Assembly: GCF_014192715.1 (NCBI RefSeq)
Contig: NZ_JACHYH010000005.1
Coordinates: forward strand, 186,001 to 250,000
Reading direction: 5' to 3'
Length of the DNA stretch: 64,000 bases
DNA from: Luteibacter sp. Sphag1AF
GTDB taxonomy: Bacteria > Pseudomonadota > Gammaproteobacteria > Xanthomonadales > Rhodanobacteraceae
In this document: positions 1 through 64,000 of the stretch, one piece after another
Layout of the letters: every line of letters starts with the position of its first letter
How positions within the stretch are numbered: position 1 is the first letter of the stretch
Position numbers and translations under genes: made by a program
The notes under the pieces: model-generated
What the model was told of the DNA's origin: nothing
What the model saw: the letters and a program-made list of their open reading frames with translations, nothing else
The model's database searches: none

Positions 1-262
1 CCAATACTGCTTCTGGCCTGTCGTCATCATCGGTTGCCCCTGCCGCCGCATTTGTGGCTACCGGCATTTAGGGAGCGGGGTGAGCCGGGACCATCGGAAG
101 GGTCGCCATCGGAACAGCCCGAATAGTTCAGATGCCTCAGCGAAGGCCCCGGACAAAGTGCCGGACGCTCAACATTAAGCGCGCGGGATGGACGGGCGGC
201 CGCTCCAGCTATCGCGATCAAACTGCGCTGCCGTAAGATCACTAAGTGGGAGATCAGCCGCG
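1..262. other. left edge, no assignable gene
   Basis: No convincing gene is visible. The frame starting at base 2 stays open to a TAA at 176-178 and ends in a polar tail (…DKVPDAQH), which could be the last codons of a gene entering from the left. A second frame ends in a TAG at 124-126 with a Ser/Glu/Pro-rich tail, so I cannot decide which, if either, is real. The stretch 240-262 carries a GGGAG that serves as ribosome binding site for the next gene. Confidence 0.3.
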
Positions 263-2711
263 ATGGAAGCAAATGGCATGACGGAGATGTCCGTGTATGT
301 CGACGAGGCCATCGAGCATGCCTCGGAACGCGACGTGCTGGCTGCGCTGGTCGACTCCCTTTTGTACGCGGGCACGGGGGCGTCGATCTTTGCCAATTTC
401 CACATCGGGGGTCGTCAGATGGATTGTCTCATCGCCACGGACGCGCTGACGCTGGTTGTGGAAGCGAAACATTTCTCGCGCCGGGTGCGCGGGAAGGTGA
501 ATGGACTCTGGCAGATGCGTGCGGCGGGAAGCGTTTGGAAACACGTTGGCAACTCCTACCTGCAGCACTTGGCGCGAAGTACGCGTTAAGGGACGTGCTG
601 GGGGCCCGTTATGGCGACACGAGCGGCTATCCGTATGCGTGTGTTGCCGTCGCTCCGGGGCTGCCGGCGGGATCGGATGTCCCGCCGTCTGACCACAAAG
701 TCTCCGTCGTTGACCTGGACAACTTAATGTCCGTCGTCACCCAGGCCTCCAGCTTGCGACTCTCCCGAGCGCAATGGGCCGACTTTGCGCGGCACCTGGG
801 TCTGCGACAAGTCCGAACGCTGACGCTTGGCGTTCAGCCTGTGCATAAGGGATCTGGAGCGCCTGGCAGAGACACATCGCATCCCCGGAGACCTTCTTGG
901 TCGGATCTTTACTTCCCTACTCGTGGTGAGGCGGTCAGACCACGTCAGCTTCGTGCACGAACTCATATTCTCGGCATTTGCTGCCGAATCGATTGTGCGG
1001 CGGAGCAAGGACGACCTCGAGATTGTCCTTCGGGCCCTATGCGCGCCCAAATATCAGAATGCACGCGCGCTTATCCTGGGTGCCTACGATGACGAACGAT
1101 TCGTTACCAGGCTGCTCGCCCACGCGACAGACACGGACCTCTTAATTTCTGCAGCTAATGGTGAATGCGGGCGTCCTGCGTGCGACTAGACAATAGCCCG
1201 TTGCGATCAGATTTTTGAGAAAATGACGTCCGAAGCGGCAACGGTCAGGTTCTCGTTGGAAGCCGGATCGTGGAATGGTGCGGGCGTCACCGAGACTAGC
1301 GTCTTCGAATGGACGCCGTCGGAAGTAGCGCTCATGACAACGATCTCCGACCGCGTGTGGCGTGGGTTTTATATCGATCGCGTCATGGATGTCATCGGCG
1401 TCATGGACTAGTCACTAAGCCGGGGCTTTCACACACTAAAAGACGAGGCGCGAAGCAAGAACATTGGCCTGCGCAGCGGCTTGTTTGCGGATGCTTACAT
1501 CATGCGGGGCAGGGCAGGGATTTCGAACCTGATGGCTTGCATCGCGAACAATATTCCCGCGTTTCGCACTGATAGATCCAATTTCACGGGCAGGGCTGAG
1601 TGGGAGCGCGCTCAGATGCCTGGGCAAGTCTACTTTCTGCTTACCTTAGTGAGATTCGCAGAAGATAAGGAGGCTGCTCTCCCGAATGTTCTCTCGCGAC
1701 TGCGTGAGCCGTGGAAGTATCAGGCCTATCACCTACAGCTCGCGCTCTTAGATTTCGTTCACTTCATTCGCTTGTCCGATGACACCGCGCGGCAGGACTT
1801 AATCGTGGCCTTGGAAGCGTTACTGCCAGGCGTCAGTCCCTTACTAGCCAGCATGGTGTTCGAATCGCTCGAACACTTGGGCGCCTTAGAAGATGAGATT
1901 AGCCAGCACATCGCTACCGTTCGAGCCGAGTTGCGGGATGTTCTTACCGACATCGTGAGCTCAGACACATGTGGGAGGGCTCGGAGCTTGTATGTCGGCC
2001 AGTTCGATCACCCGTACGCAAGCGCCTATTGCGAGGCCATCCAAGATCTGGGTTCCGATGGCCGAAAACGCCTGTTAACGATGGCCTGTAAAGGCGCGGA
2101 GAGCGCCGGAATGTTTGTGGCACCGATGTTTCAAGAACTGGTCGAATACGATGATCCTTCGGTCGCCCATGCCATCGAGCGATGGCTAGAGCTCCCAGCC
2201 ATCGACAGTTTTATGCCAAAAGAAGCAATTGCCTTATTTGTGTGGGCTCATGCGGGCCTGGGCATGCCAGGGGTTCCGCTAAGCCCCCCGGAAGAGTATC
2301 GGGGTGACTCGACGGCAAATCCGTTGATTGTCCTCGGGCGTCTGTACTACTGGATTCATCACCCGAACGTGGAACCGGAGGAGCTCAAGACGATTTGTGA
2401 GCGAGCGATCAGCGAGTTCCGAAGGCCCGGCCAACTGGGAGCGGCGTCGGCCCTATGTATGGTGACGCAGTCAATGGCGCACGAAGACGGCGTCCGCAAA
2501 TCCGTCATCGAACGATTCCCAGATTTGGTAAGAGAGATCTGCCGGAACGCATTGCGTCGTTCTGCACTTCGCGGCTACGATGATCGGGACTCTTGGGAGC
2601 ATCGGTGATCTGCCCCTCCTGCATGGTATTGGTGAGCGCGAGGACATCGGGGCCTCACTGATTAAGGCGATCCAGCGAATCGAAAGCCAAATCGGCGGCT
2701 TCCGGGAGTAG
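263..2711 (+). pseudogene. decayed NERD nuclease / STAND-type NTPase gene
   Basis: The ATG at 263 follows GGGAG. Residues about 45-100 look like a nuclease-related domain (NERD, PD-(D/E)xK type), with RQMDCL and VVEAKHF giving the D…ExK pair. The frame then breaks. Similarity continues one frame over from about 563 to 826, and returns to the first frame at about 827 with a segment resembling the winged-helix end of STAND NTPases (HELIFSAFAAESIV). A long alpha-helical, HEAT-like C-terminal half follows and ends at TAG 2709-2711 after another shift near 2580. Within the main frame there are TAG stops at 1187 and 1409. No Walker A or B motif is present anywhere, so the NTPase core was probably deleted near 830. 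NERD-STAND proteins are associated with phage defence; this copy must be dead. The exact family is an inference. Confidence 0.7.
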
Positions 2712-2859
2712 GGCTCTCGCCCATGCATCGCTCGATGCGCCGGTGACGCCTCGTCGCACGCACGCCGACAGTACGAGCGCCATACGGCTAACCGCCGCAA
2801 CACCTCACTCCGATGACCTCGGCCGGCCGAACTCATTTTGCGAACCGAAAGGAATCATC

Positions 2860-3432
2860 ATGGTCTTGAGAATTCATCCCTGTGACGCGGCCGTCGATGA
2901 GCCGCGGCTGGCGAAAGGCGTTGAGTGGATTGGGACGCCCCGCGAGGAGCTTCCTCACTGGCGGCATGGCGGATTCACCGCGTGGAAGGCGCCCGTGCTC
3001 AACGAGAAAACTGCCACCGTGCTGTACGTCGGCAAGTACGTCGACGACACCATGACGGCAGAGGCATGGTTGTTCATTCGTCCGTTCACGCTCGGGCAGA
3101 TCGACGGGTTCGAGGCATATACCCTTTTTACCGAGCCGTATGCGAGGGAGAAGGGATATGCGTCGTTTCTTCTCAAGGCGGCACTGGCAGAGTTCGAGCC
3201 CCTGATAAGTGATCGAAAAGGTATGACCGAAGGAGCCTTTTGCTTGTGGACTCGGCCAGCCGCGCCATGGCAGTGTGAGTTGGTGGACAAACGAACGGGT
3301 AGCATCCTGCCGGCGGCATCGATTCCGGCAGAGTTCAAGACCGGGGCGGCCGGGGAGGACACCCATTTGCTCCTCCGTTTGGCGAGCAAAGCAACGATGC
3401 CTGATGTCGGCTCACGAAGTGCGGACAGGTAA
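2860..3432 (+). CDS. hypothetical protein, possibly GNAT-like
   Basis: A 190-residue protein. I chose the ATG at 2860 because GAAAGGA lies directly upstream, although the frame is open further 5'. It has no signal peptide or membrane segment. The middle (YAREKGYASFLLKAAL) looks like the acetyl-CoA-binding helix region of a GNAT acetyltransferase, where a basic-Gly turn precedes a helix, but the usual QxxGxG/A is not clean. I do not recognise the family. It sits 148 bp after the decayed NERD/STAND gene and 115 bp before another unknown gene in the same direction, so it may be cargo of the same accessory island. Confidence 0.65.
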   Translation: MVLRIHPCDAAVDEPRLAKGVEWIGTPREELPHWRHGGFTAWKAPVLNEKTATVLYVGKYVDDTMTAEAWLFIRPFTLGQIDGFEAYTLFTEPYAREKGYASFLLKAALAEFEPLISDRKGMTEGAFCLWTRPAAPWQCELVDKRTGSILPAASIPAEFKTGAAGEDTHLLLRLASKATMPDVGSRSADR

Positions 3433-3547
3433 CATTCTGCAGGACACGATACGTTCGTCAACCACAGTTCCCCGATATCGCGCTACTCGACTTCGCATGC
3501 TTGCACGCTCCACGTGCACAGGTGCTACGCCACATCAGGATCAACCG

Positions 3548-4087
3548 ATGCTTCCACTGTGCCTCAAGCCTATAAATTTCGGTAGCTGGGAGCAGGAAGC
3601 GTGGGAAGACTACCGCGATCGCCTTTCGCTGCCTGCTGACGAAGCCGTGTTGGAGTTTTATCGGCAAGTAGTCTATGACCACTTTGATCATTTCAACGAG
3701 CACTACCCACAGCTCGATCTGGACGACTATGCGCTGTCGATTGAATACGTCACGGCGCAGGAAGCCTCTGAGAGCATCAGGTACTTCCATAACCAGCCGA
3801 TGACGGAATGGGGATGGCAATACGACCAGTTCAAGTCGCGCAATCAAAATTATATGATTTACCAGCGCATGGCCAAGGATCTTACGCCGCCGTTTCCGCC
3901 TGTAGTCGTTGCCACCGAATCGCTGGCTGACGACGGCTGGCGAGTGTATGGGCGCGACCTTCATCTAATCGAAGGCACGCACCGGCTGAGCTATCTGGGG
4001 CGCATGCTGGAATTAGGCGAAATTCTGCCGACGAGTCTACACAAGTTCGTTTTGCTGCGACCGCGCCTTTCCTCCAGCGACGACTAA
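3548..4087 (+). CDS. hypothetical protein with ParB/sulfiredoxin-like motif
   Basis: A 179-residue acidic soluble protein; the ATG at 3548 is the first Met before the conserved-looking part. The C-terminal third contains LHLIEGTHRLSYLGRML. The G-x-H-R core followed by a helix is the hallmark of the ParB/sulfiredoxin fold, which binds or hydrolyses nucleotides. The N-terminal two thirds are rich in aromatic and acidic residues and unlike anything I can name. It lies just upstream of the repeat region and the dif site. Function unknown; the fold call is tentative. Confidence 0.6.
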   Translation: MLPLCLKPINFGSWEQEAWEDYRDRLSLPADEAVLEFYRQVVYDHFDHFNEHYPQLDLDDYALSIEYVTAQEASESIRYFHNQPMTEWGWQYDQFKSRNQNYMIYQRMAKDLTPPFPPVVVATESLADDGWRVYGRDLHLIEGTHRLSYLGRMLELGEILPTSLHKFVLLRPRLSSSDD

Positions 4088-4100
4088 GCTCGAAGAGCGG

Positions 4101-4331
4101 TGATCTGCCTTCAAAGTAGTAAATGCTCGCTAAACCCCGGCTCTTCGGGGCAGTGATCAATGTTTAGTTCCGCGCACCTTTGCATGGATGCGTGGACGAG
4201 CCGCCGAGGAAATGATCAACCTTCAGTTCCGTTCTGCGGAGAACTAATTCCCGATCTTTTCTTAAGATGTTAAATGCTTGGTAAATTCAGCCCGTTTGGG
4301 CTAGTAACGATCTCAATTTAGTTCCGCGCAC
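4101..4331. repeat. two imperfect structured direct repeats plus a partial third
   Basis: Copy 1 (about 4101-4180) and copy 2 (about 4254-4331) are 78-79 bp imperfect direct repeats. Each reads GATCT, a short spacer, TAAATGCT, an outer arm, a small inner hairpin, an AGTRAYGATC-like stretch, the second outer arm, then TTAGTTCCGCGCAC. The outer arms pair in both copies but differ in sequence (CTAAAC with GTTTAG; TAAATT with AATTTA). So do the inner hairpins (CCCGG with CGGGG-type pairing; AGCCC with GGGCT). A partial copy at about 4211-4231 keeps only ATGATCAACCTTCAGTTCCG. The compensating changes suggest a selected RNA or single-stranded DNA structure. No gene lies in 4088-4407. Confidence 0.6.
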
Positions 4332-4407
4332 TTCAGGCGCTTGCTGATTTGCGAGCAGGAAAATTCAGGGGGCGGCAGTTCTTGTCTCTTGAGCCCTACC
4401 TGCTTTT

Positions 4408-4435
4408 AGTTCGCATAATGTATATTATGTAAAAC
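4408..4435 (+). other. dif: attL: chromosomal dif left half (XerC arm) and phage XerD arm
   Basis: The layout is XerC arm AGTTCGCATAA (4408-4418), central TGTATA (4419-4424) and XerD arm TTATGTAAAAC (4425-4435). From memory, E. coli dif has XerC arm GGTGCGCATAA, the same central hexamer, and XerD arm TTATGTTAAAT, so the match is strong. Because a related site lies at the other end of the prophage, this is read as the left junction of XerCD-mediated integration. Confidence 0.85.
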
Positions 4436-4507
4436 GAAGGATGCGTCGGAAGATTGCTGGCATGCTTCTTGCGGTGGCCGAGGCCCTACGATCTTCGAGA
4501 CACCGCT

Positions 4508-4924
4508 ATGCGCTTCCACTGGACGTTTGACGACACAGAACAAATCCTTCGCGCACCCTCTGGATGGGCCATCAGCGTGCGCGAAATCGCCCAGGGTCTT
4601 CAAGACCGCCTCCACAACCGACATGACCTGACCGGCCCTTGGGCCGGTTGGCGTGTAAGGGGCCGCGAATTACGCGGAAAGCTGCGAGGCAGAACGATCA
4701 GCGTAACGCCGGAGCTGCTGAACTTGGCGCTTGAGGCATTGGATAGCACGTGCCAGCCGGCTTGGTGTAGTAATCAAGCATCGCGTGCGCATGAGCAAGA
4801 TCCGCGCGAAGGATCTCAATTTCCTGCTCAGCACTGTCCTGAGGTGCAGTGCGGACCACCAGCTGGCGGACAGGCTCAGCAACCGGATAACGACGCACGT
4901 ACTCCTGATAGCCCACGTATGTGA
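4508..4924 (+). CDS. small phage protein, DUF3653-like
   Basis: A 138-residue frame starting at ATG 4508. The first ~85 residues look real and contain TGPWAGWRVRGRELRGK followed by ISVTPELL, the pattern I associate with small DUF3653-type proteins of Xanthomonas filamentous phages. The last ~55 residues lie antisense to the leftward gene at 4698-4964 and are low-complexity, so the true end may differ. On the circular phage genome this gene would lie directly downstream of, and overlap by 23 bases, the repressor gene read through the attachment site. That suggests a repressor operon. Function unknown; perhaps regulatory. Confidence 0.5.
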   Translation: MRFHWTFDDTEQILRAPSGWAISVREIAQGLQDRLHNRHDLTGPWAGWRVRGRELRGKLRGRTISVTPELLNLALEALDSTCQPAWCSNQASRAHEQDPREGSQFPAQHCPEVQCGPPAGGQAQQPDNDARTPDSPRM

Positions 4925-4964
4925 TGGCCAGAATGACAGCGGCAACGATTGTCGAACGATCCAT
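4698..4964 (-). CDS. small membrane protein of the phage
   Basis: An 88-residue protein starting at the ATG at 4964, chosen over an upstream in-frame start because GGACAAGGG precedes it. An N-terminal membrane segment (STIVAAVILAITYVGYQEYV) is followed by a charged, helix-forming region (EQEIEILRADLAHAHAML) and a Pro/Ala-rich end. The shape, a short cytoplasmic tail, one transmembrane helix and a coiled-coil-like segment, resembles Rz-type spanins, but filamentous phages do not lyse, so that reading is doubtful. It lies beyond the terminator that follows zot and overlaps the rightward gene at 4508 tail to tail. Confidence 0.5.
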   Translation of the reverse strand: MDRSTIVAAVILAITYVGYQEYVRRYPVAEPVRQLVVRTAPQDSAEQEIEILRADLAHAHAMLDYYTKPAGTCYPMPQAPSSAAPALR

Positions 4965-5040
4965 CCCTTGTCCACCCGTGGAAACGCGTGAGGATAGCCG
5001 AACAGCAAAAGCGGTTGTCGGGGAATGGATTGAGGTCAAA

Positions 5041-5072
5041 GAAAAGCCCCGGACAGCGATGGTCGGGGCTTC
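5041..5072 (-). terminator. Rho-independent terminator after zot
   Basis: On the minus strand an 8-bp GC-rich stem (AAGCCCCG at 5064-5071 pairing with CGGGGCTT at 5044-5051) is followed by TTCTTTG. It sits 55 bp past the zot stop codon and should end the main leftward phage transcript. Confidence 0.75.
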
Positions 5073-5100
5073 TTCGTTGGAGAGGTTCGAGAGCGTATCC

Positions 5101-5119
5101 GTAGGGGTTCCACCCCTAC
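5101..5119. other. perfect hairpin between zot and its terminator
   Basis: GTAGGGGT and ACCCCTAC form 8-bp perfect arms around a TCC loop. There is no T-tract, so it is not a terminator by itself. Intergenic hairpins after the last morphogenesis gene are where filamentous phages keep their replication origin and packaging signal, so this is a candidate, unproven. Confidence 0.4.
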
Positions 5120-5126
5120 ACCCCGA

Positions 5127-6272
5127 TCAGCGGTCGCCGGAAAGGGCGCTGACAACCGTTTGCTGCGGAGGGATGTACGCGGCTTGCCCGATCCCCGCCT
5201 TCCATGTGCCACTGACGCCCCCTGTCATGGCTACAGCGTCCGCCGACGGCGGCGAAGCCGCTGTCGACGGCGGACGCTGTCCCTCCCTGTCAGAGCGCGA
5301 GCCGGGCGGCTCTTGGAAGGGGTTATACATGCCGCCTTCGCGCACTATCGCGCGACACATGTTGACTTCGACCTGATACCGCGTGCCCTGCTCCGTGTTG
5401 CACAAGCAACGACCATCCTCCGAGGCAATGCAATACAAACGCGGCTGCGCTCGCACGGCCATACCATCAAACGCCGGAGCTGACCACGGAACACCATCCA
5501 CACGCGGCTTAATCCATTGCGTATAGCTCTCCGTACGCAACTCCGCCGCATGCCTCGCACGCTCTCCAAGCTCCGGTTCGTGTGCACCGTCATTGCTCAT
5601 CCTCCCCACCTGCTTGATGGAGTCAGTGTTCTGCACCTGCGCCTTGCGAATCAACACAGGCACCGATACCGCAGCCGCAATCGCAACCACGACCAACACG
5701 GCGAAGATGTACACCTTGCGCGGAATGCTGCGCTTCATCGTGTGCAGCGATGACGACTTGTACAGCTCGAAAACTTGTTTGGGCAATGTGCCCACGGACT
5801 CCACCGCGGACTTCTGCACAGAGCCCTTTTCTGGGTCATCCATGCACCTGCCCCACGTATATCGCGACACAACAGTGCTCTTGAACTTGCGCACCGTATG
5901 CACGTGCTTGTCAACCAAGCGGCGCACGTACGCGCTCATGTTCTGCGGGTGCTGCGTCGTGAGCAGGAAGTCCATGCCGTGATGACGCACCTTCGCAATA
6001 CGCTGCACCCAAAGAGCCGGGTTGCCTCGATCCTTGGGCATCAAATGCTCTTCCTGACACTCATCAAGGCAGATGATCGAACCGGGCGGCAGCTCCCACC
6101 AAGCGTGCAATTGCTCCATGGTCAGTTCAGCGGCAAGGCCCTCCTTAAGCCCGTTGATACCCATCGCGAAGATCGGCCTACCCGGTTCCGCTTCTCGCAA
6201 CCGAACAATCTCCGCGACAAGCTGCGCAGTCTTGCCCGCACCTGGCAGTCCGGTGAACAAAGCAACTGGCAT
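5127..6272 (-). CDS. zot: Zot-like assembly ATPase (pI)
   Basis: A 381-residue inner-membrane ATPase that drives filamentous virion assembly and extrusion, the counterpart of Ff pI and CTXphi Zot. Walker A GLPGAGKT lies at residues 8-15 and a Walker B-like IICLDECQ near 65-72. One membrane segment (VYIFAVLVVVAIAAAVSVPV) is near residue 200, with a periplasmic tail that has two Cys in IASEDGRCLC. The start at 6272 is fixed by a TAATG overlap with the upstream gene, which also indicates translational coupling. Length and domain order fit the family. Confidence 0.93.
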   Translation of the reverse strand: MPVALFTGLPGAGKTAQLVAEIVRLREAEPGRPIFAMGINGLKEGLAAELTMEQLHAWWELPPGSIICLDECQEEHLMPKDRGNPALWVQRIAKVRHHGMDFLLTTQHPQNMSAYVRRLVDKHVHTVRKFKSTVVSRYTWGRCMDDPEKGSVQKSAVESVGTLPKQVFELYKSSSLHTMKRSIPRKVYIFAVLVVVAIAAAVSVPVLIRKAQVQNTDSIKQVGRMSNDGAHEPELGERARHAAELRTESYTQWIKPRVDGVPWSAPAFDGMAVRAQPRLYCIASEDGRCLCNTEQGTRYQVEVNMCRAIVREGGMYNPFQEPPGSRSDREGQRPPSTAASPPSADAVAMTGGVSGTWKAGIGQAAYIPPQQTVVSALSGDR

Positions 6273-6553
6273 TACTTGGCCCTCATCGTAAAGAACGACT
6301 TGGTGCTGTTCACCCACGCACGACCCGCGAGCGCGCTCAACACAATGGTGATATGCACGTCAATACCGAGAAAGCCGACGTACTCAGCGAGGATGCCTGC
6401 TTGCGCGAAACGCTGCGCAATCAGATCGCGCACGGGCGAAATGACGACCGTGTACGTGGCCAAACCAACAGCAGCGCCCGCCATGGCCTTGATAGCAAAC
6501 TCACCCGCAACGGTGAGAAGCATGCGTCCAATCCAACCTACGATGACTGGCAT
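6272..6553 (-). CDS. pVI-like minor coat protein (DUF2523)
   Basis: A 93-residue hydrophobic protein with three likely membrane segments. Position and size match the DUF2523 / pVI minor coat proteins that sit between the adsorption protein and Zot in Xanthomonas and Pseudomonas inoviruses. pVI caps the virion end together with pIII. The start overlaps the previous stop as TAATG, and its own stop overlaps the zot start in the same way. Confidence 0.85.
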   Translation of the reverse strand: MPVIVGWIGRMLLTVAGEFAIKAMAGAAVGLATYTVVISPVRDLIAQRFAQAGILAEYVGFLGIDVHITIVLSALAGRAWVNSTKSFFTMRAK

Positions 6554-8004
6554 TACGCGGTCCCTCCGGCCGTGATCTTCGCGGCCCAGTACAACCCGAA
6601 AGCGATCACAATCAGCCGGATCAAATCACCCCACTGACACCCCTCACTAAACTTGACGGTGAACGACTTGCCGTTGAACAAGGGCACAACAACGTCATGC
6701 ATCGGGCACGTGGAGGTGAACCCCATGCCACTGGAGTCATAGAGACCGTGATTCGCGTTCTCAGCAATGGCATCCGGACTCTTTGGTGAATCCACCCACG
6801 CCTTCGTACCCGATGGCGTGGTGATATCACCAGCGTCACCGGTTCCGTTCAACGACTTGTCCAGCTTTGCGGTCATGCCATCGACCGCGCACCGGGTCTG
6901 CCACGCCTGCGTGGCCACCATTCCCAACGCGGCACTACCGGACACAAAGGGCGGGTTGTTGCAATCCCCTCCCCCGCTCGCGCCCGTGTTGTCTTTGGCG
7001 GGTGCCGGACTTGTACCCGAGCCCGCAGGCTGCGCAGGGGGCTTCGTATCCGCAGGCCCCGCACCGTTGCTGATCGTTCCGCCGCCGTTGACGTAGCCAC
7101 CGACGCCAATGTTGCCGACGCCGCCCGTCGCCGGATTGCCCCCTGTATAGCCGTCTGTTCCGCGCGTCTGTGTTGGAGGGTCAGGGACCGACTTAGGAGG
7201 CGGCGCAGGTGCTTGCGGGCTGCCAGCGCACAGGGTGATGTTTCCGTTCGTAGAGCACGAACCGTTGCTACCGGAAGAGCCATTGCTCGCCCCGGGCGTA
7301 GGAGCGGGAACACAGGTCTGTACACCCGACTCACTCACGGCACAAAACTGGTTCTTGCCGGGGTCATAGCACGAAAGGCCGCCACAGACCTTCGGGGGGT
7401 CTTTCGGGGGCGGGTCCTTGGGTGGCTCTGCGGGAGGCGGTACGTCGGGCGCTGGAACGCCCTCAGGCGGCTCCCATCCGCCACCGGCACCGGGTCCGTT
7501 ACCGCAGAGGCTGCCTGTCGGTGCAAACGTGCCGTACGTCCACCAATTGCCCCATGGATTCTTGATGGGCATGCCGTCCGTGTGAAATTTCATGCCGCAC
7601 TTGACTGTAGAGCCGTCAGGCTGCTTGTTGGGCCAGCAGATTTTGGTGCCGTTCGACACCTGTCCAACCCAGTTGCGCGTCTCGGGCTGCATGCCCGCAC
7701 AAGGATCGTAAGTGCCCGCGTACGGGAACACCTCGTAACGATCACCCGCGCCTTCGTCTTTGCTCAACTGCCATGCAGCCACGCGCTTGTAATCGGGCTC
7801 ATCGCGACACTTCCAGTGGTCGCGGCCCGGGCTGACTGCACGACCGGCAATAAGCGCCTGGCACTTTGCATACGCCTCGCCATACGTATCGGGTGTCACG
7901 GCCGCGCGTGACGTGCCTGGAATGACACTGCACAGCGCACACAGCACCACGGCCGCGAAAGCGAAAGCGCGTGCCCGCATCAGTCGTCGGAAAAAATAAT
8001 CCAT
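6553..8004 (-). CDS. pIII-like adsorption/minor coat protein
   Basis: A 483-residue secreted and membrane-anchored protein. A signal peptide (FAFAAVVLCALCSVIPGTSRA) is followed by a Cys-rich N-terminal domain. A Pro- then Gly/Ser-rich linker spans about residues 175-330 (PPPAEPPKDPPP; GTDGYTGGNPATGG). A C-terminal domain ends in a membrane helix (LIRLIVIAFGLYWAAKI). Receptor-binding domain, flexible linker and membrane anchor is the pIII layout; the sequence belongs near the attachment proteins of Xanthomonas inoviruses. I start it at ATG 8004, which has CTGGGGGC upstream, rather than an in-frame GTG eight codons earlier. Confidence 0.88.
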   Translation of the reverse strand: MDYFFRRLMRARAFAFAAVVLCALCSVIPGTSRAAVTPDTYGEAYAKCQALIAGRAVSPGRDHWKCRDEPDYKRVAAWQLSKDEGAGDRYEVFPYAGTYDPCAGMQPETRNWVGQVSNGTKICWPNKQPDGSTVKCGMKFHTDGMPIKNPWGNWWTYGTFAPTGSLCGNGPGAGGGWEPPEGVPAPDVPPPAEPPKDPPPKDPPKVCGGLSCYDPGKNQFCAVSESGVQTCVPAPTPGASNGSSGSNGSCSTNGNITLCAGSPQAPAPPPKSVPDPPTQTRGTDGYTGGNPATGGVGNIGVGGYVNGGGTISNGAGPADTKPPAQPAGSGTSPAPAKDNTGASGGGDCNNPPFVSGSAALGMVATQAWQTRCAVDGMTAKLDKSLNGTGDAGDITTPSGTKAWVDSPKSPDAIAENANHGLYDSSGMGFTSTCPMHDVVVPLFNGKSFTVKFSEGCQWGDLIRLIVIAFGLYWAAKITAGGTA

Positions 8005-8054
8005 GCAGCCCCCAGCAGTGCCAGACACACCCAGTAACCCGCGTATGCGATCAC
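7980..8054 (-). CDS. tiny pVII/pIX-like coat peptide, GTG start
   Basis: A 24-residue hydrophobic peptide (VIAYAGYWVCLALLGAAW…, ending FSDD). It starts at GTG 8054, seven bases after GAGGG, and overlaps the adsorption gene start by 25 bases. Ff phage pVII and pIX are 33- and 32-residue single-helix proteins encoded between the ssDNA-binding and coat genes. This peptide has the same character and a comparable place. It is easily missed because of its size and start codon. Confidence 0.6.
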   Translation of the reverse strand: MIAYAGYWVCLALLGAAWIIFSDD

Positions 8055-8065
8055 GTCGTAACCCT

Positions 8066-8099
8066 CAAAAAAAGGGCGGGAGCGTCGCCGCCCCCGCCG
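8066..8099 (-). terminator. terminator after the major coat gene
   Basis: On the minus strand, GGCGGGGGCGGCGACGCTCC pairs back with CCGCCC (8074-8099) and is followed by seven T. It lies just downstream of the major coat gene and upstream of the low-copy minor coat genes. Ff phages use a terminator at the same point to make coat protein in excess. Confidence 0.8.
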
Positions 8100-8112
8100 C
8101 CTGCTACATCGT

Positions 8113-8331
8113 TTAGCCCGCCGCCTTGATCCACTTGTAGAGCTTGATGCCGTAGTGCATGGACAGCACAGCCACACCAATCGCGGCAGCCGCAACGCCC
8201 GCCGACTGAATCGTGGAAATGATGGCGGCGGTATCGACCGTATCGGCAGCCATCGCCGAGCCCGCAGCAAAAGCCGACGCAGTGAAGCCAGTGGCAACGA
8301 GCGTCTTGAGGTGCGTGTTTTTGGTCTGCAT
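8113..8331 (-). CDS. major coat protein (pVIII)
   Basis: A 72-residue precursor. A signal peptide (TLVATGFTASAFAAGSAMA) with an AMA cleavage site leaves a ~46-residue mature helix: an acidic start (ADTVDT), a hydrophobic middle (AGVAAAAIGVAVLSM), and a basic DNA-facing end (YGIKLYKWIKAAG). These are the hallmarks of inovirus major coat proteins. The start at 8331 has GGAG 9 bases upstream; a longer frame exists but reads through the previous gene. It is followed directly by a terminator. Confidence 0.93.
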   Translation of the reverse strand: MQTKNTHLKTLVATGFTASAFAAGSAMAADTVDTAAIISTIQSAGVAAAAIGVAVLSMHYGIKLYKWIKAAG

Positions 8332-8336
8332 GATCT

Positions 8337-8537
8337 TCAATCTCCCACCCGTTTCATCTTTTTGAATCCGTACGCGATAGCCCAAACGGACAAAACAGCC
8401 ACGCCCACGGCGACACCGGATGCGGTGTCAAATTCAGGGATGAGAGAAGGGATATGCACCCACATGATCTGGCTGCAAGCGCCGGTTGTTTGGTCGATGT
8501 TCTCGCTCAAACACATCATTACCATGGGAAGCGACAT
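8337..8537 (-). CDS. minor coat-like membrane protein
   Basis: A 66-residue protein with a strong ribosome site (AGGAGGGT) before ATG 8537. The N-terminal part has two Cys (CLSENIDQTTGAC). It is followed by a membrane segment (SGVAVGVAVLSVWAIAYGF) and a basic end (KKMKRVGD). The topology equals that of coat proteins but there is no signal peptide, as in pIX/pVII-type minor coats. It lies 5 bp before the major coat gene, so the two are cotranscribed. Confidence 0.8.
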   Translation of the reverse strand: MSLPMVMMCLSENIDQTTGACSQIMWVHIPSLIPEFDTASGVAVGVAVLSVWAIAYGFKKMKRVGD

Positions 8538-8643
8538 ACACCCTCCTAGTCATCGTTGGCGCACACGGGACTCGTGTACCCCGAGAAAAATCCTTACGCG
8601 TCCAACCCTCATAGCCCCGAGCAGTGATCTAGAAGCGAAGATC

Positions 8644-8670
8644 GAAGGGGAGATAAACGATCCCCCCTTC
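8644..8670. other. stem-loop between ssDNA-binding and coat genes
   Basis: GAAGGGG (8644-8650) pairs with CCCCTTC (8664-8670) around a 13-base loop. On the minus strand it is followed by a weakly T-rich stretch. It may be a processing or attenuation site separating early and coat genes. The surrounding 8538-8697 holds no other gene. Confidence 0.45.
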
Positions 8671-8697
8671 ACCCCCCGGGAGTGAGAGCGTTACAGC

Positions 8698-8751
8698 TCA
8701 GTGCACGACGCCTGCAAGCCAGAGAGCGACGTAGAGCGCATTGAGCTTCAT
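8698..8751 (-). CDS. possible 17-residue hydrophobic phage peptide
   Basis: The frame MKLNALYVALWLAGVVH begins at ATG 8751 and its ATGA overlaps the stop of the ssDNA-binding protein, which would couple translation. It encodes one short hydrophobic helix with a Lys near the start. It is shorter than any known inovirus coat protein, so it may be chance or a leader. Reported because of the overlap and the hydrophobic pattern only. Confidence 0.3.
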   Translation of the reverse strand: MKLNALYVALWLAGVVH

Positions 8752-9011
8752 ACCTTCGAGGCCGCAACCGGGACGAGCGTATAGCCGTAATGAAGGTTGC
8801 CGTTGCGGTCGAGATACGGCTTTTCAGGCTCCACCTTGTAGTCACCCTCGGGCAAAGGCTTCTCGTTGCGCGTCGGGCTGAACATGCGGTCAAACATCTG
8901 GAACATGCCCGGGCCCATCTGGAGGCCGCACTTCTGGAACCCGAACGACTGCGACGGGTCCTTACGGCCCTGAGCAACGCGAACCTCGGACGTGACTCGA
9001 ATGATGTTCAT
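8748..9011 (-). CDS. ssDNA-binding protein (pV-like)
   Basis: An 87-residue protein, start at ATG 9011 with AAGGA upstream. It is small, with basic and aromatic residues (FGFQKCGLQMGPGMFQMF; GNLHYGYTLVPV) and no membrane segment. Length and place directly after Rep match gene V proteins, which coat the single-stranded phage genome before extrusion and can repress translation. The sequence is distant from Ff pV, as is typical for Xanthomonas phages. Confidence 0.75.
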   Translation of the reverse strand: MNIIRVTSEVRVAQGRKDPSQSFGFQKCGLQMGPGMFQMFDRMFSPTRNEKPLPEGDYKVEPEKPYLDRNGNLHYGYTLVPVAASKV

Positions 9012-9039
9012 AATGAATCCTTTTGGCCGTCCAAACGGC

Positions 9040-10266
9040 CTAGACAGTGATAGATGAGGAAGGAACGTTGTAGTCGCCCGGAAGCACGAAGCGCGCCGCC
9101 AGATCACGTGCCGGTCGAAGGACCGGATCAAACAAAGCTGACCCTTGGTAGATGCCCTCGGCCCACGCCGGAAGCTTCTCTGCCTTGAGCAGCGACTCCA
9201 CAGCGCCCGCAAATTCACCTGGCGTTGTGCAGAACTTGCGCAGTGCGTTCACGACACGACCGCATTGACGCTTCGCATGACGAAGCGAACCCGCCATGCA
9301 AGCAGCTGCCTTGGCAACAGACGTCTGCATGCGCGTCGACAACTCGCTGATCCAGCTCAGCGGAGGATAGTGACCCGTGATGAATTCCCACGGGCGTTCA
9401 AGAATGTCGTACGGGATTTCCCGGTACTTGGCACCGAAACGCGCTTCAAAGCGAACCCAAGGGCTGCTGGGGTCGCCGAGCTGCTTACCCTTCTCGTACA
9501 CGCACAAACGTTGATTGCCTTCGTTCTTGCCGACATAGATCGTCTGGCCAGAGCCGTCATTGAAGCCTTGATAACCAATCGCAGGCGGACGACCACGGCT
9601 CGTAAACTGCCCTTCGTCGTACCACCGCTGCACATCCGCAAGCGTGTGCCTGCCCTCTTTGTCGTCGTGTGCGCAATCGACACGGCTGAGCTTGGCGCCC
9701 CACCCTTCCAGCACCTCACGCGTGTGCGCCCACGCCACGACGTGGGCGCAGCCTTCACCGGTCAATTCAACGCAGAACGTGCCGCGTTGGCGTTCACCAC
9801 CGAGCGCGACAAACCCGCACACCTTGCCTTCTGGCGTCAGAATGCGGCAGTGCTTGTCGTAGAAGTTGCGAAAGCCGCGCACCTGCTCATCAACACGCAA
9901 GCCGCTTCCCGGCGCGATGGCATGCAGCGCGTAACGACACAACAGTTCAACGCTCGAATCGCAACCATCCACCGCAGCCGCGCGCAAGCGAGCGCCGAAC
10001 TCTCCCTGCTGCAACGCCGAGAGCTGCGCCGTGAACGTCAAAAAATCGACAATCGCAAGAGCCCCGGCTTCGATGGGTTCGTCAACGAGAGTCGCAACTG
10101 AGGACTTTAGTCCCCTGTTAGCTGAGGGGACCATCGCCGCTGAGCGGCGATCCGCACCCGCACGAAACGGTGCGTCGATGGCGTTGAGCATCGGGATGTA
10201 GTCACGACGAAGTCGCTCGGCGTACTGAGCGCCTGACTCGGTGATGCAAATGGCTGGCGGCTTCAC
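9040..10266 (-). CDS. rolling-circle replication initiator (pII-like)
   Basis: A 408-residue replication initiation protein of the Rep_trans / phage RstA-like type. It nicks the plus-strand origin and starts rolling-circle synthesis. Recognisable blocks include LSRVDCAHD followed by QTIYVGKN and RLCVYEKGKQLG, the family's conserved metal- and Tyr-containing segments. Start is GTG 10266, whose GTGA overlaps the stop of the upstream gene. Family assignment rests on these blocks and the context. Confidence 0.88.
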   Translation of the reverse strand: MKPPAICITESGAQYAERLRRDYIPMLNAIDAPFRAGADRRSAAMVPSANRGLKSSVATLVDEPIEAGALAIVDFLTFTAQLSALQQGEFGARLRAAAVDGCDSSVELLCRYALHAIAPGSGLRVDEQVRGFRNFYDKHCRILTPEGKVCGFVALGGERQRGTFCVELTGEGCAHVVAWAHTREVLEGWGAKLSRVDCAHDDKEGRHTLADVQRWYDEGQFTSRGRPPAIGYQGFNDGSGQTIYVGKNEGNQRLCVYEKGKQLGDPSSPWVRFEARFGAKYREIPYDILERPWEFITGHYPPLSWISELSTRMQTSVAKAAACMAGSLRHAKRQCGRVVNALRKFCTTPGEFAGAVESLLKAEKLPAWAEGIYQGSALFDPVLRPARDLAARFVLPGDYNVPSSSITV

Positions 10267-10430
10267 AGCGACGCCACAACGAAGGCACGGAACGAGAGGG
10301 AATCGGCTTCATCGGCCATATCGGCAGCGCGCTCGAAGTCCTGACGATCAAGATAGTTGGCTTCCAGTGCGAGCGCGCCCTCGCACTCACGACCGTATTG
10401 CTCGATCAAGCGCATCTGCCAACCGTGCAT
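10263..10430 (-). CDS. small early phage protein
   Basis: A 55-residue acidic soluble protein (EGALALEANYLDRQDFERAA). Starts at ATG 10430 in a TGATG overlap with the upstream gene and overlaps rep by GTGA, so the three genes form one coupled unit. Not recognised. Size and place suggest an accessory replication or regulatory factor. Confidence 0.6.
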   Translation of the reverse strand: MHGWQMRLIEQYGRECEGALALEANYLDRQDFERAADMADEADSLSFRAFVVASL

Positions 10431-10555
10431 CACAGCCACCCTGCCCGCTTGAGAGCGTCCTGACGTTCGACGTATCGACGGATACGGAGGGTCAGCAGTA
10501 CGACGCCCGGAAGCGTGCATGCAGCGATTGCGAAAGCGGCAGCATTAATAACCAT
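10430..10555 (-). CDS. small membrane phage protein
   Basis: A 41-residue protein: a membrane helix (AAAFAIAACTLPGVVLLTL) followed by a basic tail (RIRRYVERQDALKRAGW). Start ATG 10555 has GGGGGCC upstream. It is the first gene of the leftward phage operon, directly behind the operator palindromes. Function unknown. Confidence 0.55.
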   Translation of the reverse strand: MVINAAAFAIAACTLPGVVLLTLRIRRYVERQDALKRAGWL

Positions 10556-10570
10556 CGGTGGCCCCCATGC

Positions 10571-10630
10571 CTTCAAAGACTCTTTGAAGTTGGGCGGATT
10601 AAAGTACCCTTTGAAGCACTTGTCAAAGGG
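10571..10630. promoter_or_regulatory. operator palindromes of the phage switch
   Basis: A perfect palindrome CTTCAAAG-ACT-CTTTGAAG (10571-10589) and a second inverted pair CCCTTTG (10607-10613) / CAAAGGG (10624-10630) lie between the divergent repressor and early genes. A further CTTTGAA half-site touches the repressor start. Repeated TTTGAAG half-sites in a divergent promoter region are the expected repressor binding sites. Confidence 0.75.
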
Positions 10631-10638
10631 TCTTTGAA

Positions 10639-11010
10639 ATGTCTGCCACAATTAAATTACTTGACGCGTACGTCAAAATGTGCTCGCACAAGAACGATAG
10701 CGAGGCAGCACGTGCGCTGCGCGTCACGCCGCAGACCGTGAATAACTGGCGAAAGGCGAAGTCACACCCCGACGCAGAAAGCGTGGAGCGGATGTGCATG
10801 GCCGTAAACGAGCCCGTCGCGCACTGGCTACCGCTTATCGAAGCGGAGAGGGCGAGAACGCCGGAAGCGCGCAGGGTGTGGCTTCGACTTGCTCAAGCCG
10901 CCGCGTGCATAACGTTGATTGCAGGCTTGACAAGTGCACCCTACCCGGCGCAGGCACGAGGGGCTTTTTTCGCAGAAAACGCCAGCTCTGTATATTATGT
11001 CAAATCGTAG
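10639..11010 (+). CDS. phage repressor/regulator, DUF3693-like, C-terminus in attR
   Basis: A 123-residue protein with an N-terminal helix-turn-helix (SEAARALRVTPQTVNNWRK, residues ~20-40), a linker, and a hydrophobic segment (WLRLAQAAACITLIAGL). This layout matches DUF3693-type proteins at the edge of Xanthomonas inoviruses. It is divergent from the early operon and presumably binds the palindromes at its start. The last codons (VYYVKS and TAG) lie inside the attachment site, and the stop is supplied by host DNA. On the circular phage, the frame would continue from the core into 4425-4530, giving 153 residues with a basic amphipathic tail (MRRKIAGMLLAVAEALR). Confidence 0.85.
   Translation: MSATIKLLDAYVKMCSHKNDSEAARALRVTPQTVNNWRKAKSHPDAESVERMCMAVNEPVAHWLPLIEAERARTPEARRVWLRLAQAAACITLIAGLTSAPYPAQARGAFFAENASSVYYVKS
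10978..11005 (+). other. dif: attR: phage XerC arm and chromosomal dif right half
   Basis: A divergent XerC arm (AACGCCAGCTC, 10978-10988), central TGTATA (10989-10994) and a good XerD arm (TTATGTCAAAT, 10995-11005). A poor XerC arm on the phage side is typical of inovirus attP sites. The left arm of attL plus this right arm rebuilds a dif that differs from E. coli dif at three positions by my count. Confidence 0.8.
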
Positions 11011-11189
11011 ATATCGCCGGAGGGCGATTGGTCTCGGATTTCGCTCTTTTCCCGGACTGCGATGCTGAAATCGGACTGAAGGAATCAAAAAGCCGGACTG
11101 GCATTTAAAAACGATAGCTTACGTATCGCCCGTGACCCTGCCGCGGGACCCAATTGAGCATCTACCAGCGGCGGGTCCGCAAAGGACCA

Positions 11190-12116
11190 CTACGCGCTGG
11201 CGTCGCTCAGTTTGGCCGCATGCAACGTTTGCGCGAGGCCGATTACAGCCAACGGATCATCCGCCAGCGCATCCGCCGGCGCACGCGCCGCTGATGAGAT
11301 ATCGCGAATAACCATAGCAACCATGACGGGGTCCGTAACGGCGTGGCCTCTGACAGCACGACATTGGAGCGATAGCTCTCCTCTGGGCTGGAAGAGCCAG
11401 AAGGCCCGCGCCCACCCGCCCCGATCATCCGTCGCAGGCGAAAAGCCAAAGCGTGACGCCAGAATCGAAAGCAGGCGCTGCAAGCCGTAGGCGCTAATGC
11501 CGGGGGCGAACTGAAACGACGGGTACCAGGTGACCGTCGCCAGACCCGGCGCCAGGCGAAAGCGCGACGCTATCTGGCGCAGGTTCGCGAGCACATTCGA
11601 CTGCTTCACGATCACGCCCTTGGGCGTGCCTACGGAGCCCGAGGTAAATTGCAGGTAAGCGATCGCATCGGCGGCGGGTTCGCGCATTGACGCGGTTTCC
11701 TTCCCCTCACCGAGGGTCTGGGAAAATCCCAACACCGGGAGGTCGGCCAGGTGCCCCGTCGTTCGGGCCGCGAAGTCGTCGGATACGAGGCCCTGCCGTG
11801 CACCACACGCGGCGACGATCCGGCTAAAGGACTCGATGCGCTCCGCCCGCTTGCCCGGTAGAGCCATGGGCACTGCAATGAGCGCGGCACGCTGGCATGC
11901 AAAGAATGCAATGACGGCATCGACGGCATCGTCGAGCAGCAGCGGTACCCTTTCGCCGGGAGCGAAGCGTCGTGCCAGACCATCGGCAAGGCGCGTCGTT
12001 CGCGCGCGCAGCCCGGCATAGGTTATCGACGCCGCTTCGTGCCCCTCGCGTACGAAAGCGATACGGTCCGGCGCCGCATCGGCCGCGCGATCGAGCATCG
12101 CAACCAGGTGTTCCAT
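11190..12116 (-). pseudogene. fatty-acyl-AMP ligase N-terminus fused to a foreign tail
   Basis: A 308-residue open frame. Residues 1 to ~195 are the start of an adenylate-forming enzyme of the FAAL/acyl-CoA ligase type, with the P-loop-like YLQFTSGSVGTPKGV. From about VTWYP (near base 11540) the expected WLPxxHDMGL block is absent. The frame instead continues with FQFAPGISAYGLQRLL…WLFQPRGELSL, which resembles the C-terminal toxin-binding region of DUF2384 (Xre/MbcA/ParS) antitoxins. This is an in-frame deletion chimera: it lacks two thirds of the ligase and cannot activate fatty acids. It is the last gene of the leftward NRPS remnant. The identity of the tail is tentative. Confidence 0.65.
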
Positions 12117-12169
12117 CCCTCAGGTCTCCGCCTATTGTCCCGGTGGTGTCCCTCGCCTGCTGCACTCCG

Positions 12170-12553
12170 TTACGGCGTCGGCGGAGCCTCGGCTATATGC
12201 CACAGGACGCCGGAGGGGTCGCTCAGGTACATCACCTTGAGCCCCCATGGCTGCATTTTCGGTTCCTCGGGCGCGGGAATGTCGTGGCGGCCCGGAAGGT
12301 TCTTCGCGCTGATGGCGCGCCACCACGTCCCGGCATCAGGGACCAGGAGGTGCATGACGCAGTTCTCGGCCCACTCCTTCCTGTAATAATTCTGCAAGAG
12401 GAAGTTATGCTCGCCAAGCGACAATTCGGCGAGATCCTGCATGTCGTGCGTGATGGAAAACCCAAGGTCGCGATAGAAGCTCTTGGAACGCTCGAAGTCC
12501 TTCGCTGGAATGAAGGGTCGCATTTTTATGATATCGGCAGGCGAGACCGTCAT
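12170..12553 (-). CDS. VOC-superfamily (glyoxalase/bleomycin-resistance) protein
   Basis: A 127-residue protein; ATG 12553 chosen for GGGGAAAACC upstream. It has the vicinal-oxygen-chelate layout: an initial strand (MRPFIPAKDFERSKSFYRDL) with the helix and GF turn, and a final YLSDPSGVLWHIAE with the usual Asp-Pro-x-Gly and metal-ligand region. Members are dioxygenases, isomerases or drug-binding resistance proteins. It lies between mbtH and the ligase remnant, so in the original pathway it may have tailored or sequestered the product. Confidence 0.8.
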   Translation of the reverse strand: MTVSPADIIKMRPFIPAKDFERSKSFYRDLGFSITHDMQDLAELSLGEHNFLLQNYYRKEWAENCVMHLLVPDAGTWWRAISAKNLPGRHDIPAPEEPKMQPWGLKVMYLSDPSGVLWHIAEAPPTP

Positions 12554-12627
12554 GGTTTTCCCCACGGCAAGCGAATCGACGATGTCCCATGCGCTGGAGA
12601 CATCGCAAGGAATGGATCGACGGGACG

Positions 12628-12840
12628 TTATGTCGCCTGTTGCGTCGCCAGGTGCTTTCGCAGGCTGAGAGGGCGAAGATCGGTCCATACCTCGTCGATA
12701 TAGGCGAGGCATTCCTGCCGGTTACCGCGCTTGCCAACGCGTTTCCATCCAAGCGGGAGTTCTTTCACCTCCGGCCAGATCGAATACTGCTCTTCGTGAT
12801 TGACGACCACTTCGAAAACGGTGTTCTCGGAATCCCACAT
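12628..12840 (-). CDS. MbtH-like NRPS chaperone
   Basis: A 70-residue protein starting at ATG 12840. It carries the family signature [10 protein letters not shown], then PLGWKRVG and [14 protein letters not shown]. MbtH-like proteins bind and activate NRPS adenylation domains. It looks intact although the NRPS genes on both sides are broken. It could still serve another NRPS elsewhere in the genome. Confidence 0.92.
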
Positions 12841-12975
12841 CGTCGAAACTCCTTGATAGAGGACGGGGCAACGGTAGCGCGAAAACGTCGGAACGATGGT
12901 GCGAACGAAGAAGGTGCAATGCTTTTCGAGCATAGTGTAAACGGCACACGCGAACAAGTTTTCTCAGGTGCTTTT

Positions 12976-15022
12976 TCACGTTAGTGCCAGGGCGATGAGA
13001 CGGTCGACATGCGCCTCGTCGATCGCCGGACATTCGATGCCCAGCGATCGAAGCAGTTCGTCGGTTTTTCCCGAAGGAACAGGTGCAGGTGGGGCCGCTG
13101 GCGCATCGCTCGCGTCGACGCGCAACAACGGCAACAATGCGAACAGCGGTTGGTGGGCCGGATCGTCGCCCTCGATAGCGGCAATCCATTCGCGCGGCCC
13201 GCTCGTGTCGATGGTGCGGCCTTCCAGCGCGAGCCGGTGGCGAAGGCGGTCGAGTACCAGGGACAGGGATGTCTCCCGGGGATGTTGTACGTGAAATGCA
13301 CCTCCCAGGCACGCATCCATCTGTGACAGCGCCACGATGGCCCTGGCGACATGATCCACCGGAACCATGTTGTCCACTCCGGAATAGCCTGGCTCCAGTC
13401 CGAGACGCGCGCTGGCGCGTAATGCACGGTTGAAGAATTCGTCCACATTGACGCCTCGCGAACGGCGAGCGGCAACGATACGCGAGGGCCTGTAGATGGC
13501 ACAGGGCACGCCTCGCTCGTGCAACGCCACAACCACCTGTTCGGCCACCCACTTGGATTGGGCGTAACCATCGTTCAGTCGGTCGTGCCATGGCTGGCGC
13601 ATACGTTCCTCGATGCCGCCGCCGACAAGATCCAGCACGTTCCGGCTCGACACGAAATGCAAGTGCATGCCCGGTGCGTCAAGGGTCAAACGGCCCAGTT
13701 CGACGACGCTCATGACGTTGGCTGCCTTGAGCGATGGGTAGCCGCGCAGGAAGTCCACCTGTGCCGCGCTGTGGTACACGTGCTTTACTTCGCGCAGAAT
13801 GGCCCTGCGCCATGATTCGCTAAGCCCGAGGCGCGGCTCGCTGACATCACCGGGAATGATCTCCACCCGCGAGGCATCGATCGTCGCGCCAAAGAAGCGG
13901 GCCCGCTCGAGCAACCGCGCCCTGCCCTCCGCTTCGCTACGACAACGCACCACGCACCAGACGGGTGTCGACTCCGCACCCTGCAGCGCCTCGAGAAGGA
14001 ACACTCCGAGGAAGCCGGTGGCACCGGTAAGCAGACGTGGGCCGTCAGGCCGCTCCGTGTCGATGACTCGCCCCGTACCTAGCCATCCGGCGATTGCCTG
14101 CACTTCCCCGGCGGGATCGATGTCGCCGTCCGCGCCATGTCCCTCCCATCGCCAGGGCGTGCGCCAGGTCGCCCAGCCGAGGATGTGCGTAAAGCAGGCG
14201 CACGCTGACTTCGCGCCCGAGCAAGTGGCTAAGCCGTGAGGTCATCGCCATGGCTTGCAACGAGTCGCCGCCACGTGCAAAGAAATCTTCTCCCAAGTGG
14301 GCAGCGCCCGTTCCCGACATGGCGAAATCACAGGCCGCGACGACGTGCTTTTCGAGGGGGCTTTGCGCTGGGCACACGTCGTTGGCATCTGCGGCGAGCG
14401 GCTGCGGCGCCGGCAGGCGGCTCATGTCGACCTTGTCGTTGGCGGAACGGGGCAACGCATCGCAAAGGCACCATGCACGCGGGACCATGTACGCGGGAAG
14501 GCGCGCACGCAGGGCATGATCGAGCGCCACAGCGGTGGTTTGAGGCGACGCGGTGACCACGTACGCCGCAAGGTGCCGGCCGGCACCATCCTCGCGCGCC
14601 ACCACGATCGCATCGTTCACGCCGTGGATGCCGAGCAACGCCGAGGCGACGTCGCCGCATTCGATCCGGTGCCCGTTGACCTTCACCTGGGTGTCCATGC
14701 GGCCCAGGATGTGGATCATCCCGTCATCCGACGATATGCCCAGGTCGCCTGTGCGATACCAGCGCCGTCCGTCGAATGCCGTGATGAAACGGGCTTCGGT
14801 CTGCACGGGATCGCCAGCATACCCATCGGCAACGCCATCACCGCCGATGCAGATTTCGCCCACTACATGATCCGGGCAAGGCCAGTGGCACGCATCCATG
14901 ACGGCGATCTTCTGGTTGCGCAACGGACGTCCGTAGGGAATCGGCAAGGCCGGCCCGTCGCTGGGTTCGAGCCGCAGCCCGATCGACCAGATCGACGCTT
15001 CGGTCGCGCCGCCTTCGTTGGA
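12976..15022 (-). pseudogene. NRPS remnant: adenylation (C-part)-PCP-thioester reductase
   Basis: Reading leftward, the sequence opens abruptly inside an adenylation domain at about 15022 (GGATEASIWS, the A5 region). It continues through WYRTGDLG and GRMDTQVKVNGHRIE (A7-A8), then a PCP with ARGGDSLQAM (phosphopantetheine Ser). Near 14140 a one-base shift in a G-rich run moves the frame to a reductase domain with TGATGFLG (NADPH site) and YAQSKW (Tyr/Lys catalytic pair), ending at 12976. Such A-PCP-R modules release an amino-aldehyde or alcohol. The missing 5' end plus the frameshift make it a pseudogene. It is the first gene of the leftward remnant with mbtH. Confidence 0.85.
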
Positions 15023-15871
15023 TCAAACACTTGCCTCCCGCAGATCTTTTTACTTAGCGGCCTAGCATCGTCGTTCTGTCCTGCCATTAGTGTCGCATGC
15101 CGACATCGCGTCGCTCCCTTCGGCGCCACAGCCTTATCGAACGCAGGCGCTGCAAAAGTTGCTCTGACTTTTCGCGAGCTACAACTGGGATGTCGTGAGC
15201 ACTTACTTATGAGGAGTCCGCGATGGCACGACATACATTCCCCGCCAGGCACTCGACCAACACGCTGATCCGCTTTGCCGATCTCTTGACCGCACGGCAA
15301 GCCGATTGTCCAACTGACTTGCGTGGAAGGTGCGCCGAGCTCTGGCTAGACTGGACGGCTCGGCGTACCGCGGCATCTATGTCCAGCCTTTCAACGGGGC
15401 TGTCTGGATTCGTGGACGTCTGGAGTCACGAGCTGCGAGATTCAGAACTCAGTCCCCTGTCAACGGCTGGCGTCCACGAGTACCTAAGGCAGCTGCCGTA
15501 GCGTCGCCAGCGTCGTGGGTTATCACCGTACCGGCGCGTTGAGCGAGAGCATCGGAGCACGCTTGATGGATGATGGGGAGGGCGCCGCCGCTAGCTAGCC
15601 CCATGCTTCCATCAAGCAGCCGGCCGGCCGCGTACACCTTGTGACTCGCTAGCGCCCCCATGCTCGGGCGGGCCGCCGATGGCGGTAAGGTATCTTGCGT
15701 CTGCCGGTAGTTTGCTTCGCCTCAAGAGGAGCTTCCGGCATGGCGATGAAGGATGGACGTCGTCATGAGATCGCCCTTGTACGGGTGAATATCCAGTCGG
15801 ATGCGCGTGCGGACGTGTTTTGTCGTATTGGACGAACCGAGCCAGCGCACCCGATTTGGTCCAACGTCGCC
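15023..15871. other. scar region without a confident gene
   Basis: The adenylation domain stops at 15022 and nothing recognisable continues it. Open frames exist at 15223-15501 and 15739-15996, but the second runs antisense into the gene at 15872. A GGAG-type inverted segment near 15570-15610 repeats pieces of CTTGATGGA/TCCATCAAG (15562-15570 and 15608-15616). This probably marks recombination breakpoints. Confidence 0.4.
15223..15501 (+). CDS. small unknown open frame
   Basis: A 92-residue frame with a good ribosome site (GAGGAG) 8 bases before the ATG. No recognisable domain, signal peptide or membrane helix; the middle (DLRGRCAELWLDWTA) is amphipathic. It stands alone between two decayed loci, so it may be the 5' remnant of a longer gene. 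Confidence 0.25.
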   Translation: MARHTFPARHSTNTLIRFADLLTARQADCPTDLRGRCAELWLDWTARRTAASMSSLSTGLSGFVDVWSHELRDSELSPLSTAGVHEYLRQLP

Positions 15872-16330
15872 TCATCGCTGAAGCGTCATTGTCGTCGCTA
15901 CCTCCTGCGAGAAGCAGCCGTCGATCGGCTTCAAGGTCACCTTCCAGGAGATATCCACAGCCGTTCGCTTCAACGTTTCCGAAAGCTCAGGGAATAACAC
16001 ATTGAGCCGTACTTTTCGTGCCACTTCGCCTTTTGGTGGGATCCTCAGTGGCTCCACACCGGGCGACAGCAGTGGGATAAGCACCTTAAGCACCCGGCCG
16101 CTCGTCTTCTCCACTGCGGAAAGGTGCAACATGTTCTCCCCAAGATAGAACGCTTCGAGTTCGACCGCCTTTGAGCCGGGGTTCTTAACGGTCAGCGTGA
16201 GGGTTTGGTCGCTTCCATCGTCGAGCATCACTGCGAGTAAAGGAACGGAAGCGCAGACTCTGTTCTCCTCGGCTTGTGTCACGCCAATGCATGCGAATGC
16301 GATGGCGAACAAAACTACCTTGGCATACAT
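15872..16330 (-). CDS. exported beta-sandwich protein, candidate immunity to the Rhs toxin
   Basis: A 152-residue protein with a signal peptide (VVLFAIAFACIGVTQA). The mature part looks like an all-beta domain (TLTVKNPGSKAVELEAF; PLRIPPKGEVARKVRL), with single Cys near both ends that could form a disulfide. Its start overlaps the stop of the Rhs gene (TGATG), so the two are translationally coupled. A small exported partner after a toxin-bearing Rhs gene is usually the immunity protein. The fold resembles the N-terminal beta-sandwich of M35-type metallopeptidases, one of which lies 2 kb away. That similarity is by eye only. Confidence 0.6.
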   Translation of the reverse strand: MYAKVVLFAIAFACIGVTQAEENRVCASVPLLAVMLDDGSDQTLTLTVKNPGSKAVELEAFYLGENMLHLSAVEKTSGRVLKVLIPLLSPGVEPLRIPPKGEVARKVRLNVLFPELSETLKRTAVDISWKVTLKPIDGCFSQEVATTMTLQR

Positions 16331-17253
16331 CAGTGGCCTCCTTCGTTTTGCTGCTTAGGATCAGGCGGAGTGGGTGTTGCCGGGACGATTGCTGGCGGAG
16401 GTGAGGGAGCCGCTTGATCAACGATGGTCTGGTTGTCGTTGCGATATTCGGTCATCTGATCAATACGCTTCAGGATGCTGGGTTTCTCCTGATTGTTTCG
16501 CAATTTGTCCTTTTCACTTGTGAGATAGTCAATCTCGACATTGGACGCCCTGACTTCGGATGCAGCCGCGTCTGCATCCCCGGAGGTTACAACGATCTGG
16601 AGGCCAGCCTTCGCATCGGCCAGGATGCCGCACGTCTGATCGCAGTTGGTATAGAAGTCCGACTTATGCGTATTTTCGTGCCGGTCTACACCCTCATGCA
16701 CGACGCGTCCCATGCCGCGTGCGTTGCCCAGATACACCTGTATTCCACCCTTTCCGTCGGTAACAATCGTGTTGATGTTCTTCGCTTGCAGGGGAATTAA
16801 TGCGTAACTTGCCCGACCGTCGGGATCGATGTTCAAAATCGGATTCAGATTTGCATAACTGTATCGGGCGAAGCTCTGTATATCGCCAGCACCCACATTT
16901 TTCGGGTCTATCGATAAAAATCGTGCCGAAGTCGGGTCGTAGTATCTCGCTTGCATATAGATCAAGCCTGAATCGACGTCGCCTACATGCCCCGTGTATC
17001 CCGGACCATCTTCTGGGGTGCCCAGCACTTGGCTCCCGTAGGGTCGGTACTCCGCCGTGGATATCACACTTCCTCCCGCATTCGTCGTTGCAAGCACTGT
17101 CCCTTGTGGGCTGGTGTAATAGTACGTCACGGTTTCGGTAGCGGCCGCCAGCGAGGTGCCAAACGCTGCGATCGCGATAACGGCCACACAAAGGGAGCGG
17201 GCCATCGCCTCGCGAAGCGATCCGAATTGGTCGATCATCGCTATCGTTCTCAT
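16330..17253 (-). CDS. short secreted Rhs-core protein with HExxH C-terminal domain
   Basis: 307 residues. A signal peptide (CVAVIAIAAFGTSLAAA) is followed directly by one Rhs repeat-associated core: EYRPYGSQVLG, GYTGHVGDVDSGLIYMQARY, DPTSARFLSIDP, then ANLNPILNIDPDGR. The variable C-terminus has HENTH at residues 192-196 (HExxH zinc motif). It is followed ~30 residues later by SEVRASNVEIDYL, where a Glu could be the third ligand. A Pro-rich end follows. Normal Rhs proteins exceed 1000 residues; this one keeps only the last core segment and its toxin-like tip. The start at 17253 overlaps the upstream stop as ATGA. Proposed function: an exported metallopeptidase toxin. Confidence 0.7.
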   Translation of the reverse strand: MRTIAMIDQFGSLREAMARSLCVAVIAIAAFGTSLAAATETVTYYYTSPQGTVLATTNAGGSVISTAEYRPYGSQVLGTPEDGPGYTGHVGDVDSGLIYMQARYYDPTSARFLSIDPKNVGAGDIQSFARYSYANLNPILNIDPDGRASYALIPLQAKNINTIVTDGKGGIQVYLGNARGMGRVVHEGVDRHENTHKSDFYTNCDQTCGILADAKAGLQIVVTSGDADAAASEVRASNVEIDYLTSEKDKLRNNQEKPSILKRIDQMTEYRNDNQTIVDQAAPSPPPAIVPATPTPPDPKQQNEGGH

Positions 17254-18004
17254 AACGCATCCACCCACGCGGAACACCCCACGGCGTTACACGCACGCAC
17301 CTGGTAGCCGTAAAGAATGATTTCGCCAATCGGCCCTGACTCCACGAGCTGCAAGGTCGTGGGCGCGTTAACTTGCCACATCGTGGTCGTGTTGTTTCGA
17401 AGCACTTGGTAATAGGTGGCGCCTGGTGTCGCGTTCCACGTAATAGTCAGGATTTCCCGTTTGCCACTGAAGGAATCGATGGCATGAACGTTGGTGGGTG
17501 TCGGCGGAACGTTGTTGACGGACACGGTCGCCGCTGCGCTGTTCGGCCCGCAACCGCCGGCATTGCATGCGGCCACGACGTAAGCGTAGGTGCCGTCGCC
17601 TCGCCCTGACGTGGCCCAACTTCCGGCGCCGTAACCGAGCTGCTTGGCCAACGCGATCAGGGTGCCGTAGCTGGCGATGTCGTAATGCTCGACCTTGTTG
17701 CCACCGCCGATGAGGGCCGCGTCGCGCAAGGGGTCTTCCTCAACACCGTCAATGACCTCTTTGCCCTCCTCCACAAGACCCTCCATCGCAGCGCACTTGA
17801 TACGTTTCAGGCGAATGCCCAACAGTTCCACCACTTGGTCAATGCGTTCGACCTGACCCCAAGGTGACTCTCAAACTCCTCCTTCAAGCCGGGATCTGTA
17901 GATGCGCGCGCCAGTCTGGGCAGTGCTTTGGTTAGTTGCTTTTCGGCGCTGTAGATGTCCGAAAACTCGTGAATGAACAGATCTTCGATGGTTTTGATAG
18001 TCAT
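17250..18004 (-). pseudogene. yciE-type (DUF892) gene fused to a fibronectin-III tail
   Basis: From ATG 18004 the frame encodes the first ~45 residues of a ferritin-like DUF892/YciE protein (TIEDLFIHEFSDIYSAEKQL). A frameshift near 17835 follows, where a few codons are missing. The next frame resumes with VVELLGIRLKRIKCAAMEGL and runs to KQLGYGA. There (about 17600) it switches in frame to a fibronectin-III region (GDGTYAYVVAACNAGGCG; TITWNATPGATYYQVLRN; YQVRACNAVGCSAW). The FN3 part and its ATGA overlap with the Rhs gene belong to the Rhs locus, so a deletion joined the two loci. As a result the Rhs operon now lies behind a yciE promoter region. Confidence 0.75.
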
Positions 18005-18173
18005 GTCACCGCGCTGCTTTAGAAGAGGAGTCACCGTTTGCCGCGGCGCCGACCGTTACCGTTGCCAGAGATCGCTCCAGCTTTTTCAGAAGCAGCCTGC
18101 ATCCTCCGGAAGTTCGTAATGCTACGTTCAAAGCAAGGAACGCTTCCCACAAAAAGCTCTTGGAGACCTGACA

Positions 18174-19355
18174 ATGAAAGCGATCAGCGTAATCATATTA
18201 CTCGCTTGTTTTCCCATCGACGTATCAAGCACTCCGCAAGAAAGCCCACTTCAAATCATTATCAGTCGGCCACCGTCAGCGGCCGCGGCGGAATCTGGCG
18301 TTGTAATATTTACGATGAAAAACCAAGGCGCTGACCCGGTCTATGTGCTGAAACCGCTCACGCCGTTCTCCACAACGGGTGAGCGCCTGACGAACAATGT
18401 TTTTGAAGTGCTTGATGCCCGCGGAATAAACGCAAGATATACCAGTATATATAACAGCGGAGTTGCCTATGTCAGTGACGGAATTGACGGGAGAGCTTTC
18501 TTCAGAATGAGCCCGGGAGATTCCCTGTCAAGAGAGATAGATTTGTCGAAGAGCTACGATTTAAGTACTGGCGGCATATATACATTGAGATTCAATCGCC
18601 CTGTAATCGGTGAGCCCGCTCAGGACGAGCGCGGAGTTTCGCGTTTTCTCCAAATAGATTCTGCCCGGCAACCAATAAGCAACACGTTGGACATTTCGGT
18701 CAAAGCCGTTTTGGAAATGCAGGATAAAACGCTTGGGCTCTACGACACGCCACAAGCGACGGTTTGTGAAGCATCCAAGCAAGATGTAATCGATGCGGCC
18801 ATGTCCAGGGCAATGGCGTTGTCTACGAGCGCTACTCAGCACAATGCTAGCCTGTGGTACTACGAGGGCGAAGGCAATACCTTTACCGCAAAGCTGAAAA
18901 ATGACTTCCGACGGAACAATTGGTTGGGGAGCTATGACCCCAACTGGCTTGCCGCGATTGATCCGCATTGGTTCGACACGGAAAATTTCTATCCAATAAA
19001 GGTCACTTCCGCTATTGCTTTGCGACTTGGCGGAATACCCTATACGAGGCCCATATCATTCGACTGCGCGTGTCCGCCCGAATGGGGCGCAACAGATCTG
19101 ACCGCTGCAGTGGCTTTGTCCAATCAGAAAATCGGCATCTGCCCCCGATTTTTCGAGCTCAGCGATGGCGGGTTTGACACCAAAGCAGGAGCACTCATCC
19201 ACGAGGCAGCACATTTTTCCGACGATTTGGCACAGGGAGCCGTGGATATCAGATATGGAACCGGACCTTCGGCGCAACTGGCGAAAGACAATAAGTCAGC
19301 GGCAATCAGAAACGCCGACAATTACAAATTCTTCGTCGAAAGTGGCGGCCTTTAA
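18174..19355 (+). CDS. secreted M35-like (lysine-specific) metallopeptidase
   Basis: 393 residues with a signal peptide (VIILLACFPIDVSS). Residues ~25-150 form a beta-sandwich pro-domain (VIFTMKNQGADPVYVLKPL; MSPGDSLSREIDLSKSYDL). The C-terminal catalytic region has HEAAH at 343-347, then GAVDIRYG. M35 aspzincins have HExxH followed by a GTxDxxYG-type motif whose Asp binds zinc. Here the Thr is Ala but the Asp and Tyr-Gly are kept. The family cleaves proteins, often before lysine. The gene is clearly AT-richer than its neighbours, suggesting recent transfer. Start ATG 18174 follows GGAGACC. Confidence 0.82.
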   Translation: MKAISVIILLACFPIDVSSTPQESPLQIIISRPPSAAAAESGVVIFTMKNQGADPVYVLKPLTPFSTTGERLTNNVFEVLDARGINARYTSIYNSGVAYVSDGIDGRAFFRMSPGDSLSREIDLSKSYDLSTGGIYTLRFNRPVIGEPAQDERGVSRFLQIDSARQPISNTLDISVKAVLEMQDKTLGLYDTPQATVCEASKQDVIDAAMSRAMALSTSATQHNASLWYYEGEGNTFTAKLKNDFRRNNWLGSYDPNWLAAIDPHWFDTENFYPIKVTSAIALRLGGIPYTRPISFDCACPPEWGATDLTAAVALSNQKIGICPRFFELSDGGFDTKAGALIHEAAHFSDDLAQGAVDIRYGTGPSAQLAKDNKSAAIRNADNYKFFVESGGL

Positions 19356-19361
19356 AAAGGT

Positions 19362-19450
19362 TCATCGTGGATTACCGGGGAAGGCGGCGCGTATTTTCAT
19401 AAAGAAGTACGCGCCATCCCTGTAGCAGTAGGCCATGCGCTTCATGACCT
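19362..19450 (-). pseudogene. C-terminal end of a transposase
   Basis: The minus-strand frame ending at 19362 reads MKRMAYCYRDGAYFFMKI and ends in AAFPGNPR, a tail I associate with proteobacterial transposases (family uncertain, possibly ISL3). Only about 28 codons are recognisable. It abuts the 3' end of the metallopeptidase gene. Confidence 0.5.
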
Positions 19451-19463
19451 TGAGGATGCCGCG

Positions 19464-19590
19464 CCCGGTGGGTCTGGACCGCACGCTGCGCATCCACTTC
19501 TTGTAGCAGTGGTATGCGTTGAGCGATCCGGCCGTGGAAGAAGCCCGGTATGACTCGGCATCGATGCGCCGATTCGTGGGGCGGTTCAAG
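19464..19590 (+). pseudogene. internal fragment of an IS5-family transposase
   Basis: The plus strand encodes VGLDRTLRIHFL, a TAG, then QWYALSDPAVEEARYDSASM and RRF. IS5 transposases have LRIHFLQQWYALSDPAMEE here, so the TAG replaces a Gln codon. No start, no DDE catalytic part and no inverted repeats remain. The rest of 19591-19716 holds no gene. Confidence 0.75.
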
Positions 19591-19716
19591 GTGCGGCGTG
19601 CGGCAACGGTGCGACGACCGCCTGTTGTAGCCGCCATAATCGAAGTCCACCTTCAGAACGGGGTTCCTCTGGAGATGGCGGCCGCCCTTCATCCATATAA
19701 AGCGCCCAACCGGCCA

Positions 19717-22700
19717 TTAGAAGAAGTACGTGTACTTCAGCGCGCCCTCATTCATGCGATATCCGTTGCCGAATTGCCCGGTGTAGTCCAGGCGCAGCTC
19801 GGAATGTGCATTCAGCGTCAGATCCAGCGCCGCGTCATATTGATTCATCTGGCGTGGGGCGTTGAATGCGCTGTTGAACGAGCCGACGCTGTCGGATGAG
19901 CCGGCCAGACGCATGTCCGTATTCCAACTGTTGCCACTGTAGAAGGCGCGACCCACGCCGACGGACGGGCGCAGTTGGACACCGTTGTCGAAGGTGAAGC
20001 GGTCGCCGGCCTCGATCATGGGCGTAGCGGCAAAGATGGTGCCGTTGCCTGCCGCCACCTTCAGGCCAATCGCTCCGGCGGTGCTCTCCTGGAAGCTGTC
20101 GGTATGGACGTTCACTAGATGCAGATCAAGGTACGGCCGCACATACCAGCTGCTGTCAGAGAAAAGATACGAAATACGCGAGTGCAAGCCGATGTTCGTT
20201 CCATCGAACGACCCGGTCGCCTGGATGCGCTGATCGACCAGTTGCAGGTTGCGTGCAGACTGGTAGCTTCCCTGCGATGCATCCATTGCACCGGTAAAGG
20301 TCCAGTTACCCATCTCGCGCTTCACCACGCCGCCGATGCTGAAACCGTGATCAGTGACGCCGCCAACGCCGCTGGACGCGGATTCAGTGCCATTGTTGTA
20401 TGCCACCGAGCCGCCCACCCACCAGCCGTCGGCGAACTCGTGCTGACCACCCATTTGCACCACGTGCTCGTTGAGGTGGTAGCCGTCACCCTCACCGTCC
20501 GCATTGCTTACCTGATCGGTCACGCGGCCCCATACGCAGTCGTGCTCACGCTGATCCGCGGGCGTGTCGCCATTGTTAGGACAGGCGTTCATGCGATTGA
20601 CGAACGACTCACTCGCATTGATGCGCGCAACGCCAACCATTTGCAGGGATTCGGCTCCCAGCCCATTGAGTGTGGCCGCGTAATGGGCGGGATCCTTGAC
20701 CTGGTCCAGCACGCTATACAGGGGGGACAGTGCAGTCACTCCGGCATCGAAATTCGCCTGCAGGTGATTGGCCAACTGCTGGGCGTTGCGTGAAAGTCCT
20801 GCCTCTTGCGCCGTGCTCGCCAGCTTGGCCTGCGGCGTCACCGAGAGCACACCATTGCTCAGAGTCGGCGTGTACTGAAACAGGTAGTTCGACGCATCCA
20901 CGACTTTGTAATCACCTGTTCCGAGGCTCGTGGGCACCGATAGCACCGCGACGGTGTTGGGGGCCATCGTTACCGGGTTGATCTGGATGGTGCCCACGAG
21001 GCTTGCACCCTTTGCGACGGTTAGCTCTGAATCCTGCTTGTTGGCAAAATCGACGTAGGTTTCCAGCGTGCCATCGAGGACCAGATAGCTGTCCAGATAG
21101 GTACCCGGAACCGAACCACCGTTGGTCAGGCCCTTGCCTACGATCATGGTCCCGGTGTTGTCGACGGAACTCGCAAGGCTGATGCTGCCAGTCGGGAGTA
21201 CCCACGTGCCGGCGTTGGACAACGTGCCGCCGCTGCCCAGGCTGATTCGGCCATAGAGGGTGCCCGATGCCTGGTTGGTAACCTCGACGTTGCCGCGCTC
21301 GGCGACGATTGCGCTTCCGAACGCACCGCTGTAGCCGATGAGTCCGGAGTTGGTCACCGTGTTACTCGCCGCATTGCTGTTGAAGATGATCGCATCCGAT
21401 CCGGCGCCCGTCGCGGTGACTTCTCCTGTCACATTCACGGCAGTTGCGCTGCTTGATGCCGTGTTGCCATCTGCATTGACATAGATCGCCGTGGCGCCCT
21501 CCCCCATCGTGGTCACCTTGCCGCCCACGTTGACGGTGACCTGCCCAGAGGTGCCAGTGCCGCCCGCCGTTCCCATATAAGCGGTATTCTCGCTAGCCAC
21601 CAATCCGCCGCCGCCGCCCACGCTCTGCGCGAAGACACCGATCGCATTGGTGCCGGTCGTGGTCACGCTCGCACCGGTCGGAACATTGACCAGTACAGTG
21701 CCGCCATTGCCGATGCTGCCCTTGGTCAGCCAGTTGGTCGTTTCCGGCGTGAACGCACCTGCGCCTGTGGCGCTGGACAGGTCGCCGCCAAGAAGACCGG
21801 CACCCCCGATGCTTTGCGCGATGACACCGTATGCTCCGCTGCCGGACGTGGCGACATGACCTTGTACGTTGACCGACGCGTCATGGCCATCGCCGGACAT
21901 GCCGTTCACGCTACTGGCGCTGAAGTAGTTCTGCGCGTTGGAGGCAACGCCCTGAACCCAGCCACCGCCACCACCGATGCTTTGCGCCACGATGCCCGGT
22001 GAATCCTGGCCCATGGTCTGCACATTTTGCGCAGTCACCGTCACGCTGCCGCCATCGCCACAGGAGGCCAGCGCCTGTCCGCCGCACACCACCGCCTGGT
22101 CCTTGCCCGCAAGTTGGAAGCCTGACATCTGGAGGCCGCCCGTGCTCACTGCGCCACCAGTCGTGGGGTCCGTCACCGTGCCATTGAGCGTCACCAGGCC
22201 GCCACCGCCGCCCACGCTCATCGCGCCGATACCCGCTGCATACGAGCCTGTTGTCGACACCTGCGTGGGCGCCGCCTGATTTACTGCCGGAATGCTGAGG
22301 ACAGTGACATCCTGGCCATTGCCTGTGGCGCCGGCATCACCGCCAAGCTCGACGTTGACCGTCTGCAAGGTGTTGCTGCCGTTTAACACGCTGGTGGCAG
22401 TAACACCGCCGGTGCCGCCACCGCCACCGAAGCTGCCGGCAAAGATGCCAAGCGAACCACTGCCAGCCGTGGTGACGCTGCCATTGTTGAGCACGGACAC
22501 ATTGCCGCCATCGCCTGCTGAACCGCCCCGGCCGCCCACGGCCACCGTGACGTTGAGCTTTGAGGGCGTCGTGCTGGTGTTGTTGGAGGCCGCGACCGTT
22601 CCACCATCGCCACCTCCGCCGCCCACGCTCAGTGCGAAGATGCCATCGGACATCGGCCCCAGCGTCTGAATGGCGCCAGTGCCTGCGTTGTTGACGTAGA

Positions 22701-25700
22701 CGTCGCCGCCGGTGTCGCCGCTACCGCCTTTGCCAGCAAAGCCACCGCCTACCGTCAGCGACACATTGAGATCGCCACCACCCGCACCACTGGCCTGCGG
22801 CTTCGCGCCATTGGCCGCATTGTTCTGGTAGTAGCCCTTCAGCAGGTTGACGGTCCAGTTCACGCCCTTGTCGAACAGCTGTGCAGCGTTGGGGACGAAC
22901 CCGTCCGTTTTGTTGCTGTAGGTTGAAACGACACTGGGCAAGGATGCCTGAAGGTAGTTGAAGAGCTGCGTTTGCGGGTCATTGCCGCCGGCCGTGCCCG
23001 CCTTGCCGCCATTGCCGCCACCACCGCCGACACTTTCCGCGTAAACGCCCGCGGAATCTCCGCCTCCGGTCACGATGGTGCCGGCGTTGTTCACGGTCAC
23101 CGTGCCGCCGACGTTGCCATTGCCGCCATTACCACCCACGGCAACGCGCGCATCCAGCGTGCCGGAGCTGCCGTTGCTTTGGCCGCCACTGCCATTGCCC
23201 CCAATGCCACCGACGCTCTGCGCAAAGATGCCGCGCGCGCTGTCGCCCATGGTGATGATGGTGGCGCCTTGGGCGTTGGTTGCCGTCACGTCACCCCCGG
23301 CGTCACCGCTGCCACCATTGCCACCGACGGACAGCTGCAACTGGCCAGACTTCTTGCTGTCGTTGTCGGCGAACTGCGAGGTGTCGGCGTACCCGGTGCC
23401 GCCGTTGCCGCCGCCACCGCCGACGCTCTGCGCGAAGATCGCATCGCTGTCGCCGGCCATGGTCCAGATCAGGCCGTTGTTCGTGGCTGTCACCTGGCCG
23501 CCGGTACCACCGCCTTTGCCGTCACCGCCGATGGCGAGGTTGACGTTGATGGTGGAACCCTTCGTGCTCGTCTGCGTGGAACTCGAATCGCCACCGTTAC
23601 CACCACCGCCGCCAATGCTCTGCACTTCCAGGCCGTGCGAACCGGAGCCACTGGTAACGATGGAGAAATTGTTAGTGCCCTGGACGTTGCCGCCATCGCC
23701 ACCGCCGCCGCCCTGGCCGCCGATAGAGAGATTGAAATCCAGCGACGGCACTTCACCGGTGTTGAGCAGCTGATACGCCGCGGCCTTGCTCGCACCGCCA
23801 TTACCGCCGCCACCGCCCACACTGAGGACTTGCATGCCGAAGGCATCGCTTCCCTGCGTGAGGATCTGGCCGTTGTTGGTCGAGTACACGTCGCCCGCCG
23901 TGCCCGCCGAGCCGCCCGCGCCGCCTACGGCAAGCGTCACATCGAGCTGCGCGCCGCCCTCGATCGAGCTGGCCGAACCGCCGTTGCCGCCGCCTCCGCC
24001 AACCGCCAGCGCCTGCATGCCAATCGAATGGGCACCGTTGGTCTGAATGATGCCGTTGTTGACAGCATTGACCTGCTGCGTGCCGCGCGTACCGGCGTTG
24101 CCGCCCGAGCCGCCAGTGCCACCGACGGTCATCGTGAAGGCTCCGGCCGTGAAGGTCGATGCATTACCGCCCGAGCCACCGCCGCCGCCAATGCTCATCG
24201 CCGAGATGCCATCGGATCGATCGCCATGGGTCAGGATGACGAGGCCGGGCATCGCGGTGCCATCGTCCTTCTGGCCGTTCACCACCGTCACCGTGCCACC
24301 GAGACCGCCCTGCTCGCCCTTGCCACCCACCGACATGCCGGCCAGCACACCATTGGCCGTCGCATCGCCACCGGCACCGCCGCCACCGCCAATGCTCTGG
24401 GCAACGATGCCGCTGGAGTCATCGCCGTTGGTCGTGATGGCGGCCTGCGTGTCTGCGCTGGTCGCGTCCGAATAGGTCTGCACAACGACATTGCCGCCGT
24501 TGCCACCATCGGCACCATTGCCGGCTTTCGACTTGAACACCGACCCGGCGTCCGCACCGTCGCCTCCCGAGCCGCCGATACTCTGCGCGAGCAGCGCCGG
24601 CGTGGTGTAGCCCTTCGTGGTGACGTTGATGTCGCCCAGCGTCAACGTCACAGCGCCACCGTCACCGGCCTTGCCGCCGGTGCCCGCATAGGCGGGGGTG
24701 CCATTGGCATCGCCACCCGTGCCGCCGCCACCGCCCAACGATTGGGCGGACACGCCCGCGCTGAGGAAGGATGTCTCGACCGTGCCATCGTCATGGGGCA
24801 GATTGAACGTGTTGCCTTGGGCCGCCAGCGGCGAGCCGACGGCCGAGATGAGCCACGAATTACTGTTCGGCTCGCCCGTGATGGTTGCGGTGACCGCGCC
24901 ACCGGTGCCACCCGTACCGCCGTTGCCGCCTCTGGCCGTGTCCGGGGAGTAAGCCGCAACACCCTCACTGCCCTGGCCGCCCTGGCTGAGAAGTTCGATT
25001 GCCGTGCCCGCGGATACGAAGCTCGCGTCCTGGGTCGCAAGCGATACGTTACCGCCTGCTCCACCAGCGGCGCCGGCGTTGGCTGTGGTGTCGCCTACCG
25101 AATGTTGTGCCGTGCCCGAGCTGCTGTAGGCGGGATCAAAGCCACCGCCGGCACCACCGGTCGAGGACATCAGCAGCGCCGTCGTACCAGGGTTGCTTCC
25201 CGACCAGCCATTCGTGCTGATGATGCTGCCGGAGAGGTTGGCTGTGACGTCGCCACCGTTTCCGGCGGCGCCGGCCTTGCCCGGATCGCCATTGGTTCCG
25301 GTGTAGCTGCCGCCATAACCGCCTGCGCCACCGGTGCTTTGCAGCACTACCGCAGCTGGCCCCGTCGTGCTGCTGGTGATGGTCGTATTGAGATCACTCA
25401 CGAACTGCAGCAAGTCGGGTGTACCGCCCTGGCCGCCGTTGCCACCGAACGGGCCGTAGTTGCCGCCTTTGACCGCAGTGCCTTTGCCACCCGTGCCGCC
25501 AGCCAGCAACAGGCTGAGGGTCGGGCTCGTGCCACCCGACGTCATCCGGGCGCCATTGGTCAATTCAACCGAAAGCACCGGGCCACCCGGCGCCGGGCTG
25601 CCATCCTGAGGATGAGTATCGTCACCCTGGCCATCCGCACCGGATTGACCTGTTTGGTTGTTGGCATAGGCGCCCTGCGCGCCGCTGAGCGGAATGGTCT

Positions 25701-25824
25701 GCGCGAAACTCTGGCTCAGCGGAAGCAGGGCACCAAGGAGCAATGCCAGCGGGGTCCGGCGGGGAAAACGTGCGTGCGAGTGAAAGGCAGGCGGCCGCGA
25801 GCCGCCGACAATGATCGGAGCCAT
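19717..25824 (-). CDS. giant glycine-rich autotransporter
   Basis: A 2035-residue type V autotransporter. A signal sequence (LALLLGALLPLSQSFAQ) begins a passenger of ~1650 residues. The passenger has about 16 modules, each ending in [SA]-[VIF]-GGGGG-x-GG after a D-S-x-G-I/A-x-A-Q-like strand, the pattern of a repetitive beta-helix with Gly turns. The last ~290 residues are the outer-membrane barrel, ending in YTYFF (aromatic C-terminus needed by the Bam complex). Barrel-side DTPADQREHDCVWGR carries the second of two Cys. The start has TGAGGA upstream. It lies divergent from a TetR gene with a palindrome between them. Likely a surface adhesin or biofilm protein. Confidence 0.9.
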   Translation of the reverse strand: MAPIIVGGSRPPAFHSHARFPRRTPLALLLGALLPLSQSFAQTIPLSGAQGAYANNQTGQSGADGQGDDTHPQDGSPAPGGPVLSVELTNGARMTSGGTSPTLSLLLAGGTGGKGTAVKGGNYGPFGGNGGQGGTPDLLQFVSDLNTTITSSTTGPAAVVLQSTGGAGGYGGSYTGTNGDPGKAGAAGNGGDVTANLSGSIISTNGWSGSNPGTTALLMSSTGGAGGGFDPAYSSSGTAQHSVGDTTANAGAAGGAGGNVSLATQDASFVSAGTAIELLSQGGQGSEGVAAYSPDTARGGNGGTGGTGGAVTATITGEPNSNSWLISAVGSPLAAQGNTFNLPHDDGTVETSFLSAGVSAQSLGGGGGTGGDANGTPAYAGTGGKAGDGGAVTLTLGDINVTTKGYTTPALLAQSIGGSGGDGADAGSVFKSKAGNGADGGNGGNVVVQTYSDATSADTQAAITTNGDDSSGIVAQSIGGGGGAGGDATANGVLAGMSVGGKGEQGGLGGTVTVVNGQKDDGTAMPGLVILTHGDRSDGISAMSIGGGGGSGGNASTFTAGAFTMTVGGTGGSGGNAGTRGTQQVNAVNNGIIQTNGAHSIGMQALAVGGGGGNGGSASSIEGGAQLDVTLAVGGAGGSAGTAGDVYSTNNGQILTQGSDAFGMQVLSVGGGGGNGGASKAAAYQLLNTGEVPSLDFNLSIGGQGGGGGDGGNVQGTNNFSIVTSGSGSHGLEVQSIGGGGGNGGDSSSTQTSTKGSTINVNLAIGGDGKGGGTGGQVTATNNGLIWTMAGDSDAIFAQSVGGGGGNGGTGYADTSQFADNDSKKSGQLQLSVGGNGGSGDAGGDVTATNAQGATIITMGDSARGIFAQSVGGIGGNGSGGQSNGSSGTLDARVAVGGNGGNGNVGGTVTVNNAGTIVTGGGDSAGVYAESVGGGGGNGGKAGTAGGNDPQTQLFNYLQASLPSVVSTYSNKTDGFVPNAAQLFDKGVNWTVNLLKGYYQNNAANGAKPQASGAGGGDLNVSLTVGGGFAGKGGSGDTGGDVYVNNAGTGAIQTLGPMSDGIFALSVGGGGGDGGTVAASNNTSTTPSKLNVTVAVGGRGGSAGDGGNVSVLNNGSVTTAGSGSLGIFAGSFGGGGGTGGVTATSVLNGSNTLQTVNVELGGDAGATGNGQDVTVLSIPAVNQAAPTQVSTTGSYAAGIGAMSVGGGGGLVTLNGTVTDPTTGGAVSTGGLQMSGFQLAGKDQAVVCGGQALASCGDGGSVTVTAQNVQTMGQDSPGIVAQSIGGGGGWVQGVASNAQNYFSASSVNGMSGDGHDASVNVQGHVATSGSGAYGVIAQSIGGAGLLGGDLSSATGAGAFTPETTNWLTKGSIGNGGTVLVNVPTGASVTTTGTNAIGVFAQSVGGGGGLVASENTAYMGTAGGTGTSGQVTVNVGGKVTTMGEGATAIYVNADGNTASSSATAVNVTGEVTATGAGSDAIIFNSNAASNTVTNSGLIGYSGAFGSAIVAERGNVEVTNQASGTLYGRISLGSGGTLSNAGTWVLPTGSISLASSVDNTGTMIVGKGLTNGGSVPGTYLDSYLVLDGTLETYVDFANKQDSELTVAKGASLVGTIQINPVTMAPNTVAVLSVPTSLGTGDYKVVDASNYLFQYTPTLSNGVLSVTPQAKLASTAQEAGLSRNAQQLANHLQANFDAGVTALSPLYSVLDQVKDPAHYAATLNGLGAESLQMVGVARINASESFVNRMNACPNNGDTPADQREHDCVWGRVTDQVSNADGEGDGYHLNEHVVQMGGQHEFADGWWVGGSVAYNNGTESASSGVGGVTDHGFSIGGVVKREMGNWTFTGAMDASQGSYQSARNLQLVDQRIQATGSFDGTNIGLHSRISYLFSDSSWYVRPYLDLHLVNVHTDSFQESTAGAIGLKVAAGNGTIFAATPMIEAGDRFTFDNGVQLRPSVGVGRAFYSGNSWNTDMRLAGSSDSVGSFNSAFNAPRQMNQYDAALDLTLNAHSELRLDYTGQFGNGYRMNEGALKYTYFF

Positions 25825-25878
25825 GGGAATATCCTCAGGAGGTCTGCAATCGCCCTTGCCGGGCGGGACGCGACCATG

Positions 25879-25897
25879 ATATGAGCAATGCTCATAT
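25879..25897. promoter_or_regulatory. TetR-type operator between autotransporter and tetR
   Basis: ATATGAGCAATGCTCATAT is a 19-bp near-perfect palindrome in the 102-bp gap between the autotransporter start and the TetR start. It is the expected binding site for the divergent TetR protein, and would repress both genes. Confidence 0.8.
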
Positions 25898-25926
25898 TTT
25901 GGGACTCACGTTCCCGGGACTTGGCC

Positions 25927-26559
25927 ATGAAGCAAAAAGAACCGCCAACTCAAGCAGTTAAGCGCCGCAAGCCGTTGCAGCAACGGTCGCAGGAGAAGGT
26001 CGCCCTCATATTGGAAGCCGCTATCCAGCTCCTGGACAAAGGCGACATCGAGTCGCTTACCACCAACGCCATCGCCGAACGTGCCGGTGTCAGCATCGGC
26101 ACGCTTTATCAATATTTCGATGGCAAGCCGGCCGTGCTCAAGGAACTGGCGGACAGGGAAATGGGCGGACTATCGGATCGCATCCTGGCAAGCTACCGTC
26201 GCGCCTCCAGCCAATCATCGCGGGAGCGACTCCTGGCTATTTTTGGCGCCATCGGCCAGACCTATGGGGGACGCTCGAAGGTGCATCGCCAGCTTCTGGT
26301 GCACGCCCTGTCGCAGGGTACAACCAACCGGCTTCTGCCCATGATGGCCGAGCTCAGCAGCGAGATGACTCGCGAGCACGGCGCTGAGCAGGATTCCCGG
26401 CGCATGCTTACGCCTGCCCAGGCGTTCGTGTTGACGCATGCGGTCAGTGGCGTATTCCGCGGCCTACTTGTCCAGCCCAACGTGGACGTGCCACGACAAG
26501 CCATTGAACTGGAACTTGTCGAACTGATAGAGAAGTACGTGGCATCGGCACCGGTGTGA
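25927..26559 (+). CDS. TetR-family regulator
   Basis: 210 residues. The N-terminal HTH is canonical (TTNAIAERAGVSIGTLYQYF, residues ~40-60), followed by a variable ligand-binding domain. I start it at ATG 25927 rather than the in-frame ATG at 25888, because the latter lies inside the palindromic operator. It is divergent from the autotransporter gene and is the obvious candidate to control it. Confidence 0.88.
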   Translation: MKQKEPPTQAVKRRKPLQQRSQEKVALILEAAIQLLDKGDIESLTTNAIAERAGVSIGTLYQYFDGKPAVLKELADREMGGLSDRILASYRRASSQSSRERLLAIFGAIGQTYGGRSKVHRQLLVHALSQGTTNRLLPMMAELSSEMTREHGAEQDSRRMLTPAQAFVLTHAVSGVFRGLLVQPNVDVPRQAIELELVELIEKYVASAPV

Positions 26560-26653
26560 AGCGCCTGGAGCGGGCTGGCTCGCACGCGGCGCATGCGCTG
26601 CTGCAAGTGCGGCGCCGGGCTTTGCGGCCCGCCGGGCACCGGTCGCCTGTCGA

Positions 26654-27820
26654 TCAGTGATCCGTCTTTCCTGAGCGCACGGGCGATACGCCAGGCCCAT
26701 GTCGCCCACTTATGCTCAGGAGCAAAGCGATGCCGCCGCAGACCAGCAACGTATTGCCAAGTGATTGCGCCCAGCCGGTGAGCAACATTCCCACGCCAAT
26801 CATCAGGTAGTACATCAACCCGAACAGCGCGCCCGCCGTACCCAGGCGATCTCCAAAATCGGACAACGCCCTTCCAAGAACATGAGGAATAGCCAGGCCA
26901 AAGGCGAAAACCACCAGCAGCATCGGCGCAATAAACCATGCGCTGTGCCGCAAAGCGTGCACGCCCAGACCGCCACTCAGGACCAGTACCGCGCTGAGCA
27001 CAAGAACGTTTTCGGCGCGAACGCCTGCCCTGTTGAAGGTTCGATTGCTCCAGGCGCCCAGCGACGATCCGGCCGCCAGCAAGATACCGCTGGCACCGTA
27101 GGCGGACTTCTCCAGGCCCAGGTGCTGGAAGATGAAAGGACCCAGCGCGTAATAGCCGTACATGGCGACATTGAAGACCGTCACGAGCAGCGCCGACTGC
27201 CATACGCCGGTGTTGTGCATGAGCAACCGGAACGTTTCGCGCAACGACACGTTCGTTATCGGGCGGGACCGCGTCTCGGGCAGCGCTACGGCGCTCCAGA
27301 GGAACAATGACATCGCCAACACCAGCAAACACCAAAGCACGCCGCGATAGCCAAAAGCTTGCACCAAGGCGGCGCCGGTGAACAGGCCGATGGCCGGACT
27401 CAGCGCCAACACCATGCCCACCAAAGCGAACACCTTGGTTAACGTGGCCCCGGCAAAGCAGTCGCGGAGGATCGTCTGTGTCACGACCGATCCCACGGCA
27501 GCGCCGAACGCCGCAAGCGCCTGGGCGAACAGCAGGCCCTGGAACGTGGTCACACAAAGAGCGATCACCGTGGCGGCTGTATACACTGCCAAACCGGCCA
27601 GCATGGCAACGCGACGCCCGCACCGATCGCTCAGCCAGCCCCATCCGACCACGCCAAAGGCGAAGGACAGGAAATAGACGGCCAGCGTCTGCGCTGCCAA
27701 CCCGGGGGCCACGGCAAAATGCTGTACAAAGTCCGCCAGGGCCGGGCTGTAGAGCGTCTGCGCAAGTTGGGGAAACATCAGCAGCGCAATCGCCAACGGC
27801 AAGAAGTGTTTGTTGTCCAT
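26654..27820 (-). CDS. MFS drug/metabolite transporter
   Basis: 388 residues, ~12 membrane helices, with the MFS motif A-like GWGWLSDRCGRRVAML between helices 2 and 3. Nearest to the Bcr/CflA type of 12-helix drug:H+ antiporters (QTILRDCFAG resembles their motif C region). ATG 27820 has GGAGAGG upstream. It is divergent from an AraC-type regulator 95 bp away that probably controls it. Confidence 0.88.
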   Translation of the reverse strand: MDNKHFLPLAIALLMFPQLAQTLYSPALADFVQHFAVAPGLAAQTLAVYFLSFAFGVVGWGWLSDRCGRRVAMLAGLAVYTAATVIALCVTTFQGLLFAQALAAFGAAVGSVVTQTILRDCFAGATLTKVFALVGMVLALSPAIGLFTGAALVQAFGYRGVLWCLLVLAMSLFLWSAVALPETRSRPITNVSLRETFRLLMHNTGVWQSALLVTVFNVAMYGYYALGPFIFQHLGLEKSAYGASGILLAAGSSLGAWSNRTFNRAGVRAENVLVLSAVLVLSGGLGVHALRHSAWFIAPMLLVVFAFGLAIPHVLGRALSDFGDRLGTAGALFGLMYYLMIGVGMLLTGWAQSLGNTLLVCGGIALLLSISGRHGPGVSPVRSGKTDH

Positions 27821-27915
27821 GATGGCCTCTCCACGAGTGGGCCATTCTCGGAAGCGCCGCCTGTCCTGTCTCACGGAAGTTAGACAGAAAATGCGGCAAA
27901 CCGGACAATCGCGGC

Positions 27916-28683
27916 ATGGCCTGGTTAACCGCAGACTCCCTCTTTGATCCGGATAGCTTCGATGCGCCAGTCGTGGGCTGCGCCTCAACGCTGGCCAGTC
28001 ACGACTCCGGACTTCACTGCCATGGCCGCGGGCAATTGCTGTTTGCCCGAGAGGGCTGCATCCGCATCACCCTGGACGAGCAGCTATGCCTGCTGCCGCC
28101 GACGCGCGCCGCGTGGATTCCTGCCAATGTGCGCCATCGCGCCGTGATGCGGCAAGTGGTGGACTACCGCTCGCTCTGGTTCGACGCCACCCTTTGCCTT
28201 CGGCTGCCGGCGACGGTATCGGTCATTGATGTCAGCCCGCTGCTCGGCGCCATACTCGAGCCGATGGCCCTGGCGGCGTTCGACCATCCCTGGAGCAGCA
28301 ACCGCGACCAGCACCTTATCGGGTTGTGCATCCATGAAATTGTCGATGCACCACGCCAGCCCATGCTGCTCGCCATGCCCAGGGACCGTCGCCTTGCCGG
28401 TTTCACCAGCCGACCTGACGCGCTTCCACCGGAAATGGCGGAGCTGGCAAGACATGTCGGCGCGACCAGCAAGACCATCGGCCGCATTTTTCAGCGCGAT
28501 ACCGGCATGAGCTATCAGCAGTGGCGGCAGCAATGGCGGTTGCTGCGGGCGATTGAGTTGCTGGTCACCGGGGAGTCCATCTCCCATATCACCGGCGAAC
28601 TCGGCTTTTCGAGCGACAGCACGTTTATCGCGTTCTTCAAGCAGTTGCAGGGCTGCACGCCCAAAGCCTATCTGAAAAAGTGA
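27916..28683 (+). CDS. AraC-family regulator
   Basis: 255 residues: an N-terminal cupin-like sensor (HCHGRGQLLFAREGCIRITL) and a C-terminal double HTH (LARHVGATSKTIGRIFQRDT; ITGELGFSSDSTFIAFFKQL). It is divergent from the MFS transporter, a usual pairing for inducible efflux. Confidence 0.88.
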   Translation: MAWLTADSLFDPDSFDAPVVGCASTLASHDSGLHCHGRGQLLFAREGCIRITLDEQLCLLPPTRAAWIPANVRHRAVMRQVVDYRSLWFDATLCLRLPATVSVIDVSPLLGAILEPMALAAFDHPWSSNRDQHLIGLCIHEIVDAPRQPMLLAMPRDRRLAGFTSRPDALPPEMAELARHVGATSKTIGRIFQRDTGMSYQQWRQQWRLLRAIELLVTGESISHITGELGFSSDSTFIAFFKQLQGCTPKAYLKK

Positions 28684-28749
28684 GACGGCAAATGCGATGG
28701 TGGTGCGCGAAATCGTCGTAGCGAAGGTATTCCTCCGCCTCCAGCCGCG

Positions 28750-29067
28750 CTATCCCGAACAACGAACCCCACCCGGCCAGGGCTCAATAATGGTGGGCTC
28801 AACACGATAAATGCGTCCCGCCACACAGCGGGCCTTTCCTTTCCGCATGGCCTCAATCGCTGCACAGACATTCGCAACTCGTGCGTCGTCGCAGTTGGTG
28901 AAAGTAGTTGGCGAGCGCACTTCCGCAGCGGGCGGTGGTGGCTGCGGTGCAGCGACCTTAGCCCAATAGCTCTCAGACGAAAAACGCCCGGTCAAAATGA
29001 AGTGGTAAAGAGGCACGGTCCCTAGCGTCAACAATACCGCCAACGTGTAATTGGTCTTCGTGCCCAT
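28750..29067 (-). CDS. small membrane-anchored hypothetical protein
   Basis: 105 residues from ATG 29067 (GCAGGG upstream; a second ATG at 29073 is possible). One N-terminal membrane helix (YTLAVLLTLGTVPLYHFIL) is followed by a Pro-rich spacer (APQPPPPAAE) and a small domain with three to four Cys (NCDDARVANVCAAIEAM; GKARCVAGRIYRVEP). It looks like an inner-membrane-anchored periplasmic protein stabilised by disulfides. Not recognised. Confidence 0.6.
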   Translation of the reverse strand: MGTKTNYTLAVLLTLGTVPLYHFILTGRFSSESYWAKVAAPQPPPPAAEVRSPTTFTNCDDARVANVCAAIEAMRKGKARCVAGRIYRVEPTIIEPWPGGVRCSG

Positions 29068-29140
29068 AGCCATCCCTGCCCCCAAAGTTCCCGGGAATCG
29101 TAGCAGGAAAAAAAACAGAAAATCCGGGGTGGCGGCAACC

Positions 29141-29938
29141 TCAGCAGCCGAAGACAACGCCCCTGTTCTCCCCCCGGTGTGCCACCGAACACTTCCCAAG
29201 AACATCAAGCACCGAAAGCTTGTTAGGGTGTATGAAAAAATGATCCCCCTCGAAAACGATGGCCCGAAACGCACTGCGCGTCTGCATTTCCCACGCGTCA
29301 AGGTCACTCTCCGACACACTCGGATCAGCATCGCCGCCCAGCGCAGTCACGGGGCACGTCAGCGACTCCCCGTCCCTGTACTGATAGGTTTCCGAGATGG
29401 CGAAATCATCCCGTAGCTGCGGCAGGAAGAACTTCATCAGTTCGACGTCCTGAAGCAGTTCTTTCGGCGTACCGTTGTAGTCGGTGATTCGTTCCAGCAA
29501 GGCATCGTCGTCCATGAGGTGCAACGGCTCCCCTCCCCTCTTTATGTGAGGCGCGCGCATGCCAGATACTACGAGGTGGAAGGGCTGGGGGGAGTTGTAG
29601 CGTTGCAATGCGCGGGAGAGTTCAAAGGCAATCAGTGCGCCGATGCTGTGGCCGAAGAAGTAGAACGGCTTATCCGCCATCTCCGCGACCATTTCGTGAA
29701 GCGGTGCGATGACGTCGATGAGTCGGTTGAAACGTGGCTCGTTGAATCGGTTTTCGCGCCCGGGAAGCTGGACGCCAACGACCTCTATGTCTTCGGGGAG
29801 GTGGTCTTGCCACCCCCTGAATATCGAGGCGCCGGAGCCCGCGTAAGGAAAGCAGAACAGCCGTGCTCTGGCATCCGGTCGACGTGCGCCAATGGTCATC
29901 CATCGGGCGCGGGTCTCGGGATTATTCGTATACTTCAT
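29141..29938 (-). CDS. type II thioesterase (NRPS editing)
   Basis: 265 residues of the GrsT/RifR alpha/beta-hydrolase type: LFCFPYAGSGASIFRGW near the start, nucleophile GHSIG with Ser at 98, Asp in GDADPS and His in GDHFFIHP. These enzymes remove stalled acyl groups from NRPS carrier proteins. ATG 29938 lies 17 bases inside the end of the ATP-grasp gene, so the two are coupled. It is the last gene of the leftward NRPS-remnant operon and looks intact. Confidence 0.88.
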   Translation of the reverse strand: MKYTNNPETRARWMTIGARRPDARARLFCFPYAGSGASIFRGWQDHLPEDIEVVGVQLPGRENRFNEPRFNRLIDVIAPLHEMVAEMADKPFYFFGHSIGALIAFELSRALQRYNSPQPFHLVVSGMRAPHIKRGGEPLHLMDDDALLERITDYNGTPKELLQDVELMKFFLPQLRDDFAISETYQYRDGESLTCPVTALGGDADPSVSESDLDAWEMQTRSAFRAIVFEGDHFFIHPNKLSVLDVLGKCSVAHRGENRGVVFGC

Positions 29939-31313
29939 ACACGATGGCCTCCATGGCTCCCGTTGCGGAGTTGATGACACCGTCGCCGGCGTCCTTGGCC
30001 ATCAGGCGCAACCAGCAGCCGCCGTAGCCTGTGCCGAAGCCGAAAGCACCCCAGATCACGTCGTGTATACCGTAGCCTTCTTCTCCGCTTTGTCCGTAGA
30101 ACGGCAGCGACAGGCAATATTCCTGCGCCATCCATGCGCCCTCCGAGAACGCACGACGTACAACGCCTTGCCATACGTCGGCAGGTTGGAACCGGCCGAC
30201 ATACACGTCTTTCCCGGAGCTTCCGCGAGCAATCTTGATCACGAAATCCTCTCTGCGCTCCAGCAGAAGGGTTTCCAGATCGCCTGTCACACCATCGAAT
30301 TCCACAGGGCCACTGACGATGGCGGCGGACCATGGCACATGGGTTTCGATAAGGCGGCGTTCTTCGTCATTGAACAGCGAGGTGTTCTTGTGGTTATTGG
30401 CGATGGCCAGCGAACGCTTGTCGCCGATGACCATCACGAACGGGTTTCCTGGCCAGTACACCTTGCCGCCCAGAAAGCAGCGATACAGTTCGCGCGGCAA
30501 TTCGATGGTGGTTTCGTGGTGAAATGCCGCCAGCGACGTCACGCGTTTGCCGCGAACATATGCGCCGGTATGATCGAAGACAACGTCACTGAAGTCCGGC
30601 TCCAGGATGATCTCACCCGGCAGCTGGCATTCGTGCAGTGCTTCTTCAAACAGGGTACGGAACGTGTCGACACTGTCGTCGGTGAGTTCCGATCCCTGAA
30701 GAACGAACAGCACATTCACCGGATCATCCGGCGAGTTGCACCGCGCGCGACCCTGTTCGATAAGATGTTTCATGTAGTTTCGCGGGATGTTTCTCGACCG
30801 GCACTCGGTCGTCTCGAAGAACGACGCCAGCGCCGGCTGCTTGCGATACTGCTTGTCCATCCACTGGATCTGCCAGCCGCCGATGTTGGGACCGGCGTTG
30901 ATTTCCATGATCTTCAGGCCACGTGACGTCATTACGGCGTCCACGCGGAGCATGATCTGCGACAGGTCCATGCCGGACTGCATGAAGATTTCGCCCAGGA
31001 TGTCAGGCATGCGGTAGAACTCGGCAAATCGTTTCGCGTCCCCGGCAAACTCCGCCTGCACGGCTTTGTAAATCAGGGCAGGAACGCGACAGGCCGCATC
31101 CTGGAGCGTCTTCTGCATGCTGTCGACAATGAACCATGGCCACGATTGCAGCGGGTACTTGTAGTTGCGCAGGAACACGGGCAGCGAGTCATCCAGCAGG
31201 TTCAGGCGCTTCATGCAGCGCCCCTGGGTCACGCAATAGTCCAGAAACTTCACGGCACTGAAAGAGGTAAGCGCGTGGTTACTGACGATCTCGGGATTTA
31301 GGGAAACGTCCAT
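29922..31313 (-). CDS. ATP-grasp ligase-like protein of the NRPS remnant
   Basis: 463 residues. It has ATP-grasp features: FVIKIARGSSGKDVYVG (nucleotide-binding Lys and flexible loop), MEINAGPNIGGW (Glu and Asn metal ligands) and a final WLRLMAKDAGDGVINSATG. The EINAGPN block precedes the KIARG block, which suggests a circularly permuted ATP-grasp of the type found near NRPS and peptide-ligase loci. These enzymes join a carboxylate to an amine via acyl phosphate. Start ATG 31313 overlaps the upstream stop (TAAATG). It may have added an amino acid to the NRPS product. Substrate unknown. Confidence 0.75.
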   Translation of the reverse strand: MDVSLNPEIVSNHALTSFSAVKFLDYCVTQGRCMKRLNLLDDSLPVFLRNYKYPLQSWPWFIVDSMQKTLQDAACRVPALIYKAVQAEFAGDAKRFAEFYRMPDILGEIFMQSGMDLSQIMLRVDAVMTSRGLKIMEINAGPNIGGWQIQWMDKQYRKQPALASFFETTECRSRNIPRNYMKHLIEQGRARCNSPDDPVNVLFVLQGSELTDDSVDTFRTLFEEALHECQLPGEIILEPDFSDVVFDHTGAYVRGKRVTSLAAFHHETTIELPRELYRCFLGGKVYWPGNPFVMVIGDKRSLAIANNHKNTSLFNDEERRLIETHVPWSAAIVSGPVEFDGVTGDLETLLLERREDFVIKIARGSSGKDVYVGRFQPADVWQGVVRRAFSEGAWMAQEYCLSLPFYGQSGEEGYGIHDVIWGAFGFGTGYGGCWLRLMAKDAGDGVINSATGAMEAIVYEVYE

Positions 31314-32454
31314 TTATTGAATCTCCGCTGATGAGGCGCCAATCGCTTCTCTGAGATGCATGCAGAATTCCGCATCAAGTTCATTCACGAACGGAAGTGT
31401 CGAAAGCACCTGGATGAAGCCATAAGTGCTCTGCTCCACCTCGTTGGCGCATTCGATCTCGACGAGCCGAATCAGCGTTTCCTTGCTGATTGTATCGACT
31501 ATGGCGGTAATCCTGCCGCTGCACGGAAGCGACCTGCCCGAGCAACTGGATAAATGACTCGTCGTTCGGCGCGTCAAACCGATGCGCGTTCACATTTACG
31601 AACGACCCGATAATGTCCTTGTCGACGGCATTGCGCCGGTTATGCACCGGCGACCCGATCACAATGTCACTTCGTTGATATGACCGGCAGAAATAAACGG
31701 TCAGTGCGGAGACAAACACCGCCGCCAGATTCGCGTCGGCTGCGCCTGCCAAATGGTGCAACGCGCCAACCGATGCGGTGTTGAATGCAACGCTGACGCG
31801 CTCGCTGCATGTGCCATCGTCGGCCTTTGAGCGGGGCTCGAACAACGGTTCCGCCGGGCGCTCATGGCGCGCGAGCCAGTGGATTCGATTCTGTGCGTAC
31901 TGCGGGCTATCGCGGTAGCTCGCCTGTCGCTCCATGTACTCAGCGAACGATGGATATGACCTTCGGTAGCCCTCCTCAGCTGGATGAGCCTGCGCTTCAT
32001 ACGCATGCAGAATGCGCTGCATCTGCAATGCAAAGCCCCACCCGTCCATCATGAGGTGATGCGCTTTGGCGAAGTACCAGTACTCGTCACCTGGAAGGGA
32101 AATCAGCGCATCCTGGAAGACTTCACAGGAAAGGTCGGCAAATGCGCACTCGAACTGCGCTTGAATCCAGGCTTGTGCGGCGGCTTCAGTCGGACATTCC
32201 AGCACGCGAAGAGCAGACGGCGGTTGATCGGAAAGAACCGCGTGACACTCACTTGCCTCTTCGTGAAACCGTAGGCGGTATGCATCATTTCCCAGAAGAA
32301 CGTGCTCTCGTGCCCGCTTGAAGCGGGTAATGTCGAGCCGACATCGGTATTTCTGGAAACCGCCAATATTGTTCAGGACGCCGCCAAACAGCTTCCCTTC
32401 CAGATAAATATCCTGCTGTGCCGCCGTCAACTGCATAGTTTCGAAAGTTCGCAT
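31314..32454 (-). pseudogene. NRPS condensation-domain fragment with internal deletion
   Basis: From ATG 32454 the frame encodes an NRPS condensation domain: TAAQQDIYLEGKL at the start, HHLMMDGWG (the HHxxxDG catalytic motif) near residue 130, and IIGSFVNVNAHR near residue 280. After RQDYRHSRY (about 31495) the sequence switches frame. It joins TISKETLIRLVEIECANEV, which runs to a stop at 31314 and looks like the tail of the same or another protein. All downstream adenylation and carrier domains are missing, so a large deletion removed the body of the synthetase while the genes behind it stayed intact. Confidence 0.78.
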
Positions 32455-32810
32455 GAACCGACATCCCTATCCGCGTACATAAATACACAGCAAGACCGGC
32501 GCGCAGAGCGTCGGTACGACGGCTTGATCGAGCTCTGTGCCCCCCGGCACATGAATGCACAACGTGCTGCGGCGATGCGCAGGACAACTATGCGAGATGA
32601 GGCTTCCTTCGCAGCGTCTATATACACACACCAAATGTCGAACGGATGTGGCACAAATTCGGCACACATGCACAAATTCCACGTGCAACATCGAAAGGGA
32701 TGACATACGCTGCCGCGGCGCCGATGGAACGAAACGTTCTTCACGAACACATATGCGCGTTTTCGGCAAGCCGCTTCTTCGCAGTTCGGGCTAAACATTT
32801 GGGGATGTGA
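32455..32810. promoter_or_regulatory. divergent promoter region
   Basis: A 356-bp gap between the leftward NRPS remnant and the rightward peptidase gene, more AT-rich than its flanks. It contains a direct repeat GCACAAATTC (near 32651-32660 and 32670-32679) and CTATATA near 32619. No gene could be supported in it; it presumably holds both promoters. Confidence 0.4.
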
Positions 32811-35105
32811 ATGTCAGCAACGATCAGGGACAGACGTTGGTACAGCGGGATATTCGTTGCGTTGCTGATCGTGCTGGTTGTCGCTGCCTTCGTTATCCGA
32901 TGGCGCATGGACACCATCAAGCCGGACGCCGTAGGGGACAAGCCTTCAGGTGCATTTATTTACGAACGCGCCACCGATGTCCTTGCGGACCTTCTAGGCA
33001 ACGAAGCCCCGCATCCGGTTGATAGCGCCGCCAACGACGAAGTCCGTCGCAAGATTCTCGCAAGGCTGAATTCACAGGGTTACGACCCCGACGTCCAGGA
33101 CGTTACGTCCTGTGTTTCGGCGGAGCAAACCTGTGCCAGAGTGCGCAACATTGTGGCGCTCCGTGAAGGTGCCGCAGGTGGAAAACTCATTCTTGTCACT
33201 GCCCACTACGACTCCGTCCCCGCGGGCCCAGGGGCGAGTGACGATGGAGCGGGCGTTGCCATACTTCTGGAAACAGCCCGGCTGATCGGGCAAAAGCCGC
33301 CTGGCAAGAACTCGGTAGCCTTTCTTTTCACCGAAGGTGAGGAAGCTGGCCTCCTTGGAGCGGAAGCCTTCGCGTCGCGACATCCGCTCGCTGGCAGGGT
33401 CGCCGCTGTCGTCAACATGGAAGCGAGAGGCACATCGGGCCAGAGCATGATGTTCGAGACAGGCAGCCACAGTGGCTGGCTTGTCAACGCATTTGCGTCC
33501 ACGTCGCGACAACCTTCTGCCAATTCACTGATATCAGCGGTCTACACGCTGCTGCCGAACGACACCGACCTGAGCGTGTTCAAGGAGCGCGGCATACAGG
33601 GACTCAACTTCGCCTATGGCGAGAACTTTCCCCTCTATCACACCCCGCTGGACAATCTGAAAGCCGTCGATCCGGGCAGTCTTCAGCAGCAGGGTGACAA
33701 CGTTTACGACCTCGTCGATAAACTCATGGATGCCGATCTTCCCGATGGCGATGCCATGGGGAGTGTGGTTTATACCGACATTCTCGGTACCGGCATGCTG
33801 CACTGGTCGACGCTGTACGGGCAGATCGCCGCTATCGCGCTCGTCTTGCTGTTCGCGTTTGCAAGCTGGCGGTTGCGCAGATTCGACCCGTATGGAGGGC
33901 GGAGTGTCCTGTTCGGTGTGCTGGGCTTTCTCGTATCCCTGGTGGTGGGCGTTGCGGTTGCCTATGTCCTGAACTATGCCCAGTCCGCCGTTCACGGAAC
34001 CACGAACGCCTGGCACACCAGCAGTCTGTTCAACCGGTTGTTCCTGTGGAGCAGCGTGTTGCTCGTGGTGGTTTCATTGCAGCGACTGCTGGCGCGAAAG
34101 AGCAGCCCGGTAGGACTGTGGATCGGCATGGGCTGGGCATGGCTCATGCTGTCTGTAGCGACGTGCTTTGCGTTGCCCGGCATCAGCTATCTGTTCCTGC
34201 TTCCGTCCGTGCTGTTCGTGGTGTGCGCGCTGATCTGCTCGCGCCCCCTGACCGACGACGGTCGATATATGTTGCAGGTTCCTCCTGCGCTGGCCGTATT
34301 TGTCGTCGTCATTCCTGCCATTTTCCTTGTCGAAATTATGCTCGGATTCAACGGCGGCCTCGGCATTCTTGTCATGGGCGGATTCATCGGCGTCACGGCC
34401 AGCGTAATTCTTCCGTTCGCGCAGTCCGGAAATGCAACGCGCGTATATGCGTATGTCACCTACGTCGGCCTTGCCGTTGTTGTGGTCAGTGGTGCGCTGT
34501 CGTTCCGTGCGCCTGCCTATACCGCACAACGACCGCAGCCGTTGAACGTCATGTATGTGCAGGATGACCACGGCAAGGCCCTGGTTGCAGCAGGCACCGC
34601 ATTCAACCATCCGCCGGAGTCGGTGTTGGCAGCCCTGGGGCCGGACGCCGCGCTCAACAACGTATTTCCCTGGACAGATAGCCGGTTCTATACCGTGGCG
34701 GTTCCGACTGCCGCGCTCCCGCCTGCCCGATTGACGATTCTCAACACGACCAACGTCGGTGGCTCATGGCAGGTCACCGCGCGCATTGATGCCGATGAGC
34801 ACGCCTCGATGGTCGAGTTGCTTATCCCCAGGGCGGCAGGTCTGCAAGCCATTGAAGTGGACGGCAACCATCTGGACTATTCGACGAGCACGCGCGACCA
34901 CAATCCTTTCATCTGTCGCGGAGCATCGTGCAACGGTCGCCAGATCACGATGACGCTGAAAGAAACCGGACACGAGGCGATCATCGCTGTGGAATACCGG
35001 CAGCTTCCGGAAAAGGCAGCAGCCGTCGCACGTGCCCGTGGCAATCTGGCGACGGCACGCAGCGATGGGAATCAGAGCCTTGTGCTGGGGACGGTGCAAC
35101 TCTGA
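32811..35105 (+). CDS. membrane-bound M28-family metallopeptidase
   Basis: 764 residues. An N-terminal membrane anchor is followed by a co-catalytic zinc peptidase domain. It carries VTAHYDSVPAGPGASDDGAG (His and Asp ligands), FLFTEGEEAGLLGAEAF (the Glu-Glu pair), VNMEARGTSG, and YHTPLDN (last His). About eight further membrane helices and a C-terminal beta-rich domain follow. This is the layout of the ER-metallopeptidase-1/vacuolar M28 type that also occurs in proteobacteria. It would release N-terminal amino acids in the periplasm. Start has GGGGATG upstream. Confidence 0.88.
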   Translation: MSATIRDRRWYSGIFVALLIVLVVAAFVIRWRMDTIKPDAVGDKPSGAFIYERATDVLADLLGNEAPHPVDSAANDEVRRKILARLNSQGYDPDVQDVTSCVSAEQTCARVRNIVALREGAAGGKLILVTAHYDSVPAGPGASDDGAGVAILLETARLIGQKPPGKNSVAFLFTEGEEAGLLGAEAFASRHPLAGRVAAVVNMEARGTSGQSMMFETGSHSGWLVNAFASTSRQPSANSLISAVYTLLPNDTDLSVFKERGIQGLNFAYGENFPLYHTPLDNLKAVDPGSLQQQGDNVYDLVDKLMDADLPDGDAMGSVVYTDILGTGMLHWSTLYGQIAAIALVLLFAFASWRLRRFDPYGGRSVLFGVLGFLVSLVVGVAVAYVLNYAQSAVHGTTNAWHTSSLFNRLFLWSSVLLVVVSLQRLLARKSSPVGLWIGMGWAWLMLSVATCFALPGISYLFLLPSVLFVVCALICSRPLTDDGRYMLQVPPALAVFVVVIPAIFLVEIMLGFNGGLGILVMGGFIGVTASVILPFAQSGNATRVYAYVTYVGLAVVVVSGALSFRAPAYTAQRPQPLNVMYVQDDHGKALVAAGTAFNHPPESVLAALGPDAALNNVFPWTDSRFYTVAVPTAALPPARLTILNTTNVGGSWQVTARIDADEHASMVELLIPRAAGLQAIEVDGNHLDYSTSTRDHNPFICRGASCNGRQITMTLKETGHEAIIAVEYRQLPEKAAAVARARGNLATARSDGNQSLVLGTVQL

Positions 35106-35211
35106 GCAGGATATTGCGCTTCGCATTCGGCATGCGTTTACTGACTTTCAGCACATGTCCGGTCGTCAGGTCGATCTACAATCGTGCATTGCCCGCATAC
35201 ATGGATTCACG

Positions 35212-36465
35212 ATGAAGCTGTTGGGTCGATGGTGTCTCTCCATCGCGCTGTCGCTCAGTGCCATTCCGCTTCGCGCGCAGACACCGTCGTTCCAGTTTCT
35301 TGAGCCCGCCGGCCCCTCTTCGGTCGGGCTGAAAGTGGTGAACCAGTACGACACATCCCGTTCGTATCCTTTATCGGCCGACAACGGCACGAAGAATGGT
35401 CACCGCCCGATACAGACGCTGATCTGGTATCCCGCGCAGCCTGCGGCAGGCAAGGCCATGACGGTGGGCGACTACGCCAGCCTCGCGGACACGGAGAATT
35501 TCGACCATCCGCGCCCGGAGAAGAACAAATGGCGCGCGCAATTGCAGTCATCGTCAGAGGTGCAACTGTGGGCGCACAAGGATGCTTCGCCGGCGCCAGG
35601 CCGCTATCCCGTGCTGGTATACGCTCCCAGCGATTCGTCCACCCCGTGGGAGAATGCGGACCTGTGCGAATACCTTGCCAGCCATGGCTACGTGGTACTC
35701 GCAAGCCCTTCGATGGGAGCCGCAACACGTGACATGACAGACGACCTGCGCGGCATCGACGCGCAAGCCCGCGATATCTCGTTCCTCATCACGTATGCGA
35801 AAACACTTCCCAACGCTGACATGTCCAGGGTGGGACTTGTCAGCTGGAGCTGGGGCGGCATTTCCAGCCTCTTCGCCGCAGCGCGCGATCCGCGCGTCAA
35901 GGCGCTGGCCGAGATGGATGGCAGCATGCGTTACTTCCCCGGCATCGTGCAGAAGGCAGGTGACATTCATCCAGATCGCATGACCATTCCCCTGCTGTTT
36001 TTCACGGCGGAATACCCGAACCTTCTGGAAGACCTGGAAGCGGGCTACAAGGGCCCGCAGGCAGACCGGATGGGGCCGAATGTCCTCAATGCCTGGACGC
36101 ACGGCGATCTGTACACGGTGAACATGGTGGGCATGTCACACGGGCAGTTCGGCGCCATGCAGCAACGTCGGAAAAGCGCGGAGAGCTTCGCCGCCGATCA
36201 GGTCGCCGACTACGGGCGGGACGACGCCAACACAAGCCATGCCTGGGTAGCCCGATACATCCTGAATTTCCTCGACGCCACCCTCAAGAAAGATGACGAC
36301 GCTGCTGCGTTTCTTTTGCGGACACCTGCCCAGAACGGCGTTCCAAGACACTTCATGGCGACGAAGTTTCGCCCTGCCGAAACAAAGACCGTGGCTCAAC
36401 CGTGGCCCTCCCGGCCCATGCCGGATCAAAGCCAGGCGCCTGCTGTTTCGCCCAGTGGCCGGTAA
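35212..36465 (+). CDS. exported alpha/beta hydrolase (dienelactone-hydrolase-like)
   Basis: 417 residues; signal peptide LSIALSLSAIPLRAQ. It has the alpha/beta-hydrolase fold: LVYAPSDSSTPWENADLCEY near the oxyanion strand, VGLVSWSWGG at the nucleophile elbow (S-W-S-W-G-G, Ser), and a late MSHGQFGA as probable His. It resembles platelet-activating-factor acetylhydrolase or dienelactone hydrolase families. It lies 106 bp behind the M28 peptidase in the same direction, so it may be cotranscribed. Substrate unknown. Confidence 0.8.
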   Translation: MKLLGRWCLSIALSLSAIPLRAQTPSFQFLEPAGPSSVGLKVVNQYDTSRSYPLSADNGTKNGHRPIQTLIWYPAQPAAGKAMTVGDYASLADTENFDHPRPEKNKWRAQLQSSSEVQLWAHKDASPAPGRYPVLVYAPSDSSTPWENADLCEYLASHGYVVLASPSMGAATRDMTDDLRGIDAQARDISFLITYAKTLPNADMSRVGLVSWSWGGISSLFAAARDPRVKALAEMDGSMRYFPGIVQKAGDIHPDRMTIPLLFFTAEYPNLLEDLEAGYKGPQADRMGPNVLNAWTHGDLYTVNMVGMSHGQFGAMQQRRKSAESFAADQVADYGRDDANTSHAWVARYILNFLDATLKKDDDAAAFLLRTPAQNGVPRHFMATKFRPAETKTVAQPWPSRPMPDQSQAPAVSPSGR

Positions 36466-36468
36466 GGT

Positions 36469-38001
36469 TTAACCAAACCACAGACTCGCCACCTGCGCCG
36501 CCTCGATGACGCCTGAGCCATCCTCGGCAACCCAGGCAACCACGCCATCGGGACGTACCAGCACGGCGCTCACCCCCAGGCCTTTCACGACGGTGCTCGC
36601 GACGTACGTGACCCGGCTGTGCCAGCGGCTTGCCAGTTCGCGCCATGGAGCGTCCGGGGCGAAATCCAGCCACAGCCCTTTGCCCGCCCTTAGCAACGCG
36701 CCGACTTTGGTGCCGTCGGCTAGTTCGAAATCGGGGACGCTGCGTCCGACCAGGGGATGGTTGCTGCCCAGATCGTAGCGAAGCGAAACACCCCACACGC
36801 GTTCGGCAAAGTAGGTCGCACCGTCGCGCGTATCTATCAGGTCGCGAAGGATGGCTTCGAGTGCGCGTGACGCCGGGGCCGGCCGCATGAGTGACACCTG
36901 GGCACGCGACCAGTCCAGCACCTGCGCTCCCACCGGATGGCGTTCGCGCTGATAGCTGTCGATCAGCGTGGCGGGCGCGTTGTCGCGAAGGGTGGCGGCA
37001 AGCTTCCAGCCCAGATTCATCGCGTCGCCGAGCCCGAGATTGAGTCCCTGCCCGCCCAGCGGCGAATGGATATGAGCCGCATCACCGGCCAGCAGGACAC
37101 GCCCGTGGCGATAGGCCGCGGCCTGACTGGCCCGATCCGTCCAGGTGCTGGCGAGTTTCAGCGCCGTCAATGTCACGTCCACACCGGACACGCGACGCAG
37201 AACCGACTGGACGTGATCGAGCGTGACCGGTTGCGTGCGATGAAACGCGCCGCCGTCGAAATCGACCATCGCGATGGTTCCGGGACGCGCATAGGTATAC
37301 ATGCCGGTTGGCGTGTATGTGCGGCCCGTGCGGAGCATGTCGGGCTGTTCCAGCTCAACGTCGAGGGAGTAGCCCGTGAACTCCGGAGGCGTGCCGGTGA
37401 ATTCAAAGCTCCCGGCCTTGCGCACGATGCTGCGGCCACCATCGCATCCCACAAGCCAACTTCCACGGAACGCCTCGTCCGCGCTGCGCACGATCACTTC
37501 GTCGTCGGTCTGTTCAAAGCCTTCGACGGTGACGCCGCGGCGGATCTCGGCACCCATGCCCACAGCGCGCGCTTCAAGAACGGATTCAAGAGACTCCAAC
37601 GTCACCATCAGGCTGGTGCCCGCCGGGCTCGGAAGGCGATGTGACCAGCGGGAGGCGTCGACGTCCTCATGGAAGAACGGGATGCCTGCGAAATGGCCCG
37701 CCGGACGCCGGGCCTGCTGCATCCAGTGAGAAGCCGCGTGGGTGGCGCCGGATGCATCGTTTGCCCGCTGCGCGTCGGTCACGGCGTCCAGCAATCCCCG
37801 CCGATGGAATGCTTCCAGCGTGGGTGCAGACAGGCCGCGCATGCCGAAAGGCAGGCGCTTGAGGGGCGAGTGTGGGTCGTCGGCTTGTTCAAGCACGATG
37901 ACCGACAGGCCGAAGAGCCTGAGCTCGCAGGCGAGGAACAACCCAACGGGCCCGGCACCGGCAATAACGACGTCATGGGATGGGGAAAGGCGGCATTGCA
38001 T
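36469..38001 (-). CDS. FAD-dependent aromatic monooxygenase
   Basis: 510 residues of the phenol-hydroxylase/RdmE/PgaE class: VVIAGAGPVGLFLACEL (GxGxxG FAD site, residues ~10-20), the middle WLVGCDGGRSIVRK (DG motif), GRVLLAGDAAHIHSPLGGQG (second FAD motif), and a thioredoxin-like C-terminal domain. These enzymes hydroxylate aromatic or polyketide substrates with NADPH. It converges with the hydrolase gene, with stops only 3 bp apart. Confidence 0.88.
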   Translation of the reverse strand: MQCRLSPSHDVVIAGAGPVGLFLACELRLFGLSVIVLEQADDPHSPLKRLPFGMRGLSAPTLEAFHRRGLLDAVTDAQRANDASGATHAASHWMQQARRPAGHFAGIPFFHEDVDASRWSHRLPSPAGTSLMVTLESLESVLEARAVGMGAEIRRGVTVEGFEQTDDEVIVRSADEAFRGSWLVGCDGGRSIVRKAGSFEFTGTPPEFTGYSLDVELEQPDMLRTGRTYTPTGMYTYARPGTIAMVDFDGGAFHRTQPVTLDHVQSVLRRVSGVDVTLTALKLASTWTDRASQAAAYRHGRVLLAGDAAHIHSPLGGQGLNLGLGDAMNLGWKLAATLRDNAPATLIDSYQRERHPVGAQVLDWSRAQVSLMRPAPASRALEAILRDLIDTRDGATYFAERVWGVSLRYDLGSNHPLVGRSVPDFELADGTKVGALLRAGKGLWLDFAPDAPWRELASRWHSRVTYVASTVVKGLGVSAVLVRPDGVVAWVAEDGSGVIEAAQVASLWFG

Positions 38002-38232
38002 AAACGGCTCCTGGTCAATGATCGACCGGAGCGTTCCTCGGCAACAGAACCCTCGCGGACGAATGAAGGGACGCCTGGGGCGTCCGATATTCGTCGCGGG
38101 GATCTCAAGCGCGAAGCCAAAGACCAGAGCTTTCGTTACCGAAAGGACTTGGGCTTACCAAACCAAGTCTGCCTTTTCCGACGCGGCGACATTAACACGG
38201 GTTTTGTGGCACGTACCACCCGGGCGCCAGAA

Positions 38233-38766
38233 TCACGCAGGAACGTACACCAGCCTGACCGCATCTTCCGCGACCGTGTCGACTGAGACCAGGCGCAGCG
38301 ACGGCACGGGTCCGGCGAAGAACGGTGTGCCTCGTTGCCCCCTCACAACGGGGCGGAAATAAAGCCGGTACTCATCAATGAGGCCAGAATCGGCAAGGCG
38401 TTGCGCCAGGTCCGGACCTGCCATGTCGATCACTCCGGTGAGTCTGGCCTTGAGTTCGCGTATCGCGCCCTGGACGTCTTCGCCAACCAGGGTGGCGTTC
38501 GGCCCCACAGACTTCAGCGAACGCGACACCACCCATTTGGGCAAGTTGCGCCACGCCGCCGCGAAATCACGTTCTTCCGCATCCCAGTCGGCCTGGTCAT
38601 CATCCCAGTAGCGCATGATTTCATACGTATGGCGGCCATAAATCGCGCCGCTCAGACTGCGCACGTGCTCAATGAAGAAACGAAATAGCGCAGGACCGGG
38701 CCTCATGTTCTGATGGTCCACATAGCCATCAAGGGTCTGCTGCAATCCGAAGGTCAGTTTCGCCAT
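38233..38766 (-). CDS. RibD/dihydrofolate-reductase-fold reductase
   Basis: 177 residues of the RibD C-terminal / DHFR-like superfamily common as small stand-alone reductases: LTFGLQQTLDGYVD at the start, GRHTYEIMRYW, KWVVSRSL, IDMAGPDLAQRLADSGLIDE, and the final RLVSVDTVAEDAVRLVY. NADPH-dependent; the substrate is not known. It stands alone between divergent genes. Confidence 0.85.
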   Translation of the reverse strand: MAKLTFGLQQTLDGYVDHQNMRPGPALFRFFIEHVRSLSGAIYGRHTYEIMRYWDDDQADWDAEERDFAAAWRNLPKWVVSRSLKSVGPNATLVGEDVQGAIRELKARLTGVIDMAGPDLAQRLADSGLIDEYRLYFRPVVRGQRGTPFFAGPVPSLRLVSVDTVAEDAVRLVYVPA

Positions 38767-38892
38767 GGCGACGTCTCCGCGAGAGTGTGCTGACGATAAC
38801 GCGAGATCCTCGCGCCGCGCGTGAATCCGGATGTACCTGTCGACGCATCCAAGCCTCAGACCCGGCTTCTCCGGGCACCAAGGAACCCGTCG

Positions 38893-40410
38893 ATGAACGC
38901 TCCATCCCGTACGCCTTTCCGCCGTGCCCGCCGAGGCCTTGCCTCCGTGGCGCTTGTGTTGCTCATCGCCCTGCCGACGTCAGGAGCCGGCGCCAGTCCG
39001 GCGACCACCTCACTTCCGGATACGCCCGCTGGCAAGCTGGGCAGCGCGCTGATACAACACATCAACACCGATACGCCCGCTCAGATCCGCCAGTGGGCGG
39101 CGGGCGTGATGTCGCCCAGCATAGGTGCCAGCGACAAGGCCGACACCGTGGAAAGTCTCGCGCTGGCCGCACGCGACAGCGGTGGCGTGAGCATGGTGGA
39201 TGTGGCGAGCGATCCGCGCCAACCGGGGCTTCTTCAGCTCATCGTCAAAGACGCCCACGGGCAGCGGGCGATGATCTTTCTGGCCCCCGATCCTGCACAT
39301 CCGGAGCTTTTTGGCCAGCTTGAGCTGCATGCCGCCGACGACCCGGCCCTGTATGCCGGCTGGCCCAAAGGTCCGGTATCGGACGGTGAGCTTGCACGCC
39401 TGGTCCACAACACGCTTGACCAGCTGGTACGCACGTCCGACTTCTCCGGCTGCGTGACCATCGCGAATGATGGAAAAACGCTGTTCGACGAATGCCGCGG
39501 TTTGGCGGAGCGAAATTTCAGCGTGCCCGTGGATCAGCAGACGAAATTTCATATCGGCTCCATCAACAAGATGTTTACCGCCGTTGCTATCGCGCAGCTG
39601 GTGGAAGCCGGAAAACTGTCCTGGAACACCACGCTTGCTGACTGCATGCCTGAGTATCCCGATCAGGAAACAGCCCGAAAAGTCACGGTATGGCAGCTTC
39701 TGCACCACACGGCCGGGCTCGGTGATTTCCTCGTGCCTGCGTACTTTGAACATCGGGAGGCCTTCGTCAATCCCGTCGACTACCTCGATCTCATTGCCCG
39801 CCAGCCCAAGGTCGCCGCGCCGGGAGCGAGCTGGAACTACAGCAACGCCGGATACATGCTTCTCGGGCGGATCATCGAGACCACGTCGCACGAAAACTAC
39901 GACGACTACATGCAAAAACACGTCTTCGCACCGGCAGGCATGCGAGCTACCGGGTTCGACCGCGTGGATGAGGTGACGCCGAAACTCGCGGTGGGCTATT
40001 TCCGTGAGGGGCCGTTTTCCACGGCATGGAAGGCGGACTGGCTGAAGATCGGCCTCAAGGGTGGCGCAGCGGGCGGCGGCTATTCCACCAACGCGGATCT
40101 GCTGCGGTTCGCTGCCGCCCTGCGCGAAGGGAAGCTGGTTTCGGCCGCCACGCTGACGAAGATGTTTGACGATCAGGTTCCCGCAGGCCCCGGTGGCTAT
40201 GCGGCCGGCTTCGGCGATCGTCTGTCGCACGGCCTGCACATTCGCGGCCATGCCGGCGGCACGGAAGGCACGGATGCCAATATGCAGATGGTCTGGGGGA
40301 CGAAGGCAGCCGTGGCCCTGACCAGCAATGAAGGGCCCGGACAGAACTGGTTTCTGGCCGAACGCATTGCCGATTTGCTTGCAGCGGCGAACGCAGCCAA
40401 AACGCACTGA
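38893..40410 (+). CDS. secreted serine hydrolase of the class C beta-lactamase fold
   Basis: 505 residues. A signal peptide (LASVALVLLIALPTSGAGA) is followed by an N-terminal beta domain of ~150 residues related to gastric-lipase/NTF-like repeats. The penicillin-binding fold then has SINK (nucleophile Ser 223, Lys 226), YSN (316-318) and HAGG (453-456) in place of KTG. HxGG instead of KTG points to an esterase or D-amino-acid peptidase rather than a true beta-lactamase. Start ATG 38893 was preferred over an in-frame upstream start because the signal peptide begins there. Confidence 0.83.
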   Translation: MNAPSRTPFRRARRGLASVALVLLIALPTSGAGASPATTSLPDTPAGKLGSALIQHINTDTPAQIRQWAAGVMSPSIGASDKADTVESLALAARDSGGVSMVDVASDPRQPGLLQLIVKDAHGQRAMIFLAPDPAHPELFGQLELHAADDPALYAGWPKGPVSDGELARLVHNTLDQLVRTSDFSGCVTIANDGKTLFDECRGLAERNFSVPVDQQTKFHIGSINKMFTAVAIAQLVEAGKLSWNTTLADCMPEYPDQETARKVTVWQLLHHTAGLGDFLVPAYFEHREAFVNPVDYLDLIARQPKVAAPGASWNYSNAGYMLLGRIIETTSHENYDDYMQKHVFAPAGMRATGFDRVDEVTPKLAVGYFREGPFSTAWKADWLKIGLKGGAAGGGYSTNADLLRFAAALREGKLVSAATLTKMFDDQVPAGPGGYAAGFGDRLSHGLHIRGHAGGTEGTDANMQMVWGTKAAVALTSNEGPGQNWFLAERIADLLAAANAAKTH

Positions 40411-40443
40411 GGCAACGTGATTTTGCTCGCCACATTCTTGTTA

Positions 40444-40471
40444 TAAAAAAGGGGCGCCAATGCGGCGCCCC
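40444..40471 (-). terminator. terminator of the aldehyde dehydrogenase gene
   Basis: GGGGCGCC (40451-40458) and GGCGCCCC (40464-40471) form a perfect 8-bp stem followed on the minus strand by six T. It lies 25 bp past the dehydrogenase stop and could also stop plus-strand transcripts weakly. Confidence 0.85.
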
Positions 40472-40495
40472 TCCCCTGATCAATCCCAACAGCGA

Positions 40496-42031
40496 TCAGA
40501 CAAACGCGTTCGGCGGCGGCGCGTGGAAATCGCCGTAACCGCCCTCTTCCAGATTGATGACCACACTCTTGGTGTTGGTGTAGTGCATCAGGGTCTCGAA
40601 GGTGCTCTCGCGGCCGAAGCCGCTCTGCTTCACGCCACCGATCGGCTGACCGGGCTTGAAGTTGTAGTAGCGGTTCACCCAGACCATGCCGGTTTCCATC
40701 GCACGGGAGATGCGGTGGGCGCGGTTGAGGTTGCGGGTCCACAGACCGCCGCCCAGGCCATAGATGTTGTCGTTGACCATGCTGAGCATGTCCGCTTCGT
40801 CTTCCCAGGTGAACAGGTCCGTGACCGGCCCGAAGATTTCTTCCTGGGCAATGACCATGTCGTTGCGCACGTCGGTGAAGATCGTCGGCTGGATGAAGAG
40901 GCCGTTTTCAAGGCCCCGAATGGAAGCGGGACCGCCGCCAACCAGCACGGAAGCGCCTTCCTTCTTGCCCTGTTCGATATACGACAGCACGCGATCGTAC
41001 TGGGCCTTCGAGGACTGCGCACCGAGGCGCGTAGCCGGATCGGTCGGGTCACCCTGCTTCACCTTGGCAAACAGCCTGGTGAGCTTGTCGACGAACTCTT
41101 CGCGAACCTTCTTGTGCACGAAGACACGCGAGCCCGCCAGGCACACTTCGCCCTTGTTGAAGATCGTGGTGATGACGACCGACTCGGCAGCGGCATCAAG
41201 GTCGGCGTCTTCGCACACGATGTTCGCCGACTTGCCACCTAGTTCCAGCGTCTGCGGAATGATGTTGACCGCAGCGTAGTTCATGATCTTCTGCGCGGTG
41301 CCGCGCGAACCGGTGAAGGCCACCTTGCGCACCTTCGGGTGCGTGACCAGGGGCTCGCCAACGATGTGGCCGTAGCCGGTCACCACGTTGATCACGCCCG
41401 GGGGCAGCACATCGGCAATGTCCTTGATGAATTCCAGCACCGACACGCACACCGTCTCGGCAGGCTTCAGCACCACCGTGCAACCGGCCGTCAGTGCGGG
41501 GGCCAGCTTCAGGGCAGCCATCATCAACGGAACGTTCCACGGAATGATCTGCGCCACCACGCCAATCGGCTCGCGGTGCGTGATCATGGTGGAGTCGGCA
41601 AAGTCAGCCACTTCGCCATGCAGATGGAAGGCGGCGCCGGCATAGTATTCGAACAGGCCGATAGCACCGGTGATGTCGTGCGTATAGGCCTCAGTGATGG
41701 TCTTGCCGTTGTTCAGCGTGTCCATCATTGCATATTCAAGCTGACGGGCACGCAGGCGGTCGGCAATGGCGCGAAGCACCGTCTGGCGCTGTGCCGGCGA
41801 GCTGCGCGACCACTTCGGAAACGCGTCGTAAGCAGCATTGACCGCACGATCCACGTCAACGGCATCGCCGGACTGGATGTGTGCCAGCGTCTGACGGGTC
41901 GCCGGGTTGGTCAGTTCGATGGTCTGGCCGCTGTGACCGTCAACCCACTTGCCGTTGATGAAGTGGCCATACGTCTTGACGGCGCTCAGCTTCGCTGCAA
42001 GGGCTTTGGATGTACCGAGATCGAGTTGCAT
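40496..42031 (-). CDS. NAD(P)-dependent aldehyde dehydrogenase
   Basis: 511 residues, full length for the family: IIPWNVPLMMAALKLAPAL (cofactor strand with Asn), FTGSRGTAQKI (Rossmann turn), LELGGKSANIV (general-base Glu), and GEVCLAGSR with the catalytic Cys 297. It oxidises an aldehyde to the acid. I start at ATG 42031. It is transcribed behind an amidohydrolase 103 bp upstream; together with the LysR gene they look like a small catabolic unit. Confidence 0.9.
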   Translation of the reverse strand: MQLDLGTSKALAAKLSAVKTYGHFINGKWVDGHSGQTIELTNPATRQTLAHIQSGDAVDVDRAVNAAYDAFPKWSRSSPAQRQTVLRAIADRLRARQLEYAMMDTLNNGKTITEAYTHDITGAIGLFEYYAGAAFHLHGEVADFADSTMITHREPIGVVAQIIPWNVPLMMAALKLAPALTAGCTVVLKPAETVCVSVLEFIKDIADVLPPGVINVVTGYGHIVGEPLVTHPKVRKVAFTGSRGTAQKIMNYAAVNIIPQTLELGGKSANIVCEDADLDAAAESVVITTIFNKGEVCLAGSRVFVHKKVREEFVDKLTRLFAKVKQGDPTDPATRLGAQSSKAQYDRVLSYIEQGKKEGASVLVGGGPASIRGLENGLFIQPTIFTDVRNDMVIAQEEIFGPVTDLFTWEDEADMLSMVNDNIYGLGGGLWTRNLNRAHRISRAMETGMVWVNRYYNFKPGQPIGGVKQSGFGRESTFETLMHYTNTKSVVINLEEGGYGDFHAPPPNAFV

Positions 42032-42133
42032 GGGGTATTCCTCGTAGGATGCCCGATAGCACATATCGAGCGAGTGGCTAAGCTGCGGTCGGCACATGTC
42101 GAAAGGCAGCGAAGTCGGGGGACGGGTCCGGGC

Positions 42134-43168
42134 TCAGATGTCCGATACCGAAACCGTTTGAAGGCGGGGGAACAGCGAAAGTGCGTTGTCGCGCCAGATG
42201 CCCTGGCGACGTGCATCGTCAAGCAACGGCGTCTTTTCGATACGCTCGGCCAGCGCGTGGCACGCTGCCTCCGGCGTAAACGGATAGTCGCTCCCGTAAT
42301 GCACGCGACTGGGGTCAGCCACCTGCGTCAGTGCGGACAGAAGATGCGGCACCGGCACACCGGCCAGATCGAAGTGCAGGCGCTTCATGGCCTCGCGAAG
42401 CGACGGCCGACCGCGTGCCGGTGCATCGGCAAGAGCGGGAAGCAGCAGCTCGATACGATCAGCAAGCACCGACAATGCAGCACCGGCATGCGGCACGATC
42501 ACGCGAAGATCGGGGAAATCTTCCAGCGTGCCCGACAGCACCATGTCGGCGACCGAGCGTGTCGTGTCGAAAATGAATTCCATCAACGGCTGCGGATAGT
42601 TCGCGGCGAGCCGGGCGCAACACGAGCAGGCCGGCGTAGTCGGGTGAATGAAGATCACCGCGTGACGCTTGTCGAGCTCGGCATAAAGAGGCGCAAGGCG
42701 CGGGTCGCCGAGGTAGATGCCGTGCGCGTTGCTCTCAAGCACCACGCCATCGGCGCCCAGTTCATCAAGTGCGTAGATCGCTTCAGCCACAGCGCCTTCG
42801 ACATCGGGCAGCGGCAAGGATGCGAAATGACCAAACCGTCCCGGGTGCGCTGCGACAAGGCGACTTCCCTCGATGTTGACGCGACGCGCAAGCTCCCTGG
42901 CCTTCGCGTCGTCGCCGAAATGCACACCCGGCGACGAAATCGACAGCATGGCGGTCGACACGTTCAGCGCATCCATTACCTTCAGCGCTTCCACTTCGTT
43001 CCACTCGGGCAACGCACGGATGCCATCGGGAGCGGAAAGTCCGGCCTCATGCAGGGCCGCGCTGTAGAAATCCGGCAGGAAGTGCGCGTGCACATCAATG
43101 CGGGGCGTTCCGCGGCTGGCGGACACTGCATTCGTCGGGTTCGGCAAGGAAGTGCTCATCGAAGTCAT
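42134..43168 (-). CDS. metal-dependent amidohydrolase (ACMSD-like)
   Basis: 344 residues of the amidohydrolase_2 family: IDVHAHFLPDFYSAAL (HxH metal site), VIFIHPTTPAC, VIVPHAGAALSVLADRI, and VHYGSDYPFTP (last Asp). Relatives include aminocarboxymuconate-semialdehyde decarboxylase and resorcylate decarboxylase, which act on aromatic-degradation products. A semialdehyde-handling role would fit the aldehyde dehydrogenase behind it. Divergent from the LysR gene, 134 bp away. Confidence 0.87.
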   Translation of the reverse strand: MTSMSTSLPNPTNAVSASRGTPRIDVHAHFLPDFYSAALHEAGLSAPDGIRALPEWNEVEALKVMDALNVSTAMLSISSPGVHFGDDAKARELARRVNIEGSRLVAAHPGRFGHFASLPLPDVEGAVAEAIYALDELGADGVVLESNAHGIYLGDPRLAPLYAELDKRHAVIFIHPTTPACSCCARLAANYPQPLMEFIFDTTRSVADMVLSGTLEDFPDLRVIVPHAGAALSVLADRIELLLPALADAPARGRPSLREAMKRLHFDLAGVPVPHLLSALTQVADPSRVHYGSDYPFTPEAACHALAERIEKTPLLDDARRQGIWRDNALSLFPRLQTVSVSDI

Positions 43169-43302
43169 GGCAGAAGAAGGCCAATGGATTTGCTGGGGAG
43201 GTGTCGCCGACGCGTGCTGCGCCGGGACTGTGGACGCACGATAGCCTCGCGATATGTGATGCCGTAAGATGGCGAAATCGTTCGAGGCATAGCAGTTTTG
43301 TT

Positions 43303-44220
43303 ATGACACTGAAGCTCAGCCAGATACGCGATGTCGTCGCCATTGCTGATGGCGGAAGCCTTCGCGCGGCAGCCCAGAATCTTGGCCTCGCGCAGCCCGC
43401 ACTGACCCGCAGCATCAGGGAAGTCGAGCACGATCTGGGCGTAGAACTTTTCGAACGGCTGCCCCGCGGCATGCGCCTGACACCGGCAGGAGAAGTGTTT
43501 GTGCGCCGCATGCGGTCGATCCAGGCCGAACTGCAACGTTCGCGCGACGAGATCGACCAGCTGAAGGGACTGACCATCGGACAGCTGACCATCGGCCTGT
43601 CGATGGCCTCGACCATTGCGCTGCTTTCGGGCGCGCTCGCACCATTCAAGGCGCGCTATCCCGGTGTAAAACTGAAAATTGTCGAGGGACTTTTCCCGGG
43701 CCTGCGCCGGCAGATCGCCGATGGTGATCTGGATTTCTACGTGGGGCCCGTCGCGGAAGTTCCGCTGCCTCGCGAGTTTGTGCTGGAGCAACTTTTTACG
43801 AATGAACGTCTGGTGCTCGGGCGCGTCGGGCATCCGATGGCGCACGCTTCCAGCCTGGCGGAACTCGCTGATGCAAGCTGGATCGGCTCGGCGCTCACCG
43901 AGCACAGAGAGGACGAACTTGGCCTCGTCTTCTCCACGCGCGGATTGCCGCCGCCGCGGGTCGAGGTGGAGACCAGCTCCGCCCTCAGCACGATGATGGT
44001 AGCCGCCAACAGCGACCTGCTGGCCATGCTGCCCCGCCAATATCTCCGGCATCCGGGCGCAGTCGATTTGCTGATGCCGATACCGATTCGCGAGCGGCTC
44101 GCCGCACCGGCCATTTGCCTGGTGCGTCGAGCCGCCCTGCCGTTGCCACCGGCAGCGGAGTTCTTCACCGATCTGATTCGCCGTACCGCCGTTCATGAGG
44201 CACGTACCCGCGCGGAATGA
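43303..44220 (+). CDS. LysR-family regulator
   Basis: 305 residues with a standard N-terminal winged HTH (GGSLRAAAQNLGLAQPALTR and SIREVEHDLGVELFER) and a periplasmic-binding-like effector domain. ATG 43303. Divergent from the amidohydrolase gene, as usual for LysR regulators and their targets. Confidence 0.9.
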   Translation: MTLKLSQIRDVVAIADGGSLRAAAQNLGLAQPALTRSIREVEHDLGVELFERLPRGMRLTPAGEVFVRRMRSIQAELQRSRDEIDQLKGLTIGQLTIGLSMASTIALLSGALAPFKARYPGVKLKIVEGLFPGLRRQIADGDLDFYVGPVAEVPLPREFVLEQLFTNERLVLGRVGHPMAHASSLAELADASWIGSALTEHREDELGLVFSTRGLPPPRVEVETSSALSTMMVAANSDLLAMLPRQYLRHPGAVDLLMPIPIRERLAAPAICLVRRAALPLPPAAEFFTDLIRRTAVHEARTRAE

Positions 44221-44222
44221 GT

Positions 44223-45698
44223 TTACTGACGCAGGCCGAAATCTTCGGCCAGCACGCCCTTGTCGTAACCCACTGACTTGAACAGGTAGGCCCGTGACTC
44301 TTCCGTAGCGCGATGCAGCTTCGCCATGTCCAGGCCAACCAGCTTGCCGCCGTGCTTGCGTACGCGTCCACCGATGATGACGGTCTCCACGTTGCTGCGT
44401 TCAGCGGCACCGACCACGGTGCCCAGGGCATTGTTCGACGGGTACAGATTGATGTCGTTCGTGTTGATGAGGACCAGGTCGGCTTGCTTGCCTTCGGTCA
44501 GGCTGCCGGTGATCTTGTCCAGATGCGCCACTGCTGCGCCGTTGATCGTGGCCGCCTCAAGCAACTCGCGCATGCGCACGGGCGCTGGCGCATGCGGATC
44601 TTTCGCCACACGCTGTGCCTGTCCCGCGCTGCGCTGCAGATAGAGCGCGGCCCGCATTTCGGCAAACATGTCGCCGGAGTAGGCGCTTTCATTGTCCACA
44701 CTGAAGCCGGGTTTGATGCCGTGATCAATGGCCGCCTGATAGCCGAACATGCCGCCGCCCAGCGCCCAGTGGGTATCCGAGCGCGGGCATACGTCTACCT
44801 GGACGCCTGCCTTGCGGATGATCTGCCAGGCCTCTTCGGTAAGGTCGGTGCAATGATTGAAAATGTTGTCCGGGCCCAGCAGGCCATCGCGCAGGAAGGC
44901 GGGCAGCATGGCGGACATTTCCTTGCCGAAGAACTCCGTCACCAGCGGCAAGCCCAGCTTGCGGCCAACGGCCCACTGGTCGCGGTCTGGTGACGTCATC
45001 ATGGCCATCGTCAGCAAGCCATCTTTTCCGCTGAAGCGTTCGGCTTTCAGCTTTGCCAGATCGTCGTACCAGCGATCCTTGTCCCAGCTGCCTGCCAGGG
45101 GTGCACCCGGTGCGTGCACCGCGCGGATGCCTGCATCAGTCAACGCATCAACCGCCGAACGGGCGTGGTCCAGCGAGCGGCTGTTGTGGGAGTTGTCGAT
45201 GATGGTGGTGATGCCCGCATCAATCGCGCCGAGTGCGGTGATGAGGTTGCCCACGTACATGTCGCCCGGCCGGTACTTCGTGGCGAACGAACCGTGCGTG
45301 CCTGCGATGTAGTTCATCAGGTCGGCGGAGTTGGGGTTGATCCGTCGCAGCTGCCCTTCCCATGCGTGACGGTGTGTATCGACAAAGCCCGGGATGGCAA
45401 TGCGGCCACGCCCGTCGATCACATGCGCGCCCGGCGCGGTAATAGACCGGGAAATGCGGGAAATCTTCGAACCTTCAATGAGGATGTCGCCGCTTTCGAA
45501 GTCCCCGGTTTTCGAGTCCATGCTGAGAATCGTGGCGCCCTGAATCAGGATGGGGCGTCCATCGGTGGGCACGGAGGGCGTGGAGATGCCCCGATGGTCG
45601 GCGCCCGTGTCCTTGAAGAAAGACAGCGCGTTACCGGTGGCCATGGTGGCAGCAGCGGCGATGCTGCTGCTCAGGAACGAACGGCGGGTGAGTTTCAT
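44223..45698 (-). CDS. Tat-exported amidohydrolase of the TrzA/AtzB type
   Basis: 491 residues with a twin-arginine signal (KLTRRSFLSSSIAAAA). Metal-site motifs: GFVDTHRHAWEGQL (HxH), a later NHCTDLTEEAW, and FSVDNESAYSGDMF with the terminal Asp. The chlorohydrolase-type enzymes hydrolyse C-Cl or C-N bonds of cyclic compounds. Its stop is 3 bp from the LysR stop (convergent). Confidence 0.85.
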   Translation of the reverse strand: MKLTRRSFLSSSIAAAATMATGNALSFFKDTGADHRGISTPSVPTDGRPILIQGATILSMDSKTGDFESGDILIEGSKISRISRSITAPGAHVIDGRGRIAIPGFVDTHRHAWEGQLRRINPNSADLMNYIAGTHGSFATKYRPGDMYVGNLITALGAIDAGITTIIDNSHNSRSLDHARSAVDALTDAGIRAVHAPGAPLAGSWDKDRWYDDLAKLKAERFSGKDGLLTMAMMTSPDRDQWAVGRKLGLPLVTEFFGKEMSAMLPAFLRDGLLGPDNIFNHCTDLTEEAWQIIRKAGVQVDVCPRSDTHWALGGGMFGYQAAIDHGIKPGFSVDNESAYSGDMFAEMRAALYLQRSAGQAQRVAKDPHAPAPVRMRELLEAATINGAAVAHLDKITGSLTEGKQADLVLINTNDINLYPSNNALGTVVGAAERSNVETVIIGGRVRKHGGKLVGLDMAKLHRATEESRAYLFKSVGYDKGVLAEDFGLRQ

Positions 45699-45829
45699 GG
45701 GGTGCCTTCAGCTCGTCAGGACGCAGTCGAAATAGCTGCGATTCGGACGTTCAGTCTGGAGGGTGACCCCGCGCGGAACTATCGGCCGGCGTCTTCAGGG
45801 GCAATGAAGCGCGACATACATAATCCCGC

Positions 45830-46423
45830 TCAGGCCTGCTGCGGGGCGCTTGATCGCAGCGCTTTCAGCGCGAGGCTGACCAGGTCGCCGGCCGTGGGAT
45901 GGCTGTGGAAATGCAGCGCGTTGCCATAGGTCAGCTCCATCACCAGCGCGCCAAGCGACAGCGGATCGGTGGGTGCCTGACGTCCCTCGAAGATGGGCAT
46001 CAGCAGTGTGCCCACGGCCAGCCAGTTCTGATGAAAAAGCACCTCGTGGCGCTTGCCGAACGTGGCGTCAGCGCGCGCGCGGCGGATCATTTCGTAAAGG
46101 ATCAGGGGGGTATCCGGATCTTTGCGATGGTGATTGGCCCAGCTGGCCACCGCCTTGATGATGGCGTCCGGATCGGCAATGCCACTCAGTGCATGGCCGA
46201 GATCTTCGGCCTCTTCCACGCCCGTGTTCTCAAGCAGTTGCAGGAAGACATCTTCCTTGCTTTCGAAGTTGGAGTAGAACGCGCCCTTGGTAAACCCGGC
46301 ATGCTCGGCAATCCGGTCCACGGAGGCGCCACCGTATCCTTCCCGCGCAAAAACCGCGCGCGCAGACGCCAGGAGTTTGGATCGCGTCAGCGTGCGGCTT
46401 TCTTCGCGGGTCATCCGGGCCAT
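45830..46423 (-). CDS. TetR regulator of the efflux operon
   Basis: 197 residues; HTH at GASVDRIAEHAGFTKGAFYS with NFESKEDVF. It is the last gene of the leftward nodT-emrB-emrA-tetR unit (35 bp after emrA). It probably represses the operon through the palindrome at the nodT promoter 4.2 kb upstream, and thereby itself. Confidence 0.88.
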   Translation of the reverse strand: MARMTREESRTLTRSKLLASARAVFAREGYGGASVDRIAEHAGFTKGAFYSNFESKEDVFLQLLENTGVEEAEDLGHALSGIADPDAIIKAVASWANHHRKDPDTPLILYEMIRRARADATFGKRHEVLFHQNWLAVGTLLMPIFEGRQAPTDPLSLGALVMELTYGNALHFHSHPTAGDLVSLALKALRSSAPQQA

Positions 46424-46457
46424 CAGGCGTTCCTTCTCGGATTGTCGGGACCGGCAA

Positions 46458-47504
46458 TCATAGCGATTGCCCGGAAGGCGTGCTCACCGTGGGGATGGCC
46501 GACATGCCCACGCGAAGCTGCGCGGTGGCCGCCTGCTCCGGCTCCAGCGCGATCTTCACGGTCAGACGCTGGACGACCTTGGTGAAGTTGCCGGTGGCGT
46601 TGTCAGGCGCAAACGGCGCGAAGCTCACGCCCGTGGCCGGCGCGATGCTGGCCACATGACCACGCAGACTGACACCGGGCAGCGAGTCGATGCGGATATC
46701 CACGGCCTGCTTGGGGCGAATGCGCGCAAGCTGGGTTTCGCGAAAGTGCGCTTCTACATAAGTCTGGTGCAACGGCACCAGGGTCAACACGGGACTTCCC
46801 ACGTTGACGTACTGGCCCACCCGGATATCGCGCTGGCCGACTGTTCCATCCACAGGTGCAACAATGCGCGTGTACGACAGCCGCAGTTCGGCCTGATCCA
46901 GATTTGCCTGAGCGCGTTCCAGTTCGGCGGCGGCCTGGGCACGCTGGGCGGTGAGGATCAGTTGCTGCTTGGTGGCAGCACCCAGTGCGGCGCTATCCTT
47001 GCTCTGCGTGGCGCTCTGAATCTGTCGGTGCGCATCCGCCGCCTGCTCTTCCTGCGCCGTGCCCGAGCCGTCACTGGCCAGATTCTTGTAGCGCTTCGCA
47101 TTTTCCTCCGCAAGCCGAAGCGCAGCGCCATCCGCGCTGACCGTGGCGGCGGCCTGCGCAATGATGTTTTCCTGCTGCTCGCGCTGGGCATCGACGCTGA
47201 GCAGCGCGGCACTGGCCGAAGCAACACGCGCACGCGCTTCATTCACTGCGACCTTGAAGTCGCGGTCGTCAATGGTGGCAAGCAGTTCGCCCTGCGCCAC
47301 GCGCTCATTGTCCTCGACCAGCACCTCGTCGATCACGCCGGCAACGCGCGGCGAAAGACGCGTCCAGTCGGCGGTGACGTAAGCATCGTCCGTGGTTTGC
47401 GATGATGCACGACTTTCGTCGTGCGACCAGAAATAAAGAACACCGGCAATGGCCGCAGCCAGGGCGACGGCGCTGCCGATCATGACGTGGCGGGGAATGG
47501 ACAC
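46458..47504 (-). CDS. emrA: EmrA/HlyD-type membrane fusion protein
   Basis: 348 residues: an N-terminal membrane anchor (GSAVALAAAIAGVLYFW), a lipoyl half-motif (RVAGVIDEVLVEDNERVAQG), a long alpha-helical hairpin, the second half (YTRIVAPVDGTVGQRDIRVG) and a beta-barrel end. It connects the inner-membrane pump to the outer-membrane channel. 9 bp behind emrB. Confidence 0.9.
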   Translation of the reverse strand: MSIPRHVMIGSAVALAAAIAGVLYFWSHDESRASSQTTDDAYVTADWTRLSPRVAGVIDEVLVEDNERVAQGELLATIDDRDFKVAVNEARARVASASAALLSVDAQREQQENIIAQAAATVSADGAALRLAEENAKRYKNLASDGSGTAQEEQAADAHRQIQSATQSKDSAALGAATKQQLILTAQRAQAAAELERAQANLDQAELRLSYTRIVAPVDGTVGQRDIRVGQYVNVGSPVLTLVPLHQTYVEAHFRETQLARIRPKQAVDIRIDSLPGVSLRGHVASIAPATGVSFAPFAPDNATGNFTKVVQRLTVKIALEPEQAATAQLRVGMSAIPTVSTPSGQSL

Positions 47505-47513
47505 GGGGACACC

Positions 47514-49058
47514 TTAAGAGTTGGATTTCAAAATGACGGGCGGCCGCATTCTCTGAAGACAGAGCACGGCAGGAATGAGGACAAGCGCCGCAGCGCCCAG
47601 CAGGCGAAAAAGGTCGGCGATGGACAGCACGAGCGCCTGCTCACCGATGGCGTGCGCAAGATGCGCCATCGGCTCATCGACGGGGGCCGCAGAGCGTCCC
47701 AGTTGATCGACCAGCGCATGGTTGTGGAAGTGCTCGCGGGAAATCAGGAGGCGTGTGACCAGCGTGCTTCCGATCAACGTGCCCAGCGCGCGCAACATGT
47801 TGATGATGCCGGAGACAAATGGCCCTTCCATGGGCTGTACCACGCTGGTTGCCAGAAACAGCATCGAGACGACTGCCATGGGCTGGCCGATGGCGTGAAG
47901 TGCCTGCACGAAGGTAAATTCCGCAACCATCCATTCGGATGTGATCTGGCTTCCAAGGAAGCAGGCCATGGCGATGGCGGCCAAACCCAGCGCGAACACC
48001 TTGCGCGCATCGACCCACTGCTTGTAGAGCAGGAACGATACCGCCGGTCCCAGAATCAGCTGCGGCAGGGCAAGCTGCAAACCGATGGCGTCGATGTACT
48101 GCGCACGAAAATGCCAGCGCTCGATGAGGTAGTCCGAAGGCAATAGCGAGCCGGACAGAAGCACGATCAGCAGGCATACGAAAATGGCGAATCCCAGCCC
48201 CAGGTTGCGCCGCCTCAGCAACTGAAGTCGCATGAAGGGCAATGGGTGGAACCATTCGCTGACCAGGAACACGGCAAGCATCGGCACGGCAACACACGCC
48301 GCCGTGCGGATGAACGGGCTGTGCCACCAGTCAAGCCGTTCGCCCTGACCCAGGACGATGGCGGCCAGCACGAGCCCCACCGTACCGGTGACCAGGCCCA
48401 GCAGGTTGATCTGGCCGAAGCGTTCGAGGCGCACGGGGTCCTGCGGAATGCCCCATGCCACGCCAATCATCGACAACACGGCCAACGGCACCACTTGCAG
48501 ATAGATCAGCGACGGCATGTGCAAGGTGTCGATCCACAGGGCAGACAGCCACGCCGCGAGGTTCGGCGAAAATGTCGCCGTCAGGGCGTAAAGGCTCAGC
48601 CCGTACAGACGCAACGACAACGGAAAGAAACGCAGTGCCGCAGCCATCAGCACGGGAATCAGCAAGCCGCCGAAGAAGCCCTGCAGGCCACGCAGCGCAA
48701 GCAGCCACGGCCAGCTCTGCACGGCAGGAAGCATCAGCGCGATGCCGGCAAACACCCCCATCACCACCAGATGAAAACGACGGAACGAAAACGTGCCGGC
48801 GAACCACGCCGACAGCGGCATGGCCGCAAGCTCGAACGCCGAATAGATAACGGTTAGCCATGAGCCATCGTCCACGCTCAGGCCCAGCGAGCCACGCACG
48901 TCGATCAGCGCAATGGCACCTACGCGTCCGTTGATGCCGGACGTGATGGCCGCGAGCAGCACGCCCAGAATCCCCACGAGCAGCCGCAGATTGAACGCGT
49001 GTGCGACCGGCGCGCTTACGGGCGGAGCCGATGCCTGCATCGTCAGGGCTTGCATCAC
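47514..49058 (-). CDS. emrB: EmrB-type MFS drug efflux pump (DHA2)
   Basis: 514 residues with ~14 membrane helices, the DHA2 size. The start overlaps the nodT stop (ATGA). Exports hydrophobic toxins in exchange for protons, in complex with EmrA and the NodT channel. Confidence 0.9.
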   Translation of the reverse strand: MMQALTMQASAPPVSAPVAHAFNLRLLVGILGVLLAAITSGINGRVGAIALIDVRGSLGLSVDDGSWLTVIYSAFELAAMPLSAWFAGTFSFRRFHLVVMGVFAGIALMLPAVQSWPWLLALRGLQGFFGGLLIPVLMAAALRFFPLSLRLYGLSLYALTATFSPNLAAWLSALWIDTLHMPSLIYLQVVPLAVLSMIGVAWGIPQDPVRLERFGQINLLGLVTGTVGLVLAAIVLGQGERLDWWHSPFIRTAACVAVPMLAVFLVSEWFHPLPFMRLQLLRRRNLGLGFAIFVCLLIVLLSGSLLPSDYLIERWHFRAQYIDAIGLQLALPQLILGPAVSFLLYKQWVDARKVFALGLAAIAMACFLGSQITSEWMVAEFTFVQALHAIGQPMAVVSMLFLATSVVQPMEGPFVSGIINMLRALGTLIGSTLVTRLLISREHFHNHALVDQLGRSAAPVDEPMAHLAHAIGEQALVLSIADLFRLLGAAALVLIPAVLCLQRMRPPVILKSNS

Positions 49059-50575
49059 AGCGCCGCCTGAGTGCTTGCGGGTGATTCCCAGCCGCCGCCC
49101 AGTGACTTGTACAGCCCGACCATCGACAGCGCCATGTCGACGCTGCCCTGAGTCAGGGCGCGTTGATTGTTCAGAAGGTCACGCTGCGCTACCAGTACGG
49201 TCAGGTAGTCAGCCGCGCCTTCCTGGTAACGACGCTGCGCGGTGTTGTATGCCACGCGGCTCTGGGTCACGGCCTCGCGCAGGTACGCTTCCTGTCGTTG
49301 CGTTGTGTCGAAACGGGTCATCGCGTCGTCCACTTCGTGCCAGGCGCGAAGCACCGTGAGCTGGAATACAACCGCCGCTTCCTGCTGGTGCGCCTTCGTC
49401 AGCGCCAGAGTGCCCTTCAGCCTCCCGCCCTGAAACAGCGGGATATTCATGACTGGACCCAGCGCGAACTGGCGCGATCCCCATTGATCGGCACCACTGA
49501 AATTCAGCGACTGAAAGCCGAAGCTGCCGGTGAGCGTGAGGCTCGGATAGAAGTCTGCCTCGGCCATGCCGATGGCTGCTGTCGCCGCATGCAGATTCGC
49601 CTCAGCAGCAAGAATGTCCGGGCGGCGATGAGCCAGCGTGGACGGGAGGCCGACGGGCACGCGTGCAGGGGGGGCAGGGATATCGTGCTCCGCGCGCAAC
49701 TCGTCATTGAGGCTGCCAGGTGCCTGTCCCAGCAGCAACGCCAGTGCGTTCATCTGCTCCGCAAGTTGTGCATCCAGCGCGGGCAATGTTGCTTCAATGG
49801 ACGCCAGTTGCGCCGCGGCGCTGGCTGCATCGAAGCGCGTACTGACGCCATGTGCTTCGCGGCTCTTCGCAAGAACGAGCGTGTGCGCAGCCACATCGCG
49901 ATTCTGCCGGGTCACTTCCAGCAACGACTGCACGCCGCGCATGGTGAGGTACGTGCGGGCGATTTCCGCCGCGAGCGAAACCCGCGCGGCCTCCACATCG
50001 TACTGATTGGCCTGGTAGCTGGCCCGGGCGGCCTCCTTGCTGCGGCGGGCACGCCCCCACAGATCAAGCTCCCAGCTTGCATCCATGCCCGCTTGCCACA
50101 CATCAAACGGCGCAGAACCGCTCTTGCCGGGCATGCTTGCCGTGCCGAACGGATCGTTGCCACTGGCCGCGTTTGCGTCCGGAGTGGATGCCGTGCCGCT
50201 CAGCTTCATGATGCCGTTGGGGCTGGAACGTTCGCGCAACTTCGACGCACCCGCACTGATGCGCGGCAATCCATCAGCACCCGCCACGGTCAATCGTGCC
50301 CTGCCCTGCGCGACACGCGCGACGGCCATCTGCAAGTCGAGGTTCTGACTGTAGGCGCGGTGTTCCAGCGAACTGAGCAACGGGTCGCCGAACATGTCCC
50401 ACCAGTCGGCTGTCACGTCGTCTCCAACGCGTGCGCTGGGCAGACCGGCGGCGCTCGCGAAGGTATCAACGGGCGGCGTGACGGCGGGACGTACGAAATC
50501 CGGGCCCAATGTGCAGCCAAAAAGGCTGACCGAGGCGACCAGAGAAAGGAAGCGGACAAACGGATTGACGCGCAT
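49055..50575 (-). CDS. NodT/OprM-type outer-membrane efflux lipoprotein
   Basis: 506 residues from ATG 50575 (an in-frame start at 50608 is less likely). Lipobox LVASVSLFGC gives a lipidated Cys; LGPDFVRPAVTPPVDTF is the family's usual N-terminus. Two outer-membrane efflux repeats follow, with the DLWGRARRSKEAARASY and PDILAAEANLHAATAAIGMA blocks. Outer-membrane channel of the tripartite pump and first gene of the operon. Confidence 0.92.
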   Translation of the reverse strand: MRVNPFVRFLSLVASVSLFGCTLGPDFVRPAVTPPVDTFASAAGLPSARVGDDVTADWWDMFGDPLLSSLEHRAYSQNLDLQMAVARVAQGRARLTVAGADGLPRISAGASKLRERSSPNGIMKLSGTASTPDANAASGNDPFGTASMPGKSGSAPFDVWQAGMDASWELDLWGRARRSKEAARASYQANQYDVEAARVSLAAEIARTYLTMRGVQSLLEVTRQNRDVAAHTLVLAKSREAHGVSTRFDAASAAAQLASIEATLPALDAQLAEQMNALALLLGQAPGSLNDELRAEHDIPAPPARVPVGLPSTLAHRRPDILAAEANLHAATAAIGMAEADFYPSLTLTGSFGFQSLNFSGADQWGSRQFALGPVMNIPLFQGGRLKGTLALTKAHQQEAAVVFQLTVLRAWHEVDDAMTRFDTTQRQEAYLREAVTQSRVAYNTAQRRYQEGAADYLTVLVAQRDLLNNQRALTQGSVDMALSMVGLYKSLGGGWESPASTQAAL

Positions 50576-50618
50576 GGGAAGCGGACCTGCAGCCTTCTGA
50601 TTTCGCATACCTTACAGT

Positions 50619-50646
50619 ATTTGAATACCGCACGGTATATTCAAAT
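50619..50646. promoter_or_regulatory. palindromic operator upstream of nodT
   Basis: Near-perfect inverted repeat: left arm ATTTGAATA (50619-50627), right arm TATTCAAAT (50638-50646), with CCGCACGGTA between, itself palindromic around the centre (TACCG/CGGTA). It lies 44 bp before the nodT start and is the likely TetR site. Confidence 0.8.
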
Positions 50647-50869
50647 CGTCGGATGGGCAGCGGCGGACTTGCGGCCAAAAGCGCTCGCAGACCGCATGCG
50701 GCCTCACTTTTTTCCCCATTGTGTACCCAGCGCTTCAGAAGGCATGTACGGCACAGGCGATTGTTGGGGCCCCGCCCCCGGCCTAACGTTTCACCGCGAC
50801 GGACAGCCGGTGTGACGCGATATATCCGGTGACCGCCCCCTTCATATCAACGATCACCCGGAGTCATCC

Positions 50870-51589
50870 ATGACCGCTTCACTTGCTGGCAAAACCGTCC
50901 TTGTTGTCGGAGGCACGTCGGGCATGGGCTATGCCCTCGCCGAAAAAGCAGCCGCCGCAGGCGCCAACGTTCACATCGTCGGCCGCTCAGTGGCCCGCCT
51001 CACCGAGGCGAAGTACTCCATCACCGGCAACGTGACCATTCACGCCGTGGACCTGCGCAATGAATCGGAAGTGGTTGCCCTTGCGCGCACGGTGGCGCGT
51101 GTCGACCACCTGGTGACCACGGCCGCCGACAACATCTTCAAGCCGTTCGTCGAGTTGTCCAATGAGGACATCGAGGCCATGCTGACCACGAAGCTGTGGG
51201 GCGCCATCTATCTCATCCGTCACTTTGCCAAACGCATCTCGCCCGAAGGGTCGATCACGCTGTTTGGTGGCGCGGCTGCGCTGAAGGGGTCGCCGGGTGC
51301 ATCCATTGTGGCCGCGCTCAATGCCAGCATGGACGGACTTGCACGCACGCTTGCGCTGGAACTCGCGCCCATTCGCGTGAATACGCTGTCGCCCGGCGTG
51401 GTCGATACGCCGGCCTGGGACTTCCTGCCCACGAATGATCGCGCGGCAGTGCTGGGTTCTATCGGTTCGTCGCTGCCGCGCGGTCGCGTGGGCACCGCAG
51501 AGGAACTTGCCCAGGCGGCGTTCTTCCTCATGACCAACGGCTTTACCACGGGCACGGTGCTTCAGGTGGACGGCGGAGCCAACGCCTGA
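50870..51589 (+). CDS. SDR-family protein lacking the usual Tyr/Lys pair
   Basis: 239 residues with the SDR nucleotide fold (VLVVGGTSGMGYALAEKA), strand-4 AADNIFKPF and LSPGVVDTPAWDF. At the place of YxxxK the sequence is VAALN (in GASIVAALNASMDGLAR), so both catalytic residues are missing. Several annotated SDRs share this, so it is a divergent subfamily rather than a broken gene. The reaction, if any, is unknown. Confidence 0.83.
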   Translation: MTASLAGKTVLVVGGTSGMGYALAEKAAAAGANVHIVGRSVARLTEAKYSITGNVTIHAVDLRNESEVVALARTVARVDHLVTTAADNIFKPFVELSNEDIEAMLTTKLWGAIYLIRHFAKRISPEGSITLFGGAAALKGSPGASIVAALNASMDGLARTLALELAPIRVNTLSPGVVDTPAWDFLPTNDRAAVLGSIGSSLPRGRVGTAEELAQAAFFLMTNGFTTGTVLQVDGGANA

Positions 51590-51601
51590 GGCATCACTGA
51601 T

Positions 51602-51655
51602 ATCGCGACCGAGCCCGCTTCCACAGGGCAGTGTGGGAGCGGGCTCGGTCGCGAT
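51602..51655. repeat. REP-like long inverted repeat / bidirectional terminator
   Basis: 24-bp arms (51602-51625 and 51632-51655), with one G-T mismatch by my reading, around a GGGCAG loop; the right arm begins TGTGGGAGCGGGCTCGGTCG. It lies between convergent genes. TGTGGGAGCGGG-type hairpins are dispersed extragenic palindromes in pseudomonads and relatives. Confidence 0.75.
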
Positions 51656-51669
51656 GGGGGCAAGCATAG

Positions 51670-52485
51670 TCACCCGCCCCGCTCAACAAAAAATCGCCCC
51701 GGCGTACTGCCGAAGCCGCGCCGGAACATCGCAATGAAATTACTCGGCGTGGCATAGCCCAGGGCGTCGGCGATCTCGGCGACGGGCACGCCTTGCGCAA
51801 GCATCTCCAGCGCGTGGGTCAGGCGGGCCTGCTGGCGCCACTGGGCGAAACTCAGCGCCGTTTCCGCCGCGAACAGGCGGCTCAACGTGCGCGACGAAAG
51901 CCCCGCCCACTCGGCCCATTGCTCCAGCGTGCGCGAGTCATTCGGCTGTCTCAGCACCGCGTTGGCGATACGCAACAGGCGGCGGTCCACAGGCATGGGC
52001 AGATGCAGCGCCTCGTGCGGTGCATGGCGGATTTCTTCCAACAACACCGCAGCCATGCGTTTCTGTGCCGTGCTCAATTCATCCAGATCCGACCAGGACA
52101 CTGCTCTGCGGACCAGCGCAAGCATGAGTTCGTTGACGCCGATCACGCATGGCCGCTTCGGCAAGGGACGGCAGGCACGCGGAGCAATCAGCAGGCTCCA
52201 TCCGCCCATCACGCCCGTGACGCTGATCTTGTGCGGCTCGCCGGGTGGTATCCAGCCGGCGCGATGCGGCGGCAGCAACCACGACCCCTGCCTTGTGCGC
52301 ACGTGCATCAGACCGCTTTCAACGCAGAACACTTGCCCGCGCACATGGTGGTGCCAGTCGATCTCGCGGGTGCCCAGCCGAAAATCACCGCCGTCGGCCG
52401 CGTCGCCGCGAACCGCGATCAGCCCGGGGCCTTCTGTACGCTCGCTGTGGTCAATGGGTTTGGTTGAAACCCGTCGTTTCGTCAT
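51670..52485 (-). CDS. AraC-family regulator with cupin sensor
   Basis: 271 residues: N-terminal cupin (WHHHVRGQVFCVESGLMHVR) and C-terminal double HTH (WAEWAGLSSRTLSRLFAAET; IADALGYATPSNFIAMFRRG). Divergent from the flavin monooxygenase 98 bp away, which it probably regulates. Confidence 0.9.
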   Translation of the reverse strand: MTKRRVSTKPIDHSERTEGPGLIAVRGDAADGGDFRLGTREIDWHHHVRGQVFCVESGLMHVRTRQGSWLLPPHRAGWIPPGEPHKISVTGVMGGWSLLIAPRACRPLPKRPCVIGVNELMLALVRRAVSWSDLDELSTAQKRMAAVLLEEIRHAPHEALHLPMPVDRRLLRIANAVLRQPNDSRTLEQWAEWAGLSSRTLSRLFAAETALSFAQWRQQARLTHALEMLAQGVPVAEIADALGYATPSNFIAMFRRGFGSTPGRFFVERGG

Positions 52486-52583
52486 GGCCGAATCGCATTA
52501 TTTCTTGTCTATATAACGTTATCGTGTTTTCCGCCTCTGGCCCAGCATGGCCAGCATCCGCCATCCACACCCTGAGGCTCCCC

Positions 52584-54149
52584 ATGCTGCCCCTTGCCGA
52601 ATCCTTCTCTGTCCATGACGTTGCATCCTTCCCCCTCGTATGGCTGTCGGCCGACCAGGTAACAGCCGGCTACGCTGCACAGTGGAAAGAGGAAATGGAT
52701 GCGTTGATCCAGTGCGGGCGGCCGTTCGTGGTGCTGCATGGTGCGGGCCATGGCGACGAGCAGCATGAGGACCGGAAGGAGCGCGGCATCTGGTTGAAGC
52801 GAAACAAGGACGCCCTCGCGCGTTGCTGCCCGGGCATCGTCAGTGTCGAGCCCGATCCGATCAAACGCCAGGCAGCCAAAGCCATGGCCATCATGGCAGT
52901 CAAGGCATTTGGCATTCCGGCCCATGTAACGGCGACGCGCGAAGAGGCTTGCGACATCGCAAAACAGCTGCTGCGAGAGGCGGGCGTATTGCGCGTGGCT
53001 ATCGTGGGCGCAGGACCAGGCGGCCTGTGTCTTGCGCAGGGTTTGCGCAAGCACGGCATGCTGTTTGATGTGTACGAACGCGATGCTGCACCGGACAGCC
53101 GTACACAGGGCTACCGCATCCGTATTGACCACACTGGCCAGGAAGCGCTGCGAGCATGCCAGTCAGAGGCCGACCATGACCTGTTTCAGCGCACATGCGC
53201 GCTGCCGGTGGCGGGCACCCGCGTGCTGGATACGCAAGGGAACGATGTCACCGACCGCTGGGTGGACGCATGGCGGAAGGAGCCGGCCGATGCCGACGAC
53301 GCAGATCGCAGCGCGCATCGACAGACCATGCGCGAGGTGCTGATGCGTGGCATCGACGATCACATGCATTTTGCGAAGGCATTCGCGCGCTACGAGGAAC
53401 ACGCCGAAGGCGTGACCGTGCACTTCACCGACGGCACCCACGTTGACGTCGATGTGCTGGTGGGTGCCGACGGCGTGCAGTCCGCCGTACGTCGCCAGCG
53501 CCTTCCCGGCCATGATCCCGTGGACACCGATTCGGTCTGCATCTACGGCAAGACCTGGCCCGATGCGTACTCCGGCTGCCCTGCGACATTGAAAAACAGC
53601 ACTTCCATTGTTTTCGCCGATGGCATGTCGGTCATCCTGGATGCCATGCGCTTCGATGCGTCGGTTCGCGATAATGACCTGAGCCGCGTCGATGATTACC
53701 TTTACTGGGCCATCATCGGAACCCGCGAAGCGTTCGGCTTGCCCGAAGGCACCCCTGTGTCACTGCGCAAAGACCAGCTCGCCGCGCTAGTCCACGAAGC
53801 GACCGCGTCATGGGCGCCTTCCGTGCACGGCGTGTTTACCCACGGCGACAGCTCTACGCTGGCCATGGCCGCCATTCACAGCGCCGGCGGTGTTCCGGTC
53901 TGGGAAAGCAGCCGGGTTACCGTAATGGGAGATGCTGTCCACGTAATGAGCCCGGCGGGCGGCCTGGGGGCCAACACGGCGCTGCGCGATGCGCAGGTGT
54001 TGACCGAGTGTCTGGCCTTGGCAACACCATCGACCGTACCCGGCGCCACAGCCATGTACGAAGCAAGCATGCGTCGCTACGCCACGCACGCGCTGGAAGC
54101 CTCGGAAACCAGCTCACGCATGCTGTTCGGGCAGATCGCCGCGCGTTGA
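52584..54149 (+). CDS. flavin monooxygenase with extra N-terminal domain
   Basis: 521 residues starting at ATG 52584. Residues ~136-521 are a PHBH-type FAD monooxygenase: LRVAIVGAGPGGLCLAQGL, VDVLVGADGVQSAVR and VTVMGDAVHVMSPAGGLGAN. Residues 1-130 are an added alpha/beta domain (PLVWLSADQVTAGYAAQW; RPFVVLHGAGHGDEQHEDRK; EEACDIAKQLL) that I believe also occurs as a separate small protein, but cannot name. The linker is short and the reading frame clean, so the fusion looks native. Divergent from an AraC gene. Confidence 0.82.
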   Translation: MLPLAESFSVHDVASFPLVWLSADQVTAGYAAQWKEEMDALIQCGRPFVVLHGAGHGDEQHEDRKERGIWLKRNKDALARCCPGIVSVEPDPIKRQAAKAMAIMAVKAFGIPAHVTATREEACDIAKQLLREAGVLRVAIVGAGPGGLCLAQGLRKHGMLFDVYERDAAPDSRTQGYRIRIDHTGQEALRACQSEADHDLFQRTCALPVAGTRVLDTQGNDVTDRWVDAWRKEPADADDADRSAHRQTMREVLMRGIDDHMHFAKAFARYEEHAEGVTVHFTDGTHVDVDVLVGADGVQSAVRRQRLPGHDPVDTDSVCIYGKTWPDAYSGCPATLKNSTSIVFADGMSVILDAMRFDASVRDNDLSRVDDYLYWAIIGTREAFGLPEGTPVSLRKDQLAALVHEATASWAPSVHGVFTHGDSSTLAMAAIHSAGGVPVWESSRVTVMGDAVHVMSPAGGLGANTALRDAQVLTECLALATPSTVPGATAMYEASMRRYATHALEASETSSRMLFGQIAAR

Positions 54150-54266
54150 TGTCGCCTGTTGGCCCCGCGGGATCGAACTGCGGGGCCGCCCTGTCACCGT
54201 GCGTTTTTGAAACGCATCCTGCGATACGAAAATACCGGCAATCATCCGAGGCCCAGAATTTGGGTC

Positions 54267-55499
54267 ATGGGTATTTATCATCATCTCAGACGGCGACTTG
54301 CTGGAGTCGCCCTCACCGCCTCCGTTCTCTGTGTTGCCGGCTGGGGGGCATACGGCAACAACGTCCGGGCCGCCGACTCCTTTTACTCTGGCCAAACCAT
54401 CAACCTGTCGGGCGTGCCAGGCACACTGATCCGCTATGAGTACCTGACTGGTGCTCCACTGGGTGCCACGGCATACCGGGTGCTGTACCGGTCCACGGGC
54501 ATACATGGTGAGCCCATTGCCGTCTCCGGCGTTGTAGTGATACCGCCAGATACCGCACCGGCAGGCGGGCGTCCCATCGTGGCCTGGGCGCATCCCACCA
54601 CGGGCGTGATCTCACGCTGCGCCCCCTCCGAAGCGCGCTTCGTCTTCCAGTCCATGATGGGGCTGCGCACCATGGTCCGGCATGGCTATATCGTGGCCGC
54701 CACGGATTATGCGGGCCTGGGGACGCAGGGGCCGCATCCATACCTGGTGGGAGCCAGCGAGGCACGCGCCGTGCTCGATGCGGTGCGTGCGGCAAGGCAG
54801 ATTCCGGATGCGGGGGCCGGTGACCGCTTTACCGTGTGGGGACACTCGCAAGGTGGCCAGGCGGCGCTGTTCACCGGCATGCTTGCTTCGTCCTATGCAC
54901 CTGAACTGCACTTGCTGGGTGTGGCCGTTGCAGCTCCGGCGACCGATCTGAAAGCGCTGCTGCGCGACGATGCCGACACCGATGGGGGTCGCAATGTAAC
55001 CGCCATGACGCTCTGGTCCTGGCAGCGCGTTTACGGCGCGCCGATGGATCGCCTGGTGGCGACGTCAGCCCGGCCTGCGGTCGACGCGCTATCCAACGAG
55101 TGCATCGAGTCGCCCATCGACATGGTCGAACGGCACTACTCCCAGCGCCCTCTGCAAACACAGTTCCTCAGCGCCCCGGACATCACGACCATCGAGCCGT
55201 GGAAGTCGCTGCTGGAAGCCAACATCGCAGGGGCCCTCCCCTCCGCCATCCCCGTATTCATCGCGCAAGGCACCGCCGACCGGCTGGTGCTTCCGCGCGT
55301 GACGCGCGCTTATGCGCTGAAGCTATGTGACGCAGGCAGCCCCGTTCAGTACGTGGATCTCCCGGGCGTGGGTCACGGCTTGGCGGCCAGCTACAGCGCG
55401 CTGCAAGCGGTGCAATGGATGACCGACCGCTTCAACAACCAGAAGCCACCCGACACCTGCCCCACCCTTTCCACCTCTCAACAAGGCACATCACCATGA
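54267..55499 (+). CDS. secretory lipase / esterase (LIP family)
   Basis: 410 residues; signal or anchor at LAGVALTASVLCVAGWGAY. Family marks are AYRVLYRSTGIHGEPIAVSG near the start, WAHPTTGV, the nucleophile GHSQG (Ser 194), and the acid/base region IAQGTADRLVLP … GVGHGLAA. Secretory lipases hydrolyse triglycerides or short esters. Its stop overlaps the start of the next gene (ATGA), indicating coupled translation. Confidence 0.87.
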   Translation: MGIYHHLRRRLAGVALTASVLCVAGWGAYGNNVRAADSFYSGQTINLSGVPGTLIRYEYLTGAPLGATAYRVLYRSTGIHGEPIAVSGVVVIPPDTAPAGGRPIVAWAHPTTGVISRCAPSEARFVFQSMMGLRTMVRHGYIVAATDYAGLGTQGPHPYLVGASEARAVLDAVRAARQIPDAGAGDRFTVWGHSQGGQAALFTGMLASSYAPELHLLGVAVAAPATDLKALLRDDADTDGGRNVTAMTLWSWQRVYGAPMDRLVATSARPAVDALSNECIESPIDMVERHYSQRPLQTQFLSAPDITTIEPWKSLLEANIAGALPSAIPVFIAQGTADRLVLPRVTRAYALKLCDAGSPVQYVDLPGVGHGLAASYSALQAVQWMTDRFNNQKPPDTCPTLSTSQQGTSP

Positions 55500-55777
55500 A
55501 GAAAACACTGTTCACTGGCATCATCCTCGTGGCCACCAGCACCTTCGGCTGCGCCACCATGGCCCAGCAGCCGCCGCGCGTCGACATCGGTTCGCGCCAC
55601 GGCAATCTGCGCGATGCGCAGCAGCACATCGTGCAGGCATGGCAGCTGATCAGCACGGCGCAGTACGACAACGATTCGCGGCTCGGCGGCCACGCGGCCC
55701 GCGCGAAGGAATTGCTCAACGAAGCCAACGAAGAACTTCGCCTGGCGGCCGACGTTGCCAACGAGCACGAGCGCTGA
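55496..55777 (+). CDS. small exported helical protein
   Basis: 93 residues with a signal peptide (TLFTGIILVATSTFGCATMA). A Cys stands near the cleavage site but the lipobox is imperfect. The mature part is helical (LRDAQQHIVQAWQLISTAQY; ARAKELLNEANEELRLAA). Translationally coupled to the lipase, so it may be a lipase partner. A strong terminator follows. Confidence 0.72.
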   Translation: MKKTLFTGIILVATSTFGCATMAQQPPRVDIGSRHGNLRDAQQHIVQAWQLISTAQYDNDSRLGGHAARAKELLNEANEELRLAADVANEHER

Positions 55778-55790
55778 ACAACGCCCCAGA

Positions 55791-55831
55791 CGACAACACC
55801 CGGCCCAGAGTCCTCTGGCCGGGTGTTGTCG
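55791..55831 (+). terminator. strong hairpin terminator, repeated at 57314
   Basis: GACAACACCCGGCC (55792-55805) pairs perfectly with GGCCGGGTGTTGTC (55817-55830) around an 11-base loop. The same loop sequence and near-identical stem recur at 57314-57356. Confidence 0.8.
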
Positions 55832-55883
55832 TTGTGCGGAACGACCGTGCTTCGCACGATCAACGCGACGCTGTCACCTTCCC

Positions 55884-56181
55884 GGCGAACTCCCGACCGG
55901 ATGTCCTGATCGGCGACCGTGCCTACGATAGCGAGGATCTGGATGACGGTCTACGCGGCAAGGTCATCAAGTTGATGTCGCCGCATCGCAAGAACCGGAA
56001 GAAGCCCAAGGCACAAGACGGCCGGTAGCTTCGCCGATACAAACAACGCTGGATCGTGGAGCGGTTCTTCGCATGGATCAAGCACAAGCTCCGATTGCTG
56101 AACCGCTGGGAGTTTCAACCTGAGAATTTCCTCGGTTTTGTGCAGGTTTCTGCGGCTATTCTGCTGCTAAGGCAATTCTGA
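55884..56181 (+). pseudogene. 3' fragment of an IS5-family transposase
   Basis: Plus-strand frame: PDVLIGDRAYDSEDL (second catalytic Asp region), MSPHRKNRKKPKAQDGR, a TAG at 56026, then RRYKQRWIVERFFAWIKHKL (the Y-[2]-R-[3]-E-[6]-K signature), RLLNRW and ENFLGFVQ, ending at TGA 56179. The 5' half is gone and one internal stop is present. TGAGATAGGTTCC at 56179-56191 may be the right inverted repeat. 56192-56290 holds no other gene. Confidence 0.85.
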
Positions 56182-56290
56182 GATAGGTTCCAGGCACCTT
56201 CATGCACAACGCGTCACACAATGCTGCGCGCCATACAGTAGCGTATGCAAAAGCATGCGCGTACAGTCGTAGGGATTACAGATCGATCGG

Positions 56291-57187
56291 ATGGACACGA
56301 TGTCTGCTATGGCGCGGATGGCCAACTACAAATTCGACCAGGTGGAGACCTTGGTCTTTGCTGGCGGCGGCAATCGTTGCTGGTGGCAGGCGGGACTTCT
56401 AACCCAGCTGTTCGACTCGGGCTTCGAACGCCCGCAAAGATTCGTCGGAACCAGTGGTGGCGCGGCGGTAGCCGCATCGCTTTTGACGCATGGCGCGCAA
56501 CATGCGCTGGACACATGCATTGCGGCATATGCCGCCAACCCGAGCATCTTCGACTTTTCTCGGCGGCCCGAACTACGATTTGCGCACACGACGATCTATC
56601 CCGCGTGGATTGCGTCTTTCCTCAACGCTGAATCGTTCTCCAGGTTCCGCGCATCCACGACAACCCTTACGGTTGCGGTGACACGGCCAACAAAACTGCT
56701 TGGCGTCGGTGGCAGCGTCCTCGCGGGAACGCTCGCATACCTTGTCGAAAAGTACTGCTCCAAGAGCCTGCACCCAAAGCTGCCCAAGCGGCTGGGGCTC
56801 CGTCAGGATTTCCTCACGATTTGCGCTGACACATCAATGGACGCTGCCCAGACGTTGCTAGTGGCGTCTGCTACGGCACCGCCAATCATGCCGGCGCGGC
56901 GGGTCAATGGAGATTTCGCCTTAGACGGTGGTTTCGTAGACAACGTGCCCGTGGAAGAGCAAACGCTTGAGCAGCGTCGCAGAACGTTAGTGCTATTGAC
57001 GCGCCATTATCCGGGTTTGCCAACGTTATTCACCTTGGACGACAGAACGTACTTGCAGCCGAGCGCGAAGGTGCCCGTTTCGACGTGGGACTGCACGGCT
57101 AAAACAGATGTGACACGCGCATTCGAGATGGGGCGGCGGGATGCCTTGAGCTCCATGCAGTCTGGGTTATTGACCCAAACGGTTTAA
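56291..57187 (+). CDS. patatin-like phospholipase
   Basis: 298 residues: oxyanion hole VFAGGGNRCWW, nucleophile elbow GTSGG (Ser 55) and catalytic DGGFVDNVP (Asp 212). No signal peptide, so it acts in the cytoplasm or is delivered by a secretion system. Lower GC than its neighbours and wedged between an IS5 fragment and a duplicated gene end, so probably acquired. Three in-frame ATGs lie at the start; the first is used here. Confidence 0.88.
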   Translation: MDTMSAMARMANYKFDQVETLVFAGGGNRCWWQAGLLTQLFDSGFERPQRFVGTSGGAAVAASLLTHGAQHALDTCIAAYAANPSIFDFSRRPELRFAHTTIYPAWIASFLNAESFSRFRASTTTLTVAVTRPTKLLGVGGSVLAGTLAYLVEKYCSKSLHPKLPKRLGLRQDFLTICADTSMDAAQTLLVASATAPPIMPARRVNGDFALDGGFVDNVPVEEQTLEQRRRTLVLLTRHYPGLPTLFTLDDRTYLQPSAKVPVSTWDCTAKTDVTRAFEMGRRDALSSMQSGLLTQTV

Positions 57188-57189
57188 GC

Positions 57190-57356
57190 GCAGCGGAAAC
57201 CAGCTCACGCATTCTCTTCGGACAGATGGCCACCCCCTGATGTCGCCTGTTGGCCGGGCGGGCTCAAGCCCCGGGTACGCCCTGACACCGTGCGTTTTTG
57301 AAATGCATTCCACACGAAAACACCCGACCCAGAGTCCTCTGGCCGGGTGTTTTCGT
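57190..57356 (+). repeat. second copy of the flavin-monooxygenase 3' end plus terminator
   Basis: Bases 57190-57240 encode ETSSRILFGQMATP and a stop. This matches the last residues of the gene ending at 54149 (ETSSRMLFGQIAAR). The following TGATGTCGCCTGTTGGCC and CACCGTGCGTTTTTGAAA also match bases after 54149. The block ends in a hairpin (57314-57329 with 57341-57356) that matches the terminator at 55791. It is either the stump of a deleted paralogue or a partial duplication. Confidence 0.7.
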
Positions 57357-57374
57357 CTGTGCGGAACCACCATG

Positions 57375-57560
57375 CTTGCGGACGGGGTGAGGCTCCATTC
57401 GGCAGAGGCCACAACCAGCGCCGTCAGATGGCCCGGCGACTTGTCCCTTTCATATGCCGCAAGCGCCTGCTCGAACGCGGGCTTTCGTCATCTGCACGTA
57501 CTGCGCGTGCCACTCGCTGTCCGGCGCGGTGTCCAGCAACCGGGCTTTGTCTGCAAAAAA
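57375..57560 (-). pseudogene. fragment of an unrecognised gene
   Basis: Directly past the stop of the membrane gene, the same frame reads DKARLLDTAPDSEWHAQYVQ and MTK. After a one-base shift near 57483 it reads PAFEQALAAYERDKSPGHLT and ALVVASAEWSLTP. The residue pattern is protein-like and helical, but has no recognisable family and no start. Probably the decayed 3' end of a lost gene. Confidence 0.45.
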
Positions 57561-58112
57561 TCAGTTCGGGTCGGCCGCATTGCGCAAGCTGCGCGGATAC
57601 CACAACGTGAAGCGGTAGGCACCGTAGAGCGAGCCGATGATGATGAAGGCTATCGTGCGTGTGGGCACCAGGTTATGGAGCATCGCCACGTCCGCAGCGA
57701 TGATTGCGGCAAACGCGGCAGCCCAGGCCAGCGAAATGATTCGGTTAGTGCGCAGGAACCGTGGTGACGACCAAAGCTCGGGCGCGACCTGTTCTTTCGC
57801 ATAGTCGATGGTGAAGGGCCTTCCCATCGCGATGGTGATGAGTATCAGCAGCAACAAGCCGCTGTCCACGCAGGTGCGCACCATCGCAATGGACATTGTG
57901 GCGCCGGATATCCAGACAATGATGGCCAGCGCACCGAACAGCACGAACGTGCCTGCATCCAGCAGTTTCAGTCGATGGCTGGCTCCGGACAGATCGCGAA
58001 TCAGGAAGCATGCCGCCGTCAGCGAGCCGCCGATCAGGCCAAGTGTGGAATAGCCAAGCGTACTGGCTATGGCGAAGACGATGAAAGGAAGGAAAGCGAG
58101 AAGAATTTTCAT
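57561..58112 (-). CDS. integral membrane protein, septation-inhibitor-like
   Basis: 183 residues, about six membrane helices (LLAFLPFIVFAIASTLGYST; AGTFVLFGALAIIVWISGAT). Begins at ATG 58112. General look of the intracellular septation protein A / YciC-like small membrane families, but not clearly assignable. Divergently placed next to an AraC gene in the same direction (41 bp). Confidence 0.6.
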   Translation of the reverse strand: MKILLAFLPFIVFAIASTLGYSTLGLIGGSLTAACFLIRDLSGASHRLKLLDAGTFVLFGALAIIVWISGATMSIAMVRTCVDSGLLLLILITIAMGRPFTIDYAKEQVAPELWSSPRFLRTNRIISLAWAAAFAAIIAADVAMLHNLVPTRTIAFIIIGSLYGAYRFTLWYPRSLRNAADPN

Positions 58113-58153
58113 GGGAGGACTCTGCGTATCAGATATAGAAGTCGTTGGGCGTG

Positions 58154-59059
58154 TCAGGCCACGTGTACCGCAACACTTATGCGCCACTCGCGCGGCGTCA
58201 TGCCCGCGTAGCGTTTGAACACGGTGCAGAAGTGCGCCTGCGTGCCGAATCCTGTCGCCAGGGCAATCTGGCAAAGCGTCCACGACGTATGGCGCATCAA
58301 TTCCATTGCCCGCGCCACCCGCTCTTCCAGCAGGTAATGATGCGGACGCTTGCCGGTGGCAGCGCGAAACTGCGCGGCGAAATGCATCGGCGAGATGCCT
58401 GCGGCGTGCGCCATGTTTTCCAGCGTGACTGGTTCAGCCAGATGCTCGCGCACATAGCGGATCACGTGCGCCATCCGGTAAGAGGCCAGAGCCTGAGGAT
58501 GCCGGGCCGGTGCCCTGCGGATGCGGTCGTCTGCACCGGCAACGATCAGCCGCTCCACAATCGCCTGAACCAGCGGTCTGGCAAACGCACTTTGAATGTC
58601 TTCGTGCGCCGACTGCATCAGCAGTTTCACCAGTTGCTGAAGCATCGCATCGCCATGCCTGCACGGCTTCTTGCGCGAGAGGATGGCAAGCATGCGGTCG
58701 CTGATGCGCCCCTGCCAGTAACTTGTGGGCACCGTGAGAATCAGCTCTTCGCCGTCGTTGACCCATTCGGTGCGAACCACATCGTTGGGCGCACTGGCGA
58801 AGACGAATCCGGCGGCGGCCTCGCCGCAATGCCTCCAGTCCGTGTCTGCTTTCAGTGCGATGCGGCACCGTCCAAATGGAAAGCGCAGCACCACCGCATC
58901 GCTGGGGGTGAGAACCGGGGCGCCAAGGTCGCCCGCGCGCCGCATGGACACTGTCGCGGTGAGGCGCGTCCGAAGCATCGTGAGGTCGGCGGCCTCCGCC
59001 CATCCGGGATGGGTGGAGGCCACAGGCACCGGCCGGGCCGGCGCAGGAACACTGAGCAT
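58154..59059 (-). CDS. AraC-family regulator
   Basis: 301 residues; N-terminal cupin-type AraC_binding_2-like domain (SDAVVLRFPFGRCRIALK) and C-terminal HTH pair (LENMAHAAGISPMHFAAQFR; LATGFGTQAHFCTVFKRYAG). 41 bp ahead of the membrane-protein gene in the same direction, hence likely cotranscribed. Confidence 0.87.
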   Translation of the reverse strand: MLSVPAPARPVPVASTHPGWAEAADLTMLRTRLTATVSMRRAGDLGAPVLTPSDAVVLRFPFGRCRIALKADTDWRHCGEAAAGFVFASAPNDVVRTEWVNDGEELILTVPTSYWQGRISDRMLAILSRKKPCRHGDAMLQQLVKLLMQSAHEDIQSAFARPLVQAIVERLIVAGADDRIRRAPARHPQALASYRMAHVIRYVREHLAEPVTLENMAHAAGISPMHFAAQFRAATGKRPHHYLLEERVARAMELMRHTSWTLCQIALATGFGTQAHFCTVFKRYAGMTPREWRISVAVHVA

Positions 59060-59147
59060 GTCGTTACTCCCCCGGCATGCAGGCAGCCGGACAGGATGGT
59101 CGTTATGAGTTCCGGCTGAAAACGACCCTGCGTCGATGTTCGCCTAT

Positions 59148-59219
59148 ATCTTTACGCTGTAAAGATACATTGGGCCGACCACAGGTCCCTGTCAATAGGT
59201 ATTTTTACGGTGGTAAGAT
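59148..59219. promoter_or_regulatory. two operator copies upstream of a tetR gene
   Basis: ATCTTTACGCTGTAAAGAT (59148-59166) and ATTTTTACGGTGGTAAGAT (59201-59219) are two copies of an ATNTTTAC-N3-GTAARGAT-type palindrome, about 53 bp apart centre to centre. The second ends six bases before the tetR start codon. They are the natural autoregulatory sites. Confidence 0.78.
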
Positions 59220-59225
59220 GAATTC

Positions 59226-59834
59226 ATGAAGACCACCCCGTACCACCATGGCGCCCTGAAGGAAGCGCTGATCGCCGCCGCCGAGGCCATCCTGCGACGC
59301 GACGGCCTGAACGCGCTCACGCTGCGGGCGGCGGCACGCGAAGCGGGCGTCTCGCACGCCGCCCCGTCCCATCACTTTGGCGACCTCACGGGCCTGCTGA
59401 CCGAGCTTGCTGCCAGCGGCTTCCAGCGATTTGGAGACCAGCTGCGCACTGCCAGGGCCGCAGCAGACAGCAAACGCTGGGACGGCGCGCGGGCCTATAT
59501 GGCCTTTGCGCAGGAAAACCCGGCCTTGTTCCAGCTGATGTTCCGCTCCGACCGCCTGGATGGCAGCAACCCGATTTTCAGGGAGGCGCGCGTGAAAGCA
59601 CTGAGCGTCCTGGCCGATGTGCATCAGGCCCCCGTCATGCAGCCGAGCCTTGAACAGCTTGGCGCCATGCTGAGCGGCTGGTCTCTGATTCACGGCTACA
59701 CCCTGCTGCTTCTGGATGGACGGCTGACACCCGTGCTTGGCATCGCGCCGGAAGGCACCACGCCGGAAAACCTGCTGGAAGCCGTGCTGTCCGCCGCCGA
59801 CAAGCGCCGGATCGCCCCGCCCGACGGCGCCTGA
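59226..59834 (+). CDS. TetR-family regulator
   Basis: 202 residues with HTH (LTLRAAAREAGVSHAAPSHH, FGDLTGLL) of the TetR_C_33/WHG-like group (LFQLMFRSDR). It begins immediately after the second palindrome and is probably autoregulated. The adjacent AraC and DMT genes in the same direction may be its targets. Confidence 0.88.
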   Translation: MKTTPYHHGALKEALIAAAEAILRRDGLNALTLRAAAREAGVSHAAPSHHFGDLTGLLTELAASGFQRFGDQLRTARAAADSKRWDGARAYMAFAQENPALFQLMFRSDRLDGSNPIFREARVKALSVLADVHQAPVMQPSLEQLGAMLSGWSLIHGYTLLLLDGRLTPVLGIAPEGTTPENLLEAVLSAADKRRIAPPDGA

Positions 59835-59884
59835 GGATTCATGCGTACTGTCGTCAGCGCGCACTCACCGGCACAATAACGCCC

Positions 59885-60583
59885 ATGCATGTCCCGGCAT
59901 TTCATCTGCGCACGTATGGTCCGTCTACAGGACTGGACCGTCACGATCACGCGCAATGGGTGTTGCCGATCTGCGGCGAGCTTGAGTTCGAGCTGTCCGG
60001 CACAGTCGGGCGTCTTGGCGGCACGCATGGCGCTTTTGTCGCAGCAGACGAACGGCACGATCAGCTGGCGCTTGCAGACAATCAATGGCTGATCATCGAC
60101 TGCCCGGCTGGCCTGATGGATGACCAGACCCACGAAGCATTGTGCAGACAGCGCTGGCTGGCGCTGCCTGCACAGATCCGTAGACAGGTGAACGCCGTCC
60201 GCTCGACGCACGATGCTGCCGCCCTCTGGCCGATGCTGCTCGCGCACTTCGCTCCGGAAGCAAAACACGCCCGGCTGCATGCGCTGTGCGCGTCCATCAA
60301 TGCCGACCCCGGCGCGCCGTGGCCTGTGGAGAGGATGGCGCATGCGCTGGGCGCGAGCATCAGTCGAACGCACGCCCTGTTCCGCGCGTATTTTGATTGC
60401 TCGCCGCAGGCCTGGCTTTCGGCCACCCGACTGCGTCACGCGAGGCACGCCATGCAAACCACGCAGAGGCCGCTGGTCGATATTGCGCACTCGCTCGGTT
60501 ATTCGGAGCAAAGCGCGCTGACCCGCGCGTTCCGCCGTGAACACGGCGTGTCGCCAGCGGCATGGCGCCGGCTCAACCAGTAG
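59885..60583 (+). CDS. AraC-family regulator
   Basis: 232 residues: short cupin sensor (DRHDHAQWVLPICGELEFEL) and C-terminal HTH (MAHALGASISRTHALFRAYF; IAHSLGYSEQSALTRAFRRE). 67 bp upstream of the DMT transporter, which it likely controls. Confidence 0.88.
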   Translation: MHVPAFHLRTYGPSTGLDRHDHAQWVLPICGELEFELSGTVGRLGGTHGAFVAADERHDQLALADNQWLIIDCPAGLMDDQTHEALCRQRWLALPAQIRRQVNAVRSTHDAAALWPMLLAHFAPEAKHARLHALCASINADPGAPWPVERMAHALGASISRTHALFRAYFDCSPQAWLSATRLRHARHAMQTTQRPLVDIAHSLGYSEQSALTRAFRREHGVSPAAWRRLNQ

Positions 60584-60650
60584 GCTGGGTCAAGACCGGC
60601 GTCCCGGCTGCTCCTTATGCTGGCGGCAAGTCTTCTTTTCGTAAGTGATC

Positions 60651-61598
60651 ATGCGAACTTCGATTCTGTGGGGTGTGGCCAACGCCGCGGCCGCCGGTGC
60701 GCTGTGGGGCATCATCTTTCTGGCGCCTGCGGTCCTGCCCGACTTTTCACCGCTTGAACTCTCCGTGGGACGCTATCTGGCGTATGGCGTGCTGTCGGCC
60801 ATCATGCTTGCTTCCCGCTGGAAGTCGTTGCGGCCCCGGCTGGGCAGGCGTGAGTGGAGTGGACTGTTCGAGCTGAGCCTCACGGGCAACCTCGTTTATT
60901 TCGTGCTGCTGGCCTTTGCCGTGCAGACAGCGGGAGGCGCGGCCAGCTCGCTGATCGTGGGGTTGGTGCCCGTGGTCGTGACGCTTGTTGCGCTGCGCGA
61001 TCCGGCATCCATTCCATTGCGCCATCTGCTCCCTGCCCTTGCACTGAGTATTTCGGGCGTGACGCTCGTGGGCTGGCAGGCGCTCGCCAGCGAACAGGTC
61101 AGCACCACGTGGACGATGCGGTTGCTGGGGCTGCTTTGCGCCTTTGGTGCCCTGCTGTCGTGGTCGGCGTATTCCATCCGCAACAGTCGCTGGCTGGCGC
61201 GTCGCCCTGATATCAGCGGATACGAATGGTCGCTGCTTATCGGCGTGATGACCGGACTGGTGTCGCTGGTGCTCGTGCCTGTCTCCTACATGGCATCGAC
61301 CCAGACGCATCCAGCGGGGCGATGGATGGCGTTCGCCGCCGTATCTGCCGGCCTGGCCATCATGGCGTCCATTCTGGGCAATGCCTTCTGGAACAAGACC
61401 AGCCGTCTGCTGCCGATGTCGCTTGCCGGACAGATGATCGTCTTTGAAACGATCTTTGCGCTGATCTACACCTTCGTCTGGCAATTGCGCTGGCCAACCT
61501 TGATCGAAGGACTGGCTATCGTGTGCATGCTGGCCGGCGTGGTGTTGTGCGCCCGCGCGCACGATTCAGGGCGACACGGCGTAACGAGCGGAGATTGA
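60651..61598 (+). CDS. DMT/EamA-family transporter
   Basis: 315 residues, about ten membrane helices in two EamA halves (AAAAGALWGIIFLAPAVLPD; LGNAFWNKTSRLLPMSLAGQ). The start is ATG 60651; a GTG two codons upstream is possible. Members export amino acids or other small metabolites. Behind an AraC regulator. Confidence 0.88.
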   Translation: MRTSILWGVANAAAAGALWGIIFLAPAVLPDFSPLELSVGRYLAYGVLSAIMLASRWKSLRPRLGRREWSGLFELSLTGNLVYFVLLAFAVQTAGGAASSLIVGLVPVVVTLVALRDPASIPLRHLLPALALSISGVTLVGWQALASEQVSTTWTMRLLGLLCAFGALLSWSAYSIRNSRWLARRPDISGYEWSLLIGVMTGLVSLVLVPVSYMASTQTHPAGRWMAFAAVSAGLAIMASILGNAFWNKTSRLLPMSLAGQMIVFETIFALIYTFVWQLRWPTLIEGLAIVCMLAGVVLCARAHDSGRHGVTSGD

Positions 61599-61624
61599 TT
61601 TTTCCCGTAACGTCGCGGGCGGCC

Positions 61625-64000
61625 TCAAGCCGTCGCAACGGCACCCAACTTCCGCAGGCGGCGGCGCGCCCTGGCCTCGGCTCTGTCGTGAGACCACAGA
61701 TAAATCGCCGGCGTGCTGAGCAACGTCAGCAACTGCGACACGAGCAGGCCGCCGAGGATGGCGATGCCCAGCGGGCGACGCATTTCCGATCCCACGCCAA
61801 AGCCGATTGCCAGAGGTAAAGCGGCGCCCATGGCAGCCAGCGTCGTCATCGTGATGGGACGGAAGCGCACGCGGGCCGCTTCCACAATGGCCTGGATGGA
61901 TGAATAGCCGCGCTCGCGTTCGGCGACCAGCGCGAAGTCGACCATCATGATCGCGTTCTTCTTCACAATGCCGATGAGCATCAGCACGGCAATGATGGAC
62001 ATCATAGTCAGGGGCGTCTGCGTCACCAGCATGGCCAGGTAGGCACCCATGCCGGCGGCCGGCAGCGTGGAGAGAATGGTCAGCGGATGGATCAGGCTTT
62101 CATAAAGCATGCCCAGAAGCACGTACATGATGAGGATCACCGAGACGATCATGACGCTGACTCCCACCAGTGCATCGATGAGCTTCTGATTGGTCCCCGC
62201 ATACTCCTTCTGAACACCGGGTGGCAGCCGCGTGTTGTCCACCAGATGGTCGACGATGCGGATGCCGTCCACCTGGCTGACGCCCGAGGCCAGGTTGTAA
62301 CTGATCGACGAGGATTGCAGCTGGTTGTAATGCATGATGACCGCCGGCGTGATCGTGGGCGCGATGGTCGCGAAAGCCGATAGTGGCAGCATGTTGCCGC
62401 GCTGCCCCGCCACATAGGTATTCATCAGCGCGCCGGGTTGTAACGAGTTGGCACCCGACGCCGTCAGGATCACGCGATACGGATTGATGTCCGAGTAAAT
62501 GGTCGATACGGGGCGCTGTCCGAATGCGTTGTACAGCGCGTCATCAACCTGCGCCATGCTGACACCCAGGCGAGCGGCCGCATCGCGATCAACGGTCACC
62601 TTCTGTTGCATGCCGATGCCATCGAAGCTGGTGTGGATGTCGCGCACCTGCGAAAGCTGCCCCATCTTCTTCGCCAATTGCAGCGTCGTGTCCTGCAAGC
62701 TGCCCCCGGACGAACTGGTCAGTTGCAGCTGATACTGCGCGCCGCCGGAGCGCGTATCCCCGCCGCCGCCAAAGAACTGAACAGGCGACATGGTCACCGT
62801 CACATCCGCAAACACCTTGTACGTCGCAGCAAGTCCATCAATCACTTCCTGCACGCTCTTCGCACGCCTCGCGATGGGCTTGAGGTCAACATAAAGCGTG
62901 CTCGTATTGCCCACAGCCCCGCCCGAAGTCTGGCTACCGCCAAGAATGGCCGTGACATCCGCCACAGCCGGATCGGCCAGCGCCATCGCCGCCACCTCCC
63001 GTGTGCGCTCGGCCAGCCGCCCCGGTGACACGTTCGTATCGGCGCGGATCGTTGCCTGCAACATGCCAAGGTCTTCGTCGGGCATAAGGCCACCACCTGC
63101 CGTCATCGCCACCGCCGCAGCGAGACCGCCGGTCATCAGCAGCAGGATTGCGGGCTGCCAGCGCATCAACCGGCGATGCCGCATGGCCCAGGTCAGCATG
63201 CGCTCGTAGTGATGCAGCATGCACTCATCCCAGTGAGCCAGAACGCGAGAAAGGCGTGATGGCGGGTCATCCGGCGCGTGCGTCAGGTAGCGGCCGCACA
63301 GCGCTGGCGTGATGGTCAGCGACACCACGGCACTGACGACGATGGCCGCCACCAGGGTGACCGAGAACTCGTGGACCAGCGACACGAAAAAGTTGTCGCC
63401 AAAGACCATGGGAGCAAACACGGCAATGAGCGAAAGCGTGATGGAGATGACCGTGAAGCCGATTTCGCGTGTTCCGGTCACGGCGGCTTCCAGCGGTTCA
63501 ACACCCAGTTCCAGGTGGCGCACGATGTTTTCGATCACGACGATGGCATCGTCCACCACAAATCCGATAGCCAGCACCAGAGCAATCAACGACAGCGTAT
63601 TCAACGAGTAGCCGAACATCCACATCGCCACGAATGCACCTGCCAGCGACAGTGGCACGCTGGCCATGGCGATCAGCGTGGGTCCGATCCGCCGCAGAAA
63701 CAGGAACATCACCAGAGCAACCATCAAGACGCTGATGGCCAGCGCCAGTTCCACTTCGTGCAGGCCTGTTCGGGTGGTCTGGGTCAGATCAAAGATGGGA
63801 TTGATGTGCACGTCCGCCGGAAGTAGCCCGCGCACTTCGGGAAGCCGCTTCACAATGGCCTCCACCGTCGCAACCGCATTGGCTTCAGGACGCTTGCTCA
63901 CCTGCATGACGATGGTGCGTTCGCCGTTGTACCAGGCACCCTGATAAGCATCTTCCTGTCCGCTGGTCACGACCGCGACATCGCCCAGCCGCACCGGAAC
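61625..64000 (-). CDS. RND efflux transporter, N-terminus beyond window
   Basis: At least 791 codons are in the window; the family is ~1030 residues, so roughly the first 240 lie to the right of the edge. Proton relay GFVVDDAIVVIENI (Asp-Asp pair of TM4), FGDNFFVSLVHEF, the periplasmic ILGGSQTSGGAVGNTSTLYV, and the second-half loop IVKKNAIMMVDFA are all present. Nearest to MdtB/MdtC-like HAE1 multidrug pumps. It converges with the DMT gene. Confidence 0.92.
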   Translation of the reverse strand, partial: VPVRLGDVAVVTSGQEDAYQGAWYNGERTIVMQVSKRPEANAVATVEAIVKRLPEVRGLLPADVHINPIFDLTQTTRTGLHEVELALAISVLMVALVMFLFLRRIGPTLIAMASVPLSLAGAFVAMWMFGYSLNTLSLIALVLAIGFVVDDAIVVIENIVRHLELGVEPLEAAVTGTREIGFTVISITLSLIAVFAPMVFGDNFFVSLVHEFSVTLVAAIVVSAVVSLTITPALCGRYLTHAPDDPPSRLSRVLAHWDECMLHHYERMLTWAMRHRRLMRWQPAILLLMTGGLAAAVAMTAGGGLMPDEDLGMLQATIRADTNVSPGRLAERTREVAAMALADPAVADVTAILGGSQTSGGAVGNTSTLYVDLKPIARRAKSVQEVIDGLAATYKVFADVTVTMSPVQFFGGGGDTRSGGAQYQLQLTSSSGGSLQDTTLQLAKKMGQLSQVRDIHTSFDGIGMQQKVTVDRDAAARLGVSMAQVDDALYNAFGQRPVSTIYSDINPYRVILTASGANSLQPGALMNTYVAGQRGNMLPLSAFATIAPTITPAVIMHYNQLQSSSISYNLASGVSQVDGIRIVDHLVDNTRLPPGVQKEYAGTNQKLIDALVGVSVMIVSVILIMYVLLGMLYESLIHPLTILSTLPAAGMGAYLAMLVTQTPLTMMSIIAVLMLIGIVKKNAIMMVDFALVAERERGYSSIQAIVEAARVRFRPITMTTLAAMGAALPLAIGFGVGSEMRRPLGIAILGGLLVSQLLTLLSTPAIYLWSHDRAEARARRRLRKLGAVATA

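What the first reader, a model, noticed from the sequence alone, without database searches (positions are those of the whole stretch)
10639..11010. Integration into dif rewrites the C-terminus of the phage repressor
In the prophage the repressor frame enters the attachment core and stops at a TAG 5 bases beyond the host XerD arm (123 residues). If the phage is circularised by joining the core to its left end (10994 to 4425), the same frame stays open. It runs through AAACGAAGG and on to a TGA at 4528-4530, giving 153 residues with a basic amphipathic tail (MRRKIAGMLLAVAEALR). It then overlaps the next rightward gene (start 4508) by 23 bases, as phage operons do. So lysogen and free phage would make two forms of the regulator, and integration also cuts the repressor from its downstream gene. 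This could act as a built-in switch reporting integration state.
Basis: partly seen in the sequence, partly recalled or inferred. Interest (0 to 1): 0.85.

Follow-up and report, generated by a model that had tools for sequence, protein, structure and literature searches.

The report
Integration trims a phage's own regulator
A filamentous virus sitting in a Luteibacter chromosome has its insertion site inside its regulator gene, so inserting cuts the tail off that protein and separates it from the next gene; the layout is known in relatives, and comparison shows the longer free-virus form is kept by selection.

Summary
A filamentous prophage (inovirus) occupies dif at about 4419-11000. Its HTH regulator (10639-11010) has 123 residues in the prophage. 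Joining the two 12-bp cores gives 153 residues, overlapping the next gene by 23 bases. The open junction alone proves little: 60% of arbitrary joins extend the frame by 20 or more residues. Comparison is what settles it. In 45 circular forms the C-terminal tail is always net positive and total length is 155±8, while prophage extensions run from 0 to 282 residues. The dif core is read in all six possible ways. Homologous tails show pN/pS 0.45 in the regulator frame against 1.14 and 1.56 in the other frames. None of the 12 phage records read encodes the short form. The concept is published: Yamada 2013 for phiRSS0, Ahmad 2014/2017 for XacF1. So this is a new member of a known kind, in Luteibacter. 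New here: broad evidence for selection, and the overlapping downstream gene belongs to a DUF3653 / Xer-activation-factor-like group, so integration would also disconnect a candidate recombination activator. Which form represses, and how the tail acts, is untested.

The parts
10639..11010 (+). HTH regulator, prophage (short) form, 123 aa
   Evidence: phrog_638 transcriptional regulator E 2.7e-22; HTH_3 and DUF3693 (PF12472) matches just below cut-off
10989..11000 (+). attR core TGTATATTATGT, inside the regulator's 3' end
10995..11005 (+). host XerD arm TTATGTCAAAT of attR (arm limits by recalled dif layout)
   Evidence: sequence
4419..4430 (+). attL core TGTATATTATGT, preceded by the host XerC arm AGTTCGCATAA
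4431..4530 (+). free-phage tail of the regulator (cut off from it in the prophage): KRRMRRKIAGMLLAVAEALRSSRHRYALPLDV then TGA
   Evidence: relatives
4508..4924 (+). downstream overlapping gene (138 aa), aligned with a DUF3653 / VC1465 (XafT-like) group
   Evidence: alignment A3; 31 of 38 members match PF12375 and 23 of 38 match NF040522; the window gene alone matches neither
5127..6317 (-). Zot-like assembly protein pI
   Evidence: PF05707 2.8e-17
6272..6553 (-). minor coat protein (pVI-like)
   Evidence: phrog_1242 6.9e-10
6553..8028 (-). adsorption protein candidate (pIII position)
   Evidence: phrog_4352, unknown function, 2.3e-16; position
8113..8385 (-). major coat protein
   Evidence: PF05356 1.8e-10
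8748..9218 (-). ssDNA-binding protein candidate (pV position)
   Evidence: phrog_1199 0.012, weak; position
9040..10266 (-). replication initiation protein
   Evidence: PF02486 2.3e-20, phrog_453 8.3e-74

Best explanation
An inovirus uses host XerCD to integrate at dif. Its attP lies inside the 3' end of its HTH regulator gene, directly before an overlapping DUF3653-like (XafT-like) gene. SHOWN by sequence: in the circle the regulator is 153 aa with a basic C-terminal tail and overlaps the downstream gene; in the prophage it is 123 aa and that gene sits at the far end without it; among relatives the circular frame is kept by selection. INFERRED: the short prophage form is the stable, lysogeny-maintaining form; the long form made by free phage is less stable or otherwise modified through its tail (ssrA-like C-degron, or a membrane-binding or second hydrophobic helix). 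INFERRED: integration also removes the downstream gene from the regulator's promoter and from translational coupling, lowering a recombination activator and so helping to lock the prophage; excision or tandem arrays restore the unit.
For: Exact join and overlap. The 12 phage records read carry the long form across attP; four are annotated with attP inside the CDS. 45 circular forms: length 155±8, tail net charge positive in 45 of 45, prophage extensions 0-282 aa in 34 prophages. All six readings of the core occur (12, 12, 8, 7, 5, 1 of 45), and the same tail stays in frame behind different core frames (XacF1, L153, L146; SMA9, PSH1). Tail pN/pS 0.45 (bootstrap 0.34-0.62) against 1.14 and 1.56 in shifted frames, 16 pairs. 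A downstream ORF was found in 34 of 37 circles and starts before the regulator's stop in 32 of those 34. DUF3653 31 of 38, VC1465 Xer activation family 23 of 38. Long forms end in Ala in 25 of 47, and in 17 of 30 tail clusters, against 12.1% of 585 background ORFs. Published: deleting most of XacF1 ORF12 but keeping attP delays integration and destabilises the prophage (PMC5666396, whole text).
Against: No experiment on either form here. The window's own tail ends LDV, not Ala, and Cf1c-type tails end TG or TGQ, so a common degron is not shown; overlap with an Arg-rich reading frame may also favour Ala. When pairs are chosen by body similarity instead of tail similarity, tail pN/pS is only 0.82 (frames +1 and +2: 1.01, 1.20). 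The 0.45 uses in-frame blocks only; of the 77 tail pairs 37 lie wholly in frame, and of the 57 pairs with different core readings 24 do. The window's downstream gene matches neither family model alone. The three downstream genes shown singly match only the second half of NF040522 and are under its cut-off. No promoter for the regulator was identified: promoter-like matches (3) were near shuffle level (2.1±1.5).
Confidence: 0.6

Rival explanations
1. What matters is the downstream gene: attP sits in the regulator 3' end so that integration disconnects the recombination-activator-like gene; the change of the regulator's C-terminus is a by-product.
For: Overlap in 32 of the 34 circles with a downstream ORF; DUF3653/VC1465 matches; prophage extensions vary from 0 to 282 residues.
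Against: The tail itself is under selection in its frame and net positive in 45 of 45, which a mere spacer would not need.
Confidence: 0.2
2. The site is there for convenience only: a non-essential, disordered linker tolerates attP, and both forms work alike.
For: The core is read in all six ways; in the model of L127 the att region is a low-confidence linker.
Against: Same tails in frame behind different core frames, selection on the tail.
Confidence: 0.15
3. Coincidence in this window: the long frame is an accident of high G+C.
For: 60% of arbitrary joins are as open; off-frames are often open as well.
Against: The phage records and prophage relatives show the same arrangement.
Confidence: 0.03

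Closest known systems
phiRSS0 ORF13 of Ralstonia (Yamada 2013, PMC3816273)
   Same: dif-type attP at the 3' end of a regulator gene; integration shortens it (156 to 130 aa); two functional forms proposed
   Different: Different host; sequence not compared here (record not in the collections); no role of a downstream gene in the passages read
Xanthomonas phages XacF1, Cf1c, phiLf, phiXv2, Cf2, XaF13 and Stenotrophomonas SMA, PSH1 and SHP2 phages
   Same: HTH regulator (phrog_638/DUF3693 kind) with attP inside, followed on the same strand by a DUF3653-like gene, opposite to the structural genes
   Different: Window host is Luteibacter; body and tail sequences diverged; the window core is read as SVYYVK
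Integration-dependent immunity of mycobacteriophage BPs (PMC4557955, abstract and passages)
   Same: attP inside the repressor gene; viral form 136 aa, prophage form 103 aa; a tail of about 30 residues is lost
   Different: Tailed dsDNA phage with its own integrase, another protein; degradation of the long form is shown there, not here
XafT / VC1465 Xer recombination activation factor of a Vibrio element (Midonet 2019, not held; named in a passage of PMC9765430)
   Same: Downstream genes match the NCBIfam model of this family (23 of 38)
   Different: Matches shown singly cover only the model's second half; activity untested; window member below threshold alone

Membership tests
dif-integrating (XerCD-dependent) inovirus | Inovirus gene set (Rep, coat, Zot) | tested here: met
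dif-integrating (XerCD-dependent) inovirus | Flanked by dif-derived sites, no integrase of its own | tested here: met
   no integrase match among the 10 prophage ORFs scanned
dif-integrating (XerCD-dependent) inovirus | Recombination by host XerC and XerD | not testable with these tools
   genes present (XerC match just under cut-off), reaction not testable
phrog_638 / DUF3693 phage regulator | Profile match with N-terminal HTH | tested here: met
   phrog_638 2.7e-22; DUF3693 20.9 bits, cut-off 21
Regulator genes carrying attP (XacF1 ORF12 type) | attP within the 3' part of the gene; long form in circular phage | tested here: met
   (junction predicted, not sequenced)
Integration-dependent immunity (BPs type) | Prophage form shorter than viral form because attP lies in the repressor gene | tested here: met
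   123 vs 153 aa
[quoted passage not shown]
   Ala ends in 25 of 47 forms but the window form ends LDV
Xer recombination activation factor (VC1465/NF040522) | Match above curated cut-off (70 bits) | tested here: not met
   window gene no match at E 0.01 or at 0.1; relatives shown singly reach 39.6 bits at most
DUF3653 (PF12375) | Profile match | tested here: inconclusive
   31 of 38 aligned relatives match, the window gene itself does not; it is 56% identical to L090's gene

The most novel reading that the evidence does not exclude
One Xer crossover works as a double switch in the dif-integrating inoviruses of this order: it matures the repressor by removing a destabilising or membrane-binding tail, and at the same time unplugs the phage's own Xer activator, so that integration both starts immunity and shuts off the way out. 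It would be integration-dependent immunity arisen independently in single-stranded DNA phages that own no integrase.
Probability: 0.35. Interest if true: 0.82.

Novelty: new member of a known kind. Interest (0 to 1): 0.58.

Why it matters
How integrase-less phages tell 'free' from 'integrated' and hold the prophage is open. The comparison indicates that the C-terminal change proposed from single phages is a selected feature of many relatives, and it points at a linked candidate recombination activator. Both halves are testable with small genes in laboratory strains.

Tried and rejected
Openness of the junction as proof: rejected, 60% of arbitrary joins are as open, and other frames are often open too. 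Amphipathic helix as the universal property: rejected; the window tail (p 0.53) and many others are no more amphipathic than their shuffles, and tails range from basic to transmembrane-like. A universal C-degron: not supported. Ala ends are enriched (25 of 47 forms; 17 of 30 clusters of the 45; the ends of XaF13 and of the Taiwanese phiLF were entered by hand) but absent from the window and from Cf1c-type tails, and part of it may come from the overlapping frame (Ala in 4 of 9 with little or no overlap, 13 of 24 with more). The background (12.1% of 585) is mechanical ORFs of 200 aa or more on the same loci, host ORFs included. Fold search with the L127 long-form model: best matches are HTH regulators, none at E <= 0.001. 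PDB sequence search with the downstream-gene profile: no match at E <= 1. Own-genome search with NF040522: five weak matches, all to the first half of the model, one of them in the regulator's HTH, none in the downstream gene. Scan of viral contigs with the Rep protein found no relative. Vibrio phage PG21, a weak match to a relative's regulator, is a corticovirus with a 93-residue HTH protein and was set aside.

Rows dropped before counts: of 40 entries, 11 were not taken, where L091 had no core; one search searched these 12 with the patterns and found no core near the 3' end. Of 33 entries, 12 had no core by exact patterns; some of these end in what looks like a diverged core (such as MYIM, MHYAK). 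Before the count of 45 I dropped L095 and L095b (tandem copies like L096), L149b (copy of L149), L162, L166 and L174 (no or doubtful downstream gene, atypical lengths), and prophages with only one core in the fetched stretch. L100 (14-residue tail, gap to the next gene) was kept. Some entries are one locus fetched twice (L002/L120) or appear to be (L003/L085, identical proteins). The downstream ORF was sought only from 30 bases before to 60 after the regulator's stop, 75 codons or more; none was found for L078, L162 and L166, and those of L155 and L174 are doubtful.

Full report
What is there. The window holds an inovirus prophage at dif of a Luteibacter chromosome. The genus is inferred: genome G011, called same genus, has a contig of 977,671 bases, the length of the Luteibacter rhizovicinus record found. 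The cores TGTATATTATGT lie at 4419 and 10989. Rep, coat, Zot and minor coat genes run leftward between them; the HTH regulator runs rightward into the right core. In the prophage it has 123 residues. Joined core to core it has 153, ends at TGA 4528-4530 and overlaps the next gene (4508) by 23 bases.

Is it more than chance? Not from the window alone: 5060 of 8486 arbitrary joins extend the frame by at least 20 residues, and the other frames after the junction are often open too.

Phage relatives. I read the regulator in 12 phage records: phiLf UK, phiXv2, XacF1, Cf1c, Cf2, phiSHP2, SMA9, SMA7, SMA6, PSH1, XaF13 and the Taiwanese phiLF record, which is labelled unverified. All 12 have the long form with the dif-like site inside it. 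SMA6 and SMA7 are described as proviral in their records. fSU1 has two cores and was not counted.

Prophage relatives. phrog_638 matched 58 of 233 genomes of the family at E <= 1e-6, many of these weak, and 48 of 398 of the order at E <= 1e-11 (the two sets overlap). From 65 fetched stretches, the window and viral contigs, 73 entries were examined: 40 and 33. A core lies near the regulator's 3' end in 28 of 40 and 21 of 33. After the exclusions listed under Tried and rejected, 34 prophages with both cores, 10 phages and one contig with a single uninterrupted core (L127) give 45 circular forms. They measure 155±8 residues; the tail after the core is 14-48 residues, 22-41 in 43 of 45, with positive net charge in 45 of 45. 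The prophage forms of the 34 have extensions of 0-282 residues (13 of 34 at most 5). So what integration adds is arbitrary; what it removes is not.

Selection on the tail. The core is read in two orientations and three frames, all six (12, 12, 8, 7, 5 and 1 of 45). XacF1, L153 and L146 read it in three frames, yet closely similar tails (LLTLLCAL-AYHC-SLHRKRTG) follow in frame in each; SMA9 and PSH1 likewise share a tail behind different core frames. With tails paired by nucleotide similarity (16 non-overlapping pairs, in-frame blocks only), pN/pS is 0.45 (bootstrap 0.34-0.62) in the regulator frame, 1.14 and 1.56 in the others. Of all 77 such pairs, some of them weak alignments, 37 lie wholly in frame and on average 76.5% of aligned bases do; among the 57 pairs with different core readings 24 lie wholly in frame. 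Paired by body similarity the ratio is weaker, 0.82 against 1.01 and 1.20, body 0.41, because tails change fast and are exchanged.

Exchange at the core. phiLf UK and the Taiwanese phiLF are 99.7% identical over 343 bases up to and including the core and 57.7% over the next 300; SMA9 and PSH1 are 57.6% before and 91% after. The Xer site thus seems to let heads and tails of the regulator, with the downstream gene, be shuffled.

The downstream gene. An ORF of 75 codons or more was found near the regulator's stop in 34 of 37 circles; it starts before that stop in 32 of the 34, seven of them by one base in the ATGA or GTGA manner. In an alignment of 38 such genes, 31 match DUF3653 and 23 match NF040522, the VC1465 family of Xer recombination activation factors, at E <= 0.01. 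The three shown singly match the second half of that model, below its cut-off. The window's gene matches neither alone but is 56% identical to the one of L090. A XafT-like role is therefore a lead, not a finding.

Structure. The long form of L127, modelled with 19 sequences, has a confident helical HTH part (residues 3-73), a hydrophobic helix 75-97, a low-confidence linker holding the att residues, and a C-terminal helix 129-154 at low confidence. The integrated form would lack the last helix. The HTH part resembles XRE/lambda repressors; no match reached E 0.001.

Literature. Yamada 2013 (passages, section 7) states that attP lies in phiRSS0 ORF13, that integration shortens it from 156 to 130 residues and that the two forms may differ. 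Ahmad 2014 (passages) and 2017 (whole text) report attP inside XacF1 ORF12, split on integration, and that a 5' deletion of ORF12 keeping attP delays integration and destabilises the prophage; [quoted passage not shown] Integration-dependent immunity of mycobacteriophage BPs (PMC4557955, abstract and passages) is the proven analogue. In ten literature searches I saw, in listings and the passages opened, no report of selection on the tail across relatives or of the DUF3653 gene being cut off by integration; these searches cover open-licence papers only.

Verdict. Observation confirmed; interpretation partly supported; known kind, new member.

Noticed in passing
L010 and L021; L016 and L019: Regulator bodies and tails look exchanged at the dif core between phages (phiLf UK vs Taiwan record; SMA9 vs PSH1).
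   Followed up: yes
L095, L149: Tandem prophages at dif: the inner copy keeps the long regulator form while the outer copy has another, host-side end, so tandem lysogens could make both forms.
   Followed up: partly
L020 (fSU1), 3560 and 10290: The phage record fSU1 has two dif-like cores; the left one looks like a prophage junction with a host arm, so the record may include host flanks.
   Followed up: partly
L091, L097, L098, L099, L101, L102, L103: Related regulators without a dif core near their 3' end; a natural comparison group with another or no integration site.
   Followed up: no
L074, L075, L082, L084, L087, L088, L090: At attR of these prophages the core continues TGTAAAAT and gives a TAA stop directly in the regulator frame; attL, where found (L074, L075, L087, L090), has TGTCAA.
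   Followed up: partly
window 4130-4360: Host flank left of dif has repeated short motifs (such as AGTTCCGCGCAC).
   Followed up: no
window 10870-10990: The stretch between the HTH and the att core is hydrophobic, with an AxA-type motif in many relatives (such as PAHAE), like a signal anchor; the regulator may be membrane-bound.
   Followed up: partly
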